Assembly: GCF_013817205.1 (NCBI RefSeq)
Contig: NZ_JACDDD010000002.1
Location: 1-64,000, forward strand
Direction of reading: 5' to 3'
Length of the DNA stretch: 64,000 bases
DNA from: Polaromonas sp.
Lineage (GTDB): Bacteria > Pseudomonadota > Gammaproteobacteria > Burkholderiales > Burkholderiaceae_C
Under the pieces are notes generated by a model that saw only the letters and a program-made list of their open reading frames with translations, did no database searches and was not told the DNA's origin. Position numbers and translations under genes: made by a program. Positions 1 to 64,000 of this stretch are shown piece after piece. The stretch's first letter is position 1. Each line of letters begins with the position of its first letter.

Positions 1-638
1 GGCGCTGGTGTGGCGGCCGCTGCGGGCGCGCCAGCAGCAGCTTCCAGCACCAGCAGCACATCACCCACATTGATCTTGTCGGCCAACTTGACCTTGAGCT
101 CCTTGACAACACCGGCCTGGCTGCACGGGATTTCCATCGAGGCCTTGTCAGACTCCACAGTCACCAGCGACTGCTCGGCCTTGACGGCGTCGCCGACTTT
201 CACCAGCACCTCGATCACAACGACGTCCTTGAAGTCGCCGATGTCGGGCACGCGGATGTCGATGGAGCCGCCAGCAGCGGCTGGTTCTGCTATCGTTTTT
301 GTAGCTACCTGCGCAGTAACGACGGGGGATGCAGCCTGTTTTTGTTCTGAATCCGTGGCTGGAGCCGCAGCAGGCGCCGCAGCAGGCGCCGCAGCAGCCT
401 CGCCCGCCTCCAACACCAGCACGACCGTGCCTTGTTTGACCTTGTCGCCGAGCTTGACCTTGATCTCTTTCACAACGCCGGCCTGACTGGACGGGATCTC
501 CATCGAGGCCTTGTCGGACTCGACGGTGAGCAGGCTCTGGTCGGCCTGGATGGTGTCGCCGGGTTTGACCAGCACTTCAATGACGGTGACCTCGTCGAAG
601 TCGCCGATGTCTGGAATGGTGATGTCTGCCAATGCCAT
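1..638 (-). CDS. aceF: Pyruvate dehydrogenase E2 (dihydrolipoamide acetyltransferase), N-terminal part with two lipoyl domains; truncated by window edge
   Basis: Reverse-strand translation [51 protein letters not shown]... gives two tandem lipoyl domains ([11 protein letters not shown] twice) joined by an Ala/Pro-rich linker; directly downstream of aceE. Confidence 0.93.
289..350 (+). repeat. Dispersed palindromic element (family 1) inside aceF linker
   Basis: GCTATCGTTTTTGTAGCTACCTGCGCAGTAACGACGGGGGATGCAGCCTGTTTTTGTTCTGA. Confidence 0.7.
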
Positions 639-661
639 GTTCTTGTCTCCGTTCGCCGTGC

Positions 662-3397
662 TCAGGCGTAAAGCGGGTTGATCTTGTCGGTGTTGATGCC
701 GTACTTTTTGAGAGCCTCGGAAACCTTGGCAGCCGGCACCGCGCCGTCGTCGGCGAGCGCCTTCAACGCAGCAACCACGATGTAGTGGCGGTTGATCTCG
801 AAGTGCTCGCGCAGCTTGCTGCGGAAGTCGCTGCGACCGAAACCGTCGGTGCCCAGCACCCGGTAGGTCCGGCCCTTCGGAATGAAGGGGCGGATCTGCT
901 CGGCGTAGGCCTTCATGTAGTCGGTGGAGGCGACCACGGGGCCGGCGCTGCCATCGAGCTGCTGCGCGACGAAAGGCACACGCGGGGTGTCTTCCGGATG
1001 CAGCAGATTCCAGCGGTCGGCGTCCTGGCCGTCGCGGGTCAGTTCGTTAAAGCTCGGGCAGCTCCAGACACCTGCAGCAATGCCCCAGTCCTTCTCAAGC
1101 AGCGCCTGGGCAGCAATGCTCTCGCGCAGGATGGTGCCGCTGCCCAGCAACTGGACGGTCGGCGCCTTGGCGTCCAGAGCCGGTGCCTGTTTGCACAGGT
1201 ACATTCCCTTGATGATCTGCTCTTCTGTGCCGGGCTGCAGGCCAGGCATGGCGTAGTTCTCGTTGAGCAACGTGATGTAGAAATACACATTGTCCTGGCG
1301 CTCGACCATGCGTTTGAGGCCATGGTGCAGGATGACGCCGACTTCATGCGCAAAAGTCGGGTCGTAGGAAATGCAGTTCGGAATGGTGCTTGCCAGGATG
1401 TGGCTGTGGCCGTCCTCATGCTGCAGACCTTCGCCGTTGAGCGTGGTTCGGCCCGAGGTGCCGCCGAGCAAGAAGCCGCGCGCCTGCATGTCGCCGGCGG
1501 CCCAGGCCAGATCACCCACGCGCTGGAAGCCGAACATCGAGTAGTACACATAGAACGGGATCATGATCCGGTTGTTGGTGCTGTACGAGGTGGCCGCCGC
1601 AATCCAGCTGCTCATGCCGCCAGCCTCGTTGATGCCTTCCTGCAGGATCTGGCCCTTCTTGTCTTCCTTGTAATACATCACCTGGTCCTTATCGACCGGG
1701 GTGTATTGCTGACCATCGGGGTTGTAGATGCCGATCTGGCGGAACAGCCCTTCCATGCCGAAGGTCCGCGCCTCGTCCACCAGGATAGGCACGACGCGTG
1801 GGCCGAGCGCCTGGTCGCGCAGCAGCTGGGTGAGAAAACGCACATAGGCTTGGGTGGTCGAAATTTCGCGGCCCTCAGCGGTCGGCTCGATCACCGACTT
1901 GAAGGTCTCCAGCGACGGAACGGTGAAACTTTCATCGGCCTTGACGCGGCGGTGTGGCAAATAGCCGCCCAGGGCCTTGCGGCGCTCGTGCAGGTACTGC
2001 ATCTCGGGCGTGTCGTCGGCCGGTTTATAAAACGGGATGTCGGCCAGCTGGCTGTCCGGAATCGGGATGTTGAACCGGTCGCGGAAGGCCTTGATGTCTT
2101 CGTCGGACAGCTTTTTGGTCTGGTGCACGTTGTTCTTGCCCTCGCCAATCTTGCCCATGCCAAAACCCTTGACGGTCTTGATCAGCAGCACGGTGGGCTG
2201 GCCCACGTGATTGACTGCCGCGTGAAAGGCCGCGTACACCTTCTGGGAATCGTGGCCGCCACGGCGCAGCTCGAAGATGTCCTCATCGCTCATCTTGGCG
2301 ACCATCTCCAGCGTTTTCGGGTCCTTGCCGAAGAAATTCTTGCGCACATAAGCGCCGTCGTTGGCCTTCATGGCCTGGTAGTCACCATCGACCGTGTCCA
2401 TCATGACCTTGCGCAGGGCGCCGTCCTTGTCGCGCGCCAGCAGAGGGTCCCAATTGCTGCCCCAAATCAGTTTTATGACGTTCCAGCCGGCGCCGCGGAA
2501 GTCGCCTTCGAGCTCCTGGATGATCTTGCCGTTGCCACGCACCGGCCCGTCCAGGCGCTGCAGGTTGCAGTTGATGACAAACACCAGGTTGTCCAGCCTT
2601 TCACGCGCGGCCAGGCCAATCGCGCCCATGGATTCGACCTCGTCCATCTCGCCGTCTCCGCAGAACACCCAGACCTTGCGGTTTTCGGTGTTGGCAATGC
2701 CGCGGGCGTGCAGGTATTTGAGGAAACGCGCCTGGTAGATCGCCATCAACGGGCCCAGGCCCATGGAAACGGTGGGGAACTGCCAGAACTCGGGCATCAG
2801 CTTGGGATGCGGGTAGCTCGACAGGCCCTTGCCGTCGACTTCCTGGCGGAAGTTGAGCAACTGCTCTTCGGTCAGGCGACCTTCGAGGTAGGCACGTGCA
2901 TAAACGCCGGGCGATACATGGCCCTGGATGTACAGGCAGTCGCCGCCGTGGTTTTCGCTCTCGGCATGCCAAAAATGATTGAAGCCGGCGCCAAACAGAC
3001 TGGCCAGCGAGGCGAAGGATCCGATGTGGCCACCCAGATCGCCGCCGTCAGCAGGGTGCAGGCGGTTGGCCTTGACGACCATCGCCATGGCATTCCAGCG
3101 CATGTAGGCGCGCAGCCGGCGTTCGATCTCGAGGTTGCCGGGAGAACGTTCTTCCTGGTCCACCTCGATGGTGTTGACATAACCGGTGTTGGCCGAAAAC
3201 GGCATGTCGATGCTGCCCTGACGGGCGTGCTCGAGCAGTTGCTCCAGCAGGAAGTGGGCGCGCTCCGGGCCTTCACTTTCGATGACGGCGGTCAGGGCTT
3301 CGAGCCACTCCCGCGTTTCCTGGGAATCCTTGTCCAGCGCGTCATTCGCGGCTGCGTTCAAAGTGTCCACACGTGCCTGTTCCGGATTTGCAGCCAT
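662..3397 (-). CDS. aceE: Pyruvate dehydrogenase E1 component (homodimeric type)
   Basis: 911-aa [54 protein letters not shown] is the typical AceE TPP-binding region. Confidence 0.97.
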
Positions 3398-3672
3398 GGT
3401 TTTGTCTCCTGCTGTTGGCTGGGGTTGTCAGCCTGTGTTGAGTAGCATCTTCATCACGTTGTAACGCAATTTGGATTCAAGCCTCCAGTTTCCCACAATT
3501 AATCCAAAATTTCAAATAGCGCCTGCTGATTTCATATTGTGATATATCGATCCTCCGGGACCATTCGCTTCGGTATCGCTTCGATATCAACAGCATCGGG
3601 CCGACAACGCGTCATGACGGGCGGTACGGCAACGGAAACACGGTCGGCAGGGCGTAAACTTGATCGCCCACC

Positions 3673-6237
3673 ATGACCCTGCCCACACCCGCCCCCCCAG
3701 TTCGCCCGTCTGGCACCGCGCCGCTGGCGCAATGGCGCCGCTGGTGGCGCAAACAATCGCCGACCCGACAGGACCGCTTCGTCACCCTCGGACCACTGCT
3801 GGCCGTGATGCTGTTTCTGGCGGCGGTGATCGCCGCCTTCGCCTACCTGCGCATTGAGGAAATTGATCGCGAGCAGCAAGCTGTGAAACGCGATGTGGAG
3901 TATGCCCAGCAGAGGCTGCGCCTGCGGCTGCTGGAGCGCCAGGAGCAACTGATGCGCCTGGGCCGCGACGTCTCCAACAAGGACGTGGACAGGGAGGAAT
4001 TCACTGCCCAGGCCGAGTCGCTGGTCAACCAGTACCCCGAGCTGCTGGCCGTGACCTGGGTGGATGCACGCCGCAAGGTCCGGGCCGCCTATGTCTCCCC
4101 CAGTGCGAATCTGGCGCAGGCGCGAGTTTCCGGAGACCAGCTCAAATACGGTGAAACCGAAGGCACCTTCGGCCTGGCCCGCGATTTGCGCCAGCCAGTG
4201 TATTCACGCCCATTGAGCAACAAGGACGACGCCAGCTACAACGGGCCCACGCTGCAGTTGCATGTGCCGCTTGATGACCAGGGCAAGTTCGGCGGCGTGA
4301 TCCTCGGGGAATACGCGGTGGACGGCCTGCTTCGCTTCGGTGTGCCGACCGAGGTGACCGCCAAATATGCCGTGGCCCTGCTTGACGACCAGGGCAAACT
4401 GCTGGCCGGCAATTTGCCACCACCGCGCAACACCGCCGCCAAGCTGCTGCCCTGGTCCGACGCGGCGCAGGAGTATGAAATCCCCGTGTCGCCGGTTGGC
4501 AACGGCTTGTTGCTCAAGGCCCAAGGTTATCGCGCCTCGCTCGGCGTCGTGGGAAGCGGCTTTTTCTGGCTGGTCAGCGCACTCAGTGGCCTGACCGTTT
4601 GGATGCTGCTGGGCACCTGGCGCCATACGCGGCGGCGCGTGCAGGCCCAGGAAGCGCTGATCTCCGAGACCAACTTCCGACGAGCCATGGAAAACTCCAT
4701 GCTCACCGGCATGCGTGCCCTGGACCTGCAGGGCCGCATCACCTACGTGAACCCGGCCTTTTGCCAGATGACCGGCTGGAGCGAGGGCGAACTGGTTGGT
4801 CGCACCGCGCCTTTCCCCTATTGGCCGGAGCAAGACATGGAAACGCTTGCAGCCCGTCTCGATGACGAGTTGCACGGCCGCTCCACGCCGGGCGGTTTTG
4901 AGGTGCGCATCAAACGCAAAAGCGGCGCGATTTTTGATGCACGTATGTACGTCTCACCGCTGATAGACCCGCGCGGCCAGCAGACCGGCTGGATGACCTC
5001 AGTCACCGATATCACCGAGCCCAAGCGCGTGCGCGAGGAACTCTCCAACTCCTACGAACGCTTCACCACCGTGCTGGAAGGGCTGGACGCTGCGGTGTCT
5101 GTCGCGCCGCTGGGCAGCGAGGAGCTGCTGTTTGCCAACAAGCTGTACCGCGCCTGGTTCGGCGGCGATGTCGCAGGCCACATGAATTTGATCGCACAGG
5201 CCGGGGTGCCAGCGGTGCACCCTACCGACGACACGCTGGACGCCGTGGATGGCCTGGCGGGCTTTCCGACCGACACCCTGACTACGGCGCAGTCCGAAAA
5301 TGCCGAGATTTTTGTACCCGAGCTCGGCAAGTGGCTGGAAGTGCGCTCGCGTTACCTCACCTGGGTCGACGGCCGGCTGGCCCAGATGGTGATTGCCAGC
5401 GACATCACGCCGCGCCGCCATGCCGAGGAGCAGGCCGCCCTGCAGGCCGAACGCGCCCAGTCCGCCAGCCGCCTGATCACCATGGGCGAGATGGCGTCCA
5501 GCGTGGCCCACGAACTGAACCAGCCGCTGACCGCCATCAACAACTATTGCAACGGCATGGTCTCGCGCATCAAGGGCCAGCAGATCAGCAATGAAGACCT
5601 GCTGGTCGCGCTGGAAAAAACCGCCAAGCAGGCGCACCGCGCCGGCCAGATCATCCAGCGCATCCGTTCCTTTGTGAAACGCAGCGAGCCGAACCGCAGC
5701 TCGGCCGACGTGGCCACCATGGTCAGCAATGCGATGGAACTTGCCGACATTGAGCTGCGCCGGCATAACGTGCGTCTGAGTCACTACATTGCGGCACGCC
5801 TGCCGCCGGTGATGGTGGACCCCATTTTGATCGAGCAGGTGCTGATCAACCTGATGAAAAACGGTGCAGAGTCGATCGCGCAGGCGAAGCGGCCGACAGC
5901 GCGCCGCAGCGTCGAGTTGCGCGTGGTTCCCAAAACCATTGACGAACAAAACGTGATCGAGTTTTCGGTGCTGGATTCGGGCAAGGGCATGTCACCCGAA
6001 GTCATCAGCCGGCTCTATGAAGCCTTCTACTCGACCAAGGCCGAAGGCATGGGCATTGGCCTCAAGCTATGCCGCAGTATCGTTGAGTCGCACCAGGGCA
6101 GGATGCAGGCGGAGAACCTCTACAATGGCGACGAAGTGGTGGGGTGCCGGTTCACCTTCTGGGTCCCCGTGACTCCCCTGCTTTCACCAGCCCTGGCTGC
6201 CACAGAAACGCCGTCCCCGCCGGCCGGCGTTCACTGA
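3673..6237 (+). CDS. Membrane PAS-domain sensor histidine kinase
   Basis: Two TM segments flanking a periplasmic sensor region, PAS (ITYVNPAFCQMTGWSEGELVG), HisKA (MGEMASSVAHELNQPLTAINNY), HATPase (GKGMSPEVISRLYEAFYSTKAEGMGIGL). Confidence 0.92.
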   Translation: MTLPTPAPPVRPSGTAPLAQWRRWWRKQSPTRQDRFVTLGPLLAVMLFLAAVIAAFAYLRIEEIDREQQAVKRDVEYAQQRLRLRLLERQEQLMRLGRDVSNKDVDREEFTAQAESLVNQYPELLAVTWVDARRKVRAAYVSPSANLAQARVSGDQLKYGETEGTFGLARDLRQPVYSRPLSNKDDASYNGPTLQLHVPLDDQGKFGGVILGEYAVDGLLRFGVPTEVTAKYAVALLDDQGKLLAGNLPPPRNTAAKLLPWSDAAQEYEIPVSPVGNGLLLKAQGYRASLGVVGSGFFWLVSALSGLTVWMLLGTWRHTRRRVQAQEALISETNFRRAMENSMLTGMRALDLQGRITYVNPAFCQMTGWSEGELVGRTAPFPYWPEQDMETLAARLDDELHGRSTPGGFEVRIKRKSGAIFDARMYVSPLIDPRGQQTGWMTSVTDITEPKRVREELSNSYERFTTVLEGLDAAVSVAPLGSEELLFANKLYRAWFGGDVAGHMNLIAQAGVPAVHPTDDTLDAVDGLAGFPTDTLTTAQSENAEIFVPELGKWLEVRSRYLTWVDGRLAQMVIASDITPRRHAEEQAALQAERAQSASRLITMGEMASSVAHELNQPLTAINNYCNGMVSRIKGQQISNEDLLVALEKTAKQAHRAGQIIQRIRSFVKRSEPNRSSADVATMVSNAMELADIELRRHNVRLSHYIAARLPPVMVDPILIEQVLINLMKNGAESIAQAKRPTARRSVELRVVPKTIDEQNVIEFSVLDSGKGMSPEVISRLYEAFYSTKAEGMGIGLKLCRSIVESHQGRMQAENLYNGDEVVGCRFTFWVPVTPLLSPALAATETPSPPAGVH

Positions 6238-6273
6238 CAAGCTGTTTGATACCGTCTACGCAAAAGGTTTGGC

Positions 6274-6900
6274 ATGAGCTTGATTCCGAAAAAAGGCACC
6301 GTGTATGTCGTCGACGATGACGAAGGCGTTCGCGACTCGCTGCAGTGGCTGCTGGAGGGCAAGGACTACCGCGTACGTTGTTATGACTCCGCCGAAACCT
6401 TTCTGAGCCGCTACGACGCCCGTGAAGTCGCCTGCCTGATCGTGGATATCCGCATGGGCGGCATGACCGGCCTGGAACTGCAGGACCGCCTGGTCGAACG
6501 CAAGTCGCCACTGCCCATCGTGTTCATCACCGGTCACGGGGATGTGCCCATGGCAGTGGACACCATGAAAAAAGGCGCGATGGACTTCATTCAGAAGCCT
6601 TTCCAGGAAGAAGCCCTGGTCAGCCTGGTCGAACGCATGCTGGGCCAGGCCAAAGAGGCCTTCAGCGAACACCAGCAGTCGGCCAGCCGCGACGCCCTGC
6701 TGGCCAAGCTGACATCGCGCGAAGCCCAGGTGCTGGAACGCATCGTCGCCGGCCGGCTGAACAAGCAGATCGCCGACGACTTGGGCATCAGCATCAAGAC
6801 GGTCGAAGCGCACCGCGCCAACATCATGGAAAAACTCAATGCCAACACGGTGGCCGACCTGCTGAAAATCGCCTTGGGCTCGAACGCGCCCAAAGCCTGA
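6274..6900 (+). CDS. FixJ-family response regulator (REC + LuxR-type HTH)
   Basis: VYVVDDDEGVRDSLQWLL receiver; LTSREAQVLERIVAGRLNKQIADDLGISIKTVEAHRANIMEKL HTH; follows the kinase gene. Confidence 0.94.
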   Translation: MSLIPKKGTVYVVDDDEGVRDSLQWLLEGKDYRVRCYDSAETFLSRYDAREVACLIVDIRMGGMTGLELQDRLVERKSPLPIVFITGHGDVPMAVDTMKKGAMDFIQKPFQEEALVSLVERMLGQAKEAFSEHQQSASRDALLAKLTSREAQVLERIVAGRLNKQIADDLGISIKTVEAHRANIMEKLNANTVADLLKIALGSNAPKA

Positions 6901-6915
6901 GCCCGCCCTCCTGCT

Positions 6916-6976
6916 GCTATCGTTTTTATAGCTGCTTGCGCCCGTAGGTCAAAGACCGGCGGGCGTTTTTACTTGA
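6916..6976 (+). repeat. Dispersed palindromic element (family 1), intergenic
   Basis: GCTATCGTTTTTATAGCTGCTTGCGCCCGTAGGTCAAAGACCGGCGGGCGTTTTTACTTGA. Confidence 0.8.
6939..6970 (+). terminator. Rho-independent-like hairpin formed by a dispersed repeat copy
   Basis: CGCCCG-TA-GGTC-AAA-GACC-GG-CGGGCG followed by TTTTT, immediately after the response regulator gene. Confidence 0.65.
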
Positions 6977-6987
6977 AAATCAACCAC

Positions 6988-7854
6988 ATGACCGCACAAC
7001 TGATCGACGGCAATGCCTTGTCCAAACAACTGCGCGGCGATATCGCCAGACGGGCCGCCGCCCTGAGCGCGCGCGGCGCCACGCCGGGCCTCGCGGTGGT
7101 ACTGGTTGGCGAAAACCCGGCCAGCCAGGTCTATGTGCGCAACAAGGTCAAGGCCTGCCAGGACAGCGGCCTGCACTCGGTGCTGGAGCAATACCCCGCC
7201 ACCTTGAGCGAAGCCGACCTGCTGGCGCGGGTGGATGCCCTGAACCGCGACCCGGCCATCCACGGCATCCTGGTGCAGTTGCCGCTGCCTGCGCACATCG
7301 ACGCGCAAAAGGTGATCGAAGCCATTTCGCCGGCGAAAGACGTGGATGGCTTCCACGTCGCCAGCGCCGGCGCGCTGATGGTTGGCCAGCCCGGCTTCTG
7401 GCCGTGTACGCCCTATGGCTGCATGAAGATGCTTGAAAGCATTGGCTACGAGCTCAAGGGCAAACACGCAGTGGTCATCGGCCGCAGCAACATCGTCGGC
7501 AAACCCATGGCCCTGATGCTGCTGCAGAAAAATGCGACGGTCACCATTTGCCACAGCGGCACGCAGAACCTCAAGGCCCTGACGCTTCAGGCCGATGTCG
7601 TGGTGGCTGCCGTCGGCAAGCGCAATGTACTGACCGCCGACATGGTCAAGCCCGGCGCGGTGGTCATCGACGTGGGCATGAACCGCAATGACGAAGGAAA
7701 GCTCTGCGGAGACGTGGATTTTGGGGGGGTGAAGGACGTCGCGGGATGGATCACGCCGGTGCCGGGCGGCGTCGGCCCCATGACGATCACCATGCTGCTG
7801 GTCAACACCCTGGAAGCTGCTGAAATGGCCCCCACGGTCGCTCGCTCCGCGTAG
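6988..7854 (+). CDS. folD: Bifunctional methylenetetrahydrofolate dehydrogenase/cyclohydrolase
   Basis: [18 protein letters not shown]...[50 protein letters not shown] at 6988 preferred over the TTG at 6973. Confidence 0.96.
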
Positions 7855-8004
7855 CTCCCGTGGCCTTGCAGGCCGTGGCTAGCGAGACGCTTCGCCTCTG
7901 TCGCCTGTCCAAGTCTGCTCAAGCAGACTCGGAGCCGCAGGCTCCAGCCCCTCGGGGGCCGCTGCGCCTGCGGGCTGGCTAAGCCAGACCCGCGGCCCCT
8001 GCTT
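7829..8004 (+). repeat. GC-rich dispersed element (family 2), composite/longer copy overlapping folD stop
   Basis: CCCCCACGGTCGCTCGCTCCGCGTAGCTC...CCCCTCGGGGGCCGCTGCGCCTGCGGGCTGGCTAAGCCAGACCCGCGGCCCCTG. Confidence 0.8.
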
Positions 8005-8031
8005 GCAAAGAGTGCTGCGGTTCCTGGTTGC

Positions 8032-9285
8032 TCATTGTTTTCTCTGAACGAAGAGATTGCGTTTGGCGTCTCCGGGATACGCGAACGTCACAGCGCCATT
8101 TTTGACCTGTCCCATCACCAGCATATTGGCCGAGAGGGCATCCTTGTCCAGCTTGCTGAAGGGCTGGTCGTAGGTTGCAACAACCCCGTAGTAGGTACGG
8201 TTTTTGTTCTCCAGCGATGCCTTGATCGCTGGCCCGCTCAGGTTGCCGTCGCGAATACCCAGCAGGGCATAGACCAGGATATACGTGGCGTCATAGCCCT
8301 GCGCTGCGGCCATTGGCACCGGAATTTTCTTCACATTGAATTTTCGGGCGTAAGCTGTCAAAAACGAGGCCCGGCGTTCGTTGCTGGGTTCAGCAATAAA
8401 CGTCTGCGCCATGAGTGCACCATCGGCTGCCTCCTTGCCACCTTCAACGAACGACGGGAACGACAAAGGCCACGCACCCACCTGCGGCACCTTCCAGCCC
8501 AACGCCTGACGCCCGCGCGCAATGACCGCGTTTTCAGGACCCACGGTGTAGCTGAACACAACATTAGCGCCTGCGGTTCGTGCAGCTTTCAATTCCACGG
8601 TCAGGTCCGTCACGCCCAGTTTGAAACGCGTGACATAAACGGGCAGCAATTTTTTGGCAGTCAGGGCGCTTTCGACATCCTTCAGGCCCGCTTCGCCGTA
8701 GCCCGTGGTGTCTGCGAAAATGGCAACTTTATCCCAGCCACGCTTGAGAATGTCATCGACCACAAACGGCGCTTGAATCGCATCCTTGGCCGATGTTCGG
8801 AAAATATAACTCTCAGCCGGTGGAAACTTGGCCGTCAGTGGGGAGCCGGTTGCGCAGGGAATGATCAGCGGCACCCGATTGCTTTGAAACACATCAAGCG
8901 ATTTCGCCGCCACGCCCGTATTGCAAAAGCCGATGGTTGCCGAAACCTTCTCCGCTATGAGCTCTTGCGACATCTTCAGCCCGGTGTCGGGATCGGCCTT
9001 ATCGTCCTTTTTTACCAGTTCGATCTTGCGACCCAGATACCCGCCTACGGCATTGATTTCATCGACTGCCTGCTGGACGCCGTTGAACATCGGAACACCG
9101 AAATCAGCCGACGCCCCAGTCAAGGGGCCGATGACCCCAATCTTCAAGGGATTGCCACCGGGCGCTGCGGCGCCTTGCGCCCAGACTGCCCCTGCAGTTG
9201 TAAGGACTGCAGCGGCTAAAAGAAATTTGAGGGGAACGGTCCCAGCGCGGGAAAGCCGCCCGAAATTTGCGCGAATCAACATCAT
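8032..9285 (-). CDS. Branched-chain amino acid ABC transporter-type substrate-binding protein (LivK family)
   Basis: Signal peptide then PLKIGVIGPLTGASADFGVPMFNGVQQAVDEINAVGGYLGRKIELVKKDDKADP. Confidence 0.9.
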   Translation of the reverse strand: MMLIRANFGRLSRAGTVPLKFLLAAAVLTTAGAVWAQGAAAPGGNPLKIGVIGPLTGASADFGVPMFNGVQQAVDEINAVGGYLGRKIELVKKDDKADPDTGLKMSQELIAEKVSATIGFCNTGVAAKSLDVFQSNRVPLIIPCATGSPLTAKFPPAESYIFRTSAKDAIQAPFVVDDILKRGWDKVAIFADTTGYGEAGLKDVESALTAKKLLPVYVTRFKLGVTDLTVELKAARTAGANVVFSYTVGPENAVIARGRQALGWKVPQVGAWPLSFPSFVEGGKEAADGALMAQTFIAEPSNERRASFLTAYARKFNVKKIPVPMAAAQGYDATYILVYALLGIRDGNLSGPAIKASLENKNRTYYGVVATYDQPFSKLDKDALSANMLVMGQVKNGAVTFAYPGDAKRNLFVQRKQ

Positions 9286-9405
9286 GTGCTCCTAAATACC
9301 GCTAGCCTGAGGGCACAGACGATAAGAGAGGAGCGAGTTTTCCCGCAGCGGCCATGTAGCTGTCAGCAAGTCGTCAGACCGCTATTGGCACCTCACATAC
9401 GGGGA

Positions 9406-9843
9406 TCAGGAGGCGCGCGTATTACCTGACAGTCGCAACAAGACCATTCCGGCACACACCCACTGGAGCAGGTACATCGCGCTGCCAAGCCCGTGCCAGA
9501 AACGAAGGTCACCGCCGCTGGCGCGCGCAGTGACGATCTTCGACGCCACGCCGAACTCCACCAGCACCGCCAGCAGCAAGCCAGCCACTACATATTTCAT
9601 AGCAGCTTGCGCAGACGGGGAAAGGGCTGGAGCCTCTTTTTTATTCAAGAGCAGCAGCAGGAGCATGGCGCAGGCCACGCTGAGCCAGGTCTGGGCGGTG
9701 AACAGTTTCGCTGCCATGGCACCGGCCGCAGCCGGACCGGGCAGGTGAATGAACAACATCGGCACCACGATGAAACCCAGACCGGTCAGGCTGCCCCACC
9801 AGAGGGCAGCCAGCAGGATGCTGATGTGTGACCGGGTGTTCAA
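9406..9843 (-). CDS. DUF4149 domain-containing membrane protein
   Basis: 145 aa, four hydrophobic segments, ALWWGSLTGLGFIVVPMLF; sits next to greA as in related genomes. Confidence 0.8.
   Translation of the reverse strand: MNTRSHISILLAALWWGSLTGLGFIVVPMLFIHLPGPAAAGAMAAKLFTAQTWLSVACAMLLLLLLNKKEAPALSPSAQAAMKYVVAGLLLAVLVEFGVASKIVTARASGGDLRFWHGLGSAMYLLQWVCAGMVLLRLSGNTRAS
9587..9649 (+). repeat. Dispersed palindromic element (family 1) inside DUF4149 gene
   Basis: ACTACATATTTCATAGCAGCTTGCGCAGACGGGGAAAGGGCTGGAGCCTCTTTTTTATTCAAG. Confidence 0.75.
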
Positions 9844-9923
9844 GATCGGGGCCGGGGGTGCCCCGCCTCAGAATGAACGGCAGCGAGCTGCGCGTGAGCA
9901 CTCATTGTTCAAGCAGAGGCGCA

Positions 9924-10400
9924 TCAGATGTACATCACCGCGATGATTTCATAGCGGCGGATGCCGCCAGGCGCCTGCACCTCGGCGGTGTCACCCTCGT
10001 CCTTGCCGATCAGCGCGCGCGCAATCGGCGAGCTGATGTTGACCAGACCCAGCTTGATGTCGGCCTCGTCCTCGCCGACGATCTGGTAGGTCACCTTGTC
10101 GCCGGTGTCTTCGTCTTCGAGCTCGATGGTCGAGCCGAAGACCACCTTGCCGCCGGCGTCCACCTCGGTCGGGTCAATGATCTGCGCCGCCGACAGCTTG
10201 CCTTCGATCTCCTGGATCCGGCCTTCGACAAATCCCTGTTTGTCCTTGGCGGCGTCGTATTCCGCGTTCTCGCTGAGGTCGCCCTGGGCGCGCGCCTCCG
10301 AGATCAGGTTGATCACATGAGGGCGCTCTACCGTCTTGAGCTGGTGCAGTTCGGCCTTGAGCTTTTCTGCGCCTTTTTTGGTAATGGGAATGGTTGCCAT
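9924..10400 (-). CDS. greA: Transcription elongation factor GreA
   Basis: [65 protein letters not shown] at 10400. Confidence 0.97.
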
Positions 10401-10422
10401 GTTCAAGTCCTGCAAAAGCGAA

Positions 10423-10446
10423 ACCGCCGGGCATCTGCCCGGCGGT
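10423..10446 (-). promoter_or_regulatory. Strong GC-rich hairpin in the greA leader
   Basis: ACCGCCGGGC-AGAT-GCCCGGCGGT perfect inverted repeat 22 nt upstream of the greA ATG, followed by TTTCGCTTTTGC on the minus strand. Confidence 0.6.
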
Positions 10447-10501
10447 ATGTGGTCCCCGGATTATGCCCCGAAAGACCGGCCCCAGGCCATGGCAGCGCGC
10501 C

Positions 10502-11230
10502 TCAGTCTCTTCCCGCTTCAACGATCTTTTGAGCCAGCAAGGCAGGGTTGGTGAAACATATCTCGTGGCTGCCGGCACAGGCCACCAAGCGGAACAAGCC
10601 CAGCCGCTCGGACAGGCGTGGGTGCCAGGGCATGCTGTGCGGCATGGCCGCGTCCTGCTCCACATTGATGTAGCTTTTGCCGATTTCCATCGCAGCCAGT
10701 TCGCGAGTCAGGGAAATGGCTTCGGTGAATGTCCGGTACGGCTGGAGGTTCAGCCGGTCAAAACTGCTCTGCGCCAGCGCGGCGTCAGCGTCGTTGATGA
10801 AGGCCTCACGCCAGATCGGAAAGGGAAGCATGACCGCGTTGTCGCTTGCCGCAGCAATCTGATCGAAAAGCGATTTGTAATGCGGCGGCACCATGTCGTT
10901 GAGGCATTGGCCGTTCAGTGGCACAAAGGCATTCTGGTAGACCAGCCGGCGCAGGCGCCCGGGCACCACGTCAGCCGCCTTGGAGATCACCATGCCGCCG
11001 TAGCTGTGACCTACCAGACGGACATCGCTCAAGTCGTTTTGCTCGAGGTAGTCGATGAGCGATTGAGCCGCTTCCGTGAGACCCACAGTCGCGCGGTTGT
11101 CGACCGCCCGGTTGCCCGTCAACGTCGGGCACCAGACGCTGTGGCCCATCGCACGGATGTGCTCGGCCACCGGTTCGAACAACTCGCCGGTGTGCCAGGC
11201 ACCATGAACCAGGACGTAGGTATCAGCCAT
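10502..11230 (-). CDS. Alpha/beta hydrolase fold protein
   Basis: TYVLVHGAWHTGELFEPV, nucleophile elbow VGHSYGGMV, C-terminal GSHE. Confidence 0.88.
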   Translation of the reverse strand: MADTYVLVHGAWHTGELFEPVAEHIRAMGHSVWCPTLTGNRAVDNRATVGLTEAAQSLIDYLEQNDLSDVRLVGHSYGGMVISKAADVVPGRLRRLVYQNAFVPLNGQCLNDMVPPHYKSLFDQIAAASDNAVMLPFPIWREAFINDADAALAQSSFDRLNLQPYRTFTEAISLTRELAAMEIGKSYINVEQDAAMPHSMPWHPRLSERLGLFRLVACAGSHEICFTNPALLAQKIVEAGRD

Positions 11231-11352
11231 GAAGGTCTCCTTGAATGTTGATCAGCGGCCCTGCAAAACTGCAGTGCACGAGACCAAGCTTAAGGGCCAG
11301 AAAGCGCTGGAATGGCCGGATCGCGCCAGCGCAATGGCTGCTGCGCGCCAGC

Positions 11353-12327
11353 TCAGGCTGGCGTGCGCCGGCGGCGCCATTGCGCTGGTGTACTTCCTGA
11401 CAGGCGGCGGAACTCCCTGACGAAATGCGAGGCGTCCGAGTAGCCGCAACGGCGCCCGATCTCGGCAATCGTGAGGCCAGCCAGCCGTGGCTGCTCCATC
11501 AGGCGGCAGGCCTGCGTCATCCGTTGCCGGCGCAGGGTGCCGGCAAAGGTGAGGCCCTGGGCCGAAAAGCCACGGTGCAAAGTCCGCACCGACAGGCCCA
11601 GCTCCAAGGCCACCTCGATCGCGACCAGCCCTGGCTGGTCCAGTCTGCTGCGCAGTATGTGTACCGCCCGTCGAACAGTGTCTGCCGCGCCGCCGGATGC
11701 GTCAACTGGCACTGGCTCAAGCGCCGCAGCCAGCGTCGCGCCGAGCTGGTCCGCCAGAAGCGTTTGTGGATAGCCGAGCGCGAGTGCGGGGTCCTCGCCA
11801 AGCTGCAGGCACAGCGCTGACAGCGACTTGCCCCAGCCCCGGTCGCGTGCCACCGTTCTCGGAAGTTTGCTGCCGGGGTTGGCCAACCAGCGCCCAACCC
11901 AAGCGCGTGGCAGCTGCACCGACAGGCAAGCCACGGCTTCGGGGAAATGCAGCTCATAAGCATGCGACGAATCTACAAGCACGGCATCGCCCGGTCGCAA
12001 GTGGGCCACATGCCCGCCCTGCCGCACGTGCCAGGGACTGTGCAGCTGGGCAATCAGATAGAAGGGATGGCACTGCCCACGCGCAATGCCTGCGGGGGTG
12101 CGGAAGACATCCTGCGTACTGGCCTTGACCTGGTTCAGCGAGAGCTCGTCCAGGGCGACACTGCTCAGGGTTCCATCGAAAGCAAAATCCTCGCGTGAAC
12201 TGCAGTCCATCTCGAGAAAGGCCTCGCAGATGGCGCCAACCCAATAGTCGAGCCGACGTCCCTGGTCCACCACATCGGTTGACCAGGTCCGAACGGTCGC
12301 AGCGGTGGGAGCGGCGGCGGAATACAT
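11353..12327 (-). CDS. AraC family transcriptional regulator
   Basis: C-terminal HTH: VRTLHRGFSAQGLTFAGTLRRQRMTQACRLMEQPRLAGLTIAEIGRRCGYSDASHFVREFRRLSGSTPAQWR. Confidence 0.9.
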   Translation of the reverse strand: MYSAAAPTAATVRTWSTDVVDQGRRLDYWVGAICEAFLEMDCSSREDFAFDGTLSSVALDELSLNQVKASTQDVFRTPAGIARGQCHPFYLIAQLHSPWHVRQGGHVAHLRPGDAVLVDSSHAYELHFPEAVACLSVQLPRAWVGRWLANPGSKLPRTVARDRGWGKSLSALCLQLGEDPALALGYPQTLLADQLGATLAAALEPVPVDASGGAADTVRRAVHILRSRLDQPGLVAIEVALELGLSVRTLHRGFSAQGLTFAGTLRRQRMTQACRLMEQPRLAGLTIAEIGRRCGYSDASHFVREFRRLSGSTPAQWRRRRTPA

Positions 12328-12384
12328 CCGCGAAATTTACCGCGCCGCCCCATGCGTGACAAGCGAGCTTTCCTCAGCTTGGGC

Positions 12385-15300
12385 TCAGGCGACCAGCTGG
12401 GCGTGTAGTTCCTGGATCGAATGCACGGTCAGGTTGTCCAGGTACTTCATTCCCTCGACCGCCGCTTCGGCACCGGCAATCGTGGTGAAGGTGGTGACCC
12501 GGGCCAGCAGCGCCGAGGTGCGGATCTGCCGCGAATCGGCAATCGCATTGCGGCGCTCCTCGACCGTATTGATGACCAGCGCAATCTCGTTGTTCTTGAT
12601 CATGTCCACCACATGCGGCCTGCCTTCGGTGACCTTGTTGACCACACCACACGTGATGCCGGCCGCCGTGATGGCTGCCGCCGTGCCCTTGGTGGCCACC
12701 AGATCAAACTTCATGGCGGCCAAGGCACGTGCCACGTCCACGGCGCGTTCCTTGTCGTTGTTCTTGACGGTCAGGAAGACCTTGCCCGAGGTCGGCAGCT
12801 TGGTGCCAGCGCCGAGCTGCGACTTCACAAAGGCCTCGCCAAAGGTCTTGCCAACCCCCATCACCTCGCCAGTGGACTTCATCTCGGGGCCAAGAATGGT
12901 GTCCACCCCGGGAAACTTGACGAAAGGAAAGACGGCTTCCTTGACGCTGAAGTACGGTGGCGTGACTTCCTTGCCTATGCCTTGCGCGGCCAGGGTCTGG
13001 CCGACCATGCAACGCGCCGCCACCTTGGCGAGCTGGATGCCGGTGGCCTTGCTCACGAAAGGGACGGTGCGCGATGCGCGCGGATTCACTTCCAGCACAT
13101 AAATCACGTCCTTGCCATCCACACGCTGGATCGCAAATTGCACGTTCATCAGACCAACGACATTGAGGGCCTGGGCCATGGCGGCGGTCTGGCGCTTGAT
13201 CTCGGTGATGGTTTCCGGAGCCAGCGAGTACGGCGGCAGCGAACAGGCTGAGTCGCCGCTGTGCACGCCGGCCTGTTCGATGTGTTCCATGACGCCGCCG
13301 ATGAAGGTCACACCGTCCGGGTCGCGGATGCAGTCCACGTCACACTCGATGGCGTCGTTCAGGAAGCGGTCCAGCAGCACCGGCGAGTCATGGCTGACCT
13401 TGACGGCCTCGCGCATGTAACGCTCGAGGTCGCGTTGCTCATGGACGATTTCCATCGCGCGGCCACCCAAAACGTAGCTGGGGCGCACCACCAGCGGGTA
13501 GCCGAGGGCAGCGGCTTTTTCGAGTGCTTCGGGCTCGGTGCGGGCCGTAGCATTGGGCGGTTGGCGCAATTTCAGTTCATGCAACAGCTTCTGGAAACGC
13601 TCGCGGTCCTCCGCTGCGTCAATCATGTCAGGCGAGGTACCGATGATGGGCACGCCGTTTTTCTCCAGGTCCAGCGCCAGCTTCAAGGGGGTCTGACCGC
13701 CGTACTGCACGATTACACCCAGCGGCTTTTCCTTGTCGACGATTTCGAGCACATCTTCCAGCGTGAGTGGCTCGAAATACAGGCGATCAGAGGTGTCGTA
13801 GTCGGTGGACACGGTCTCGGGGTTGCAGTTGACCATGATGGTTTCGTAACCGTCCTCGCGCATGGCGAGTGCAGCATGTACGCAGCAGTAGTCAAACTCG
13901 ATGCCCTGGCCAATGCGGTTCGGACCGCCACCCAGCACCATGATTTTTTTATTACCGGTCGGCGCGGCTTCACACTCACTGCCTTCGGCCTCGTAAGTCG
14001 AATACATGTAGGCGGTGTTGGTGGCGAACTCGGCCGCGCAGGTGTCCACACGCTTGTAAACCGGACGCACACCCAGCGCACGGCGCTTTTCGCGGATAGC
14101 GGTGTCGGTGGTCTTGAGCTGTTTGGCCAGGCGCCGGTCGGAAAATCCCTTTTGTTTGAGTGCGCGCAGCGTGGCGGCGTCCAGCTTGTCCAGTGACGTG
14201 GTTTCCAGCTCCAGCTCGATCTTGACGATCTGCTCGATCTGCACCAGGAACCATGGGTCGATTTTTGTGAGAGCAAACACCTCGTCCACGCTCATGCCTA
14301 GCGCGAAGGCATCGCCGACGTACCAGATGCGATCAGGGCCGGGCGCGCCGAGTTCCTTCTCCAGCACCTCGCGATCCTGGGTTTTTTCGTTCATGCCGTC
14401 CACGCCGACTTCCAGGCCGCGCAGGGCTTTCTGGAAGGACTCCTGGAAGGTGCGACCCATGGCCATGACTTCGCCGACAGACTTCATCTGGGTGGTCAGG
14501 CGCGAATCGGCTGCGGGGAATTTTTCAAACGCGAAACGCGGAATCTTGGTCACCACGTAGTCAATGCTGGGCTCGAAACTCGCAGGCGTCGCGCCGCCGG
14601 TGATCTCGTTGCGCAGTTCATCCAGCGTGTAGCCGACCGCCAGCTTGGCCGCGACCTTGGCAATCGGGAACCCCGTAGCCTTGGACGCCAGCGCCGAGGA
14701 GCGCGACACGCGTGGATTCATCTCGATCACGACCATACGGCCGTCAACCGGGTTGATCGAAAACTGCACATTGGAGCCGCCGGTATCGACGCCAATTTCG
14801 CGCAGCACAGCCAGCGAAGCATTGCGCAGAATCTGGTATTCCTTGTCGGTCAGGGTCTGGGCTGGTGCCACGGTGATCGAGTCGCCGGTGTGCACACCCA
14901 TGGGGTCCAGGTTTTCAATCGAGCAGACGATGATGCAGTTGTCGGCCTTGTCACGGACCACTTCCATCTCGTACTCTTTCCAGCCCAGCAGCGACTCCTC
15001 GATCAGCAACTCGTTGGTTGGCGAAGCTTCAAGGCCGCGCTTGCAGATGACTTCAAACTCTTCCGAGTTGTAGGCAATGCCGCCACCGGTGCCACCCAGG
15101 GTGAAGCTGGGGCGGATGACGGTCGGGAAACCCAGCGTCTTCTGCACCGTCCAGGCTTCTTCCATGCTGTGGGCAATGCCCGAACGCGCCGAGCCCAGCC
15201 CGATCTTGGTCATTGCGTCCTTGAACTTCAGCCGGTCTTCGGCTTTGTCGATGGCTTCGGGCGTGGCGCCTATCAACTCGACCTTGTATTTGTCAAGCAC

Positions 15301-15618
15301 ACCGTGGTGCCACAGGTCCAGCGCGCAGTTCAGCGCGGTCTGCCCGCCCATGGTCGGCAGGATCGCGTCGGGCCGCTCCTTGGCGATGATCTTCTCAACC
15401 GTCTGCCAGGTGATAGGCTCGATGTAGGTGACGTCGGCCGTGGCCGGGTCGGTCATGATCGTCGCCGGATTGCTGTTGATCAGGATGACCTTGTAGCCTT
15501 CTTCGCGCAAGGCCTTGCAGGCCTGCACACCCGAATAGTCGAACTCGCAGGCCTGGCCGATGATGATGGGGCCAGCGCCAATGATGAGGACCGACTTGAT
15601 GTCTGTGCGTTTTGGCAT
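12385..15618 (-). CDS. carB: Carbamoyl-phosphate synthase large subunit
   Basis: 1077 aa; [58 protein letters not shown]. Confidence 0.98.
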
Positions 15619-16802
15619 TATTTTTTTCCTCCATGCTGTTCCATGAGGGCGGTGAAACGGTCAAACAAATACGAGATGTCGTGCGGGCCGGGCGAGGCTT
15701 CCGGGTGGCCCTGGAAGCAGAAGGCCGGCTTGTCGGTACGGGCGAGACCCTGCAGCGTGCCGTCGAACAGGCTGATGTGGGTCGGACGCAGATTGGCTGG
15801 CAGGGTTTTTTCATCGACCGCGAAACCGTGGTTCTGGCTGGTGATGCTGACCCGCCCGTTGTCGAGGTCCTTCACTGGATGATTGGCGCCGTGGTGGCCG
15901 AACTTCATCTTGAAGGTCTTCGCGCCACTGGCTAGCGCCATGATCTGGTGGCCCAGACAGATGCCGAAGGTCGGGATGCCGGTCTCGATCAGTTCGCGCA
16001 CGGCGGCAATGGCGTAGTCGCAGGGCTGTGGATCGCCTGGCCCGTTGGCAAGAAAGATGCCGTCAGGCTTGAGCTTGAGAATGTCGGCCGCCGGCGTCTG
16101 CGCCGGTACCACCGTGATGCGCGCGCCGCGTTCGGCCATCATGCGCAGTATGTTTTTCTTGACGCCGAAGTCAAAAGCCACCACGTGGAATTTCGGCGTG
16201 ATCTGCACGCCGTAACCGGCGCCCAGTTTCCACTCGGTCTGCGTCCACTCGTAGGTCTGTTTGACCGACACCACTTTGGCCAGGTCCAGGCCGGCCATGC
16301 TGGGGGCCGCCTTGGCGGCAGCAATGGCCTTGTCTTTGTTGGCCTGGGAGACATCTTCACCGGCAGGCAGCGCCAGGATGCAGCCGTTTTGGGCGCCATG
16401 GCTGCGCAGGTGACGTGTCAGCTGGCGGGTGTCGATCCCGGCGATGGCAACGGTGTTTTCCTTGACCAGATACTCGGTCAGGGTCATGTCCATGCGGAAG
16501 TTGGAGGCCAGCAGCGGCAAGTCCTTGATGATCAGGCCAGCGGCGTGGACTTTTTCGGCTTCGACGTCTTCGGCATTGACACCGTAGTTGCCGATGTGGG
16601 GGTACGTCAGCGTGACGATCTGCTGGCAATAACTCGGGTCAGTCAGGATTTCCTGGTAGCCGGTCATCGCGGTGTTGAACACCACCTCACCGACAGTGGA
16701 GCCCGGGGCCCCGATGGAATTGCCGAGGAAGACCGTGCCGTCTGCGAGCGCCAGAATGGCGTGCGGGGTTCTTCCTGATTTTCCCTGTAGAGACAAAAGC
16801 AC
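15618..16802 (-). CDS. carA: Carbamoyl-phosphate synthase small subunit (probable GTG start)
   Basis: [49 protein letters not shown], GATase triad region [14 protein letters not shown]; overlaps carB start. Confidence 0.95.
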
Positions 16803-16944
16803 TGGGTTCTCCGGATGGGTTACGGTTCGCCCAAGCGTGCACAAGAAACGTCTCGGTAAGACTCTTGCGGGCTGCTTTTGTGAGGGGGTTGGCTTGGTAT
16901 GCGCTGGGCGAAGCTGTGTTTTGAAAAGCCACTGATTATATAAC

Positions 16945-17033
16945 GCCCCCACGTTCGTTCGCTTCGCGTAACTCTCTGCCCCCCAAGGGGGCCGCTGCGC
17001 CTGTGGGCCGGCGGAGCCGGACCCGCGGCCCCA
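16945..17033 (+). repeat. GC-rich dispersed element (family 2) between trmH-family gene and carA
   Basis: CCCCCACGTTCGTTCGCTTCGCGTAACTCTCTGCCCCCCAAGGGGGCCGCTGCGCCTGTGGGCCGGCGGAGCCGGACCCGCGGCC. Confidence 0.85.
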
Positions 17034-17066
17034 ACTGGTAAAGAAAATATCCCGAGCTAATCGAGC

Positions 17067-17843
17067 CTAGCGAGCAGCAATCGAGCTGGCGTAGAGGCAG
17101 ATTGCAGCGGCAGCTGCCACATTGAGGGACTCCTCGCCGCCGGGCTGGGCGATGCGGACCTTGAGGGCAGCTCGCGCCATCAGGGCGTCGCCCACGCCCT
17201 GCCCTTCGTGACCCATGGCCCAGGCACAGGGCATGGGCAGGGCTTGCTGATTCAAAAAACTCCCGTGGTGGGAACTCGTGACCAGAACCGGTACCGTCAG
17301 CGCATCGAGTTCTTCGGGGGCCAGGCCTTCAATCAGCTGCAGCGCGAAATGCGCACCCATGCCGGCGCGCAGCACCTTGGGCGACCACAGCGCGGCCGTG
17401 CCCTTGAGCGCCAGCACCTGGCTGAAACCGAAGGCCGCTGCGCTGCGCAGCATGGAACCGACATTGCCAGCATCCTGCACCCGGTCCAGGATCAGCGAGG
17501 CGGCGCCCGGTGCCAGGGCGGCAGGCGCCGGCAGGTCCAGAATAAACCCCATGCGCGCGGGCGACTCAAGTCCGCTGATGTCGGCCATCAGCAGATCCGG
17601 GATCACTATGGTTTTGATAGCTGCCTGCGCCCATTCGGCGGGGGCTAGAGGCCAAAAAGACTCAGAAAAAACGGCCACTGCAGGCCTCAAGCCGCGATCC
17701 AGCGCCGCACGGCACAGGTGGTCACCTTCAAGCCAGATGCGTTGCTGCTTGCGGTAGGCCGTGTTGTCCTGCGACAGCCTGCGCAGGTCCTTGAGCAAGG
17801 TATTGTCGCGGGACGTGACAAGGACCGGCGCACCGGCGCTCAA
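17067..17843 (-). CDS. TrmH/SpoU-family RNA methyltransferase (start uncertain; TTG at 17843 proposed)
   Basis: [58 protein letters not shown]. Confidence 0.87.
17605..17666 (+). repeat. Dispersed palindromic element (family 1) inside trmH-family gene
   Basis: ACTATGGTTTTGATAGCTGCCTGCGCCCATTCGGCGGGGGCTAGAGGCCAAAAAGACTCAG. Confidence 0.75.
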
Positions 17844-18457
17844 CGCAGCACCTCTGCCACCGGGCTGAAGGAGCGGCGGTGCTGCGGGCAGGCACCGTGC
17901 TCGCGCAGGGCTGCCAGATGTTCCGCCGTACCGTAACCCTTGTGGCCGGCAAAACCGTATTGCGGGTACTCCAGATGGAACTGCTCGCACCAGCGGTCGC
18001 GGTGCACCTTGGCAAGAATGGAGGCCGCGGAAATCGCCGGAATGCGCGCATCCCCTTTGACAATGGCTTCAGCAAGGATACTCAGCGTCGGCAGGCGGTT
18101 GCCGTCCACCAGCACCTTCACAGGCTTCAGGCGCAGGCCCTCGACGGCGCGCCGCATCGCCAGCAGGGTGGCCTGCAGGATGTTGAGACTGTCGATTTCT
18201 TCGACCGTGGCCATGGCAATTGAGCAGCACAGCGCCTTGGCGCGGATCTCGTCATAGAGCCTTTCTCGGCGCAATGCGGTCAGAACCTTGGAGTCGGCCA
18301 GGCCCTTGATCGGCTGCAGATCGTCCAGGATCACGGCGGCAGCCACCACCGGGCCGGCCAGCGGGCCCCGGCCGGCCTCGTCCACGCCAGCCCACAGGCC
18401 TGGCGTGTCCCAGGAAAGCATGGCCTGTTCAGCCTGCAAGAATGTTCTGGATCGCAT
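17840..18457 (-). CDS. rnhB: Ribonuclease HII (alternative ATG at 18421)
   Basis: [38 protein letters not shown]; downstream of lpxB. Confidence 0.96.
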
Positions 18458-19628
18458 CGGTGGCTATTTTCGCGGTATCGCGCTGCAATTCCTCGTGCAG
18501 CTTTGTGAATCGTTGTTCAAGTACGCGGACTTTTTCGGGCGCGAAGATTTTCGCATCCACCCAGTGCAAAACGGCATCTGCCAAGGCTTGCGGCGTGGCA
18601 GCGTCCTGCAGCAGTTCAGGCACCACAAAATCGCGGCACAGAATGTTGGGCAGGCCGACCCAGGGCTGGAGCTTCTTGCGCCGCATGATCTGCCAGGACA
18701 GCCAGTTCATGTTGTAGGCAATCACCATGGGTCGCTTGTACAGCGCCGCTTCCAGCGTGGCGGTGCCGCTGGCAATCAGCGTGACATCACAGGCGGCCAG
18801 CGCAGCGTGCGACTGACCGGAAACGATCTGCACATGCGCCAGCATGCCAGCGGCCTGTGCCGCCTGTTCAATCTGTGTGCGCAGTGCGGGAATCGCGGGC
18901 ACTATGATTTTGATAGCTGGGTGCGCACGCCGGACAAGGGCTGCAGCCCTGAAAAAGCGCTCAGCCAGGTAAGCAATTTCGGAGTGGCGACTGCCCGGCA
19001 ACAGTGCCAGCACCAGATCGTCCGCCTGCAGCCCAAGCTGCTGCCGCGCTGCGGCCTGGTCAGCTTGCATGGGTATCACGCCGGCCAGCGGATGCCCCAC
19101 ATACGTGGCAGCGATGCCGTGCTGGGCCAGCAGCGCCGGCTCGAAAGGGAATATGCAGAGCACGTGGTCCACGCTGCGGCGGATCTTGTCGACCCGATCA
19201 GCCCGCCAGGCCCACACGGCAGGACTGACAAAATGCACCGTTGGAATGCCCGCCGCCTTCAGGTCGGCCTCCAGATCGAGGTTGAAATCCGGTGCATCCA
19301 CGCCGATGAACACGTCGGGCCGGTCAGCCAGCAGCTTCTGCCGGAGTTGAGTACGGATACCGACAATCTCCCGGTAATGCCGCAGGACTTCGACATAACC
19401 ACGCACCGCCAGCTTTTCGCTGGGCCACCAGGCCCCGAATCCGCGCCGCGTCATCTGCGCGCCACCAATGCCGCCAGCACGCAGGTCCGGCCAGCGGGCC
19501 TGAAAACCATCGAGCAGCAGCCCGGCCAGGAGGTCGCCGGAAGTTTCGCCGGCTACCAGGGCCAAGAATGGGGTGGTGGTGGGTCCAACCACTCCACGGA
19601 CCGGCAGAGAGCTGGGCGCTTGCGGCAT
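18429..19628 (-). CDS. lpxB: Lipid-A-disaccharide synthase
   Basis: [47 protein letters not shown]. Confidence 0.96.
18901..18962 (+). repeat. Dispersed palindromic element (family 1) inside lpxB
   Basis: ACTATGATTTTGATAGCTGGGTGCGCACGCCGGACAAGGGCTGCAGCCCTGAAAAAGCGC. Confidence 0.75.
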
Positions 19629-19634
19629 GAGGGC

Positions 19635-20429
19635 CTAGCGCACGATGCCGCGTTGCGGCGAAGTGCCTTCCAGAAAGCCCAGCATCATCTGCACATCGGC
19701 CTCAGCTTCGGGATGCTGGGCCGTCAGCGAGGCGATGCGTGCCCTCGCCTGCTCCAGCGTCAAGTCTTCACGGTACAGTGCCTTGTGCATGCCCTTGACA
19801 GCCGCGATGCGGTCCGGGGAAAAACCACGGCGGCGCAGGCCTTCGAAGTTCATGGAACGGGCTGCGGCGGGCTGGCCCTGGCTCATCACAAAAGGCGGCA
19901 AGTCGGCAAACAGCAGCGAACACATGGCGGTCATGCTGTGCGCCCCGAGGCGCACAAACTGGTGCACCACGGTAAAGCCGCCCAGGATCACCCAGTCACC
20001 CACATGCACGTGGCCAGCCAGTTGGGCGTTGTTGGCGAAGACGGTATGGTTGCCCACATGGCAGTCATGCGCAAGGTGCACATAGGCCATGATCCAGTTG
20101 TCGTTGCCCACCCGTGTCACACCGCTGTCGCCGGGCGAGCCGATGTTGAAGGTGCAGAACTCGCGCACGGTGTTGCGGTCACCGATGACCAGCTCGCAAG
20201 GCTCACCCGCGTATTTTTTATCCTGGGGAATGGCGCCCAGCGAGTTGAACTGGAAGATGTGGTTATCCCGACCGATGGTGGTGTGCCCCTCGATCACACA
20301 ATGCGCGCCGATGGTGGTGCCGGCGCCGACGCGGACATGCGGACCGATCACCGTATAGGGGCCGACGCTGACGCTGCTGTCGATCTGGGCCGCCGGATCA
20401 ACCAGCGCGGTGGAATGAATAACCGTCAT
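19635..20429 (-). CDS. lpxA: Acyl-ACP--UDP-N-acetylglucosamine O-acyltransferase
   Basis: Hexapeptide repeats; [53 protein letters not shown]. Confidence 0.97.
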
Positions 20430-20483
20430 GAAAAAAAGAAATGTGTAACACCAGTAGCCGTGCGAGAAAGCGTCCCTTCAAGC

Positions 20484-20570
20484 CGGGGCCGCGGGACTGG
20501 CTCCGCCAGACCGCAGGCGCAGCGGCCCCCTCGGGGAGCAGCGCACTACGCGGAGCGAAAAGCGTGGGGG
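20484..20570 (-). repeat. GC-rich dispersed element (family 2) directly after fabZ stop
   Basis: Reverse strand TGA-CCCCCACGCTTTTCGCTCCGCGTAGTGCGCTGCTCCCCGAGGGGGCCGCTGCGCCTGCGGTCTGGCGGAGCCAGTCCCGCGGCCCC. Confidence 0.85.
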
Positions 20571-21011
20571 TCATGTGATCGTGCGCATGGTGCACATCAG
20601 TTCAGCCTCACAGGCCATGTTGTCGCCCACGCGGGCCACGCCCTTGAACTTGAACACCCCGGCCTTGAGCCGCTCCAGTGTCACCTCCATGACCAACTGG
20701 TCGCCCGGCTCCACCGGCCGTTTGAAACGTGCGCCGTCAATGCCGGCAAAATAATACACAGTCTTGTCGTCGGGGGTGATGCCCTGCATGTCAAACGCCA
20801 GCAAGGCTGCGGCCTGCGCCATGGCCTCAAGCATCAGCACGCCCGGCATCACTGGCCGGTGCGGAAAATGCCCGGTGAAAAACGGCTCGTTCATGGTGAC
20901 GTTTTTCAGGGCCTTGATGCGCTTGCCTTTCTCGAGTTCGAGCACCCGATCCACCAGCAGAAAGGGGTAGCGGTGTGGCAACTGCTTGAGGATTTGGTGG
21001 ATGTCCATCAT
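20571..21011 (-). CDS. fabZ: 3-hydroxyacyl-ACP dehydratase FabZ
   Basis: [50 protein letters not shown]. Confidence 0.97.
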
Positions 21012-22075
21012 GATTTTTCTTCTTTCCTTCGCGAGGCGGTGGCTGTGGTTTGCTCCAGCACCTTGAGGCGTTCACGCAAGCCATGAAGCTGTTTGAGCGT
21101 GGCAGCATTTTTTTCCCAACTCGCATTGTCGTCGATGGGAAACAGCCCCGTGTAATGCCCCGGCTTGCGGATGGAACGTGTGACCACCGACGCTGCCGAG
21201 ACATGCACGTGATCGGCCAGGCTCAGATGCCCCAGCACGACCGCACCGCCGCCTATGGTGCAGTGGGCGCCTATGGTGGCACTGCCTGCCACGCCGACGC
21301 AGCCAGCCAGTGCGCTGTGCCGCCCAATATGCACGTTGTGGCCAATCTGGATCAGGTTGTCGAGCTTGACGCCGTCCTCGATCACGGTGTCTTGCAGCGC
21401 GCCGCGGTCTATGCAGGTGTTGGCGCCGATTTCGACGTCGTTGCCAATACGCACCGCACCGAGTTGCTCGATTTTGACCCAAGTGCCTTCATGCGGTGCA
21501 AAACCAAAACCGTCGGCGCCTATCACCGCGCCCGGATGCACAATGCAGCGCTTGCCGATCACGCAGCCGTCGGCCACGGTAACACGCGCGGCCAGCCGGG
21601 TTTGCGTCCCGACAATAACCTCACGACCGATCACGCCATGCTCGCCGACACGCACGCCCACCTCGAGGACAGCATGCGGCCCGATACAGGCAAACGCTCC
21701 CACCGAAACGCCTTTCGCCAGCCGCGCCAACGGATCAATGAATGCAGTGGGATGAATCCCGCCCATATCGGCGATTTGGTGAAACTTTTTCCAGAGATGC
21801 GTGATGCGGGCGAAGTAAAGGTAGGGATCGCCAACCACGATGCAGGCGCCGCGCAAAATCGCCGCCTGTTCGGCCTGGGGCCCCACGACCACACACGCGG
21901 CAAGCGACTGGCTCAGTTGTCCCTGGTATTTGATGTGACTGAGAAAGCTGAGTTCGGTGGGACCGGCTGTGTCGAGGGGCGCGAGCCGCTGGATCAGGAC
22001 ATCCGGGTCACCTACTAACCTGGCGTCAAACTCACCGGCCAGTGACGCGACGATGTCCCCGAGTCTGAGCGTCAC
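21008..22075 (-). CDS. lpxD: UDP-3-O-(3-hydroxymyristoyl)glucosamine N-acyltransferase
   Basis: Left-handed beta-helix repeats; [44 protein letters not shown]. Confidence 0.96.
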
Positions 22076-22095
22076 GCCTGGCCTGTGATGAACAC

Positions 22096-22602
22096 TTATT
22101 TGGCGGCGTTAAGCGCCCTGATGACCTTGTCGGTGATGTCATGCTTGGGATTGGCGTACACCGCCTCCTGCAGCACCAGGTCGAACTTTTCAGTCTCGGC
22201 AACCGTTTTGACCACCTTGTTGGCACGCTCGATGACCTGTTGCAGCTCTTCGTTCTTGCGTGCATTGAGGTCTTCCTGGAATTCCCGACGCTTGCGCTGG
22301 AAGTCCCTGTCCTGCTCGACCAGCTGCTTCTGGCGTGTGGCACGCTGGCTCTCGGAAAGCGTGGGCGCTTCGCGTTCAAACTTGTCGGCCACTGCCTTTA
22401 GCTGGGTGCCGAGGTCGCCGAGCTCTTTTTCACGCCGGCCGAACTCCTGCTCAAGCTTGGCCTGGGCCGCCTTGGCGCTGTTGGCCTCCCGGAAGATGCG
22501 GTCAATGTTGACAACGCCGATTTTGAACTCTTGCGCACCTGCAGCAAAAGCGGCAAATGCCAAGGCGGTGGCCAGAAGAAACTTGTATGTGGAATGTTTC
22601 AT
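22096..22602 (-). CDS. skp: OmpH/Skp family periplasmic chaperone
   Basis: Signal peptide, [36 protein letters not shown]; between bamA and lpxD. Confidence 0.93.
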
Positions 22603-24908
22603 TAGAACGATGTACCAATCTGGAATTGCAATCTCTGGAGTTTATCCCCGGGCTTCTTCTTCACTGGATGGGCGAACGCCAAGCGCAAGGGCCCCAGTGG
22701 AGAAATCCAGCTGACGCCTATACCCGTCGAGGCCCGAAGTTCGCGAAGATTGTATTTTTCCTTTTCACCAAACACATTGCCTACGTCCACAAAACCGAAC
22801 AAACGCAGCGTCCGGTCGTTGCCAGCACCGGGAAAGGGAGCCAGCAATTCAGCATTGAGCGTGATCTTTTTCGGACCACCAATAGAGTTGCCATCTGCAT
22901 CGCGTGGGCCCAGGGATCCAGGTTCAAAGCCACGTACCGAACCCAGGCCGCCGGAGTAGGAGTTCTTGAACACCGGGAAAGGCTGTCCATTGAGTCCCTT
23001 GCCCCAACCCAACTCGGTGTTCATAGCAACCGTGAACTGCTTGTTCAGCGGAACGTACTGCTGGAACTGATAATTGCCGCGCAGGAACCTGGCGTCACCC
23101 AAAACGCCCCAGTCACCATAAACGCGCTGGAAACGTCCTGTTGTTGGAACCAGCGCACTGTCTCGTTCGTCGCGAGACCAGCCCAGAGTCAGCGGGAAGG
23201 TATTGCTTTTTGCACCAAAATCTTTGACGTATTGCCGGTAGACCCCCGGGAGATTGGTTCCGGAAATATTGATCTGCTCTACGCCGACACCGAAGTAAAC
23301 CGTGTCGACCTCGCTGAATGGCACGCCGAAACGGATGCTTGCACCGGTTGTCTTGAGTGCATAGTTGGATCCGAAAATCCCGTTCTGACTGTCATAAGGC
23401 CGGGATGTACGCGTATACAAATCGATGGTGCGCGAAATGCCATCCGCGGTGAAGTAGGGGTCCACGGTGCTCACGACGAGCTGGCGATTGTATTTTCCGG
23501 TGTTGACTTCCAGACCGAGGTAATTGCCGGTACCAAAGGCATTTTCCTGCTTGAAGCCGAAGGAAAGCGAAACCTTGTCCGCACTGGAATAACCGGCGCC
23601 GAGCTGAAGGTTGCCTGTTGGTTTTTCAACCACCGCCAGATTCAAATCCACCTGATCAGGCGTGCCCGGCACTTCCTGGGAGTCGATGTTAACCTCGGTG
23701 AAGTAGCCGAGGCGGTCCACGCGATCACGTGACAAGCGAATTTTGTCGCCGTCATACCAGGACGCCTCGAACTGGCGAAACTCCCGGCGAACCACTTCAT
23801 CGCGGGTGCGGTTGTTTCCACTGATGTTGATGCGCCGCACATAGGCACGGCGCGATGGGTCACCCTGCAGTACAAAAGCGACGCGGCTGTTGGCCCTGTC
23901 GATCTCCGGCTTGGCCTCGACCTTGGCAAAGGCAAATCCAAAGCTGCCGTAATACTCGGTGAAAGCCTTGACGGTTTGGGCCACCTGGTCGGCGTTGTAG
24001 GCAGCGCCGGGCTTGATGACAACCAGCGACTTGAACTCTTCCTCACGCTCAAGGAAATTGCCTTCCAGCTTCACACCAGACACGGTGAAGCGCTCGCCTT
24101 CGGTGATATTGAGCGTCACCGAAATATCCTGCTTGTTCGGCGAAATGGCCACCTGGGTGGAGTCAACCTTGAACTCGAGGTAACCCCGGGTCAGGTAATA
24201 AGAACGCAGGGTTTCGATGTCGGCATTGAGCTTGGCCCGTGAGTACTGGTCGGACTTGGTGTACCAGCTGAGCCAGCCACCGGTATTCAGGTCAAACAGG
24301 CCGCGCAGGGTGGATTCGCTAAAGGCCTTGTTGCCGACGATGCGGATTTCCTTGATCTTGGCGATATCGCCCTCGATAACGCTGAAGGTGACATTGACCC
24401 GGTTTCGCTCGATCGGGGTCACTGTGGTCAGCACTTCCGCGCCGTAGAGGCTGCGGTTGATGTACTGACGCTTGAGCTCCTGCTCGGCCCGGTCGGCCAG
24501 CGCCTTGTCGAAAGGCCGACCGTCGGCCAGCCCGATGTCGCGCAGCGCCTTTTTCAGAGCTTCCTTGTCAAATTCCTTGGCACCGACGAAGTCCACATCG
24601 GCCACGGTCGGCCGTTCTTCCACTATCACCACCAGTACGTCGCCGCTGACTTCCAGACGGACGTCCTTGAACAAGCCCAAGCCGAACAAGGTGCGAATTG
24701 CGCTGGAGCCCTTGTCGTCGCTATACGTATCACCAACGCGGAAAGGCAGCGACGCAAAAATGGTTCCAGGCTCCACCCGCTGCAGGCCTTCAACGCGAAT
24801 GTCACGCACCGTGAAGGGGTCCACAGCCCAGGCGGCTTGCGCGATCAAAAAGCTGGCCACCATCGCCGAAACACTGCGAAGCTTGAATCGTTTGATTTGT
24901 TTTTGCAT
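22602..24908 (-). CDS. bamA: Outer membrane protein assembly factor BamA
   Basis: POTRA repeats (FTVRDIRVEGLQRVEPGTIFASLPFRVGD) and C-terminal beta-barrel ending FQIGTSF; GSVRGFEPGSLGPRD. Confidence 0.98.
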   Translation of the reverse strand: MQKQIKRFKLRSVSAMVASFLIAQAAWAVDPFTVRDIRVEGLQRVEPGTIFASLPFRVGDTYSDDKGSSAIRTLFGLGLFKDVRLEVSGDVLVVIVEERPTVADVDFVGAKEFDKEALKKALRDIGLADGRPFDKALADRAEQELKRQYINRSLYGAEVLTTVTPIERNRVNVTFSVIEGDIAKIKEIRIVGNKAFSESTLRGLFDLNTGGWLSWYTKSDQYSRAKLNADIETLRSYYLTRGYLEFKVDSTQVAISPNKQDISVTLNITEGERFTVSGVKLEGNFLEREEEFKSLVVIKPGAAYNADQVAQTVKAFTEYYGSFGFAFAKVEAKPEIDRANSRVAFVLQGDPSRRAYVRRINISGNNRTRDEVVRREFRQFEASWYDGDKIRLSRDRVDRLGYFTEVNIDSQEVPGTPDQVDLNLAVVEKPTGNLQLGAGYSSADKVSLSFGFKQENAFGTGNYLGLEVNTGKYNRQLVVSTVDPYFTADGISRTIDLYTRTSRPYDSQNGIFGSNYALKTTGASIRFGVPFSEVDTVYFGVGVEQINISGTNLPGVYRQYVKDFGAKSNTFPLTLGWSRDERDSALVPTTGRFQRVYGDWGVLGDARFLRGNYQFQQYVPLNKQFTVAMNTELGWGKGLNGQPFPVFKNSYSGGLGSVRGFEPGSLGPRDADGNSIGGPKKITLNAELLAPFPGAGNDRTLRLFGFVDVGNVFGEKEKYNLRELRASTGIGVSWISPLGPLRLAFAHPVKKKPGDKLQRLQFQIGTSF

Positions 24909-24934
24909 GAAAAGTACGGAATTAACCCAAAGCC

Positions 24935-26302
24935 CTAACCCAAAAGCCGGGTGATATCATTAAACAGGGCAACAGTCATCATGCCCAGCAGGATGGCAAC
25001 GCCACCGCGCTGCAACCGGTCCATCCAGGCGTCAGACACGCTCTTGCCGGTTATAGCCTCCCAAAGATAATACATCAGGTGTCCACCGTCCAGAACCGGC
25101 AACGGCAGTAAATTGAGCACGCCAAGGCTGACGCTGATCAGGGCCAAAAACAACAGGTAAGCGCTCAGGCCGATGCTCGCCGACTTGCCGGCGTAGTCCG
25201 CAATCGTCAGCGGTCCACTGAGGTTTTTCAGGGACGCCTCGCCGATCAGCATCTTGCCCATCATCTTGAGCGTCAGCACCGATACCTCCCAAGTGCGCAC
25301 TGCACCTTTCCACAATCCGTCCAGCGGCCCGTAACGCACCGTCAACATCGCAGGCGGGGTGCCCACATAGGCGTTGATGCGGCCGATGGACTGCCCGCCC
25401 TCCTCCCGGATCTCCGGCGTTACCTGCATTTGCAGGGTCTGCCCGCCCCGCAGGATCTGCCAGCTCTGCACGCCTTTGGCGCTGCGTATGGTTTCGCGCA
25501 GTTGCTGGCCGTCGACGATGCCCCGCTCGCCGATGCGCTGCACCACATCATCGGCGCGCAAGCCGGCTTTCTCCGCAGCACCGCCCGGCATGACCTCGCC
25601 GATCACTGCCCGCGTCCAGGGGCCCAGGATGCCGATTTTCCTGAACAACTGGGCATCGGCATCGGCGGCATTGAGCTGCCCCAGTGGCAACAGCACGCTG
25701 CGCGTCACCGAGACGCTGCCGCCGGCGGACTCGCCCACACCGTCGGTCACTTCCAGGCGTACGTCGCGCCCGCCCAGGGCCGCGCGGGTCAGGCGCCAGC
25801 GCAGGTCTTCAAAGGAACGCACTTCCTCCAGCGTTTCACCTTCGACGCCGGCCTGCTGGACACGTTCACCGCCGCGCAGGCCAGCACGTTCGGCAATCGA
25901 GCCGGCCACCGGACTGGCCAGCACCGGCTGAGGTTCCTGCATGCCGCTCCAGTTGACGATCGCATACAGCACGATGGCCAACAGCAGGTTAGCGGCCGGG
26001 CCGGCCGCCACAATCGCGGCGCGTGCACCCAGGGGCCGGTTGTTGAAAGCCAGATGGCGCTCAGCCGGATCGACCGGGCCTTCGCGCTCGTCCAGCATCT
26101 TGACGTATCCGCCCAGCGGCAGCATGCCAATGGAAAACTCGGTGGGCCGAGTCTTCAGCCGCCAGGTGTAGATCGGCTTGCCAAACCCCACCGAAAACTT
26201 CAGAACCTTGACACCGCAAGCTACCGCCACGCGGTAATGGCCGTACTCGTGGATGGCAATCAGGATGCCCAGCGCAACAATAAAGGCGACCAAGGTCAGC
26301 AT
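24935..26302 (-). CDS. rseP: RIP metalloprotease RseP
   Basis: HEYGHYRVAVACGVKVLKFSVGFGKPIYTW, PDZ domains, NLLPLPVLDGGHLMYYLWE. Confidence 0.97.
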   Translation of the reverse strand: MLTLVAFIVALGILIAIHEYGHYRVAVACGVKVLKFSVGFGKPIYTWRLKTRPTEFSIGMLPLGGYVKMLDEREGPVDPAERHLAFNNRPLGARAAIVAAGPAANLLLAIVLYAIVNWSGMQEPQPVLASPVAGSIAERAGLRGGERVQQAGVEGETLEEVRSFEDLRWRLTRAALGGRDVRLEVTDGVGESAGGSVSVTRSVLLPLGQLNAADADAQLFRKIGILGPWTRAVIGEVMPGGAAEKAGLRADDVVQRIGERGIVDGQQLRETIRSAKGVQSWQILRGGQTLQMQVTPEIREEGGQSIGRINAYVGTPPAMLTVRYGPLDGLWKGAVRTWEVSVLTLKMMGKMLIGEASLKNLSGPLTIADYAGKSASIGLSAYLLFLALISVSLGVLNLLPLPVLDGGHLMYYLWEAITGKSVSDAWMDRLQRGGVAILLGMMTVALFNDITRLLG

Positions 26303-26315
26303 GGCAATACTCCGC

Positions 26316-27497
26316 TCAGGTGGTCAGTTTGGCAGCTAGACCAGTCGCGACTGCGCGCGACTGCTCGTCCAGTGCCAACAGATCGCCGATGCCGCCAATG
26401 GCGGGCGCAGAAACTGCGTCCAGCGTTGCGCGGTTCACGGCGTGAATCTGGTCAAAGCGTATCCGTTTTTCAAGAAATGCGGCGACCGCCACTTCATTGG
26501 CTGCGTTGAGCACTGCCGTGGTGCCTGCAGGCGCCCCCAACACTTCCCAGGCCAGCGGCAGGCCCGGAAACAGGGTGTCGTCCGGCACCGAGAAAGTCAT
26601 GGTGGCCAGCGCCCGGAAGTCGAGCGCCTGGGCGCCCGAGCTGATGCGGCCGGGCCAGGCCAGGCCATAGGCAATCGGCACCCGCATGTCGGGCGTGCCG
26701 AGCTGGGCCACGACCGAGGTGTCGCGGTACTGGACCATCGAATGAATGATGCTCTGCGGGTGGATCACCACCTCGATCTGCGTTGGCGCCAGCCCGAACA
26801 GATAACGCGCCTCGATCACTTCGAGCGCCTTGTTCATCATGGTGGCGGAATCCACCGAGATTTTGCGCCCCATGACCCAGTTCGGGTGCGCGCAGGCCTC
26901 TTCTGGCGTGACATCGCGCAGGCTGGCCGGCGCACGAGTGCGGAACGGGCCGCCCGAAGCGGTCAGGATGATCTTGTCAATGCACTCGGACCAAGCTGCC
27001 GGGTCTTCGGGCAGAGACTGGAAAATCGCGGAATGCTCACTGTCGATGGGCAGCAACTGGGCGCCGCCCTCGCGCACAGCCTGCATGAAGACCTCGCCAC
27101 CAACCACCAAGGCCTCCTTGTTGGCCAGCAGCAGGCGTTTTCCGGCCCGGGCTGCCGCCATGCAGGCACCCAGACCCGCAGCGCCCACGATGGCCGCCAT
27201 CACGCTGTCGACACGTTCGTCAGATGCTATGATTTCGAGCGCATCTTCCCCAAGCAAGACGCGGGTTGACAGCCCATTTGCCTTCAACTTTTCAGCCAGC
27301 TCATGGGCGTGCGGTGCGCTTGCCATCACGGCGTAACTGGGCCGGAAACGCTGACATTGCGCCAGCATCAATTCGATCTGGGTAGACGCACTGAGTGCGA
27401 ATACCTCGAAACGGTCCGGGTGGCCAGCAATCACGTCCAGCGTATTGACGCCGACCGAGCCGGTCGAGCCCAGAACGGTAACGCGTTGTTTTTTCAT
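26316..27497 (-). CDS. dxr: 1-deoxy-D-xylulose 5-phosphate reductoisomerase
   Basis: MKKQRVTVLGSTGSVGVNTLDVIAGHPDRFEVFALSA; SGGPFRTR; ATG at 27497. Confidence 0.97.
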   Translation of the reverse strand: MKKQRVTVLGSTGSVGVNTLDVIAGHPDRFEVFALSASTQIELMLAQCQRFRPSYAVMASAPHAHELAEKLKANGLSTRVLLGEDALEIIASDERVDSVMAAIVGAAGLGACMAAARAGKRLLLANKEALVVGGEVFMQAVREGGAQLLPIDSEHSAIFQSLPEDPAAWSECIDKIILTASGGPFRTRAPASLRDVTPEEACAHPNWVMGRKISVDSATMMNKALEVIEARYLFGLAPTQIEVVIHPQSIIHSMVQYRDTSVVAQLGTPDMRVPIAYGLAWPGRISSGAQALDFRALATMTFSVPDDTLFPGLPLAWEVLGAPAGTTAVLNAANEVAVAAFLEKRIRFDQIHAVNRATLDAVSAPAIGGIGDLLALDEQSRAVATGLAAKLTT

Positions 27498-27514
27498 ACC
27501 GGATTGAGCGACGC

Positions 27515-27582
27515 CGGGCCGCCCCAAGGCGCGAAGGCCCCCTTGGGGGGCAGCGTGTTACACGAAGTGAAAAGCGTGGGGG
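27515..27582 (-). repeat. GC-rich dispersed element (family 2, short subtype) directly after cdsA stop
   Basis: Reverse strand TGA-CCCCCACGCTTTTCACTTCGTGTAACACGCTGCCCCCCAAGGGGGCCTTCGCGCCTTGGGGCGGCCCGGC. Confidence 0.85.
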
Positions 27583-28419
27583 TCATGCCGTCACAAGCAT
27601 CAGGGCCAGCGGCAACACCGGCACCAAGGCATCAACGCGATCCAGAACACCACCATGGCCGGGCAACAGCCCGCTGGAATCCTTGGCGCCGGCACTGCGC
27701 TTGACCAACGATTCGACCAGGTCGCCGACCACGCTGAACGCAGCCAGGAAAATCATGGCCAGCAGGGTCAGCGGCAAGCCGTATTGAGCAGCGAGGCGCG
27801 CATAAAAACTGTTCCCGGTGCTGTCCAGCGACACCCAGGCAATACACAGCACCAGCACGCCGACCATGCCGCCCCAAACGCCCTCCCAGCTCTTGCCCGG
27901 GCTGATCGCCGGTGCCAGCTTGCCCTTGCTGAAACGCCCACCCAGCCCCTTGCCCGCAAAGTAGGCGCCGATATCGGCGACCCAGACCAGCAACAGCAGC
28001 GACAGCAGGAATTCAATGCCGATGAAACGTGCCTGCGCAACCGCCAGCCAGGCCAGCCAGAGTGCCAGAACGCCCACCACCAGGCGCACAACGCGCGGAA
28101 TGCGCGGCCAGCCAGCCACGCCACCGCGCAGCAGCCAAGCGCCTGCCAGTACCCAAGCCGCCCCTGCCAGACGCCACAGCAGCGGCAAAAGCTGCTCCAG
28201 CATGCCGAGGTACCAGGACATCACACACAAGACCACACAGGCCAAGCCGGTCCCCAACGAGGCGACAGTCCCGTAACCGTTCAGGCGCGCCCACTCCCAC
28301 GCGGCAGCGGAAATCAGCACCACGGCGAGCACTGCGAACGGAATCGCCGTGGTGTAAAAAAGTGCCGGCAGCAAGATGGCCAGCAGCACCAAGGCGGTAA
28401 TCACGCGTTGTTTGAGCAT
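27583..28419 (-). CDS. cdsA: Phosphatidate cytidylyltransferase
   Basis: Polytopic; SVVGDLVESLVKRSAGAKDSSGLLPGHGGVLDRVDAL signature. Confidence 0.96.
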   Translation of the reverse strand: MLKQRVITALVLLAILLPALFYTTAIPFAVLAVVLISAAAWEWARLNGYGTVASLGTGLACVVLCVMSWYLGMLEQLLPLLWRLAGAAWVLAGAWLLRGGVAGWPRIPRVVRLVVGVLALWLAWLAVAQARFIGIEFLLSLLLLVWVADIGAYFAGKGLGGRFSKGKLAPAISPGKSWEGVWGGMVGVLVLCIAWVSLDSTGNSFYARLAAQYGLPLTLLAMIFLAAFSVVGDLVESLVKRSAGAKDSSGLLPGHGGVLDRVDALVPVLPLALMLVTA

Positions 28420-29165
28420 CAGGCAGCTTTCACGGTAGAGGCTTGAGTGCCCGGCAGCAGCTGACCGGATGTCTTGCCGAAGCGGCGTTCCCGGTTCGCA
28501 TAAAAGGCGATGGCTTCATCCAGCGCTGCCTCGTCGAAATCGGGCCAGAGCTTGTCGGAAAAATACAGTTCGGAATACGCCGCCTGCCAGAGCAGGAAAT
28601 TGCTGATGCGCAGTTCGCCACCGGTACGTATCACCAGGTCCGGGTCCGGCACATGGGCCAGCGCCAGCGCCCGGTCCAGCGCCATCTCGGTGATCTCCTG
28701 GCCGCTGGCAGCGAGCTTGCGGGCTGCTTGGGCAATGTCCCAGCGTCCGCCGTAGTTAAAACACACGTTGAGAATCAGCTGCTTGTTCTCTGCCGTCGCC
28801 GCCTCGGCCTGCATCAGCCCTGCCCTGACCTTGTCGGAGAGCCGCTGGCGCTCGCCCACAAAATGCAGTTGCACACCATTGGCCTTGAGCGAAGGCACTT
28901 CGCGCGCCAGCGACAACCCCAGCAGTTCCATCAAGCCCGAAACCTCGTCGGCAGGTCGATTCCAGTTTTCGGATGAAAAGGCAAACACGGTCAGCACGGC
29001 AATGCCGCGCGCCATGCAGGCCTTGACGCAACGACTCAGTGCACCCACGCCCTGCTGGTGGCCGGCCACACGCGGCAGGAAACGTTTGGTCGCCCAACGG
29101 CCGTTGCCGTCCATGACGATGGCGACATGGTGGGGAATCGCGACGTTAACGCTTGTTTGGGCCAT
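28419..29165 (-). CDS. uppS: Isoprenyl transferase (undecaprenyl diphosphate synthase)
   Basis: HHVAIVMDGNGRWATKRFLPRVAGHQQG; RTGGELRISNFLLWQAAYSELYFSDKLWPDF. Confidence 0.96.
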   Translation of the reverse strand: MAQTSVNVAIPHHVAIVMDGNGRWATKRFLPRVAGHQQGVGALSRCVKACMARGIAVLTVFAFSSENWNRPADEVSGLMELLGLSLAREVPSLKANGVQLHFVGERQRLSDKVRAGLMQAEAATAENKQLILNVCFNYGGRWDIAQAARKLAASGQEITEMALDRALALAHVPDPDLVIRTGGELRISNFLLWQAAYSELYFSDKLWPDFDEAALDEAIAFYANRERRFGKTSGQLLPGTQASTVKAA

Positions 29166-29221
29166 ATCGGCAGTCAAAAATAGCGCGAAGTACGCGTGCT
29201 TGGGACGGGCTGGCTTGTCAA

Positions 29222-29311
29222 GCAGGGGCCGCGGGTCCGGCTTCGCCGGCCCGCAGGCGCAGCCGCCCCCCAGGGGGGCAGAGAGCTACGCGAAGCGAGC
29301 GAACGTGGGGG
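29222..29311 (-). repeat. GC-rich dispersed element (family 2) after frr stop
   Basis: Reverse strand CCCCCACGTTCGCTCGCTTCGCGTAGCTCTCTGCCCCCCTGGGGGGCGGCTGCGCCTGCGGGCCGGCGAAGCCGGACCCGCGGCCCCTGCT. Confidence 0.88.
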
Positions 29312-29316
29312 CAAAG

Positions 29317-29877
29317 TCAGACCGCCATGATGTCTTGTTCCTTGGCGGCGACCAGCTTGTCGACATCCGCAATGAAACGGTCGGTGGACTTTTGCACGTC
29401 GTCATGCGCGCGGCGCTCATCGTCTTCCGACGCCAGCTTTTCCTTGACCAGTTTCTTCACGCCGTCATTGGCATCACGGCGCAGGTTGCGGATTGCGACC
29501 TTGGCGTGTTCGCCCTCGCCGCGCACCACCTTGGTCAGTTCCTTGCGGCGCTCTTCGGTCATGGCCGGCATGGGCACGCGGATCAGGTCGCCCTGGGTAG
29601 CGGGATTCAGGCCGAGGTCGGAATCGCGAATGGCTTTTTCGATTTTGGCACCCATGCCTTTTTCCCATGGCGACACGCTGATGGTGCGTGCATCGAGCAA
29701 CGAGACATTGGCCACCTGGCTGATTGGCACCATGGAACCGTAGTAGTCCACCTGCACGGTATCGAGCAGGCCGGGGTTGGCGCGGCCGGTGCGGATTTTG
29801 GTCAGCGCCTGCTTGAAGGACTCCAGCGACTGCTGCATTTTCTGTTCGGTGCTGCTCTTGATATCAACAATGCTCAT
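29317..29877 (-). CDS. frr: Ribosome recycling factor
   Basis: [58 protein letters not shown]. Confidence 0.97.
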
Positions 29878-29943
29878 GATGGAATCTCCGGATCGATCTT
29901 GTTTTTGCAAAAGTTGCGCGAGGCGCGCGGCGACCGCGACCGC

Positions 29944-30654
29944 TCAGACGTGAACCAGGGTGCCTTCATCTTCACCCAGCACCACACGCTTGAGCGCGCC
30001 GTGTTTGAAGATGCTGAAAATCTTGATCGGCAGCTTCTGGTCGCGGCACAGTGCAAAGGCCGTGGCATCCATCACTTCAAGGTTCTTGCCGATGGCTTCA
30101 TCGAAAGTGATGTTGGTGTAACGCGTCGCTGACGGGTCCTTCTTCGGGTCGGCGGTGTAGACGCCGTCAACCTTGGTGGCCTTGAGCACGATCTCGGCGC
30201 CGATCTCCGCGCCGCGCAGGGCGGCGGCGGTGTCGGTCGTGAAAAACGGGTTGCCGGTGCCGGCCGCAAAAATCACCACCTTGCCCTCTTCGAGGTACTG
30301 CAGGGCCTTAGGACGCACATAGGGCTCGACCACGCGCTCGATACCAATGGCCGACATCACGCGCGGCGTGAGGCCGGCCTTATCCATGGTGTCGCCAAGC
30401 GCCAGCGCATTCATCACGGTGGCCAGCATGCCCATGTAGTCGGCGGTGGCGCGGTCCATGCCGACCGAGCCCCCCGCCACGCCGCGGAAAATATTGCCGC
30501 CGCCGATCACGACCGCGACCTCCACGCCCAGGCGTGTGACCTCGGCAATCTCTTCAACCATGCGCACAATCGTCGCGCGGTTGATGCCGAAGGCATCGTC
30601 CCCCATCAAGGCTTCACCTGAAAGTTTCAACAAGATTCGCTTGTAGGCTGGCAT
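29944..30654 (-). CDS. pyrH: UMP kinase
   Basis: [38 protein letters not shown]. Confidence 0.98.
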
Positions 30655-30718
30655 GAGGGAAGTTCCTGTCGTTTTTATGGGCGTAAGTTTAGCGGCCTTC
30701 AGGGTCAGTTCGGGCTGG

Positions 30719-31630
30719 TCAGCCCTTGGCGGCAGCCACCTGGGCGGCCACTTCAGCGGCGAAATCGTCCACTTTCTTCTCGATGCCTTCGCCGACCACG
30801 TACAAGGTGAAGGACTTCACGGTGGTGGCCTTTTCCTTGAGCATCTGCTCGACGGTCTGCTTGTCGTTCTTCACGAAGGTCTGGTTGTGCAGGCTGACTT
30901 CCTTCAGGTATTTCTGCACGCCGCCTTCGATACGCTTGGCAACAATTTCGGGCGACTGCACCGGCTTGCCGGCGGCCGTGGCCACGGCAGCGTCTTCGGC
31001 GGCCTTGGCGGCAGCCACGGAACGCTCACGCGCTACCAGTTCGGCCGGCACCTGGTCGCTGGACAGCGACACCGGCTTCATCGCAGCCACATGCATGGCC
31101 ACATCCTTGGCGGCGGTTTCGTCGCCGTCAAACTCGACCACCACGCCAATGCGTGTGCCGTGCAGGTAAGACGCGAGCTTGCCACTTTCGAAACGCTGGA
31201 AACGGCGCACCGACATGTTCTCGCCGATCTTGCCGATCAGGCCCTTGCGCACGTCTTCAACCGTCGGGCCGAAACCGTCCAGGCTCAAAGGCATGGCGCC
31301 GATGGCGGCAACATCGGCGGGGTTGTTCTTGACGATGCCCTTGGCCACCGCGTCGGTGAAGGCCAGGAAGCTGTCGTTCTTGGTGACAAAGTCGGTTTCG
31401 CAGTTGATCTCGACCAGCGCGCCAATGCCGCCTTCGCTGTGGTAGGCGATCACGCCTTCAGCGGTGATGCGGGACGCGGCCTTGCCAGCCTTGTTGCCGA
31501 GCTTGACGCGCAGGATTTCTTCAGCTTTTTCGAAGTTGCCTTCGGCCTCGGTCAGTGCCTTCTTGCACTCCATCATCGGGGCGTCGGTTTTTGCGCGCAG
31601 TTCTGCGACCATGCTTGCTGTGATTGCCAT
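30719..31630 (-). CDS. tsf: Elongation factor Ts
   Basis: [43 protein letters not shown]. Confidence 0.98.
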
Positions 31631-31744
31631 CTTGGGTTCTCCGTGTGTCGTGTTGACTTCAAATAAATACGTGCCTTTGGACAAAGGCTGTGAAAAAGGG
31701 GCTACGCGAGCCCCTTTTTCGCGTCAGGCGCAGGGCCGCGGCTA

Positions 31745-32497
31745 TCAGGCAGCGGCGTTTTCCACTTCGACGAATTCGTCGGTGCTTTCGGCGGACACCA
31801 TCTTGACGACTTCATTGCCGGCGCTGGCGCGGCCTTCGATGATGGCGTCGGCAATGCCGCGTGCGTACAGGGCCACGGCCTTGGACGAGTCGTCGTTGCC
31901 GGGGATCACGTAATCGATGCCGATGGGTGAGTGGTTGGAGTCAACCACGCCGATCAGCGGGATGCCCAGCTTCTTGGCTTCGAGGATGGCGATCTTGTGG
32001 AAGCCCACGTCGATCACGAAAATCGCGTCAGGCAGGGCATTCATGTCCTGGATGCCGCCGATGTCTTTTTCCAGCTTTTCCATTTCGCGCTTGAAGGTCA
32101 GCTGCTCTTTTTTGCTCAGGGAATCGAGGCCGACTTCCTGCTGGGCCTTCATTTCCTTGAGACGCTTGATCGAGGTCTTGACCGTCTTGAAGTTGGTCAG
32201 CATGCCGCCCAGCCAGCGCTGGTCGACAAAAGGCACGCCGGCGCGTTTGGCTTCGGCGGAGACCAGCTCGCGGGCCTGGCGCTTGGTGCCGACCATCAGG
32301 ATGGTGCCGCGGTTGGCGGACAGCTGCTTGGCGAACTTCATCGCTTCCTCGAACATCGGCAGCGATTTTTCGAGGTTGATGATGTGAATACGGTTGCGAT
32401 GGCCGAAGATATACGGGGCCATCTTCGGGTTCCAGAAGCGGGTTTGGTGACCGAAATGGACGCCGGCTTCCAGCATTTCACGCATGCTTGTTGACAT
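31745..32497 (-). CDS. rpsB: 30S ribosomal protein S2
   Basis: [49 protein letters not shown] at 32497 (the longer upstream ORF is fortuitous). Confidence 0.98.
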
Positions 32498-32730
32498 AGA
32501 GATACTCCAAAGGTTGTGTCTAAAATCAGCGCTTATCACCCGGAGAGCTCTTGTAATAGAGTCGTGCGGGCAACACCTTGAATGGCTGATTTGCGATTTG
32601 CTGCGCGACGGCGGGATTGCCTTTTGCACAGCCTGCTGAGTATAACATCCCTGCCATCTGTGCCCGGCGGCGTCAATCATCCACCGCTCTGCGCCACTGA
32701 TCATTGCATCGCGTATCCTTCCCAAACACA

Positions 32731-32785
32731 CTGTAAAAATGATAGCTGCCTGCATCCGTCCAGCAAGGGCCGGATGCCAATTTGA
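32731..32785 (+). repeat. Dispersed palindromic element (family 1), intergenic upstream of dadA
   Basis: CTGTAAAAATGATAGCTGCCTGCATCCGTCCAGCAAGGGCCGGATGCCAATTTGA. Confidence 0.75.
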
Positions 32786-32849
32786 CCCATAAACACATGC
32801 GTTTTCCCAAAATTGTCCTGATTCACCCCGGTTCATACCGGGCCAAGCC

Positions 32850-34112
32850 ATGAAGGTCGCCGTCATAGGCGCCGGCATCATCGGCATCACCACCGCCTGG
32901 GAACTGGCCCGTGACGGCCACGAGGTCACGGTTTTCGAGCGCCGCGGCGCAGCCGCCGAAGAAGGCAGTTTTGCCAACGCTGGCGTGGTCGCACCCGGCT
33001 ACGTGACGCCCTGGGCCAGCCCGGGCATGCCGCGCAAGGTGCTGGGGCATCTGTTCAGCCGCCATGCGCCTGTCACCCTGGGCCTGCCGCTGTCCGGCAG
33101 CGAGCTGGCCTGGATGTGGAAATGGTGGCGCGCCTGCCGGCTTGAAACCTACCTGTCCAACCGCGCCCGGCTGCAGCGCCTGGCGTTCTACAGCCGGGAA
33201 CGGCTGCACCAGATCACGGCCGACCGGCAGCTCGAATACGACCGCAGTCCGGGCTATCTGGTGCTGCTGCGCGCCGAGGGCGATGCCCGCATGGTGGAGC
33301 TCGGCCTGCAGGTGTTGCGCGACGCCGGGGTGGCTTTCCGCCAGGTCGGTAGCGACGAAGCCCGCAAGATCGAGCCGGCGCTGAATCCGGACACGGCTTT
33401 TCTGGGCGCGATTCATCTGCCGGATGACGAGGTCGCCAACTGCCGGCAGTTCGCTCTGCTGCTCAAAACCGAAGCCCAGCGCCTCGGCGTGAATTTTGAG
33501 TTCAACAAGGCCGTAGCCCATATGGAACGGTCGCATCCAGCTACTTTTTTGATAGCAGGCGAAAGTGCGCCGCGCAGCTTCGACGCGGTGGTGCTGTGTG
33601 CCGGCCTGGCGTCGGCGAGGCTGCTCGGGCCGCTTGGCCTGAAGATTCCGCTGGCGGCGGTCTATGGCTATTCGATCAGCGCCTCAATTCGCGAGCCCCT
33701 CAACGCACCACGCAGCGCACTGATGGACGAACGCTACAAAGTCGCCATTTCGCGATTGGGCAACCGCGTGCGCGTGGCCGGCAGCGCCGAGCTTGGCGGC
33801 AACCCGGACAAAAAGCGGGCGGCCTCGGTGCAAACGCTGTACAAGGTGCTGCAGGACTGGTTTCCGGGCGCTGCACAAACCTCCAACACGGGCGCCAGCG
33901 TGCAAGAGTGGAAAGGCGCCCGTCCCATGCTGCCGGACGGCCCGCCCATCATCGGCGCCAGCGGCCTGCCCGGCCTGTGGCTCAACCTGGGCCACGGCTC
34001 CAGCGGCTGGGCCCTGAGTTGTGGCAGCGCGCGAGCTGTGGCCGACCTGGTAGCCGGCCACGCGCCAGCCATTGACATGGACGGGCTTGATGTGGGTCGG
34101 CTGACGCGCTGA
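32850..34112 (+). CDS. dadA: D-amino acid dehydrogenase small subunit / FAD-dependent oxidoreductase
   Basis: [59 protein letters not shown]. Confidence 0.92.
33498..33556 (-). repeat. Dispersed palindromic element (family 1) inside dadA
   Basis: Reverse strand GCTATCAAAAAAGTAGCTGGATGCGACCGTTCCATATGGGCTACGGCCTTGTTGAACTC. Confidence 0.65.
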
Positions 34113-34130
34113 CAGCCGCACAATCAGGCC

Positions 34131-35693
34131 ATGCACAAGCTCTCACACGCCCAGACGCTTCCCCTGCATGGTGTGGCGGCCACGCGCCGGCTGGAGCAGC
34201 AAGCGGCGGCGGCCCTGCCACCGCACACGCTGATGCAGCGCGCCGGGTTGGCGACGGCGCGCCTGGCGCGGGCACTGGCGCCGCATGCCCAGCAGATCTG
34301 GATCGCCTGCGGGCCGGGCAACAACGGCGGCGACGGCCTCGAAGCCGCCTGCCATCTGCACCAGTGGGGCAAAACAGTCACGGTGACCTGGCTGGGTGAA
34401 GCGGGCGAACGCGAGGGCAAGCTTCCCGCCGACGCGATGGCCGCGCTGCAGCGGGCCCGCTCCGCCGGTGTCCGCTTTGCCGACGCCCCGCCGCCCGGCG
34501 TCGACTTCGCCATCGACGCGCTGCTGGGCATAGGCGCCAGACCAGGAAGTGACGCCTCAGACGCCGGCGCCGCCCTGATCGCGCAATGGCTGCAATGGTT
34601 GCGCAACACCAGTCAGCCGGTGCTGGCACTGGACATTCCGAGCGGACTTGATGCCGATACGGGAACTGATTTTGCTCCTGAATCGATAGCTACTTGCGCC
34701 CGTCCAGCAAGGGCTGGAGCCCGTTTTTGTTTGAGTTTTTTGACCCTGAAGCCGGGTCTGTTCACCGCATCCGGAAGAGACCTCGCCGGGCAAGTCTGGT
34801 GGGACGACCTGGGCGTCACGGTTCCCGCAGAGAACACACCCGACGCCTGGCTGGCAGGGCAGGACTGCTGCAGTGCCGGCGGGCGCGCCGAGGTCCGCCA
34901 CAGCAGCCACAAGGGCACGTTCGGCGACGTGGCCGTCATTGGCGGCGAGTCGAAGGGCAGCACCCACATGGCCGGCGCCGCGCTGCTGGCCGGCCGTGCG
35001 GCCCTGCATGCCGGTGCCGGGCGGGTGTTTGTTGCCTTGCTGGGCAGCCCGAGCCTGACCCTGGACCCGCGGCAGCCCGAACTGATGTTTCGCAACCCCG
35101 GGGCTCTGGACTTGGCCCACCAGACAATCGTTTGCGGTTGTGGCGGCGGCAATGCCGTCGCCGCAGTACTGCCAAAAATTTTGTCGAAGGCGCCAGCCCT
35201 GGTGCTCGACGCCGATGGGCTCAACGCCGTGGCCGGTGACACGTCCCTGCAAGCCCTGCTGCGCGCCCGGGCTGCGAGAGGCTGGCGCACCATTCTGAGT
35301 CCGCATCCGCTGGAGGCCGCGCGCCTGCTCGGCAGCTGCACGACCGACGTGCAGTCGAACCGCCCGGAAGCGGCAAAGCGGCTCGCCACGCAATTTCAGT
35401 GTGTGGTGGTACTCAAGGGTTCCGGCACGGTGATTGCCGCGCCAGCCGCCATTCCGGTGATCAACCCTACCGGCAATGCGCGCTTGGCCACGGCCGGCAC
35501 CGGCGATGTGTTGGCAGGCATGTTGGGCGCGGCACTGGCCGCCGGGCTGCCGGCTTTTGAAGCTGCCTGCGGCGCGGTATTCCAGCATGGCCAGTTCGCG
35601 GACAACTGGCCGCCGGGGCAGGCACTGACCGCCTCGGAGTTAGCCCAGAACCATCAGGCCGATCTGCAGCAAGAGCAGCAGCACCAGCGCTGA
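34131..35693 (+). CDS. nnr: Bifunctional NAD(P)H-hydrate epimerase / ADP-dependent dehydratase
   Basis: YjeF N-domain (GPGNNGGDGLEAACHL) plus carbohydrate-kinase-like domain (NPTGNARLATAGTGDVLAGMLGAAL). Confidence 0.95.
   Translation: MHKLSHAQTLPLHGVAATRRLEQQAAAALPPHTLMQRAGLATARLARALAPHAQQIWIACGPGNNGGDGLEAACHLHQWGKTVTVTWLGEAGEREGKLPADAMAALQRARSAGVRFADAPPPGVDFAIDALLGIGARPGSDASDAGAALIAQWLQWLRNTSQPVLALDIPSGLDADTGTDFAPESIATCARPARAGARFCLSFLTLKPGLFTASGRDLAGQVWWDDLGVTVPAENTPDAWLAGQDCCSAGGRAEVRHSSHKGTFGDVAVIGGESKGSTHMAGAALLAGRAALHAGAGRVFVALLGSPSLTLDPRQPELMFRNPGALDLAHQTIVCGCGGGNAVAAVLPKILSKAPALVLDADGLNAVAGDTSLQALLRARAARGWRTILSPHPLEAARLLGSCTTDVQSNRPEAAKRLATQFQCVVVLKGSGTVIAAPAAIPVINPTGNARLATAGTGDVLAGMLGAALAAGLPAFEAACGAVFQHGQFADNWPPGQALTASELAQNHQADLQQEQQHQR
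34674..34735 (+). repeat. Dispersed palindromic element (family 1) inside nnr
   Basis: GCTCCTGAATCGATAGCTACTTGCGCCCGTCCAGCAAGGGCTGGAGCCCGTTTTTGTTTGAG. Confidence 0.85.
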
Positions 35694-36200
35694 CAGGTCG
35701 ACCCCGCCGATTTGCGGGATCACCCGGCGCAGCGGCGCCAGCAGGGGCTCGGTCAGGCGTCCCAGCAGGCCATATATCGGCGAGCCGGGCTGCACCCAGG
35801 AAGTGATCGCAAACGCCAGCACGGCGATAAAAGCCACCTGCAGGGCCACGCGCAGCAGCATCTTCAGCGCGCCCAGCAGCAAGGCCGGCAGCAACATGGG
35901 GCTGACAACCTGCATGGCGCCGGACAACATGCCGATCAGCAGCACACTGAGCAAAACATACAGCAGCGCCAGCACAAAGGCTGCCAGCACGCTGGCCCAG
36001 TCCACACGTGATTGCGCCACTGCGGTGGGCAGCACGCGGCGCAGGGGCTTGACGATCCAGTCGCTGACCGCCATCACGAAGATCCCCGGCTGAGCGCGCA
36101 TGTTGATGCGCAGGTAGTTCATCCAGGCGCGCAGCAGGGCCGCACCGATCAGCACAAAAAACAGTGTTTCAAGCAGAAACGCCAGGATCCGGATCAGCAT
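35640..36200 (-). CDS. YggT family membrane protein
   Basis: 186 aa, hydrophobic; WMNYLRINMRAQPGIFVMAVSDWIVKPLRRVLP, LAPLRRVIPQIGGVDLSALVLLLLLQ. Confidence 0.9.
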   Translation of the reverse strand: MLIRILAFLLETLFFVLIGAALLRAWMNYLRINMRAQPGIFVMAVSDWIVKPLRRVLPTAVAQSRVDWASVLAAFVLALLYVLLSVLLIGMLSGAMQVVSPMLLPALLLGALKMLLRVALQVAFIAVLAFAITSWVQPGSPIYGLLGRLTEPLLAPLRRVIPQIGGVDLSALVLLLLLQIGLMVLG

Positions 36201-36205
36201 GCTGC

Positions 36206-38590
36206 TCAGCGCCTGGGTTTCTTGCTGCCGGATTTGCGGCTGGCGCTGCCGGCAGACTTCTTGACCGCCGCTTTCAGCGACTGGATCGGGGAGGCCGCCG
36301 TGCGGCTGCCTCCGGCGCTGCTGCCACGTCCACTGGCGCCTTGCCCGCTTCGCTTGTCGCCGCGTTTTTCCGCACGTTTGTCGCCACGCTCACCGGCGCC
36401 ACGGGCCGATCCGCGCTCCTGCTCGGGCAGGTCGCCGGCGCGCCCGCCAGTCTTGTCCTTCATGGCCCGCGTCAGCAACTCCTCGCCCTCGCGAACCAGG
36501 CGGAAGTCGATCTTGCGGCCGTCCAGGTCCACGCGGCTGACCTGCACCCGCACCCGTGTGCCGATGGCATAACGGATGCCGGTGCGTTCGCCACGCAACT
36601 CCTGGCGCGCCTCGTCGAACTTGAAGTACTCGCCACCCAGTTCAGTGATGTGCACCAGGCCTTCGACATACATGGCGTCCAGTGTCACGAAGATGCCAAA
36701 GCCGGCAGCCGAGGTGACCACACCGCCGAACTCCTCGCCCAGGTGTTCGCGCATGTATTTGCACTTGAGCCAGGCTTCGACGTCGCGGCTGGCCTCGTCG
36801 GCGCGCCGCTCATTCGCGCTGCAATGCAGGCCGGCGGCCAGCCACGCCAGCTGGTCCACACTGAATTTTTTCGGCTTTTGCGTTGGGTCGCTGACACGCG
36901 ATGCCAGCCGCTTGGACAACTTGGCCTCGGCCTCCCCCGGCGTCGGCAGGGTCGGCAACTGGTAAGTCGTCTGGTTCAGGATGGCCTTGATGACGCGGTG
37001 CACCAGCAGGTCGGGGTAGCGCCGGATCGGGCTGGTGAAGTGGGTGTAGGCCTCGTAGGCTAGGCCGAAGTGGCCGTTGTTCATCGGCGTGTAAATCGCC
37101 TGCTGCATGGAGCGCAGCAGCATGGAATGGATTTGCTGCGCATCGGCACGGTCCTTGGTCGCCACGGCAATTTGCTGGAATTCGCCGGGGCTCGGGTCGT
37201 CGCTGATGGTCATGCCCAGGCCGATGGCCTTGAGGTAGTTGCGCAGCATGTCTTTTTTCTCGGGTGTCGGCCCTTCGTGCACCCGGAACAGGCCCACATG
37301 TTTGCTCTGCGAGATGTAGTCGGCTGAACACACATTGGCCGCCAGCATGGATTCCTCGATCAGCCGGTGCGCAACGTTGCGTGTGCGCGGCACGATTTTT
37401 TCAATCCGGCCGGCGTCGTCGCAGACGATCTGGGTTTCGGTGGTTTCAAAATCCACCGCACCACGAACGCTGCGCTCCTTGAGCAATGCCTGGTAGACGT
37501 CGTGCAGGTCCAGTAGGTGCGGCACCAGGACCTTGCGCTGCGTCGCCTCGGGCCCGCGCGTGTTGCCGAGGATGGCAGCGACTTCGGTGTAGGTGAAACG
37601 CGCGTGGCTGAACATAACGGCCGGGTAAAACTGGTAGGCGTGAACCTCACCCTTGGCGTTGACCAGCATGTCGCAGACCATGCACAGGCGCTCGACATTC
37701 GGGTTGAGCGAACACAGGCCGTTGGACAGTTTTTCCGGCAGCATGGGAATCACGCGGCGAGGGAAATAAACACTGGTCGCACGGTCGTAGGCATCGACGT
37801 CGATCGCGCTGCCCGTCTCGACATAGTGACTGACATCAGCAATCGCGACCAGCAGGCGCCATCCTTTGCCGCGCCCCACCTTGGTCGGCTCGCAATAAAC
37901 TGCGTCGTCGAAATCCCGGGCGTCTTCGCCGTCGATGGTCACCAGCGGAACGTCGGTCAGGTCCACGCGGCCTTTTTTATCCGCCGCCCGCACCCCATCG
38001 GGCAGGGCGCGCGCGAGGGCCAACGCTGCATCACTGAACTCATGCGGCACACCATATTTGCGCACGGCGATTTCAATCTCCATGCCGGGATCGTCGATCT
38101 CGCCGAGCACTTCCTTGACGCGCCCCACCGGCTGGCCGAACAGCGCTGGCGGCTCGGTCAGTTGCACCACCACAATCTGGCCGGTTTTGGCAGTACCCGT
38201 GGCCCCCTTGGGGATCAGCACATCCTGACCATAACGCTTGTCTTCCGGCGCCACCAGCCAGACACCGCTTTCCTGCAGCAGACGGCCAATGATGGGGTTG
38301 GATGAACGCTCGATGATTTCGGTGACCCGTCCTTCGGGACGGTTCTTGCGGTCGTGCCGCACGATGCGCGCCTTGACACGGTCCTTGTGCAACACGGCAC
38401 GCATTTCATTGGGCGGCAGGTAGATATCGGCCTCGCCGTCGTCGCGTTGCACGAAGCCGTGGCCATCACGGTGGCCCGAAACAGTGCCTTCAAATTCGGC
38501 AAGCAGCCCGGCGCCCTGGCCGGTACTTTGGGTAGTTGTTTTGATAACTGATCTCTCTTCTTGAGATGGTTGATTGTCGAAATTCAGCAA
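36206..38590 (-). CDS. rnr: Ribonuclease R (start uncertain; no good ATG upstream, TTG near 38590 possible, open frame extends to 38767)
   Basis: RNB domain DVPLVTIDGEDARDFDDAVYC..., S1 domain near C-terminus, basic Ser/Lys/Gly-rich tail. Confidence 0.95.
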   Translation of the reverse strand: MLNFDNQPSQEERSVIKTTTQSTGQGAGLLAEFEGTVSGHRDGHGFVQRDDGEADIYLPPNEMRAVLHKDRVKARIVRHDRKNRPEGRVTEIIERSSNPIIGRLLQESGVWLVAPEDKRYGQDVLIPKGATGTAKTGQIVVVQLTEPPALFGQPVGRVKEVLGEIDDPGMEIEIAVRKYGVPHEFSDAALALARALPDGVRAADKKGRVDLTDVPLVTIDGEDARDFDDAVYCEPTKVGRGKGWRLLVAIADVSHYVETGSAIDVDAYDRATSVYFPRRVIPMLPEKLSNGLCSLNPNVERLCMVCDMLVNAKGEVHAYQFYPAVMFSHARFTYTEVAAILGNTRGPEATQRKVLVPHLLDLHDVYQALLKERSVRGAVDFETTETQIVCDDAGRIEKIVPRTRNVAHRLIEESMLAANVCSADYISQSKHVGLFRVHEGPTPEKKDMLRNYLKAIGLGMTISDDPSPGEFQQIAVATKDRADAQQIHSMLLRSMQQAIYTPMNNGHFGLAYEAYTHFTSPIRRYPDLLVHRVIKAILNQTTYQLPTLPTPGEAEAKLSKRLASRVSDPTQKPKKFSVDQLAWLAAGLHCSANERRADEASRDVEAWLKCKYMREHLGEEFGGVVTSAAGFGIFVTLDAMYVEGLVHITELGGEYFKFDEARQELRGERTGIRYAIGTRVRVQVSRVDLDGRKIDFRLVREGEELLTRAMKDKTGGRAGDLPEQERGSARGAGERGDKRAEKRGDKRSGQGASGRGSSAGGSRTAASPIQSLKAAVKKSAGSASRKSGSKKPRR

Positions 38591-38715
38591 AAAACGCGCC
38601 GGTGACCGGTCCGCATCTGCTTGTTGTGGGAGCAGCCAAAACAGCTGCAATGTGGACGAAAATTTTTGAAGTCCGCCCCGGAAAAACCATTCTGTAATGG
38701 TACACTGCTGGCTGT

Positions 38716-38800
38716 GCCCGGGTGGCGGAATTGGTAGACGCGCACGGTTCAGGTCCGTGTATCGCAAGATGTGGAGATTCGAGTTCTCTCCCGGGCACCA
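38716..38800 (+). tRNA. tRNA-Leu (anticodon CAG)
   Basis: GCCCGGGTGGCGGAATTGGTAGACGCGCACGGTTCAGGTCCGTG...GAGATTCGAGTTCTCTCCCGGGCACCA; class II with variable arm and encoded CCA. Confidence 0.96.
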
Positions 38801-38833
38801 GATACAACAAAACCAGCAAAAACTGGAGCTAAC

Positions 38834-38867
38834 AAGGCCGCTGCCAACCCAGCGGCCTTTTTGCTTT
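38834..38867 (+). terminator. Rho-independent terminator downstream of tRNA-Leu
   Basis: AAGGCCGCTG-CCAACC-CAGCGGCCTT followed by TTTTGCTTTC. Confidence 0.8.
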
Positions 38868-38900
38868 CAGGCGCCTTGCAAGCCACCGTTGCAGGCTTTC

Positions 38901-40310
38901 TCAGACCGGTAGAGCCACCAGGTCGTGGCCCTGGGTTCCAACAATCCGGGCCTTGGTGAATTCCCCGACTTTCAGCGTCTTGCTTATTTTTTCCGGTGGC
39001 AACAGCTTCACCACGCCATCGATCTCGGGCGCATCGGCATAACTGCGGCCCACGCCGCCTTTTTTGCCCATGCCAGGGGCCGAATCCACCAGTACCTGCA
39101 TGGTGGCACCCACGCGCTGCTGCAGCTTCTGGCTGGAGACCGCCTCGGCCACCGCCATGAAGCGCGCCCTGCGCTCTTCACGCAGTTCCGTCGGCAGCAT
39201 GCCGGGCAACTGGTTGGCGGTAGCGCCGTCCACCGGGCTGTAGGCAAAGCAGCCGGCACGGTCAATCTTCGCTTCGCGCATGAAGTCAAGCAGGTGCTCG
39301 AACTCGGCCTCGGTCTCGCCAGGAAAGCCGGCAATGAAAGTGCTGCGAATCACGATCTCTGGGCACATCTCGCGCCAACGCGCGATACGCTCCAAGTTTT
39401 TCTCGCCGCTGGCCGGACGCTTCATGCGTTTGAGCACGTCGGGATGGCTGTGCTGCAGCGGAACGTCGAGGTAAGGCAGCACCTTGCCGCTGGCCATCAG
39501 GGGAATGATCTCGTCAACGCTGGGGTACGGGTACACATAGTGCAAACGCACCCAGGCGCCGTAGGGCTCGGCGATCTCGCCTAGCGCCTGCACCAGTTCC
39601 AGCATGCGGGTCTTGACGGGCTTGCCGTCCCAGAAACCGGTGCGGTACTTGACGTCTACGCCGTAGGCCGAAGTGTCCTGGCTGATCACCAGCAATTCCC
39701 TGACGCCGCCTTCAAACAGTGCGCGCGCCTCACCCAGCACATCACCAATCGGGCGCGACACCAGGTCGCCGCGCATCGAAGGGATGATGCAGAAGGTGCA
39801 GCGGTGGTTGCAGCCTTCGCTGATCTTCAGGTAGGCATAGTGGCGAGGTGTCAGTTTGATGCCTGCAATGCCGAAGGAGTTAGGCACCAGGTCCACAAAC
39901 GGGTCGTGCGGCTTGGGCAGATTCAAGTGCACAGCATCCATCACCTCCTGGGTGGCGTGTGGGCCGGTGACGGCGAGCACACTGGGGTGCATTTGTCGCA
40001 CCAGATTGCCACCGCCATCGCCAGATTTGGCGCCCAGGCAACCGGTCACGATGACGCGGCCGTTTTCAGCCAACGCTTCGCCGATGGTGTCCAGGCTTTC
40101 CTTCACGGCATCGTCGATAAATCCGCAGGTGTTGACGATGACGAGGTCCGCACCCTCAAAGGTTTTGGAGGTCTGGTAACCCTCGGCGCTCAGTTGCGTG
40201 AGGATCAGTTCAGAATCGGTCAAGGCCTTGGGGCAACCGAGGCTGACAAAGCCGACGCGCGGGACCTTGTTCGGGGATGTGATGGGTGCGGGGGAAGGGA
40301 CAGAACTCAT
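38901..40310 (-). CDS. rimO: Ribosomal protein S12 methylthiotransferase RimO
   Basis: [27 protein letters not shown]; radical [21 protein letters not shown]. Confidence 0.97.
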
Positions 40311-40375
40311 GCTTGTATTGTCTCAGAGCGGGCTGTCAGGCGCCGGTCCCTCAGCAAAGCACCTTCAGGACGGTG

Positions 40376-40972
40376 TCAGCGCTTGAGCCCGAGCGCAGCC
40401 AGCATCTGCTCGCTCTGCTTTTGCATCTGCTCCTGCATTTGGGTGAACACGGTTTTGGACTGCTCGACGTAGCTGCCCATCATGCCCTGCATCATCGGCG
40501 ACTGAGCGTTCATGAACTGCGCCCACAATTCAGGCGTGAGGCCTTTAGACTGCTCGCTCATCTTGACCTGCAAGTCCATGAAGGACTGGACGTTTTTTTC
40601 GAGATAGCTGCCCATGAAGCTCTGCATCGCATTGCCGTAAAAACGGATGATGTTGCCCAGCACCGCCTCGGTGAACATGGGGGCGCCACCGGTCTCTTCT
40701 TCGAGGATGATCTGCAGCATGATGCTGCGCGTCAGGTCTTCGCCAGTCTTGGCATCACGCACAACAAAGTCGGCGGTGGCCATCACGAGTTGCTTGACGT
40801 CGGCCAGCGTGATGTAGGTTGAGGTGTCGGTGTCGTAGAGCCGGCGATTCGGGTACTTCTTGATGATGCGCGTTTTGGCGGTCTTGCCCTTGCCTGCAGC
40901 GGCTTTGCCGGACAACGGGCCCGGGTTGGCGGCGTGGTTGTTTGGCGAACTGACGGGCTTGCTTTTTGGCAC
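40376..40972 (-). CDS. phaR: Polyhydroxyalkanoate synthesis repressor PhaR
   Basis: RIIKKYPNRRLYDTDTSTYITLADVKQLVMATADFVVRDAKTGEDLTRSIMLQIILEEE. Confidence 0.95.
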   Translation of the reverse strand: MPKSKPVSSPNNHAANPGPLSGKAAAGKGKTAKTRIIKKYPNRRLYDTDTSTYITLADVKQLVMATADFVVRDAKTGEDLTRSIMLQIILEEETGGAPMFTEAVLGNIIRFYGNAMQSFMGSYLEKNVQSFMDLQVKMSEQSKGLTPELWAQFMNAQSPMMQGMMGSYVEQSKTVFTQMQEQMQKQSEQMLAALGLKR

Positions 40973-41110
40973 TGGGCGAACTCCTGCGATGGCTGCCTGT
41001 GCCGATGCGCAGGACGGACTTTCATTCTAGGAAGTATGTATACCAACAATCCCCTTGGTTTACCCTGTGTGCACTGCGGAGACCGCAGCGATCAGGAAAC
41101 TCCGGGAATT

Positions 41111-41187
41111 TGGTAGGCGCGATTGGACTCGAACCAACGACCCCCACCATGTCAAGGTGGTGCTCTAACCAGCTGAGCTACGCGCCT
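41111..41187 (-). tRNA. tRNA-Val (anticodon GAC)
   Basis: Reverse strand AGGCGCGTAGCTCAGCTGGTTAGAGCACCACCTTGACATGGTGGGGGTCGTTGGTTCGAGTCCAATCGCGCCTACCA; loop TTGACAT. Confidence 0.95.
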
Positions 41188-41227
41188 AAGGACTGTTCGA
41201 CCTCGCCATTGTAGCAGGAGAATATGG

Positions 41228-41300
41228 CCCCCACGCTCGTGCACTGCGTGTAACTCGCTGCCCCCCGAGGGGGCGCGTTTTCCTTGGGGCGGCCCTGCGG
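41228..41300 (+). repeat. GC-rich dispersed element (family 2, short subtype) between relA and tRNA-Val
   Basis: CCCCCACGCTCGTGCACTGCGTGTAACTCGCTGCCCCCCGAGGGGGCGCGTTTTCCTTGGGGCGGCCCTGCGG. Confidence 0.85.
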
Positions 41301-41346
41301 AAAACTTCTCGCATTCTTCTCACTGCAGCTGGTGACCACACCCGCA

Positions 41347-43611
41347 TCAGCGCCTCCGTGCGGAACGCACACCGCCGACCTCCGCAACAATGGCCAGCAC
41401 CTGATTGAGCCGCCCCGAGTCTGCCACCTCGACCGTGAAAGTCATCCAGGCGGTACCGCCGCGGTTGTCCTTGACCGAGGTGGTTTGTACGCCGATGACG
41501 TTCATTTTTTCCTTCGCGAACACTTCTGAAATGTCGCGCAGCAAGCCCTGGCGATCGGCCGCCTCAATGGCAACATCCACCGGGTAGACCGAACTGCCGC
41601 TGGTTTTGGGCTGACTCCATTCGACCTCAATCACGCGGTCAGGGCTGCCGCCAGCCATGTTGCGGAAGTTGCTACAGTCGCTACGGTGAATGCTCACGCC
41701 CTTGCCCTTGGTGACAAAGCCAAGAATGGCATCAGGCGGTGCCGGCTTGCAGCACTTGGCAAGCTGGGTGAGCAACGAGTCTATGCCCACCACCAGCACC
41801 CCGCCCTTGCCGCCGCCGGACTTGCTGGGTCTGGGTTTTTTCGCCAGCACGTAGTCATCCTGCGTGGGCGGTGGCTCGGGCGGCTTGAGCATGTTTTCAA
41901 TGGTGCGCAACGACAACTCGTCCTTGCCCACCACTTCGAACAAATCCTCGGCGCTCTTGAAACCCAGCTGGGTCGCCACGTCCTCCAGCTTCATCGCGGT
42001 TTTGCCTTCGCGCTGCAGCAGCTTTTCCACCGCCTCGCGTCCACGAGCCACAGTTTGCGTCAAGGCCTGCGCGTTGAACCAGGCGCGCACCTTGGACCTG
42101 GCCCGGTGGCTCGCCAGAAAACCGAGCTCAGGGTTGAGCCAGTCGCGCGAGGGCCCACCCTCTTTGGTAGTGACAACCTCGACAGTCTGACCGTTCTGCA
42201 GCGGGGTATTCAAGGGCACCATGGCGCCGTCCAGCCTGGCGCCGCGGCACCGGTGACCGAGGCTGGTATGCACGCTGTACGCGAAGTCCAGCGCCGTCGC
42301 ACCTTGCGGCAGCTCAATCACGGCCGCATCGGGCGTCAGCACATAAATGCGGTCCTCGAACAGGCCTTGCGTGGACTCACGCGCTTTCGCGGACGCCGGC
42401 CCGGACAGATCGCGCTCCCAGGCCAGCAGCTGGCGCAACACCGCGATTTTTGCGTCGTACTCGCTGCTGGCCGACACCCCGCTGTAGCCTTTGGCGCCGG
42501 CTTCCTTGTAGGCCCAGTGAGCGGCCACCCCATGCTCGGCATGGTCATGCATGGCCTGTGTGCGGATCTGAATCTCGACTGCCCGTTGCTGAGCGTCGCG
42601 CACCACCGTGTGCAGCGACTGGTAGCCGTTGGACTTGGGCTTGGCGATGTAGTCGTCGAATTCTCCCTCCACCGGCGTGAAGTTGGCATGCACAAAGCCG
42701 AGCGCCGCATAACAGCCCTTGACGTCCGCAGCGATCACACGCAACGCGCGGATGTCAAAGACCTGCGCGAAGTCCAGCGACTTGCCGCGCATTTTCTTGA
42801 CGATGCTGTAAATGTGTTTGGGCCGGCCCTGCACGAGCGCAGCGATGCCGGCGCTGTTCAGCGCACGTTCGAGTTGCGCGCGCAGCGCCTCCATGAAACC
42901 CTCGCGCTCGGCGCGTTTTTCGTCGAGCAGGCGTGCGATCTGTTTGTAGGTGTCAGGTTCAAGAAAGCGGAAGGCCAGGTCCTCCATCTCCCACTTGATC
43001 TGCCAGATGCCAAGACGGTTGGCCAGTGGCGCAAACACATGCAGGGACTCGCGCGCCACGGCCAGCGGCGCCTGCTGCCGGATCGACGCAAAGTGACGCA
43101 AGGTCTGCAGGCGAGATGCCAGCCGCAGCATGACAACGCGCAAATCGCGCGAGAACGCCAACAACATCTTTCGCACATTTTCTGTCTGCGCCGCCGGGTC
43201 TTCCGTCAGCTGCGCCTTGGCATCGGCGACACGGGCCTGCCTTTGCACATTGACCAGCTTGGTGGTCTCAATGGCCAGCGTGGCGAAGTTGGCGCCGAAG
43301 GCCTTGGCAATGACCTCCTGCGGCTTGTTCAGGTGCGCACAGGCATGCACCAGGTAGGTGGCGGCCTGCATGGCTTCCGAGCCGCCTATGGCCTTGAGGA
43401 TGGCCGCAACGCCATCGGCATGCGCGAGGATGTTTTCACCCGTATCCAGCAGTTCGCTCGCAATGAGGGGCTCGGCGAATGCGCGCGCCCGAACCAGGGC
43501 ATGCGGCTGGTCCGACAGGCTGTCCGCCGTGGCCGTCACGATGGACGCATTGGCTGTTGCTTGAATGCGCACTGCAGGCGAGGCACCCTGCCCGCCCCCG
43601 GTATGTTTCAT
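41347..43611 (-). CDS. relA: RelA/SpoT-family (p)ppGpp synthetase, RelA-like (HD motif degenerate)
   Basis: Synthetase domain KPKSNGYQSLHTVVRD, TGS (RIYVLTPDAAVIELPQGATALDFAYSVHTSLGHRCRGARLDG), ACT at C-terminus. Confidence 0.93.
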   Translation of the reverse strand: MKHTGGGQGASPAVRIQATANASIVTATADSLSDQPHALVRARAFAEPLIASELLDTGENILAHADGVAAILKAIGGSEAMQAATYLVHACAHLNKPQEVIAKAFGANFATLAIETTKLVNVQRQARVADAKAQLTEDPAAQTENVRKMLLAFSRDLRVVMLRLASRLQTLRHFASIRQQAPLAVARESLHVFAPLANRLGIWQIKWEMEDLAFRFLEPDTYKQIARLLDEKRAEREGFMEALRAQLERALNSAGIAALVQGRPKHIYSIVKKMRGKSLDFAQVFDIRALRVIAADVKGCYAALGFVHANFTPVEGEFDDYIAKPKSNGYQSLHTVVRDAQQRAVEIQIRTQAMHDHAEHGVAAHWAYKEAGAKGYSGVSASSEYDAKIAVLRQLLAWERDLSGPASAKARESTQGLFEDRIYVLTPDAAVIELPQGATALDFAYSVHTSLGHRCRGARLDGAMVPLNTPLQNGQTVEVVTTKEGGPSRDWLNPELGFLASHRARSKVRAWFNAQALTQTVARGREAVEKLLQREGKTAMKLEDVATQLGFKSAEDLFEVVGKDELSLRTIENMLKPPEPPPTQDDYVLAKKPRPSKSGGGKGGVLVVGIDSLLTQLAKCCKPAPPDAILGFVTKGKGVSIHRSDCSNFRNMAGGSPDRVIEVEWSQPKTSGSSVYPVDVAIEAADRQGLLRDISEVFAKEKMNVIGVQTTSVKDNRGGTAWMTFTVEVADSGRLNQVLAIVAEVGGVRSARRR

Positions 43612-43620
43612 GACAAGACT

Positions 43621-44520
43621 TCAGACAAAAAGAAAATCACTGATGGTGCTGACCTGGTCTTCAGAGACCAGCGTCGGCGCGTGCCCCACGCCGTCGAATG
43701 CCACCACCCGCGCCCGAGGTCCCCGCTGGGTCATGGCCAGTGCCGTTTCCTCACTCAGCAGATCCGATTCGGCGCCGCGCAGGATCAGCACCTGTGCCCG
43801 GATCTGATCGTACAGCGCCCACAACTGGGCTTCGCCCTGGCGCGCCGATTCCTCGGTCGCAGCACGCACGGCAGCGGCAATCGCCGGGTCGTAATGCAGC
43901 ATCACGCTACCGTCTTGCGCGCCAGGCACCGGCTTGACCATAGGGCGCGACAAGGCCAGCCACTGCTCGGGCGTGTGCGGGCCGAAACTTCTGGAAACTG
44001 CCCACATCGCATCGGCTGCCTGCTGCAGCGATGCAAAATGGCCCGCCTTGCCGAGGTAGGCCGCAATGCGCTGGATGGCGGCCCATTCGATGGCCGGACC
44101 CACGTCGTTGAGCACCAGCTTGCGGACAGGCGCAGGCAGAGGCAGGCCGGGTTGGCCCGCAATCGCCATGCCGATCAAGCCGCCCATGCTGGTGCCTACC
44201 CAGTCCAGCGTCGCGATCGGTGATTGCTGGTTCAGCTGTGCCAGCAAGGAGAGCATGTCGGCGGCGTACTGCGGGACCTGGTAGGCCATCGGGTCCTTGA
44301 GCCAGTCGCTCTGCCCGCGACCCGCCACGTCCGGACACACCACCCGCGCCTGATCCGCGATGTAGTCAGCCAGCACATCAAAATCCCTGCCTTGCCGCGA
44401 CAGGCCATGCACGCATACCACCACATGCGGATTTGCTGTATCACCCCACTGCCAGTACGCCATGCGATGACCACCTGCAGCATCGACACAGGGTAGGTAG
44501 TTCAGCGTAGGTTCGGTCAT
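43621..44520 (-). CDS. Alpha/beta hydrolase
   Basis: VVVCVHGLSRQGRDFDVLADYI; nucleophile elbow WVGTSMGGLIGM; GVGHAPTL. Confidence 0.88.
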   Translation of the reverse strand: MTEPTLNYLPCVDAAGGHRMAYWQWGDTANPHVVVCVHGLSRQGRDFDVLADYIADQARVVCPDVAGRGQSDWLKDPMAYQVPQYAADMLSLLAQLNQQSPIATLDWVGTSMGGLIGMAIAGQPGLPLPAPVRKLVLNDVGPAIEWAAIQRIAAYLGKAGHFASLQQAADAMWAVSRSFGPHTPEQWLALSRPMVKPVPGAQDGSVMLHYDPAIAAAVRAATEESARQGEAQLWALYDQIRAQVLILRGAESDLLSEETALAMTQRGPRARVVAFDGVGHAPTLVSEDQVSTISDFLFV

Positions 44521-44610
44521 TGCGAAGGAATCCGGGTTTGAGGCTTGATAATTGCTGAAGCCGCTTTTTCAGCGCTTCGATTGCATCGTAAATCATCCGG
44601 AGAAAACTTC

Positions 44611-45393
44611 ATGCTCAAAGGTAAAACTGCCCTCGTGACCGGCTCGACCAGTGGCATCGGCCTGGGAATCGCCAAAGCGCTGGCGCAACAGGGTGCAAAT
44701 ATCGTGCTCAACGGTTTCGGCGACGCCGACGGACCGCAGGCAGAAATAGCCGCGCTGGGTGCGCGCGTGGCCTATCACAACGCCGACATGAGCAAACCGG
44801 CGGAAATCGAAGCCATGATGGCTTTTGCGGCGGAGCAGTTCGGTCAGGTGGACATCCTCGTCAACAACGCTGGCATCCAGCACGTGGCGAAGATAGAGAA
44901 CTTTCCGGTCGAGCGCTGGGACGCGGTGATCGCGATCAACCTCAGCAGCGCCTTCCACGCCACACGCCTGGCCCTGCCCGCCATGCAGGCCGCCGACAGT
45001 GGCAGGGGCTGGGGCCGCATCATCAACGTCGCATCCGTCCACGGCCTGGTCGGCTCGGCTGAAAAATCCGCGTATGTCGCGGCGAAACACGGCATCGTCG
45101 GTCTGACCAAGGTCACCGCGCTCGAAAACGCCACCACGGGCGTGACCTGCAATGCCATTTGCCCGGGCTGGGTGCTGACCCCGCTGGTTCAGAAGCAGGT
45201 CGATGCCAGAGCGGCTGCCGGCAAGATTTCCAATGAGGACGCCACCCGCCAGTTGCTCGGCGAAAAGGAACCATCGATGCAATTCACAACACCCGAGGAG
45301 TTGGGCGCCCTGGCTGTGTTCTTTTGCTCCCCCGCCGGCAACAACATCCGTGGGGTGGCATGGAATATGGACGGCGGCTGGACCGCCCAGTAG
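44611..45393 (+). CDS. bdhA: 3-hydroxybutyrate dehydrogenase (SDR family)
   Basis: MLKGKTALVTGSTSGIGLGIAKALAQQGANIVLNGFGD; AYVAAKHGIVGLTKVTALE; CPGWVLTPLVQKQ. Confidence 0.9.
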   Translation: MLKGKTALVTGSTSGIGLGIAKALAQQGANIVLNGFGDADGPQAEIAALGARVAYHNADMSKPAEIEAMMAFAAEQFGQVDILVNNAGIQHVAKIENFPVERWDAVIAINLSSAFHATRLALPAMQAADSGRGWGRIINVASVHGLVGSAEKSAYVAAKHGIVGLTKVTALENATTGVTCNAICPGWVLTPLVQKQVDARAAAGKISNEDATRQLLGEKEPSMQFTTPEELGALAVFFCSPAGNNIRGVAWNMDGGWTAQ

Positions 45394-45416
45394 CAAAACG
45401 GGAAGCGGAAAAGGAA

Positions 45417-45456
45417 AAACCCCAAGCCGATGCGGCTTGGGGTTTATTTTTTTTTG
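45417..45456. terminator. Bidirectional rho-independent terminator between convergent bdhA and tRNA-Val
   Basis: AAACCCCAAGCC-GATGC-GGCTTGGGGTTT followed by A-TTTTTTTTT on + strand; TTTTTCCTTTT on - strand. Confidence 0.85.
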
Positions 45457-45529
45457 GTGGGCGGTGCAAGTTTCGAACTTGCGACCCCTGCAGTGTGAAT
45501 GCAGTGCTCTACCCCTGAGCTAACCGCCC
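45455..45529 (-). tRNA. tRNA-Val (anticodon CAC)
   Basis: Reverse strand GGGCGGTTAGCTCAGGGGTAGAGCACTGCATTCACACTGCAGGGGTCGCAAGTTCGAAACTTGCACCGCCCACCA; loop TTCACAC. Confidence 0.95.
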
Positions 45530-45560
45530 TGTTGGTCAGCCTCAGATTATAGCGGTTTTA

Positions 45561-46268
45561 TCACGTGGTCTCGAGCACTCGCCAGACTGTTTTTCCCTTG
45601 CTGGCCTTGTCGATATCCGTGAGCAAGGCTTCGTGAGCGGACTTCTCCTGCTCATTGGCCAGCAGCAAGGGCAAATCGAATCCGCTGAGGTCAATTGCAG
45701 GGATGGCGTTGCCATCAGCAGCCGTGCTGCCAACGTCCATCACCAGTGCGTTCTGCCCGCGCGTGAGGTTGATGTACACATCGGCCAGCAGTTCGGCGTC
45801 GAGCAAGGCCCCATGCAGGGTCCGTCCGGAATTGTCGACCTCCAGACGGTCGCATAACGCATCAAGCGAGTTGCGCTTTCCTGGAAACAGCTCCTTGGCC
45901 ATCATCAGGCTGTCAGTCACCTTGGCGATGCACTGCGTGACAGGTGGCCGCCCCATCAGTTCAAGCTCCTTGTTCAGGAAACCGATATCGAACGGCGCGT
46001 TGTGGATGATGACTTCTGCGCCCTCGAGGTAAGCCAGCAACTCGTCGGCGAGCGCCGCAAACTTCGGTTTGTCGCGCAGAAACTCATTGCTGATGCCATG
46101 GACCTTCAGTGCGTCTTCATGGCTGTCGCGCTCCGGGTTCAGGTAGAAATGCTTGTTGTTACCGGTGAGCTTGCGGCCGATCAACTCGACACAACCTATT
46201 TCAATGATGCGGTCGCCGTTTTCAGCGGACAGTCCGGTGGTTTCAGTGTCAAGAACGATTTGGCGCAT
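45561..46268 (-). CDS. dnaQ: DNA polymerase III subunit epsilon
   Basis: MRQIVLDTETTGLSAENGDRIIEIGCVELIGRKLTGNNKHFYLNPER. Confidence 0.97.
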   Translation of the reverse strand: MRQIVLDTETTGLSAENGDRIIEIGCVELIGRKLTGNNKHFYLNPERDSHEDALKVHGISNEFLRDKPKFAALADELLAYLEGAEVIIHNAPFDIGFLNKELELMGRPPVTQCIAKVTDSLMMAKELFPGKRNSLDALCDRLEVDNSGRTLHGALLDAELLADVYINLTRGQNALVMDVGSTAADGNAIPAIDLSGFDLPLLLANEQEKSAHEALLTDIDKASKGKTVWRVLETT

Positions 46269-46440
46269 GCGCGGATTATCGCCCCGTGCGACATGGTGCG
46301 CACTCCCGGACTACGGCGGGCATTTGCGGCCCGCCTCTTGCATTACATTAAAGACTAATTATTGATACCTAAACAATCTGGGCCTTGCCGTGGCCCACGA
46401 CGTTTTCCAAAGCCTTTTCTTTGCAACCCATCGGGACATC

Positions 46441-47556
46441 ATGACCTCTGCCCTTCGCATCCTCGCTTCCGTGCTGGCCCTGTGCGCCAGCCTGCCGGCC
46501 CAGGCCGACTCCAAACCGATCCTGATCGGCCAGACCTATGTACAAAGCGGTCCACTGGCATCGCTGGGCACTGAACCGCTGGTCGGCATACGGGCGATGC
46601 TCAAGGCCGTCAACGCGACCGGTGGCATCAACGGCCGCCCGGTGGAGCTCAAACAACTGGACGACGCCTACGACGCCGCGCGGGCAGCCGACAATGTCAA
46701 AAAACTGGAAGCCGAAGGTGCAGTGGCCATTCTGATGCCGATAGGCACAACCTCGTCGATGGGCGCCCTCAAGGCCGCCAACGAACTGAAGATCCCGCTG
46801 ATCGCCCCCTACACGGGCGCAGGACCGGTCGTCAAATTCTCGGAATACGGCTTCCCGGTGCGCATCAGCTTCGACGAGGAGTATGGGCGCATCGTCAATC
46901 ATCTCTTCACGGTGGGCATAACACGCATCGCCTTTGCGCACAACGACAATCCGGGCGCGCGCTCGGCCATGGAAAGCACGCGCAAATTCGTCGAGGAGCG
47001 CGGCAGCAAGATGGTGGGCAGCGCCGCCATCCAGAACGACGGCTCCGACGCGGAGGCCAAGGCGGTCGAGCTGGCCAAACTCAAACCAACCGCCGTCGTC
47101 CTGTCAGCAACCAACGCGGTCGCCGCGAAATTCATCAAGGCCTATCGGGCTTCGGGTGCGGAAGCGCGCTTCTACTCCTTCTCCTTCCTGAACGGGCAGC
47201 AGTTGCAGAAGGACATTGGCGCGGATGCCGTGGGCGTGGTGGTGTCGCAGGTGGTGCCCTATCCCTGGAACCCGGCCATGCCCATCCTGACGGAGTACCA
47301 GGCGGCCATGAAGAAGATGGGCGCCACCGAACTCAGTTATGGCAGTCTGGAAGGTTATGTCAGCACCAAGGTCCTGATCGAAGGCCTCAAGCGTGCCGGT
47401 GCCAACCCGACACCTGAATCCCTGAAGAAAGCGCTGGAGACTTTCAAGTCACTGGATCTGGGCGGGATTTTCGTACGCTACGGTCCGACCGACCACCAGG
47501 GCATGACTTTTTCCGAGCTGTCCATGCTGCGCAAGGACGGTGGCTACGTGCGCTGA
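46441..47556 (+). CDS. ABC transporter-type substrate-binding protein (LivK family)
   Basis: Signal peptide; ILIGQTYVQSGPLASLGTEPLVGIRAMLKAVNATGGINGRPVELKQLDDAYD. Confidence 0.88.
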   Translation: MTSALRILASVLALCASLPAQADSKPILIGQTYVQSGPLASLGTEPLVGIRAMLKAVNATGGINGRPVELKQLDDAYDAARAADNVKKLEAEGAVAILMPIGTTSSMGALKAANELKIPLIAPYTGAGPVVKFSEYGFPVRISFDEEYGRIVNHLFTVGITRIAFAHNDNPGARSAMESTRKFVEERGSKMVGSAAIQNDGSDAEAKAVELAKLKPTAVVLSATNAVAAKFIKAYRASGAEARFYSFSFLNGQQLQKDIGADAVGVVVSQVVPYPWNPAMPILTEYQAAMKKMGATELSYGSLEGYVSTKVLIEGLKRAGANPTPESLKKALETFKSLDLGGIFVRYGPTDHQGMTFSELSMLRKDGGYVR

Positions 47557-47594
47557 GCGCCGACCACAGACCGGCACTGGCCAGGCTCAGTGCC

Positions 47595-47933
47595 TCAGTG
47601 CACTTCCTTGGCGTGATTGATCGAGTACTTGGGGATCTCGACAGTCACATCGCTCTGCGCCAGCAAGGCCTGACAACTCAGGCGCGAATTGGGTTCCAGC
47701 CCCCAGGCGCGATCCAGCAGGTCTTCTTCGGTTTCATCGAGCTCGTTGAGCGATGCAAAACCCTGGCGCACGATCACGTGACAGGTGGTGCAGGCCGCGC
47801 TCATGTCGCAGGCATGCTCGATGTTGATCTTGTTGTCGAGCAGCGCTTCACAGATCGAGGTGCCGGCAGGCGCCGAGACCTCGGCGCCGTTCGGGCAGTA
47901 CTCGGGATGGGGCAGTATCTTGATGATGGGCAT
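47595..47933 (-). CDS. fdx: ISC-type 2Fe-2S ferredoxin
   Basis: CEALLDNKINIEHACDMSAACTTCHVIVRQGFASLNELDETEEDLLD. Confidence 0.96.
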   Translation of the reverse strand: MPIIKILPHPEYCPNGAEVSAPAGTSICEALLDNKINIEHACDMSAACTTCHVIVRQGFASLNELDETEEDLLDRAWGLEPNSRLSCQALLAQSDVTVEIPKYSINHAKEVH

Positions 47934-47947
47934 GGTTGTGCGGCTCT

Positions 47948-49822
47948 TCAGACCGTGGCGATGTTTTTGCCGGTCAGCGCCTGGCGGATGCCGCGGTTCA
48001 TACGCTGCGCGGCGAAGTTTTCGGTGCCCGCAGCAAGCGCCTTGACTGCGGCTTCGATCTGCGCTGCGTCACCCTGCTGCCGCGTTTGGGCCAACTCGGT
48101 CATCAGGAGGGAGATGTCAGCTTTCTCCGCAGCTTCCAGCAAGTCTGCATCGGCAGCCAGCGCGCTTTGCGTCGCCAGCAACATACGGTCGGCGTCGACC
48201 TGCGCCTCAGCCAGCGCCCGAGCCTGCATGTCCTGCTGGGCCGTGGAAAAACTCTCCTGCAACATGCGGGCGATGTCGTCGTCGGACAGGCCATAAGATG
48301 GCTTCACATCGATACGGGCTTCCACGCCGCTGCCCTGCTCTTTCGCGTTGACACTGAGCAGGCCGTCGGCATCGACCGTGAAGGTCACGCGGATGCGCGC
48401 CGCGCCTGCCGCCATGGGCGGAATGCCGCGCAGCTCAAACCGCGCCAGGCTGCGGCAATCTGCCACCAGGTCGCGCTCGCCCTGTACCACATGCAATGCC
48501 AATGCGGTCTGGCCGTCCTGATAGGTGGTGAAGTCCTGCGCCATCGCCGTCGGAATGGTCTGGTTGCGCGGCACGATGCGTTCGACCAGGCCACCCATGG
48601 TTTCAATGCCCAGCGACAGCGGGATCACATCAAGCAGCAACAGTTCGGTGCCCGCGGCGTTGCCCGCAAGCTGGTTGGCGGAAACCGCAGCGCCCATCGC
48701 CACCACTTCATCGGGGTTCAGGTTGGTCAGCGGCTCACGGCCGAAAAAGCTGCCCACCGCGCGGCGTACCTGCGGCATGCGGGTCGAGCCACCCACCAAC
48801 ACCACGCCCTGGATATCGTCCTTGCCCAGTTGCGCGTCGCGCAAAGCCTTGCGCACCGCCGCCAGCGTACGTTGTGTCAAGGACGCGGTAGCCGCTTCGA
48901 AATCCGCCGCTTTGAGGTCAAACTGCACGTTAGCCCTTGTCAGACGTGCGGAGAATGCTACGGAATCTGTAGCAGAGAGGGCCTCCTTGCTGGCCCGCGC
49001 GGTCTGCAGCAAGGCCGCCTTGTCGCCTGGCGTCAGCGTGTCTGCTGCCACACCGGCCTTATCCAGCACCCACTGGACCAGCGCGCGGTCGTAGTCGTCG
49101 CCGCCCAAGGCCGAATCACCGCCGGTGGAGACAACTTCAAACACACCCTGGCTCAGGCGCAGGATGGAGATGTCGAAAGTGCCGCCGCCCAGATCGTAGA
49201 TCGCGTAAATGCCTTCGCTGGCGTTGTCCAGCCCGTAGGCAATGGCTGCCGCTGTCGGTTCGTTGATCAGGCGCAGCACATGGATACCGGCCAGCTGCGC
49301 GGCATCCTTGGTCGCCTGGCGCTGCGCATCGTCAAAGTATGCCGGCACAGTGATCACCGCACCGAAGATGTCGTCGTCGAAGGTGTCCTCGGCCCGGTAG
49401 CGCAAGGTCGCCAGAATCTCGGCACTGACCTCGACCGGGCTTTTTTCTCCGGCCACGGTCAACACGGCGACCATGCCCGGCTTCTCAATCAGCTCGTAGG
49501 GAAGCTGCGCGCGGCTGGCGATGTCCGCCGTACCGCGCCCCATCAGCCGTTTGACCGAGCTGATGGTGTTTTTTGGATCCTCCACCTGCGCCGCCAGGGC
49601 CTGGTAACCGATCTGGCGAGTGGCAGCGCCAGAATCGTCCAGCCCGTAACGCACCACGCTGGGCAGGATCACACGGCCCTGTTCATCAGGCAGGCATTCG
49701 GCCACGCCGTTGCGCACGCTGGCCACCAGCGAATGGGTGGTGCCGAGGTCAATACCGATGGCGATGCGTCGCTGGTGCGGATCCGGCGTCTGACCGGGCT
49801 CGGAGATTTGCAGTAAGGCCAT
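47948..49822 (-). CDS. hscA: Fe-S protein assembly chaperone HscA
   Basis: [42 protein letters not shown]; between hscB and fdx. Confidence 0.96.
48914..48973 (-). repeat. Degenerate family 1 element inside hscA
   Basis: Reverse strand GCTACAGATTCCGTAGCATTCTCCGCACGTCTGACAAGGGCTAACGTGCAGTTTGACCTC. Confidence 0.5.
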
Positions 49823-49846
49823 GAGTCTGGGGTCGCGTTTTATTTG

Positions 49847-50377
49847 TTATGAAGTCAATTGTCCCAGCGCGTCGATGCGCGCATCGACTTCACCGGTAAA
49901 ACGCTCAATAAACATAAGGCCTCTCACCTGCCGGGCGGCCGCTGGAAAGTCTTTGGCGACGTCCAGCAGATGCTCTAATTTTGATAGCTGCTCGCGCTTG
50001 CTGGCCGTGGCCTCGGCAGCAATTTCATCGATATCGTCGATCCCTCCGGCGTCATCCAGCGCTTCGCGCCACTGCATCTGCTGCATCAGGAAGTCGGCCG
50101 GCATGGCGGTGTTGCTCTCCGCCTCGATGGGTGCGCCCTGCATTTCGCACAGGTACATGGCCCGCTTGAGCGGGCTTTTCAGGCGCTGATAGGCCTCATT
50201 GATGCGCACCGACCACTGCATGGCCAGCCGCTGCGCAGCAGCGCCCTGCGCCGCAAACTTGTCGGGATGCGCCTCGCGTTGCAGCTCTTTCCAGCGGGCA
50301 TCAAGCACAGCACTGTCCTGCGCGAACTGCGCGGGCAGATCGAAAAGTTCGAAATCGTTGGATTGGAGGCTTGGCAC
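49847..50377 (-). CDS. hscB: Fe-S protein assembly co-chaperone HscB
   Basis: NDFELFDLPAQFAQDSAVLDARWKELQREAHPDKFA (J-domain HPD). Confidence 0.95.
   Translation of the reverse strand: MPSLQSNDFELFDLPAQFAQDSAVLDARWKELQREAHPDKFAAQGAAAQRLAMQWSVRINEAYQRLKSPLKRAMYLCEMQGAPIEAESNTAMPADFLMQQMQWREALDDAGGIDDIDEIAAEATASKREQLSKLEHLLDVAKDFPAAARQVRGLMFIERFTGEVDARIDALGQLTS
49972..50010 (+). repeat. Partial/degenerate family 1 element inside hscB
   Basis: GCTCTAATTTTGATAGCTGCTCGCGCTTGCTGGCCGTGG. Confidence 0.5.
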
Positions 50378-50527
50378 GAGAAGCGGCTTTCGGGATGGGA
50401 AGCGTAGCGAGCGGGCGTCAGGCTAGGCGCACGGAGCGCAGCAACCGGAACGTACTTCATGTACGTGAGGATTGCGAGCACCGCGCAACGACGCATGGCG
50501 GCCACGCAGTAGCTTTACACACAAAAA

Positions 50528-50851
50528 TCACACACGGAAGGACTCGCCGCACCCACAGCGATCGCGCTCATTCGGATTGATGAACTTGAAGCCCTCGTTC
50601 AGGCCCTCGCGCACAAAGTCGAGCTGGGTACCGTCGATATAAGCCATGCTTTTGGGATCGACCAACACCTTGACGCCGTTGTCCTCAAAGACCACGTCTT
50701 CAGGCGCGATTTCGTCCGCATATTCGATCTTGTAGGCCAGGCCGGAGCAGCCGGTGGTTCGCACGCCCAGGCGCACGCCCACGCCCTTGCCGCGTTTTGT
50801 CATGTAACGGGTGACGTGACGTGCTGCGGCGTCGGTGAGGGTAACGGACAT
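50528..50851 (-). CDS. iscA: Iron-sulfur cluster assembly protein IscA
   Basis: [15 protein letters not shown]...[18 protein letters not shown]...CGCGESFRV. Confidence 0.96.
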
Positions 50852-50871
50852 GATTGCGGGTTATCGAAAGA

Positions 50872-51258
50872 TCAGTGGGCGTGTTTGAGCTTGTAGTCGC
50901 TGACCGCAGCCTTGATCGCGTCTTCGGCCAGGATGGAGCAGTGAATTTTCACGGGCGGCAGGGCCAGTTCCTCGGCAATCGCGCTGTTCTTGATGCTCGC
51001 CGCTTCGTCGAGCGTCTTCCCCTTGACCCATTCTGTCACCAGCGAACTCGACGCAATCGCCGAACCGCAGCCATAGGTCTTGAAGCGCGCATCTTCAATC
51101 ACACCCGTCAGCGGGTTGACCTTAATCTGCAGCTTCATCACGTCGCCGCAGGCCGGTGCGCCGACCATGCCGGTGCCTACCGTGTCGTCGCCCTTTTCGA
51201 ACGAGCCGACGTTGCGGGGGTTTTCATAGTGGTCCACCACTTTTTCGCTGTATGCCAT
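50872..51258 (-). CDS. iscU: Fe-S cluster scaffold IscU
   Basis: MAYSEKVVDHYENPRNVGSFEKGDD; LPPVKIHCSILAEDAIKAA. Confidence 0.98.
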   Translation of the reverse strand: MAYSEKVVDHYENPRNVGSFEKGDDTVGTGMVGAPACGDVMKLQIKVNPLTGVIEDARFKTYGCGSAIASSSLVTEWVKGKTLDEAASIKNSAIAEELALPPVKIHCSILAEDAIKAAVSDYKLKHAH

Positions 51259-51298
51259 TTTGTTTACCTCTGAATCTGATGTGCGCCACTGCTGGCGC

Positions 51299-52516
51299 TT
51301 AGTGTGCGGCCCATTGGATGGTGGACAAGTCGATGCCGTCCTTGAACATTTCCCAAAGCGGCGACAGGTCCCGCAGCTTGGCCACGTTTTCCTTGATGGT
51401 CGCCACCGCGTAATCGATTTCTTCCTCGGTGCTCCAGCGGCCTATCGTCATGCGCAGGCTGCTGTGGGCCAATTCGTCACTACGGCCCAAGGCGCGCAAC
51501 ACATAACTGGGCTCCAGGCTGGCCGAGGTGCAGGCCGAACCGCTGGACACAGCCAGGCCCTTGATGCCCATGATCAGCGATTCACCCTCGACAAAATTGA
51601 AACTCATGTTGAGGTTGTGGGGCACACGCTTGTCGGCGTGGCCATTGAGGAACACCTCTTCCACATCCTTGAGCCCTGCAAGCATGCGTTCATGCAGGGC
51701 CAGGATGCGCTTATTTTCCTCATGCATTTCCGCTTTGGCAATACGGTAGGCCTCGCCCATGCCCACGATCTGGTGCGTGGGCAAGGTGCCCGACCGCATG
51801 CCGCGCTCATGACCGCCGCCGTGCATCTGGGCTTCCAGCCGCACACGCGGCTTGCGTCGCACATACAGCGCGCCTATGCCCTTGGGGCCGTAGGTCTTGT
51901 GCGAAGTCAGGCTCATTAAATCCACGGGCAAGGTGGCCAGGTCGATGTCAACCCGCCCGGTTGCCTGCGCGGCGTCCACGTGGAAAATCACGCGTTTTTC
52001 GCGGCACAAGGCGCCGATGGCCGCGATGGCCTGAATCACGCCGATTTCATTGTTGACGTACATCACGCTCACGAGAATCGTGTCGGGGCGAATCGCCGCC
52101 CTGAGCACCTCAAGGTCCAACAGGCCATCGGCCTGCACATCGAGATAAGTGACTTCAAACCCCTGGCGCTCCAGCTCGCGGCAGGTGTCGAGCACGGCCT
52201 TGTGTTCGGTCTTGACGGTGATGAGGTGTTTGCCCCGCGTCTTGTAAAACTGCGCGGCGCCCTTGATGGCCAGGTTGTTGGACTCGGTCGCGCCACTGGT
52301 CCAGACAATCTCGCGCGGATCGGCGCCTATCAGTTCGGCCACCTGTTCACGGGCTTTTTCGACAGCGGCTTCCGCCTCCCATCCCCAGGCGTGGCTGCGT
52401 GATGCCGGGTTGCCGAAATGCTCGCGCAACCAGGGAATCATGGCGTCCACAACCCGCGGATCGCAGGGATTCGTGGCGCTGTAATCCATGTAAATGGGGA
52501 AGTGAGGCGTTTCCAT
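51299..52516 (-). CDS. iscS: Cysteine desulfurase IscS
   Basis: [87 protein letters not shown]. Confidence 0.98.
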
Positions 52517-52608
52517 GTGGCTAGCTTGTTAACTCACGGCTGGCGTGCAGCATCAAAAAAAAAAGGTAGTCTGCCGCCGGTTTTTTCAACCGGCAACGAC
52601 CGGCCGGA

Positions 52609-53145
52609 TCAGGACTTGGAAAAAGCGTTGCCGAGCGCAAACACCGAATTCGGTGCATTCACGCGCATCGGCTTGGCCACCGGCGCAGTGAAAATGGCCT
52701 TTTTCACCATCGGGGTGTTTTCCACCACCACGCCTTTGGCCAGCTGGTCGTCCACCAGTTTCTGCAAACTGACCGAGTCGAGAAACTCCACCATGCGGCT
52801 GTTCAGCGAGGCCCATAGCTCGTGCGTCATGCAGCGACCGCCATCACCGAGGCAATTTTCTTTGCCGCCGCACTGGGTGGAATCAATCGGCTCGTCCACC
52901 GACACGATGATGTCTGCCACGGTAATTTCAGCGGCCTTGCGGCCCAGCGTGTAACCGCCGCCAGGGCCACGGGTGGATTCCACCAGTTCATGGCGGCGCA
53001 GCTTGCCGAACAACTGTTCCAGGTAAGACAGCGAAATCTGCTGACGCTGGCTGATCGCAGCCAGGGTAACGGGGCCGTTGTTCTGGCGCAGGGCGAGGTC
53101 AATCATTGCTGTGACCGCGAAGCGGCCTTTGGTCGTGAGGCGCAT
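52609..53145 (-). CDS. iscR: Fe-S cluster assembly transcriptional regulator IscR
   Basis: MRLTTKGRFAVTAMIDLALRQ; cluster-ligand motif CGGKENCLGDGGRCMTHELW; RBS-like AAAGGAGCTTGAAA upstream. Confidence 0.97.
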   Translation of the reverse strand: MRLTTKGRFAVTAMIDLALRQNNGPVTLAAISQRQQISLSYLEQLFGKLRRHELVESTRGPGGGYTLGRKAAEITVADIIVSVDEPIDSTQCGGKENCLGDGGRCMTHELWASLNSRMVEFLDSVSLQKLVDDQLAKGVVVENTPMVKKAIFTAPVAKPMRVNAPNSVFALGNAFSKS

Positions 53146-53266
53146 TTTCAAGCTCCTTTAAAAGTTGGCTTGACTGTCGTTTGGCTCTCCTTGCAAAGCT
53201 TGTGGCCCGCAAGGAACTCTTCTCCACCCACCCTCGCTGAACGGCCATTCCAGCGCAGGGCTTCTT

Positions 53267-53291
53267 GTTGTTGACTGTTTTAATCAAGTAT
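53267..53291 (-). promoter_or_regulatory. Type-1-like IscR operator overlapping an extended -10 (TGGTATACT)
   Basis: ATACTTGATTAAAACAGTCAACAAC on the minus strand, ~120 nt upstream of iscR; resembles the known type-1 IscR site ATASTTGACTRAWWYAGTCRRSTAT (recalled from memory). Confidence 0.65.
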
Positions 53292-53421
53292 ACCACAGGC
53301 GACCGTCCTTCACAGTGCGCCCGGGCGCCTGTAACAGACCCGGAAGAGTGTGCGGAAACGTCCCCTGCCCCGCTTTTTTGGAGTCAAATCCCGCGCCGCA
53401 GTTCCCGAGAATCGTGAAAGG

Positions 53422-55542
53422 TTATTCAGGACCCGATCCGGTGGCCGGGAACGGCAGGATGTTGTCGGCGCCCGGTGCGCCGAAGGCCTGCGCCTTGAGC
53501 GCGTGCAACTGGTCGCGGACCCTGGCGGCTTTTTCGAACTCCAGGTTTTTGGCGTGTTCGACCATCTGTTTTTCCAGGCGCTTGATTTCGCGCGCGATGT
53601 CTTTTTCGCTCATGTCCTCGACCAGCGCCTTCTGCAGCTCCAGCTTTTCGGCGTCCTTGCCTGACTTCTCGCTGTAAACACCGTCGATCAGGTCCTTGAT
53701 GCGCTTGACGATGCTCTTGGGCGTGATGCCATGCTCGAGGTTGAAGGCAATCTGCTTGTTGCGGCGCCGCTCGGTCTCGTCCATGGCTTTTTTCATGGAG
53801 TCGGTGATGCGGTCGGCGTACAGGATGGCCCGGCCGTTCAGGTTGCGGGCAGCCCGGCCTATGGTCTGGATCAGGCTGCGTTCGGCGCGCAAAAAACCCT
53901 CCTTGTCTGCATCGAGGATGGCTACCAGGCTGACCTCGGGAATGTCCAGGCCCTCGCGCAGCAGATTGATGCCGACCAGCACGTCAAAAGCCCCCAGGCG
54001 CAGATCGCGCAGGATTTCGACACGCTCGACTGTGTCCACATCGCTGTGCAGGTAACGCACCTTGACGCCGTTGTCGGTCAGGTAGTCGGTCAGCTGCTCG
54101 GCCATGCGTTTGGTCAGCGTGGTGATCAGCACACGTTCGTTCTTGTCGACACGGATGCGGATTTCCTGCAGCACGTCGTCGACCTGATGGGTGGCCGGCC
54201 GCACCTCAACCTCGGGATCGACCAGGCCGGTGGGCCGCACCACCTGCTCGACCACCTTGCCGGCATGCTGCTGTTCGTAGGCAGCAGGCGTGGCCGAGAC
54301 AAAAATCGCCTGGCGCATCTTGGACTCGAACTCCTCGAACTTCAGCGGCCGGTTATCCAGCGCGCTCGGCAAGCGAAAGCCGTACTCGACCAGCGTAGTC
54401 TTGCGCGCGCGGTCGCCGTTGTACATGGCGTTGAGCTGGCCGATCATGACGTGGCTCTCGTCGAGAAACATCACCGCATCCTTGGGCAGGTAGTCGCACA
54501 AGGTCGATGGCGGCGAGCCCGGCGGCGCGCCGCTCAGGTGGCGCGTGTAGTTCTCGATGCCCTTGCAGTGGCCAATTTCGCTGAGCATTTCCAGGTCGAA
54601 CCGTGTGCGCTGCTCGATGCGCTGGGCTTCCACCAGCTTGCCGTCTCCGACAAACTGTTTGACACGTTCGGCCAGCTCCAGCTTGATGGTCTCGACCGCG
54701 GCCATGACCTTGTCGCGCGGCGTCACGTAATGGCTTTTGGGGTAGACCACAAAACGCGGCACCTTCTGGCGGATGCGTCCGGTCAGCGGATCAAACAGCG
54801 AGAGCGTCTCGATCTCGTCGTCGAACAGCTCGATGCGGATCGCCAGTTCGGAGTGCTCGGCCGGAAACACGTCGATCACGTCGCCGCGCACACGGAAAGT
54901 GCCGCGCGCGAAGTCCTGGTCGTTGCGCGCGTACTGCATGCGGATCAGGCGCGAAATCACGTCACGCTGGTTCATCTTGTCGCCGCTGCGCGCGATGAAA
55001 CGCATCTGGGTGTAGTCCTCCGGGGCGCCAATGCCGTAGATTGCGCTGACGGTTGCGACGATGATCGTGTCACGCCGCTCCAACACGCTTTTGGTCGCCG
55101 ACAGCCGCATCTGCTCGATGTGTTCGTTGATCGCCGAGTCTTTTTCAATGAACAGGTCGCGCTGGGGCACATAGGCCTCGGGCTGGTAGTAGTCGTAATA
55201 ACTGACGAAATACTCGACGGCGTTTTTCGGAAAAAACTCGCGGAACTCGCTATAGAGCTGGGCCGCCAGCGTCTTGTTGGGCGCAAACACAATCGCCGGC
55301 CGGCCCAGCCGGGCAATCACGTTCGCCATGGTGAAGGTCTTGCCGGAACCGGTCACGCCCAGCAGGGTCTGAAACACCTCGCCATCATGGATGCCCTCGA
55401 CCAGTTGCTCAATCGCTACCGGCTGGTCGCCGGCCGGCGGGTACGGCATGAACAACTCGAACGGCGAGTCCGGAAAGCGTACAAATTCGCCCGTGACAGG
55501 GGCTTCGCCGGCTGCAGGCATGACTTCAATCAGTTCTGGCAT
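53422..55542 (-). CDS. uvrB: UvrABC system protein B
   Basis: [39 protein letters not shown]...; C-terminal UVR motif. Confidence 0.98.
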
Positions 55543-55714
55543 AGGTATCTCAATCCTGGCCCGCTAAAATCCGGGGCAACCAAACAGAATACGACATTTG
55601 GAACATGGGCGCAGCCAAAAGGCCGCCGATGTCCCGACTGTCTGCGTAACACACGGTAAACCAGATGGCGTGCCGGACCGTTTGAAACACAAACCACCCT
55701 TCCAGAGGATTTTC

Positions 55715-56911
55715 ATGTCGCTTTTCACCGCCGTCGAAATGGCCCCCCGTGACCCCATATTGGGCCTGAACGAGCAATTCAATGCCGATACCAACCCGAA
55801 CAAGGTCAACCTCGGCGTGGGCGTGTATTACGACGACAAGGGCAAGCTGCCACTGCTGCAGTGTGTGCAGATCGCCGAAAAAGCCATGATGGAAGCGCCC
55901 AAGCCGCGCGGTTACCTGCCCATGGATGGCGTGGCCGCTTATGACGCCGCCGTCAAGGCGCTGGTCTTTGGCGCCGACAGCGAGCCGGTCAAAAGCGGCC
56001 GCGTCGCGACCGCCCAGGGCATTGGCGGCACCGGCGGCCTCAAAATTGGCGCGGATTTCCTGAAGAAACTCACACCCAATGCCAAGGTACTGATCAGCGA
56101 CCCGAGCTGGGAGAACCACCGCGCCCTGTTCGCGCAGGCCGGCTTTACGGTTGAAAGTTACCCGTACTACGACGCTGCCAAACGCGGGGTGAACTTCGAC
56201 GGCATGCTGGCCGCGCTGAACGCTGCAGCCGAAGGCACCATCGTTGTGTTGCACGCCTGCTGCCACAACCCGACCGGTTATGACATCACGGCCGTCCAGT
56301 GGGACCAGGTGATCGCTGCGGTCAAGACACGCAAGCTCACCGCCTTCCTCGACATGGCCTACCAGGGCTTCGGCCACGGCATCGCCGAAGACGGCGCCGT
56401 CATCGGCAAGTTTGTCGCCGCCGGCCTCAACTTTTTTGTCTCGACCTCGTTTTCCAAAAGCTTCAGCCTCTACGGCGAACGCGTCGGCGCCCTGTCGGTC
56501 GTCTGCGAGAGCAAGGAAGAAGCCGAACGCGTGCTGTCCCAGATGAAGGTCGTGATCCGTACCAACTACAGCAACCCGCAGATTCACGGCGCCACCGTGG
56601 TCGCCAACGTGCTCAACAACCCAGAACTGCGCGCTCTGTGGGAGAAGGAACTTGCGGAAATGCGCGTGCGCATCAAGGCCATGCGGCAAAAGCTGGTGGA
56701 CGGTCTGAAAGCCGCCGGTGTGAAAGAAGACATGAGCTTCATCACGACGCAGATCGGCATGTTCAGCTACTCGGGCCTGACCAAAGACCAGATGGTGCGA
56801 CTGCGCAATGAGTTTGGCGTGTACGGCACCGACACGGGACGCATGTGTGTCGCCGCGCTGAACAGCCAGAACATCGCCCACGTCTGCGCGTCCATCGCCA
56901 AAGTACTGTAA
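55715..56911 (+). CDS. Aromatic/aspartate aminotransferase (class I)
   Basis: MSLFTAVEMAPRDPILGLNEQFNADTNPNKVNLGVGVYYDDKGKLPLL; STSFSKSFSLYGERVGALSVV. Confidence 0.94.
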   Translation: MSLFTAVEMAPRDPILGLNEQFNADTNPNKVNLGVGVYYDDKGKLPLLQCVQIAEKAMMEAPKPRGYLPMDGVAAYDAAVKALVFGADSEPVKSGRVATAQGIGGTGGLKIGADFLKKLTPNAKVLISDPSWENHRALFAQAGFTVESYPYYDAAKRGVNFDGMLAALNAAAEGTIVVLHACCHNPTGYDITAVQWDQVIAAVKTRKLTAFLDMAYQGFGHGIAEDGAVIGKFVAAGLNFFVSTSFSKSFSLYGERVGALSVVCESKEEAERVLSQMKVVIRTNYSNPQIHGATVVANVLNNPELRALWEKELAEMRVRIKAMRQKLVDGLKAAGVKEDMSFITTQIGMFSYSGLTKDQMVRLRNEFGVYGTDTGRMCVAALNSQNIAHVCASIAKVL

Positions 56912-56922
56912 ATCCATTCCTG

Positions 56923-57489
56923 ATGGACGCTCTGGCGCAGCGATTTGTGCAGGACACCCTGCGCAACCACTGCAATGCCGTCCTGCTGGAGCGCCTGCCG
57001 GAACTTGGCTTACCCGATGCGTGGCTGGTCGGGGGCTGCCTGTTCCAGACAGTGTGGAACCTGCTGGAAGGCCAGCCGCCCGGCGCCCGCATCCGCGACT
57101 ACGACATCTTTTACTTCGACGGCACAGACCTGTCGGAAGCCACCGAAACTGCGGTCAATCTGCGCGCACGGCAGGTCTTTGGCGGTCTTGGGGTGCAGCT
57201 CGAACTGAAGAACCAGGCCCGTGTGCACACCTGGTACCCGGCGTATTTCGGCCGGCCTTGCCCGCCTCTGGGCAACGCCTGCGAGGGCGTCAACCGCTTC
57301 CTGGTGGGCAGCACCAGCGTCGGTTTGCGCCAGTCCGGTGGCACTGTGCAAGTGCATGCGCCGCACGGACTGGAGGACCTGTACCGCGGCCTCCTGCGCG
57401 CCAACCCGCGGGTCGATCACGGCCCGCTTTACGGCAGCAAAGCGCGTGACTACCAGGCGCGCTGGCCCTGGCTTCAGCTTGCGGATTGA
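56923..57489 (+). CDS. Nucleotidyltransferase family protein (DUF925-like)
   Basis: WLVGGCLFQTVWNLLEGQPPGARIRDYDIFYFDGTDLS; DYDIFYFD catalytic-like motif. Confidence 0.78.
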   Translation: MDALAQRFVQDTLRNHCNAVLLERLPELGLPDAWLVGGCLFQTVWNLLEGQPPGARIRDYDIFYFDGTDLSEATETAVNLRARQVFGGLGVQLELKNQARVHTWYPAYFGRPCPPLGNACEGVNRFLVGSTSVGLRQSGGTVQVHAPHGLEDLYRGLLRANPRVDHGPLYGSKARDYQARWPWLQLAD

Positions 57490-57547
57490 GTTCAAAAAAG
57501 CCTCCAGCCCTTCACTGGCGAGCGCAAGCAGCTCCTGAATTGATAGC
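57488..57547 (-). repeat. Dispersed palindromic element (family 1) immediately after the nucleotidyltransferase stop codon
   Basis: Reverse strand GCTATCAATTCAGGAGCTGCTTGCGCTCGCCAGTGAAGGGCTGGAGGCTTTTTTGAACTC. Confidence 0.85.
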
Positions 57548-57562
57548 GAACGCTGCTAAAAT

Positions 57563-57733
57563 TTACGCCGCAAGCGCCGCCACCGCATCGTAGAAAAAGC
57601 GTTCTTCCACGATGTTCTCGCCTGCGCAGCGTTGGTGCGCTGGCTCGTCGATACACATGGTCTTGCCCGAATGGCGGGTGAACTCGAACACCCAGTGGAT
57701 CACAACATATTTCGTGAACGCGCCGGGATTGTG
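57563..57733 (-). pseudogene. Truncated remnant of a SnoaL-like/NTF2-family protein
   Basis: Reverse-strand frame reads HNPGAFTKYVVIHWVFEFTRHSGKTMCIDEPAHQRCAGENIVEERFFYDAVAALAA*, typical of a SnoaL-like C-terminus; an in-frame TGA lies immediately upstream and no start is evident. Confidence 0.55.
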
Positions 57734-57818
57734 TCACCGCCAAGTGCCTCGAAGGCGACACCGAGGCCCAAGCACTCCGTGCAAGATGGAACCCGCTTTG
57801 TACTGCACCCGGAGCCCC

Positions 57819-58814
57819 ATGCCTATAGATTTCCCGCTTCCGTCGCCCGTCGTTTCTGCCTTTGGAGCGCGCAGCACCGCGTTGGACGTGGTGGCCGGAT
57901 GCCCCTTGCACAAGCGCCATGCCATTGTGACCGGCGGCGCGTCAGGGCTGGGGCTGGAAACATCGAAAGCGCTTGCGTTTGCCGGGGCCCACGTCACGCT
58001 GGCAGTTCGCAACCTGACCCAGGGAGACACCGTGGCCAGGGGCTTGCGGGCAGCCTTTCCGCACGCGGCCATCAGCGTGGCACAGCTGGATCTCGCGGAC
58101 ATTGCCAGTGTGCGCAGCTTCGCTACCGGGTGGCTGGCAACAGGCGCCACACTGGACATCCTCATCAACAACGCCGCGATTATGGCTTGCCCGCTGACAC
58201 GCACGGTGCAGGGCTGGGAGGCGCAATTTGCCACCAATCATTTGGGCCACTTTGCCCTGACAACCGCCCTGCTCCCGGCGCTGTTCCGGGCGGGAGCCGC
58301 CACCGGGGACGCGCGCGTGGTCTGCCTGAGTTCCGCCGGCCACAAGATCGCGGATGTCGATTTCGATGACATTCATTACGAGCGCCGCGACTACAACAAA
58401 TGGAACGCGTATGGCCAGGCCAAAAGCGCCAATGCATTGATGGCATTGGGTTTGCACTTGAAATATGCTGCACGCCATGTCACCGCCAACGCCGTACACC
58501 CCGGCGGGATCATGACCGGCCTGCAGAAATACCTGCCCATGGAGGAAATGCGTGCAGCTGGCTGGCTCAAGGCGGACGGTACGCCACTGGACATCTTCAA
58601 AACACCGGCGCAAGGCGCCTCAACCAGTGTGTGGGCGGCAAGTGCGCCAGAACTCCGGGGCCGGGGCGGCCTCTACCTGGAAGACTGCCGACAAGGTTTA
58701 CCGGCCGAGTCCAACAATCGGATTTCGGGGTACTTACCCCATATCGCCGACCCGGCCGCCGCGCTGCGCCTCTGGGAAGTGTCCGAAAGAATGCTCTCAG
58801 CCCCAGACAACTGA
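57819..58814 (+). CDS. Short-chain dehydrogenase/reductase (retinol-dehydrogenase-like)
   Basis: AIVTGGASGLGLETSKALAFAGAHVTLAVRN; LDILINNAAIM; YGQAKSANALMALGLHLKYA. Confidence 0.88.
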   Translation: MPIDFPLPSPVVSAFGARSTALDVVAGCPLHKRHAIVTGGASGLGLETSKALAFAGAHVTLAVRNLTQGDTVARGLRAAFPHAAISVAQLDLADIASVRSFATGWLATGATLDILINNAAIMACPLTRTVQGWEAQFATNHLGHFALTTALLPALFRAGAATGDARVVCLSSAGHKIADVDFDDIHYERRDYNKWNAYGQAKSANALMALGLHLKYAARHVTANAVHPGGIMTGLQKYLPMEEMRAAGWLKADGTPLDIFKTPAQGASTSVWAASAPELRGRGGLYLEDCRQGLPAESNNRISGYLPHIADPAAALRLWEVSERMLSAPDN

Positions 58815-59651
58815 ACGCATCGAGATAGAGCCCAGCTGGAAGTTGGTATTGAAAAAACGCGGCTGCTCGCCCGCATCCACCGCACCGGCCGCATACAGCA
58901 GCGGCAGATAGTGTTCGTGCGTGGGGTGGGCCATTTTGGCAAGCTGACCGAGCTTGAGGAAATTCTGCAAGGCATCCAGATTACCCTGCTGGATTTGCCC
59001 GCCGGTGGTCTGGTCAAACTCCAGCGCCCAGTCATACGCCTGGTTGCCGGCCGCGCCACGCTGGGCCTGACGCAGGTTGTGCACGATGTTGCCGCTGCCG
59101 ACGATCAGCACACCACGTTCGCGCAGGGCCTTGAGCTGCCGGGCCAGTGCGTAGTGTTCTTCGGGCGCCCGGCTGTAGTCCATGCTGAGTTGCATGACCG
59201 GAATGCTGGCGTCCGGAAACATCGGTTTGAGCACCGACCAGGTGCCGTGGTCCAGCCCCCACTCGGTCTCGTCCAGTCCCAGCGGCGCCGAACCGCGCTG
59301 CCTGACCTGCTGGCTGATGGCGCGCGCGACTGCGGCATCGCCGGGCGCTGGGTACTGCTGGTCAAACAACTCCTGCGGAAAGCCGCCAAAGTCGTGAATC
59401 GTCTTGGGCTGGTCCATGGCTGTCAGCCACCAGCCTTCTGTCAGCCAGTGTGCAGAAATGCACAAAATCAGCTGTGGCGGCGGGTAATCGGCGCCGAAGC
59501 GCGCGCCCAGGGCCTGCCAGCTGCGCCGGTATTCGTTGTCAGTGATGGCGTTCATCGGGCTGCCATGGCCCACAAACATCACCGGCATGCGGTCGGATTT
59601 TTTCAGCGTGGCAAAGGAATCAGGCGCAACAGCGTGGTGGGTATCGGTCAT
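58797..59651 (-). CDS. ygiD: 4,5-DOPA-extradiol-dioxygenase-like protein (class III extradiol ring-cleavage, YgiD family)
   Basis: MPVMFVGHGSPMNAITDNEYRRSWQALG; ILCISAHWLTEGWWLTAMDQPKTIHDFGGFP; GSGNIVHNLR. Confidence 0.9.
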   Translation of the reverse strand: MTDTHHAVAPDSFATLKKSDRMPVMFVGHGSPMNAITDNEYRRSWQALGARFGADYPPPQLILCISAHWLTEGWWLTAMDQPKTIHDFGGFPQELFDQQYPAPGDAAVARAISQQVRQRGSAPLGLDETEWGLDHGTWSVLKPMFPDASIPVMQLSMDYSRAPEEHYALARQLKALRERGVLIVGSGNIVHNLRQAQRGAAGNQAYDWALEFDQTTGGQIQQGNLDALQNFLKLGQLAKMAHPTHEHYLPLLYAAGAVDAGEQPRFFNTNFQLGSISMRSVVWG

Positions 59652-59840
59652 AGGCAGTACGGTTGGGTTGCATTATTGGTTGTTTTACATCTGCCTGCCT
59701 GAAATCAGGGAAACAGGGTGGCAGCTCAGCAGCACGTGTCTTTTCTGGTCCCCGGCAAAAGGACCCCGCCCGCACGGTTCGAATTCGGCCGCTTTATTGG
59801 TATTTCCCCTCCAGCAAGTCATAAGCACACCTGTTATATT

Positions 59841-59855
59841 TGTTGCACTGCAGCA
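59841..59855. promoter_or_regulatory. Candidate PhaR operator upstream of phaZ
   Basis: TGTTGCA-C-TGCAGCA near-perfect 7-1-7 palindrome ending 24 nt before the phaZ ATG; phaR is encoded in the same window. Confidence 0.4.
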
Positions 59856-59879
59856 TATCGTTGTACAAAGGTTCGTCCC

Positions 59880-61262
59880 ATGCTTTATCAAGTCTATGAA
59901 ACCCAGCGCTCCCTGATGGAGCCCTTTGTCGACTTCGCCCAGGCCGCCGCCAAGATTTACAGCAGCCCCAGCTCACCCTTCGGCCAGAACCCGATGGCCC
60001 AGCGCATTTCCGCCGGCTACAGCCTGATTTACCGGCTCGGCAAGGACTACGAAAAACCGCAATTCGGCATCACCACGGTCGATGTTGATGGCACCAACAT
60101 CGCCATTCATGAGCGGGTCGAGCTCGACAAGCCTTTTTGCGAGTTGCGCCGCTTCAAGCGTTTCACCGACGATCCGGCCACCCTGACCCGACTCAAGGGC
60201 CAGCCCGCCGTGCTGATCGTGGCGCCGCTGTCCGGCCACTACGCCACCTTGTTGCGCGACACGGTCAAGACCATGCTGAAGGAACACAAGGTCTACATCA
60301 CCGACTGGAAAAACGCGCGCACCGTGCCCCTGTCGGATGGCTCTTTCTCTCTCGACGACTATGTCAACTATGTGCAGGAGTTCATCGGCCACCTGCAGAG
60401 CGTTTACGGGAACTGCCACGTCATCAGCGTCTGCCAGCCGACAGTTCCGGTGCTGGCGGCGATCTCGCTGATGGCCAGCCGCGGTGAAACCACCCCGCTG
60501 TCCATGACCATGATGGGCGGCCCCATCGACGCGCGCAAGTCGCCGACGGCCGTCAACAACCTGGCCATGAACAAGAGTTATGAGTGGTTCGAGAACAATG
60601 TCATCTACAAGGTGCCAGGCAACTTCCCGGGCGCCGGGCGCCGCGTCTACCCCGGCTTTTTACAGCACACCGGTTTTGTCGCCATGAACCCCAGCAACCA
60701 TGCGAAAAGTCATTTCGACTACTTCAAGGATCTGCTCAAGGGCGACGGTGCCAGCACCGAAGCCCACGTCAAGTTTTATGACGAGTACAACGCCGTACTC
60801 GACATGGACGCGGAGTATTACCTGGACACCATCAAGACCGTGTTCCAAGAGTTCAAGCTGGTCAACGGCACCTGGGACGTCAAGTCCGTCACTGGCAAGC
60901 TCGAACGCGTACGGCCTGAAGACATCACGACCACGGCTCACTTCACGGTTGAAGGCGAGCTCGACGACATCTCGGGCTCCGGCCAGACGGAAGCCGCCCA
61001 CGGCCTGTGCCACAACGTGCCCAAGGCACGCCAGAAGCACTTCGAAGTCAAAGGTGCGGGCCACTATGGCATCTTCAGCGGCCGCCGCTGGCGCGACATC
61101 GTCTATCCGCAGGTCAAGGCCTTCATTCTTGAGAACAATGAGCCACTAGCCCTTGCCGGACGTGCAACACCAGCTCCTAAAAAGATAGCAAAACCGGCCA
61201 CCCGCCGCAGCCCGGCGGCGACCCCACGCCCCGCCGCGAAAAAAACTGCCGTCAAGAAATAA
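59880..61262 (+). CDS. phaZ: Intracellular polyhydroxyalkanoate depolymerase
   Basis: MLYQVYETQRSLMEPFVDFAQAAAKIYSSP; VISVCQPTVPVLAAISLMASRGE; Lys/Ala/Pro-rich C-terminal tail. Confidence 0.93.
   Translation: MLYQVYETQRSLMEPFVDFAQAAAKIYSSPSSPFGQNPMAQRISAGYSLIYRLGKDYEKPQFGITTVDVDGTNIAIHERVELDKPFCELRRFKRFTDDPATLTRLKGQPAVLIVAPLSGHYATLLRDTVKTMLKEHKVYITDWKNARTVPLSDGSFSLDDYVNYVQEFIGHLQSVYGNCHVISVCQPTVPVLAAISLMASRGETTPLSMTMMGGPIDARKSPTAVNNLAMNKSYEWFENNVIYKVPGNFPGAGRRVYPGFLQHTGFVAMNPSNHAKSHFDYFKDLLKGDGASTEAHVKFYDEYNAVLDMDAEYYLDTIKTVFQEFKLVNGTWDVKSVTGKLERVRPEDITTTAHFTVEGELDDISGSGQTEAAHGLCHNVPKARQKHFEVKGAGHYGIFSGRRWRDIVYPQVKAFILENNEPLALAGRATPAPKKIAKPATRRSPAATPRPAAKKTAVKK
61127..61189 (-). repeat. Dispersed palindromic element (family 1) inside phaZ C-terminal region
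   Basis: Reverse strand GCTATCTTTTTAGGAGCTGGTGTTGCACGTCCGGCAAGGGCTAGTGGCTCATTGTTCTCAAG. Confidence 0.75.
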
Positions 61263-61286
61263 GCGTCATGCGCTGAGCCTCGCGCC

Positions 61287-61946
61287 GTGGACTCGCTCGC
61301 CGATCGCATCAACGCCGCGCTGCCACAAACCCAGTGCACGCGCTGCGGCTACCCTGACTGCGCCGCCTACGCGCAGGCCCTCGCCGAAGGCGAGGCCGGG
61401 ATCAACCAGTGCCCGCCGGGCGGCGCCGAAGGCATCCAGCGCCTGGCCGCCATCACCGGCCGGCCGGCGCTGCCACTGAATACCGACAATGGCACCGAAG
61501 GTCCGCGCCAGCTTGCCGTGATTGACGAAAACTGGTGCATCGGCTGCACCCTGTGCCTGGACGCCTGCCCGACCGACGCCATCATGGGCAGCAACAAACT
61601 CATGCACACCGTGGTCGAGCCTTATTGCACGGGCTGCGAGCTGTGCATTCCGGTCTGTCCCGTGGATTGCATCAGCCTCGAGAACGTGACTATCGTGCGT
61701 ACCGGCTGGGCCGCCTGGTCAGAAGCAGACGCTACCCTGGCCCGCACGCGCTATGAATTTCATAGCTTAAGGCGCACGCGGGACAAGGGCGAACACCAGA
61801 AAATGCTTGAAGAAAAAGCCGAAGCTGCACTGGCCGACCTGCCTGGGCACTCACGGCACACCGACCCGGCCGTTTTGGACCAGAAACGCGCGGTCATTGA
61901 AGCAGCACTGGCGCGCTCACGCGCCCGACGCGGCGCCAGCTCCTGA
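61287..61946 (+). CDS. RnfB/RsxB-like electron transport protein (two 4Fe-4S motifs), stand-alone; GTG start
   Basis: QTQCTRCGYPDCAAYAQALAEGEAGINQCPPGG; CIGCTLCLDACPTDAI; CTGCELCIPVCPVDCI. Confidence 0.88.
   Translation: MDSLADRINAALPQTQCTRCGYPDCAAYAQALAEGEAGINQCPPGGAEGIQRLAAITGRPALPLNTDNGTEGPRQLAVIDENWCIGCTLCLDACPTDAIMGSNKLMHTVVEPYCTGCELCIPVCPVDCISLENVTIVRTGWAAWSEADATLARTRYEFHSLRRTRDKGEHQKMLEEKAEAALADLPGHSRHTDPAVLDQKRAVIEAALARSRARRGASS
61750..61808 (+). repeat. Dispersed palindromic element (family 1) inside rnfB-like gene
   Basis: GCTATGAATTTCATAGCTTAAGGCGCACGCGGGACAAGGGCGAACACCAGAAAATGCTTGA. Confidence 0.6.
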
Positions 61947-61950
61947 GCCC

Positions 61951-62391
61951 TCAGCCGAGCACGTCGTTCACCGAGTCGCGGAACTCGGCCAGGCTGACGG
62001 CGTTGTCAATTTCGCGCGGCAAGGCGTCGCGAATCGAAAAAACCCCCAATATCTGCCCGGCCGAAGAAACAATCGGCAGATGCCGGAACCCGCGCTCCAG
62101 CAAAATCAGCACGGCATCCGACACCGCCGTCTCTGGCACCACGCAAAGCGGGTTGTGGGTCATCACATCGGAGACCGGCGTTTTTTGGGCATCCAGCGCC
62201 TTGGCCAGCACGCGAGTCATCAGGTCGCGCTCGGTCAGAATGCCCAGCATGACGCCTGCAGTGTCAATGATCAGCACGCTGCCGCAGTTCGCCTTGGTCA
62301 TCACGCAAGCGGCCTGCCAGACGCTGGCTTGCGGCGGACAACTCACCACATGCCGGTGCGGCATGGATTGAAACACGGTACGTTCAGCCAT
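61951..62391 (-). CDS. CBS-domain-containing protein
   Basis: ANCGSVLIIDTAGVMLGILTERDLMTRVLAKALDAQKTPVSDVMT...FRHLPIVSSAGQILGVFSIRD. Confidence 0.9.
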   Translation of the reverse strand: MAERTVFQSMPHRHVVSCPPQASVWQAACVMTKANCGSVLIIDTAGVMLGILTERDLMTRVLAKALDAQKTPVSDVMTHNPLCVVPETAVSDAVLILLERGFRHLPIVSSAGQILGVFSIRDALPREIDNAVSLAEFRDSVNDVLG

Positions 62392-62400
62392 GATGGCCTC

Positions 62401-63456
62401 CTAGCGCAGTGACGAATTGAGTTTATTCAGCACTTCGGCCCCCGGGCTCAGTTGATTGACTCCCAACTTGTTCAGCGGCGTGTCGCTGGTGTTGAGCGCC
62501 ACATGCAGGTCTGTGGCCAGCGGATCAACGTAGAGCAGGCCCGTCACCACTTCGCCACGCGCCTGGTGGGCGTTCATGTAGCTCAGTGCAGCAAAGCGGT
62601 CCGTCGGGTCGTAGTCTTCCTGCAACTTCCGAAAACGCAGGCTGGAACCGTCGTGTTGCACCACCTCGATGACCTCCCCGGGGGCATAACTTGCCGTGAT
62701 TTCGTCACGTGCGCTGATGAAATCAATACGGCTGACCGCCTCATTGTGCTCGCGCACATAGTCATAACTTTTGGTGCTGCCCGCATGGTTGTTGAAAGCC
62801 ACGCAAGGGCTGACGACGTCGAGAAAGGCCGCACCGCCATGGCCAATGGCGCCTTTGATCAATGGCACCAGTTGCGCCTTGTCCCCCGAAAATCCGCGCG
62901 CCACGTAGGTGGCACCCAGTTGCAGCGCCAGCGCCACCAGGTCCACCGGGCTGTCGCTGTTAACCACGCCCTTCTTGCTTTTGGAGCCCTGGTCTGCGGT
63001 GGCCGAAAACTGGCCCTTGGTCAGGCCATACACACCATTGTTTTCAACGATGTAGACCATGTTGATGCCGCGCCGCATCGCATGGGCAAACTGACCCAGG
63101 CCGATGGACGCCGAATCCCCGTCGCCGGAAACCCCCAGGTACAGCAGATCGCGGTTGGCCAGGTTGGCGCCCGTCAACACCGAAGGCATGCGCCCGTGCA
63201 CGGTGTTGAAGCCGTGCGACGCACCCAAAAAGTAGTCGGGCGTCTTGGAGCTGCAGCCGATGCCCGACAGCTTGGCAACCCGGTGCGGCTCAATATCCAG
63301 CTCCCAGCAGGCCTGGATGATGGCCGCAGAGATGGAGTCATGCCCGCAGCCAGCACACAGCGTGGAGATTTTTCCCTCGTAGTCGCGCCGCGTGTAGCCG
63401 ACCTTGTTAACGGTAAGCGACGGATGGTGCAAGCGGGGTTTGGCCAGGTAAGTCAT
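62401..63456 (-). CDS. 2-oxoacid:ferredoxin oxidoreductase, beta subunit
   Basis: STLCAGCGHDSISAAIIQACWELDIEPHRVAKLSGIGCSSKTPDYFLG; GDGDSASIGLGQFAHAMRRGINMVYIVENNGVYGLTKGQFS. Confidence 0.92.
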   Translation of the reverse strand: MTYLAKPRLHHPSLTVNKVGYTRRDYEGKISTLCAGCGHDSISAAIIQACWELDIEPHRVAKLSGIGCSSKTPDYFLGASHGFNTVHGRMPSVLTGANLANRDLLYLGVSGDGDSASIGLGQFAHAMRRGINMVYIVENNGVYGLTKGQFSATADQGSKSKKGVVNSDSPVDLVALALQLGATYVARGFSGDKAQLVPLIKGAIGHGGAAFLDVVSPCVAFNNHAGSTKSYDYVREHNEAVSRIDFISARDEITASYAPGEVIEVVQHDGSSLRFRKLQEDYDPTDRFAALSYMNAHQARGEVVTGLLYVDPLATDLHVALNTSDTPLNKLGVNQLSPGAEVLNKLNSSLR

Positions 63457-64000
63457 GCCACACGCTCCTTGCCTTGCTGGTCTTGTTGTTGGGGACTGCC
63501 CATCTGCGTTTTCACGTGCTCGGTAATGGCCTTGGTGATAAATCGCGCGGTGATGGGCGTGCCGTCGTAGTGCAGCACCCGCACCAGGCGCGCCGGATCA
63601 ATGTCCAACTCATTGACCAGCAGGCAATGCATCTGCGCGTCGCGGTTCTGTTCCACCACAAACACCTTGTCATGCGCGGCAATGAACTGCGCGACCGAAT
63701 CCGGGAACGGAAAGGCGCGCAGCCGCATGGCGTCCAGATCAATGCCGGCCTCGCCCAGCACATCCAGCGCCTCGTTCATCGCCGGGCTTGTAGAACCAAA
63801 GTAAATGACGCCCAACGGGGTCTTGCGCTTTGCATTGCGCAGCACCGGCTGCGGCACCAGCGTTGCCGCGGTTTCAAACTTTTTCAGCAGCCGCTGGACG
63901 TTGTAGATGTAGTCCGGCCCGCGCTCGGAGTACTGCGCATAGGCGTTGCGTGTGGTTCCGCGCGTGAAATAACTGCCTTTGCTTGCATGGGTGCCCGGCA
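63453..64000 (-). CDS. 2-oxoacid:acceptor oxidoreductase, alpha subunit (C-terminal part; continues past window end)
   Basis: Open frame runs to the window edge: PGTHASKGSYFTRGTTRNAYAQYSERGPDYIYNVQRLLKKFETAATLVPQPVLRNAKRKTPLGVIYFGS...; 4-nt overlap with the beta subunit. Confidence 0.88.
   Translation of the reverse strand, partial: PGTHASKGSYFTRGTTRNAYAQYSERGPDYIYNVQRLLKKFETAATLVPQPVLRNAKRKTPLGVIYFGSTSPAMNEALDVLGEAGIDLDAMRLRAFPFPDSVAQFIAAHDKVFVVEQNRDAQMHCLLVNELDIDPARLVRVLHYDGTPITARFITKAITEHVKTQMGSPQQQDQQGKERVA

Follow-up and report, generated by a model that had tools for sequence, protein, structure and literature searches.

An abundant motif of ca. 66 bp, translated within nnr of a Polaromonas sp., appears to be preserved as DNA and may be an uptake-type signal

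The nnr gene of a Polaromonas sp. encodes a bifunctional NAD(P)H-hydrate epimerase/dehydratase whose two domains, YjeF_N (PF03853, 117 bits) and Carb_kinase (PF01256, 150 bits), lie in one ORF; the NCBIfam model yjeF_nterm scored 79, under its cut-off of 88.6. A solved homologue of Nnr is TM0922. The gene lies in a stretch of 64,000 nucleotides that was analyzed as a whole (hereafter the window) and it harbors a copy of a dispersed motif:

34131–35693, + strand: nnr, intact ORF, 520 aa
34671–34733, + strand: motif copy in nnr, profile score 56 bits, in frame (phase 0), read as FAPESIATCARPARAGARFCLS
34685–34699, + strand: motif core of the nnr copy, GATAGCTACTTGCGC, with 1 mismatch to GATAGCTGCTTGCGC
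34703–34718, + strand: inverted repeat TCCAGCAAGGGCTGGA, private to the nnr copy

A profile of the repeat, R1, matched the nnr copy with E = 1.6e-16 when run against the window. Since the 38 copies of this genome from which R1 was built include that of nnr and others in the window, independent support was taken from a count of the core: GATAGCTGCTTGCGC (15 bases, up to 2 mismatches) had 227 matches in the genome, versus 8 for a reversed-pattern control. An earlier note on this DNA had described a near-consensus repeat translated in frame within an nnr ORF intact on both sides, and both points hold, the ORF retaining its two domains. The note had also called this the best-preserved copy, which it is not, as it ranks second by score in the window. 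A stem that the note had assigned to the repeat, TCCAGCAAGGGCTGGA, is indeed present at nnr but does not characterize the family: it has a single further occurrence genome-wide and belongs to no conserved fold, and folding of the nnr copy was no better than that of shuffled sequence.

Ten copies in the window pass E = 1e-4, and three weaker ones were found with filters off. Besides that of nnr, the following were recorded:

287–352, + strand: copy encoding part of an Ala/Pro-rich linker that joins two lipoyl-like repeats in a protein of acyltransferase type, ORF 3–632 (−)
6914–6980, + strand: copy between genes 6274–6900 and 6973–7854
9585–9647, + strand: copy in ORF 9406–9843 (−), antisense, in frame
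17603–17668, + strand: copy in a 23S/tRNA methyltransferase-like gene, 17067–17843 (−), antisense, in frame, 57.8 bits, the highest score in the window
18900–18950, + strand: copy in lpxB, 18429–19592 (−), antisense, in frame, without indel relative to solved LpxB chains
32729–32794, + strand: intergenic copy upstream of dadA, shared in position with several congeners and a further genus
33493–33558, − strand: weaker copy within dadA, next to nnr, at the same place in congeners with up to 31 bits
49969–50010, + strand: partial copy in ORF 49847–50377 (−)
57486–57550, − strand: copy at the 3′ end of gene 56923–57489
61748–61811, + strand: copy in an rnfB/rsxB-like gene, 61287–61946 (+)

The dadA copy was located at 863–928 in L002 and 843–907 in L009, was weak in another genus (L038), and showed no obvious indel. 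A second dispersed repeat of ca. 100 nt, G+C-rich, with GGCCCCC..GGGGG and CGTGGGGGTC elements, was also observed in both orientations and is possibly the betaproteobacterial repeat element (BRE) of Hot et al. (2011):

7825–8011, 16942–17044, 20478–20580, 27521–27590, 29218–29320 and 41224–41274: second, G+C-rich repeat

The place of the motif in the Nnr protein was assessed by structure prediction. In an AlphaFold model based on 28 sequences, residues 183–193 had a pLDDT below 50 and formed a coil between strands 164–167 and 198–203, and the motif peptide is accordingly predicted to occupy a disordered loop right after the conserved GLDADTG segment. The position within the YjeF domain past a conserved segment agrees with the earlier note, and the loop location, which the note had proposed to check on a structure, is supported by the model.

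Throughout the genome, where at least 150 profile matches were found, the motif has the consensus TTTGCTATTGATTTGATAGCTGCTTGCGCCCGTCGGACAAGGGCTGGAGGCCGATTTGACTCAAAAAC, which is non-palindromic, with fixed spacing and without terminal inverted repeats. Conserved blocks (GCTAT, ATTT, ATAGCTG, GCGC, GGGCTG and ATTTG) are separated by nearly random columns, information amounting to roughly 65 bits is spread across ca. 66 columns, and the motif is ca. 50% G+C and mostly solitary. A total of 149 copies aligned over 66 nt with only 1 internal gap. Identities between pairs of copies matched those of column-shuffled data, with a maximum of 0.848 where shuffling gave maxima of 0.827 on average (range 0.797–0.889), indicating that there are no recent duplicates or clear subfamilies. 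Copies thus resemble independent draws from one position matrix, dependence being found mainly among neighboring columns, although columns would also be expected to be independent in an element family that is old, saturated and constrained. Columns 54–56, a T-tract near the 3′ end, were bimodal, mostly TTT with an AAA minority and strong dependence between neighboring columns, and columns 29–30 were mostly CC, AG or TT. Coding and non-coding copies share a single consensus (r = 0.94 for column information). Neither a conserved fold nor covariation was detected across the aligned copies, for which RNAalifold yielded only 2 pairs, and no match was found in Rfam. Searches of open-licence papers for a 14-base core and two variants in both orientations returned nothing, and the genome paper of Polaromonas JS666, cited for MITEs, may already describe the motif.

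With genes predicted by a heuristic, uncurated codon-usage caller made for this analysis, 42 of the 149 copies were wholly intragenic. A single frame was used by all 11 sense copies, and likewise one by 23 of 31 antisense copies. This preference is accounted for by stops in the remaining frames, and its interpretation as a sign of peptide selection was rejected. Elsewhere, where it lies in a different gene or frame, the same motif DNA yields unrelated peptides. How far protein length is altered across the motif, of ca. 22 aa, was measured against solved homologues, the PDB comparators being distant: the net change was 0 aa in LpxB, 0 or −1 aa in a protein resembling L-threonate dehydrogenase (60-bit copy), +4 in TruB, +4 to +6 in TilS, +8 in Cca, +10 in Nnr and +12 in an acyl-CoA ligase. 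In LpxB and the neighboring methyltransferase, protein length around the motif was constant across 12 genera, and the dehydrogenase orthologue of the congener L308 has equal length and no motif, the latter being found in other congeners and in other genera. Judging from these comparisons, simple insertion appears doubtful, since coding copies add 0 to +12 aa and not ca. +22.

Conservation at silent sites was analyzed in four genes, by counting how often silent third positions bearing A or T in the genome under study were kept by orthologues inside the motif, with the expectation taken from the remainder of each gene in these orthologues. Such positions were kept in 143 of 209 cases for nnr, against 68.9 expected (2.1-fold), 158 of 244 for lpxB, against 84.6 (1.9-fold), 88 of 115 for the dehydrogenase, against 25.1 (3.5-fold), and 174 of 259 for the methyltransferase, against 82.3 (2.1-fold). 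Dominance of close relatives was considered as a source of bias and discarded, as the effect persisted when stratified per orthologue; the unstratified version agreed. As far as sequence comparison can tell, the motif is preserved as DNA, silent positions included, in these four coding copies.

The age of the nnr site was addressed using 59 loci from the genus and family, plus the nearer ones among 80 named loci, most of the relatives being draft genomes. The stretch from GLDADTG to LTLKPG is longer in most Comamonadaceae than in the outgroups Cupriavidus, Silvimonas and Thauera, where it is short (ca. 10–12 aa less). The motif or a recognizable remnant, identified by the pattern GCT AT. ... 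ATA GCT ... and also by profile matches at that position, is found, with the frame unchanged, in the majority of congeners and in some dozen further genera. Even the genera of G115 and G111, with two or three profile matches genome-wide, have motif-like remnants in nnr. Given this shared place and frame across genera and the remnants in motif-poor ones, the suggestion of the earlier note that the insert is probably recent does not stand; these alignments indicate that the site is old. The loop has been lost with the ORF intact in congeners L013, L022 and L026, and sister pairs L013/L031 and L026/L030 differ through loss of the motif. In an Nnr tree computed with the loop excluded, at least 15 state changes were required, a number that would fit one gain with many losses as well as repeated gain, and so does not separate the two. 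Loops of L049 and L091 are ca. 20 aa longer, near full-length additions, that of L049 keeping the native VQAHHTLSL; addition of sequence therefore truly occurred too.

Non-intragenic copies are associated with gene 3′ ends. Of the 129 gene 3′ ends that flank them, 88 lie within 30 nt (median 13 nt), and the copies are commoner in convergent gaps and rarer in divergent ones. No strand preference relative to transcription was found (33 same, 30 opposite), and a replication-strand polarity was rejected upon inspection of a fuller list of matches. In G065 and G133, from two other genera, three inverted core pairs (L250, L251 and L252) form terminator-like palindromes of ca. 90 nt with flanking A/T runs and a variable center, and only one inverted pair within ca. 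110 bp (L199) was found among the copies of the genome under study. Around strong matches, 193 copies were counted in 1.02 Mb, a sample picked for matches that overstates density. Genera vary widely in motif abundance, and so do species of one genus, from 2 matches in G057 to at least 150 in G160; core variants differ by genus. A correlation with ComEC proved uninformative, the protein being nearly universal (49 of 50 genomes, regardless of motif count). G103, with 23 motif matches, lacks ComEC, and in G064, with 118, ComEC reads as three pieces. The genome has one Y1 transposase (Y1_Tnp) gene, whose locus lacks the motif, and mobilization by a RAYT was rejected on this ground.

The main rival to a DNA signal is an old repeat similar to a MITE or a Rickettsia palindromic element (RPE), inserted in frame into an ancestral nnr, trimmed by small deletions and inherited vertically, the other coding copies being insertions with compensating deletions. 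Taken alone, the nnr loop would fit it: site, orientation and frame are common to many genera, the outgroup loop is short, L049 and L091 bear their long additions, with native sequence retained in the former, and both RPEs and REPs are known to insert into genes (PMC10969869, PMC3733652). We nevertheless consider this origin less likely on balance, because the LpxB and dehydrogenase copies entail no change in length, the 149 copies show one gap and neither clear subfamilies nor recent pairs, terminal inverted repeats are missing from the consensus, the lone Y1 transposase has no motif nearby, and silent sites are conserved. Selection on the encoded peptide as a functional insert in Nnr is the least credible of the alternatives; an I-A pair and Arg-Ala-Gly remnants do recur among orthologues, but the same DNA gives unrelated peptides elsewhere, and the loop is a low-confidence coil dispensed with in three congeners whose ORF is intact.

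Two further readings place the function in the nucleic acid. A binding site for a chromosome-organizing or transcription-related protein, kept by ordinary host selection and not by a transfer drive, would account for DNA-level conservation, fixed spacing, strand neutrality, enrichment near gene ends and depletion from divergent (promoter) gaps. It is improbable, as presence varies strongly within one genus, sites are lost singly in place (L308) and the binding protein is hypothetical; variable presence and single losses suit a dispensable signal better than a host-selected site. An element acting in transcripts, as a terminator, processing site or small RNA, would be in keeping with the proximity to gene 3′ ends and the palindromic dimers with A/T tracts of other genera, but it is very improbable in view of the lack of conserved structure, covariation or Rfam match, of an nnr copy that folds no better than its shuffles, and of the equal numbers of both orientations relative to transcription.

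The explanation that we favor, at roughly even confidence, is that this genome-wide motif of ca. 66 bp is held at the DNA level and is most likely an uptake- or recombination-type signal like DUS/USS. It draws on the abundance, fixed spacing, age and DNA-level conservation of the motif, on copies formed in place and on the lack of subfamilies. According to this signal reading, a cell system would recognize the motif as double-stranded DNA, and we infer that a protein is responsible. Sites would arise and persist where tolerated, either near gene 3′ ends or within genes in the few stop-free frames, at loops, linkers and alanine-rich helix-strand segments; in nnr, the tolerant place would be the loop after GLDADTG. 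Formation would proceed by in-place substitution aided by small indels, and spread by biased exchange, as for uptake sequences in natural transformation. Against the signal reading, added length is involved (+4 to +12 aa in TruB, TilS, Cca, the ligase and Nnr, and +20 in L049), the motif is far longer than known uptake sequences, ComEC gives no correlation and the receptor is putative. With so atypical a length and an uninformative ComEC, uptake as the function is something we infer by analogy, and taken alone it is a tentative assignment, somewhat short of even probability. A similar reserve, on the doubtful side of even, applies to the broader proposal that many Comamonadaceae carry an undescribed signal of ca. 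66 bp, for DNA uptake or other DNA recognition, that rewrites coding sequence in place.

If true, a DNA signal would be shaping conserved proteins, for example LpxB and the loop of Nnr, across genera, thereby steering protein evolution, and apparent insertions in such proteins may be native sequence rewritten. The motif could also account for the species-specific transformation reported in Acidovorax (PMC4212676).

Among known systems, RPEs resemble the motif in that a repeat is read in frame in unrelated genes and tolerated in loops. They differ in being palindromic insertions of ca. 150 bp, whereas neither a palindrome nor terminal inverted repeats were found here, some copies add no length, and, compared with homologues, the whole element stands out as a clean addition only in the nnr of L049 (ca. 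+20 aa). REPs (GTAG/CGTC, RAYT) are likewise short, dispersed and often at gene 3′ ends, with some intragenic copies and some dimers; the present motif is longer, lacks a GTAG/CGTC-tagged hairpin or conserved stem, and had no link to a REP-associated tyrosine transposase, the Y1 transposase gene being devoid of it. BRE, reported from Polaromonas, Rhodoferax, Delftia and Acidovorax, is also a dispersed repeat with some intragenic copies; it is set apart by its description as ca. 90 bp, 69% G+C (Bordetella copies), often tandem and with up to 29 copies per genome (Hot et al. 2011; PMC3110155), in contrast to the mostly solitary motif of ca. 50% G+C with hundreds of copies.

The best-characterized uptake motifs are short and known from two families: DNA uptake sequences (DUS) in Neisseriaceae and uptake signal sequences (USS) in Pasteurellaceae. 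We know of no uptake sequence that approaches 66 bp or roughly 65 bits. DUS/USS occur as hundreds of dispersed copies, many of them intragenic in tolerated frames, few of which are free of stops, with terminator-like inverted pairs and genus dialects (PMC3630211). Likewise, a single motif is over-represented here on both strands, in coding and non-coding DNA (227 versus 8 core matches; 42/149 copies intragenic), it uses few stop-free frames and has dialects by genus, and copies appear to evolve in place under DNA-level conservation, as judged from four genes only. The differences lie in size, the core there having 9–12 bp and the motif here ca. 66 bp, internally spaced at fixed distances, and in a lower density, about one copy per 5 kb in stretches chosen for matches. 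A long motif kept as DNA inside the core genes of an environmental family with wide distribution would be a case very unlike DUS/USS.
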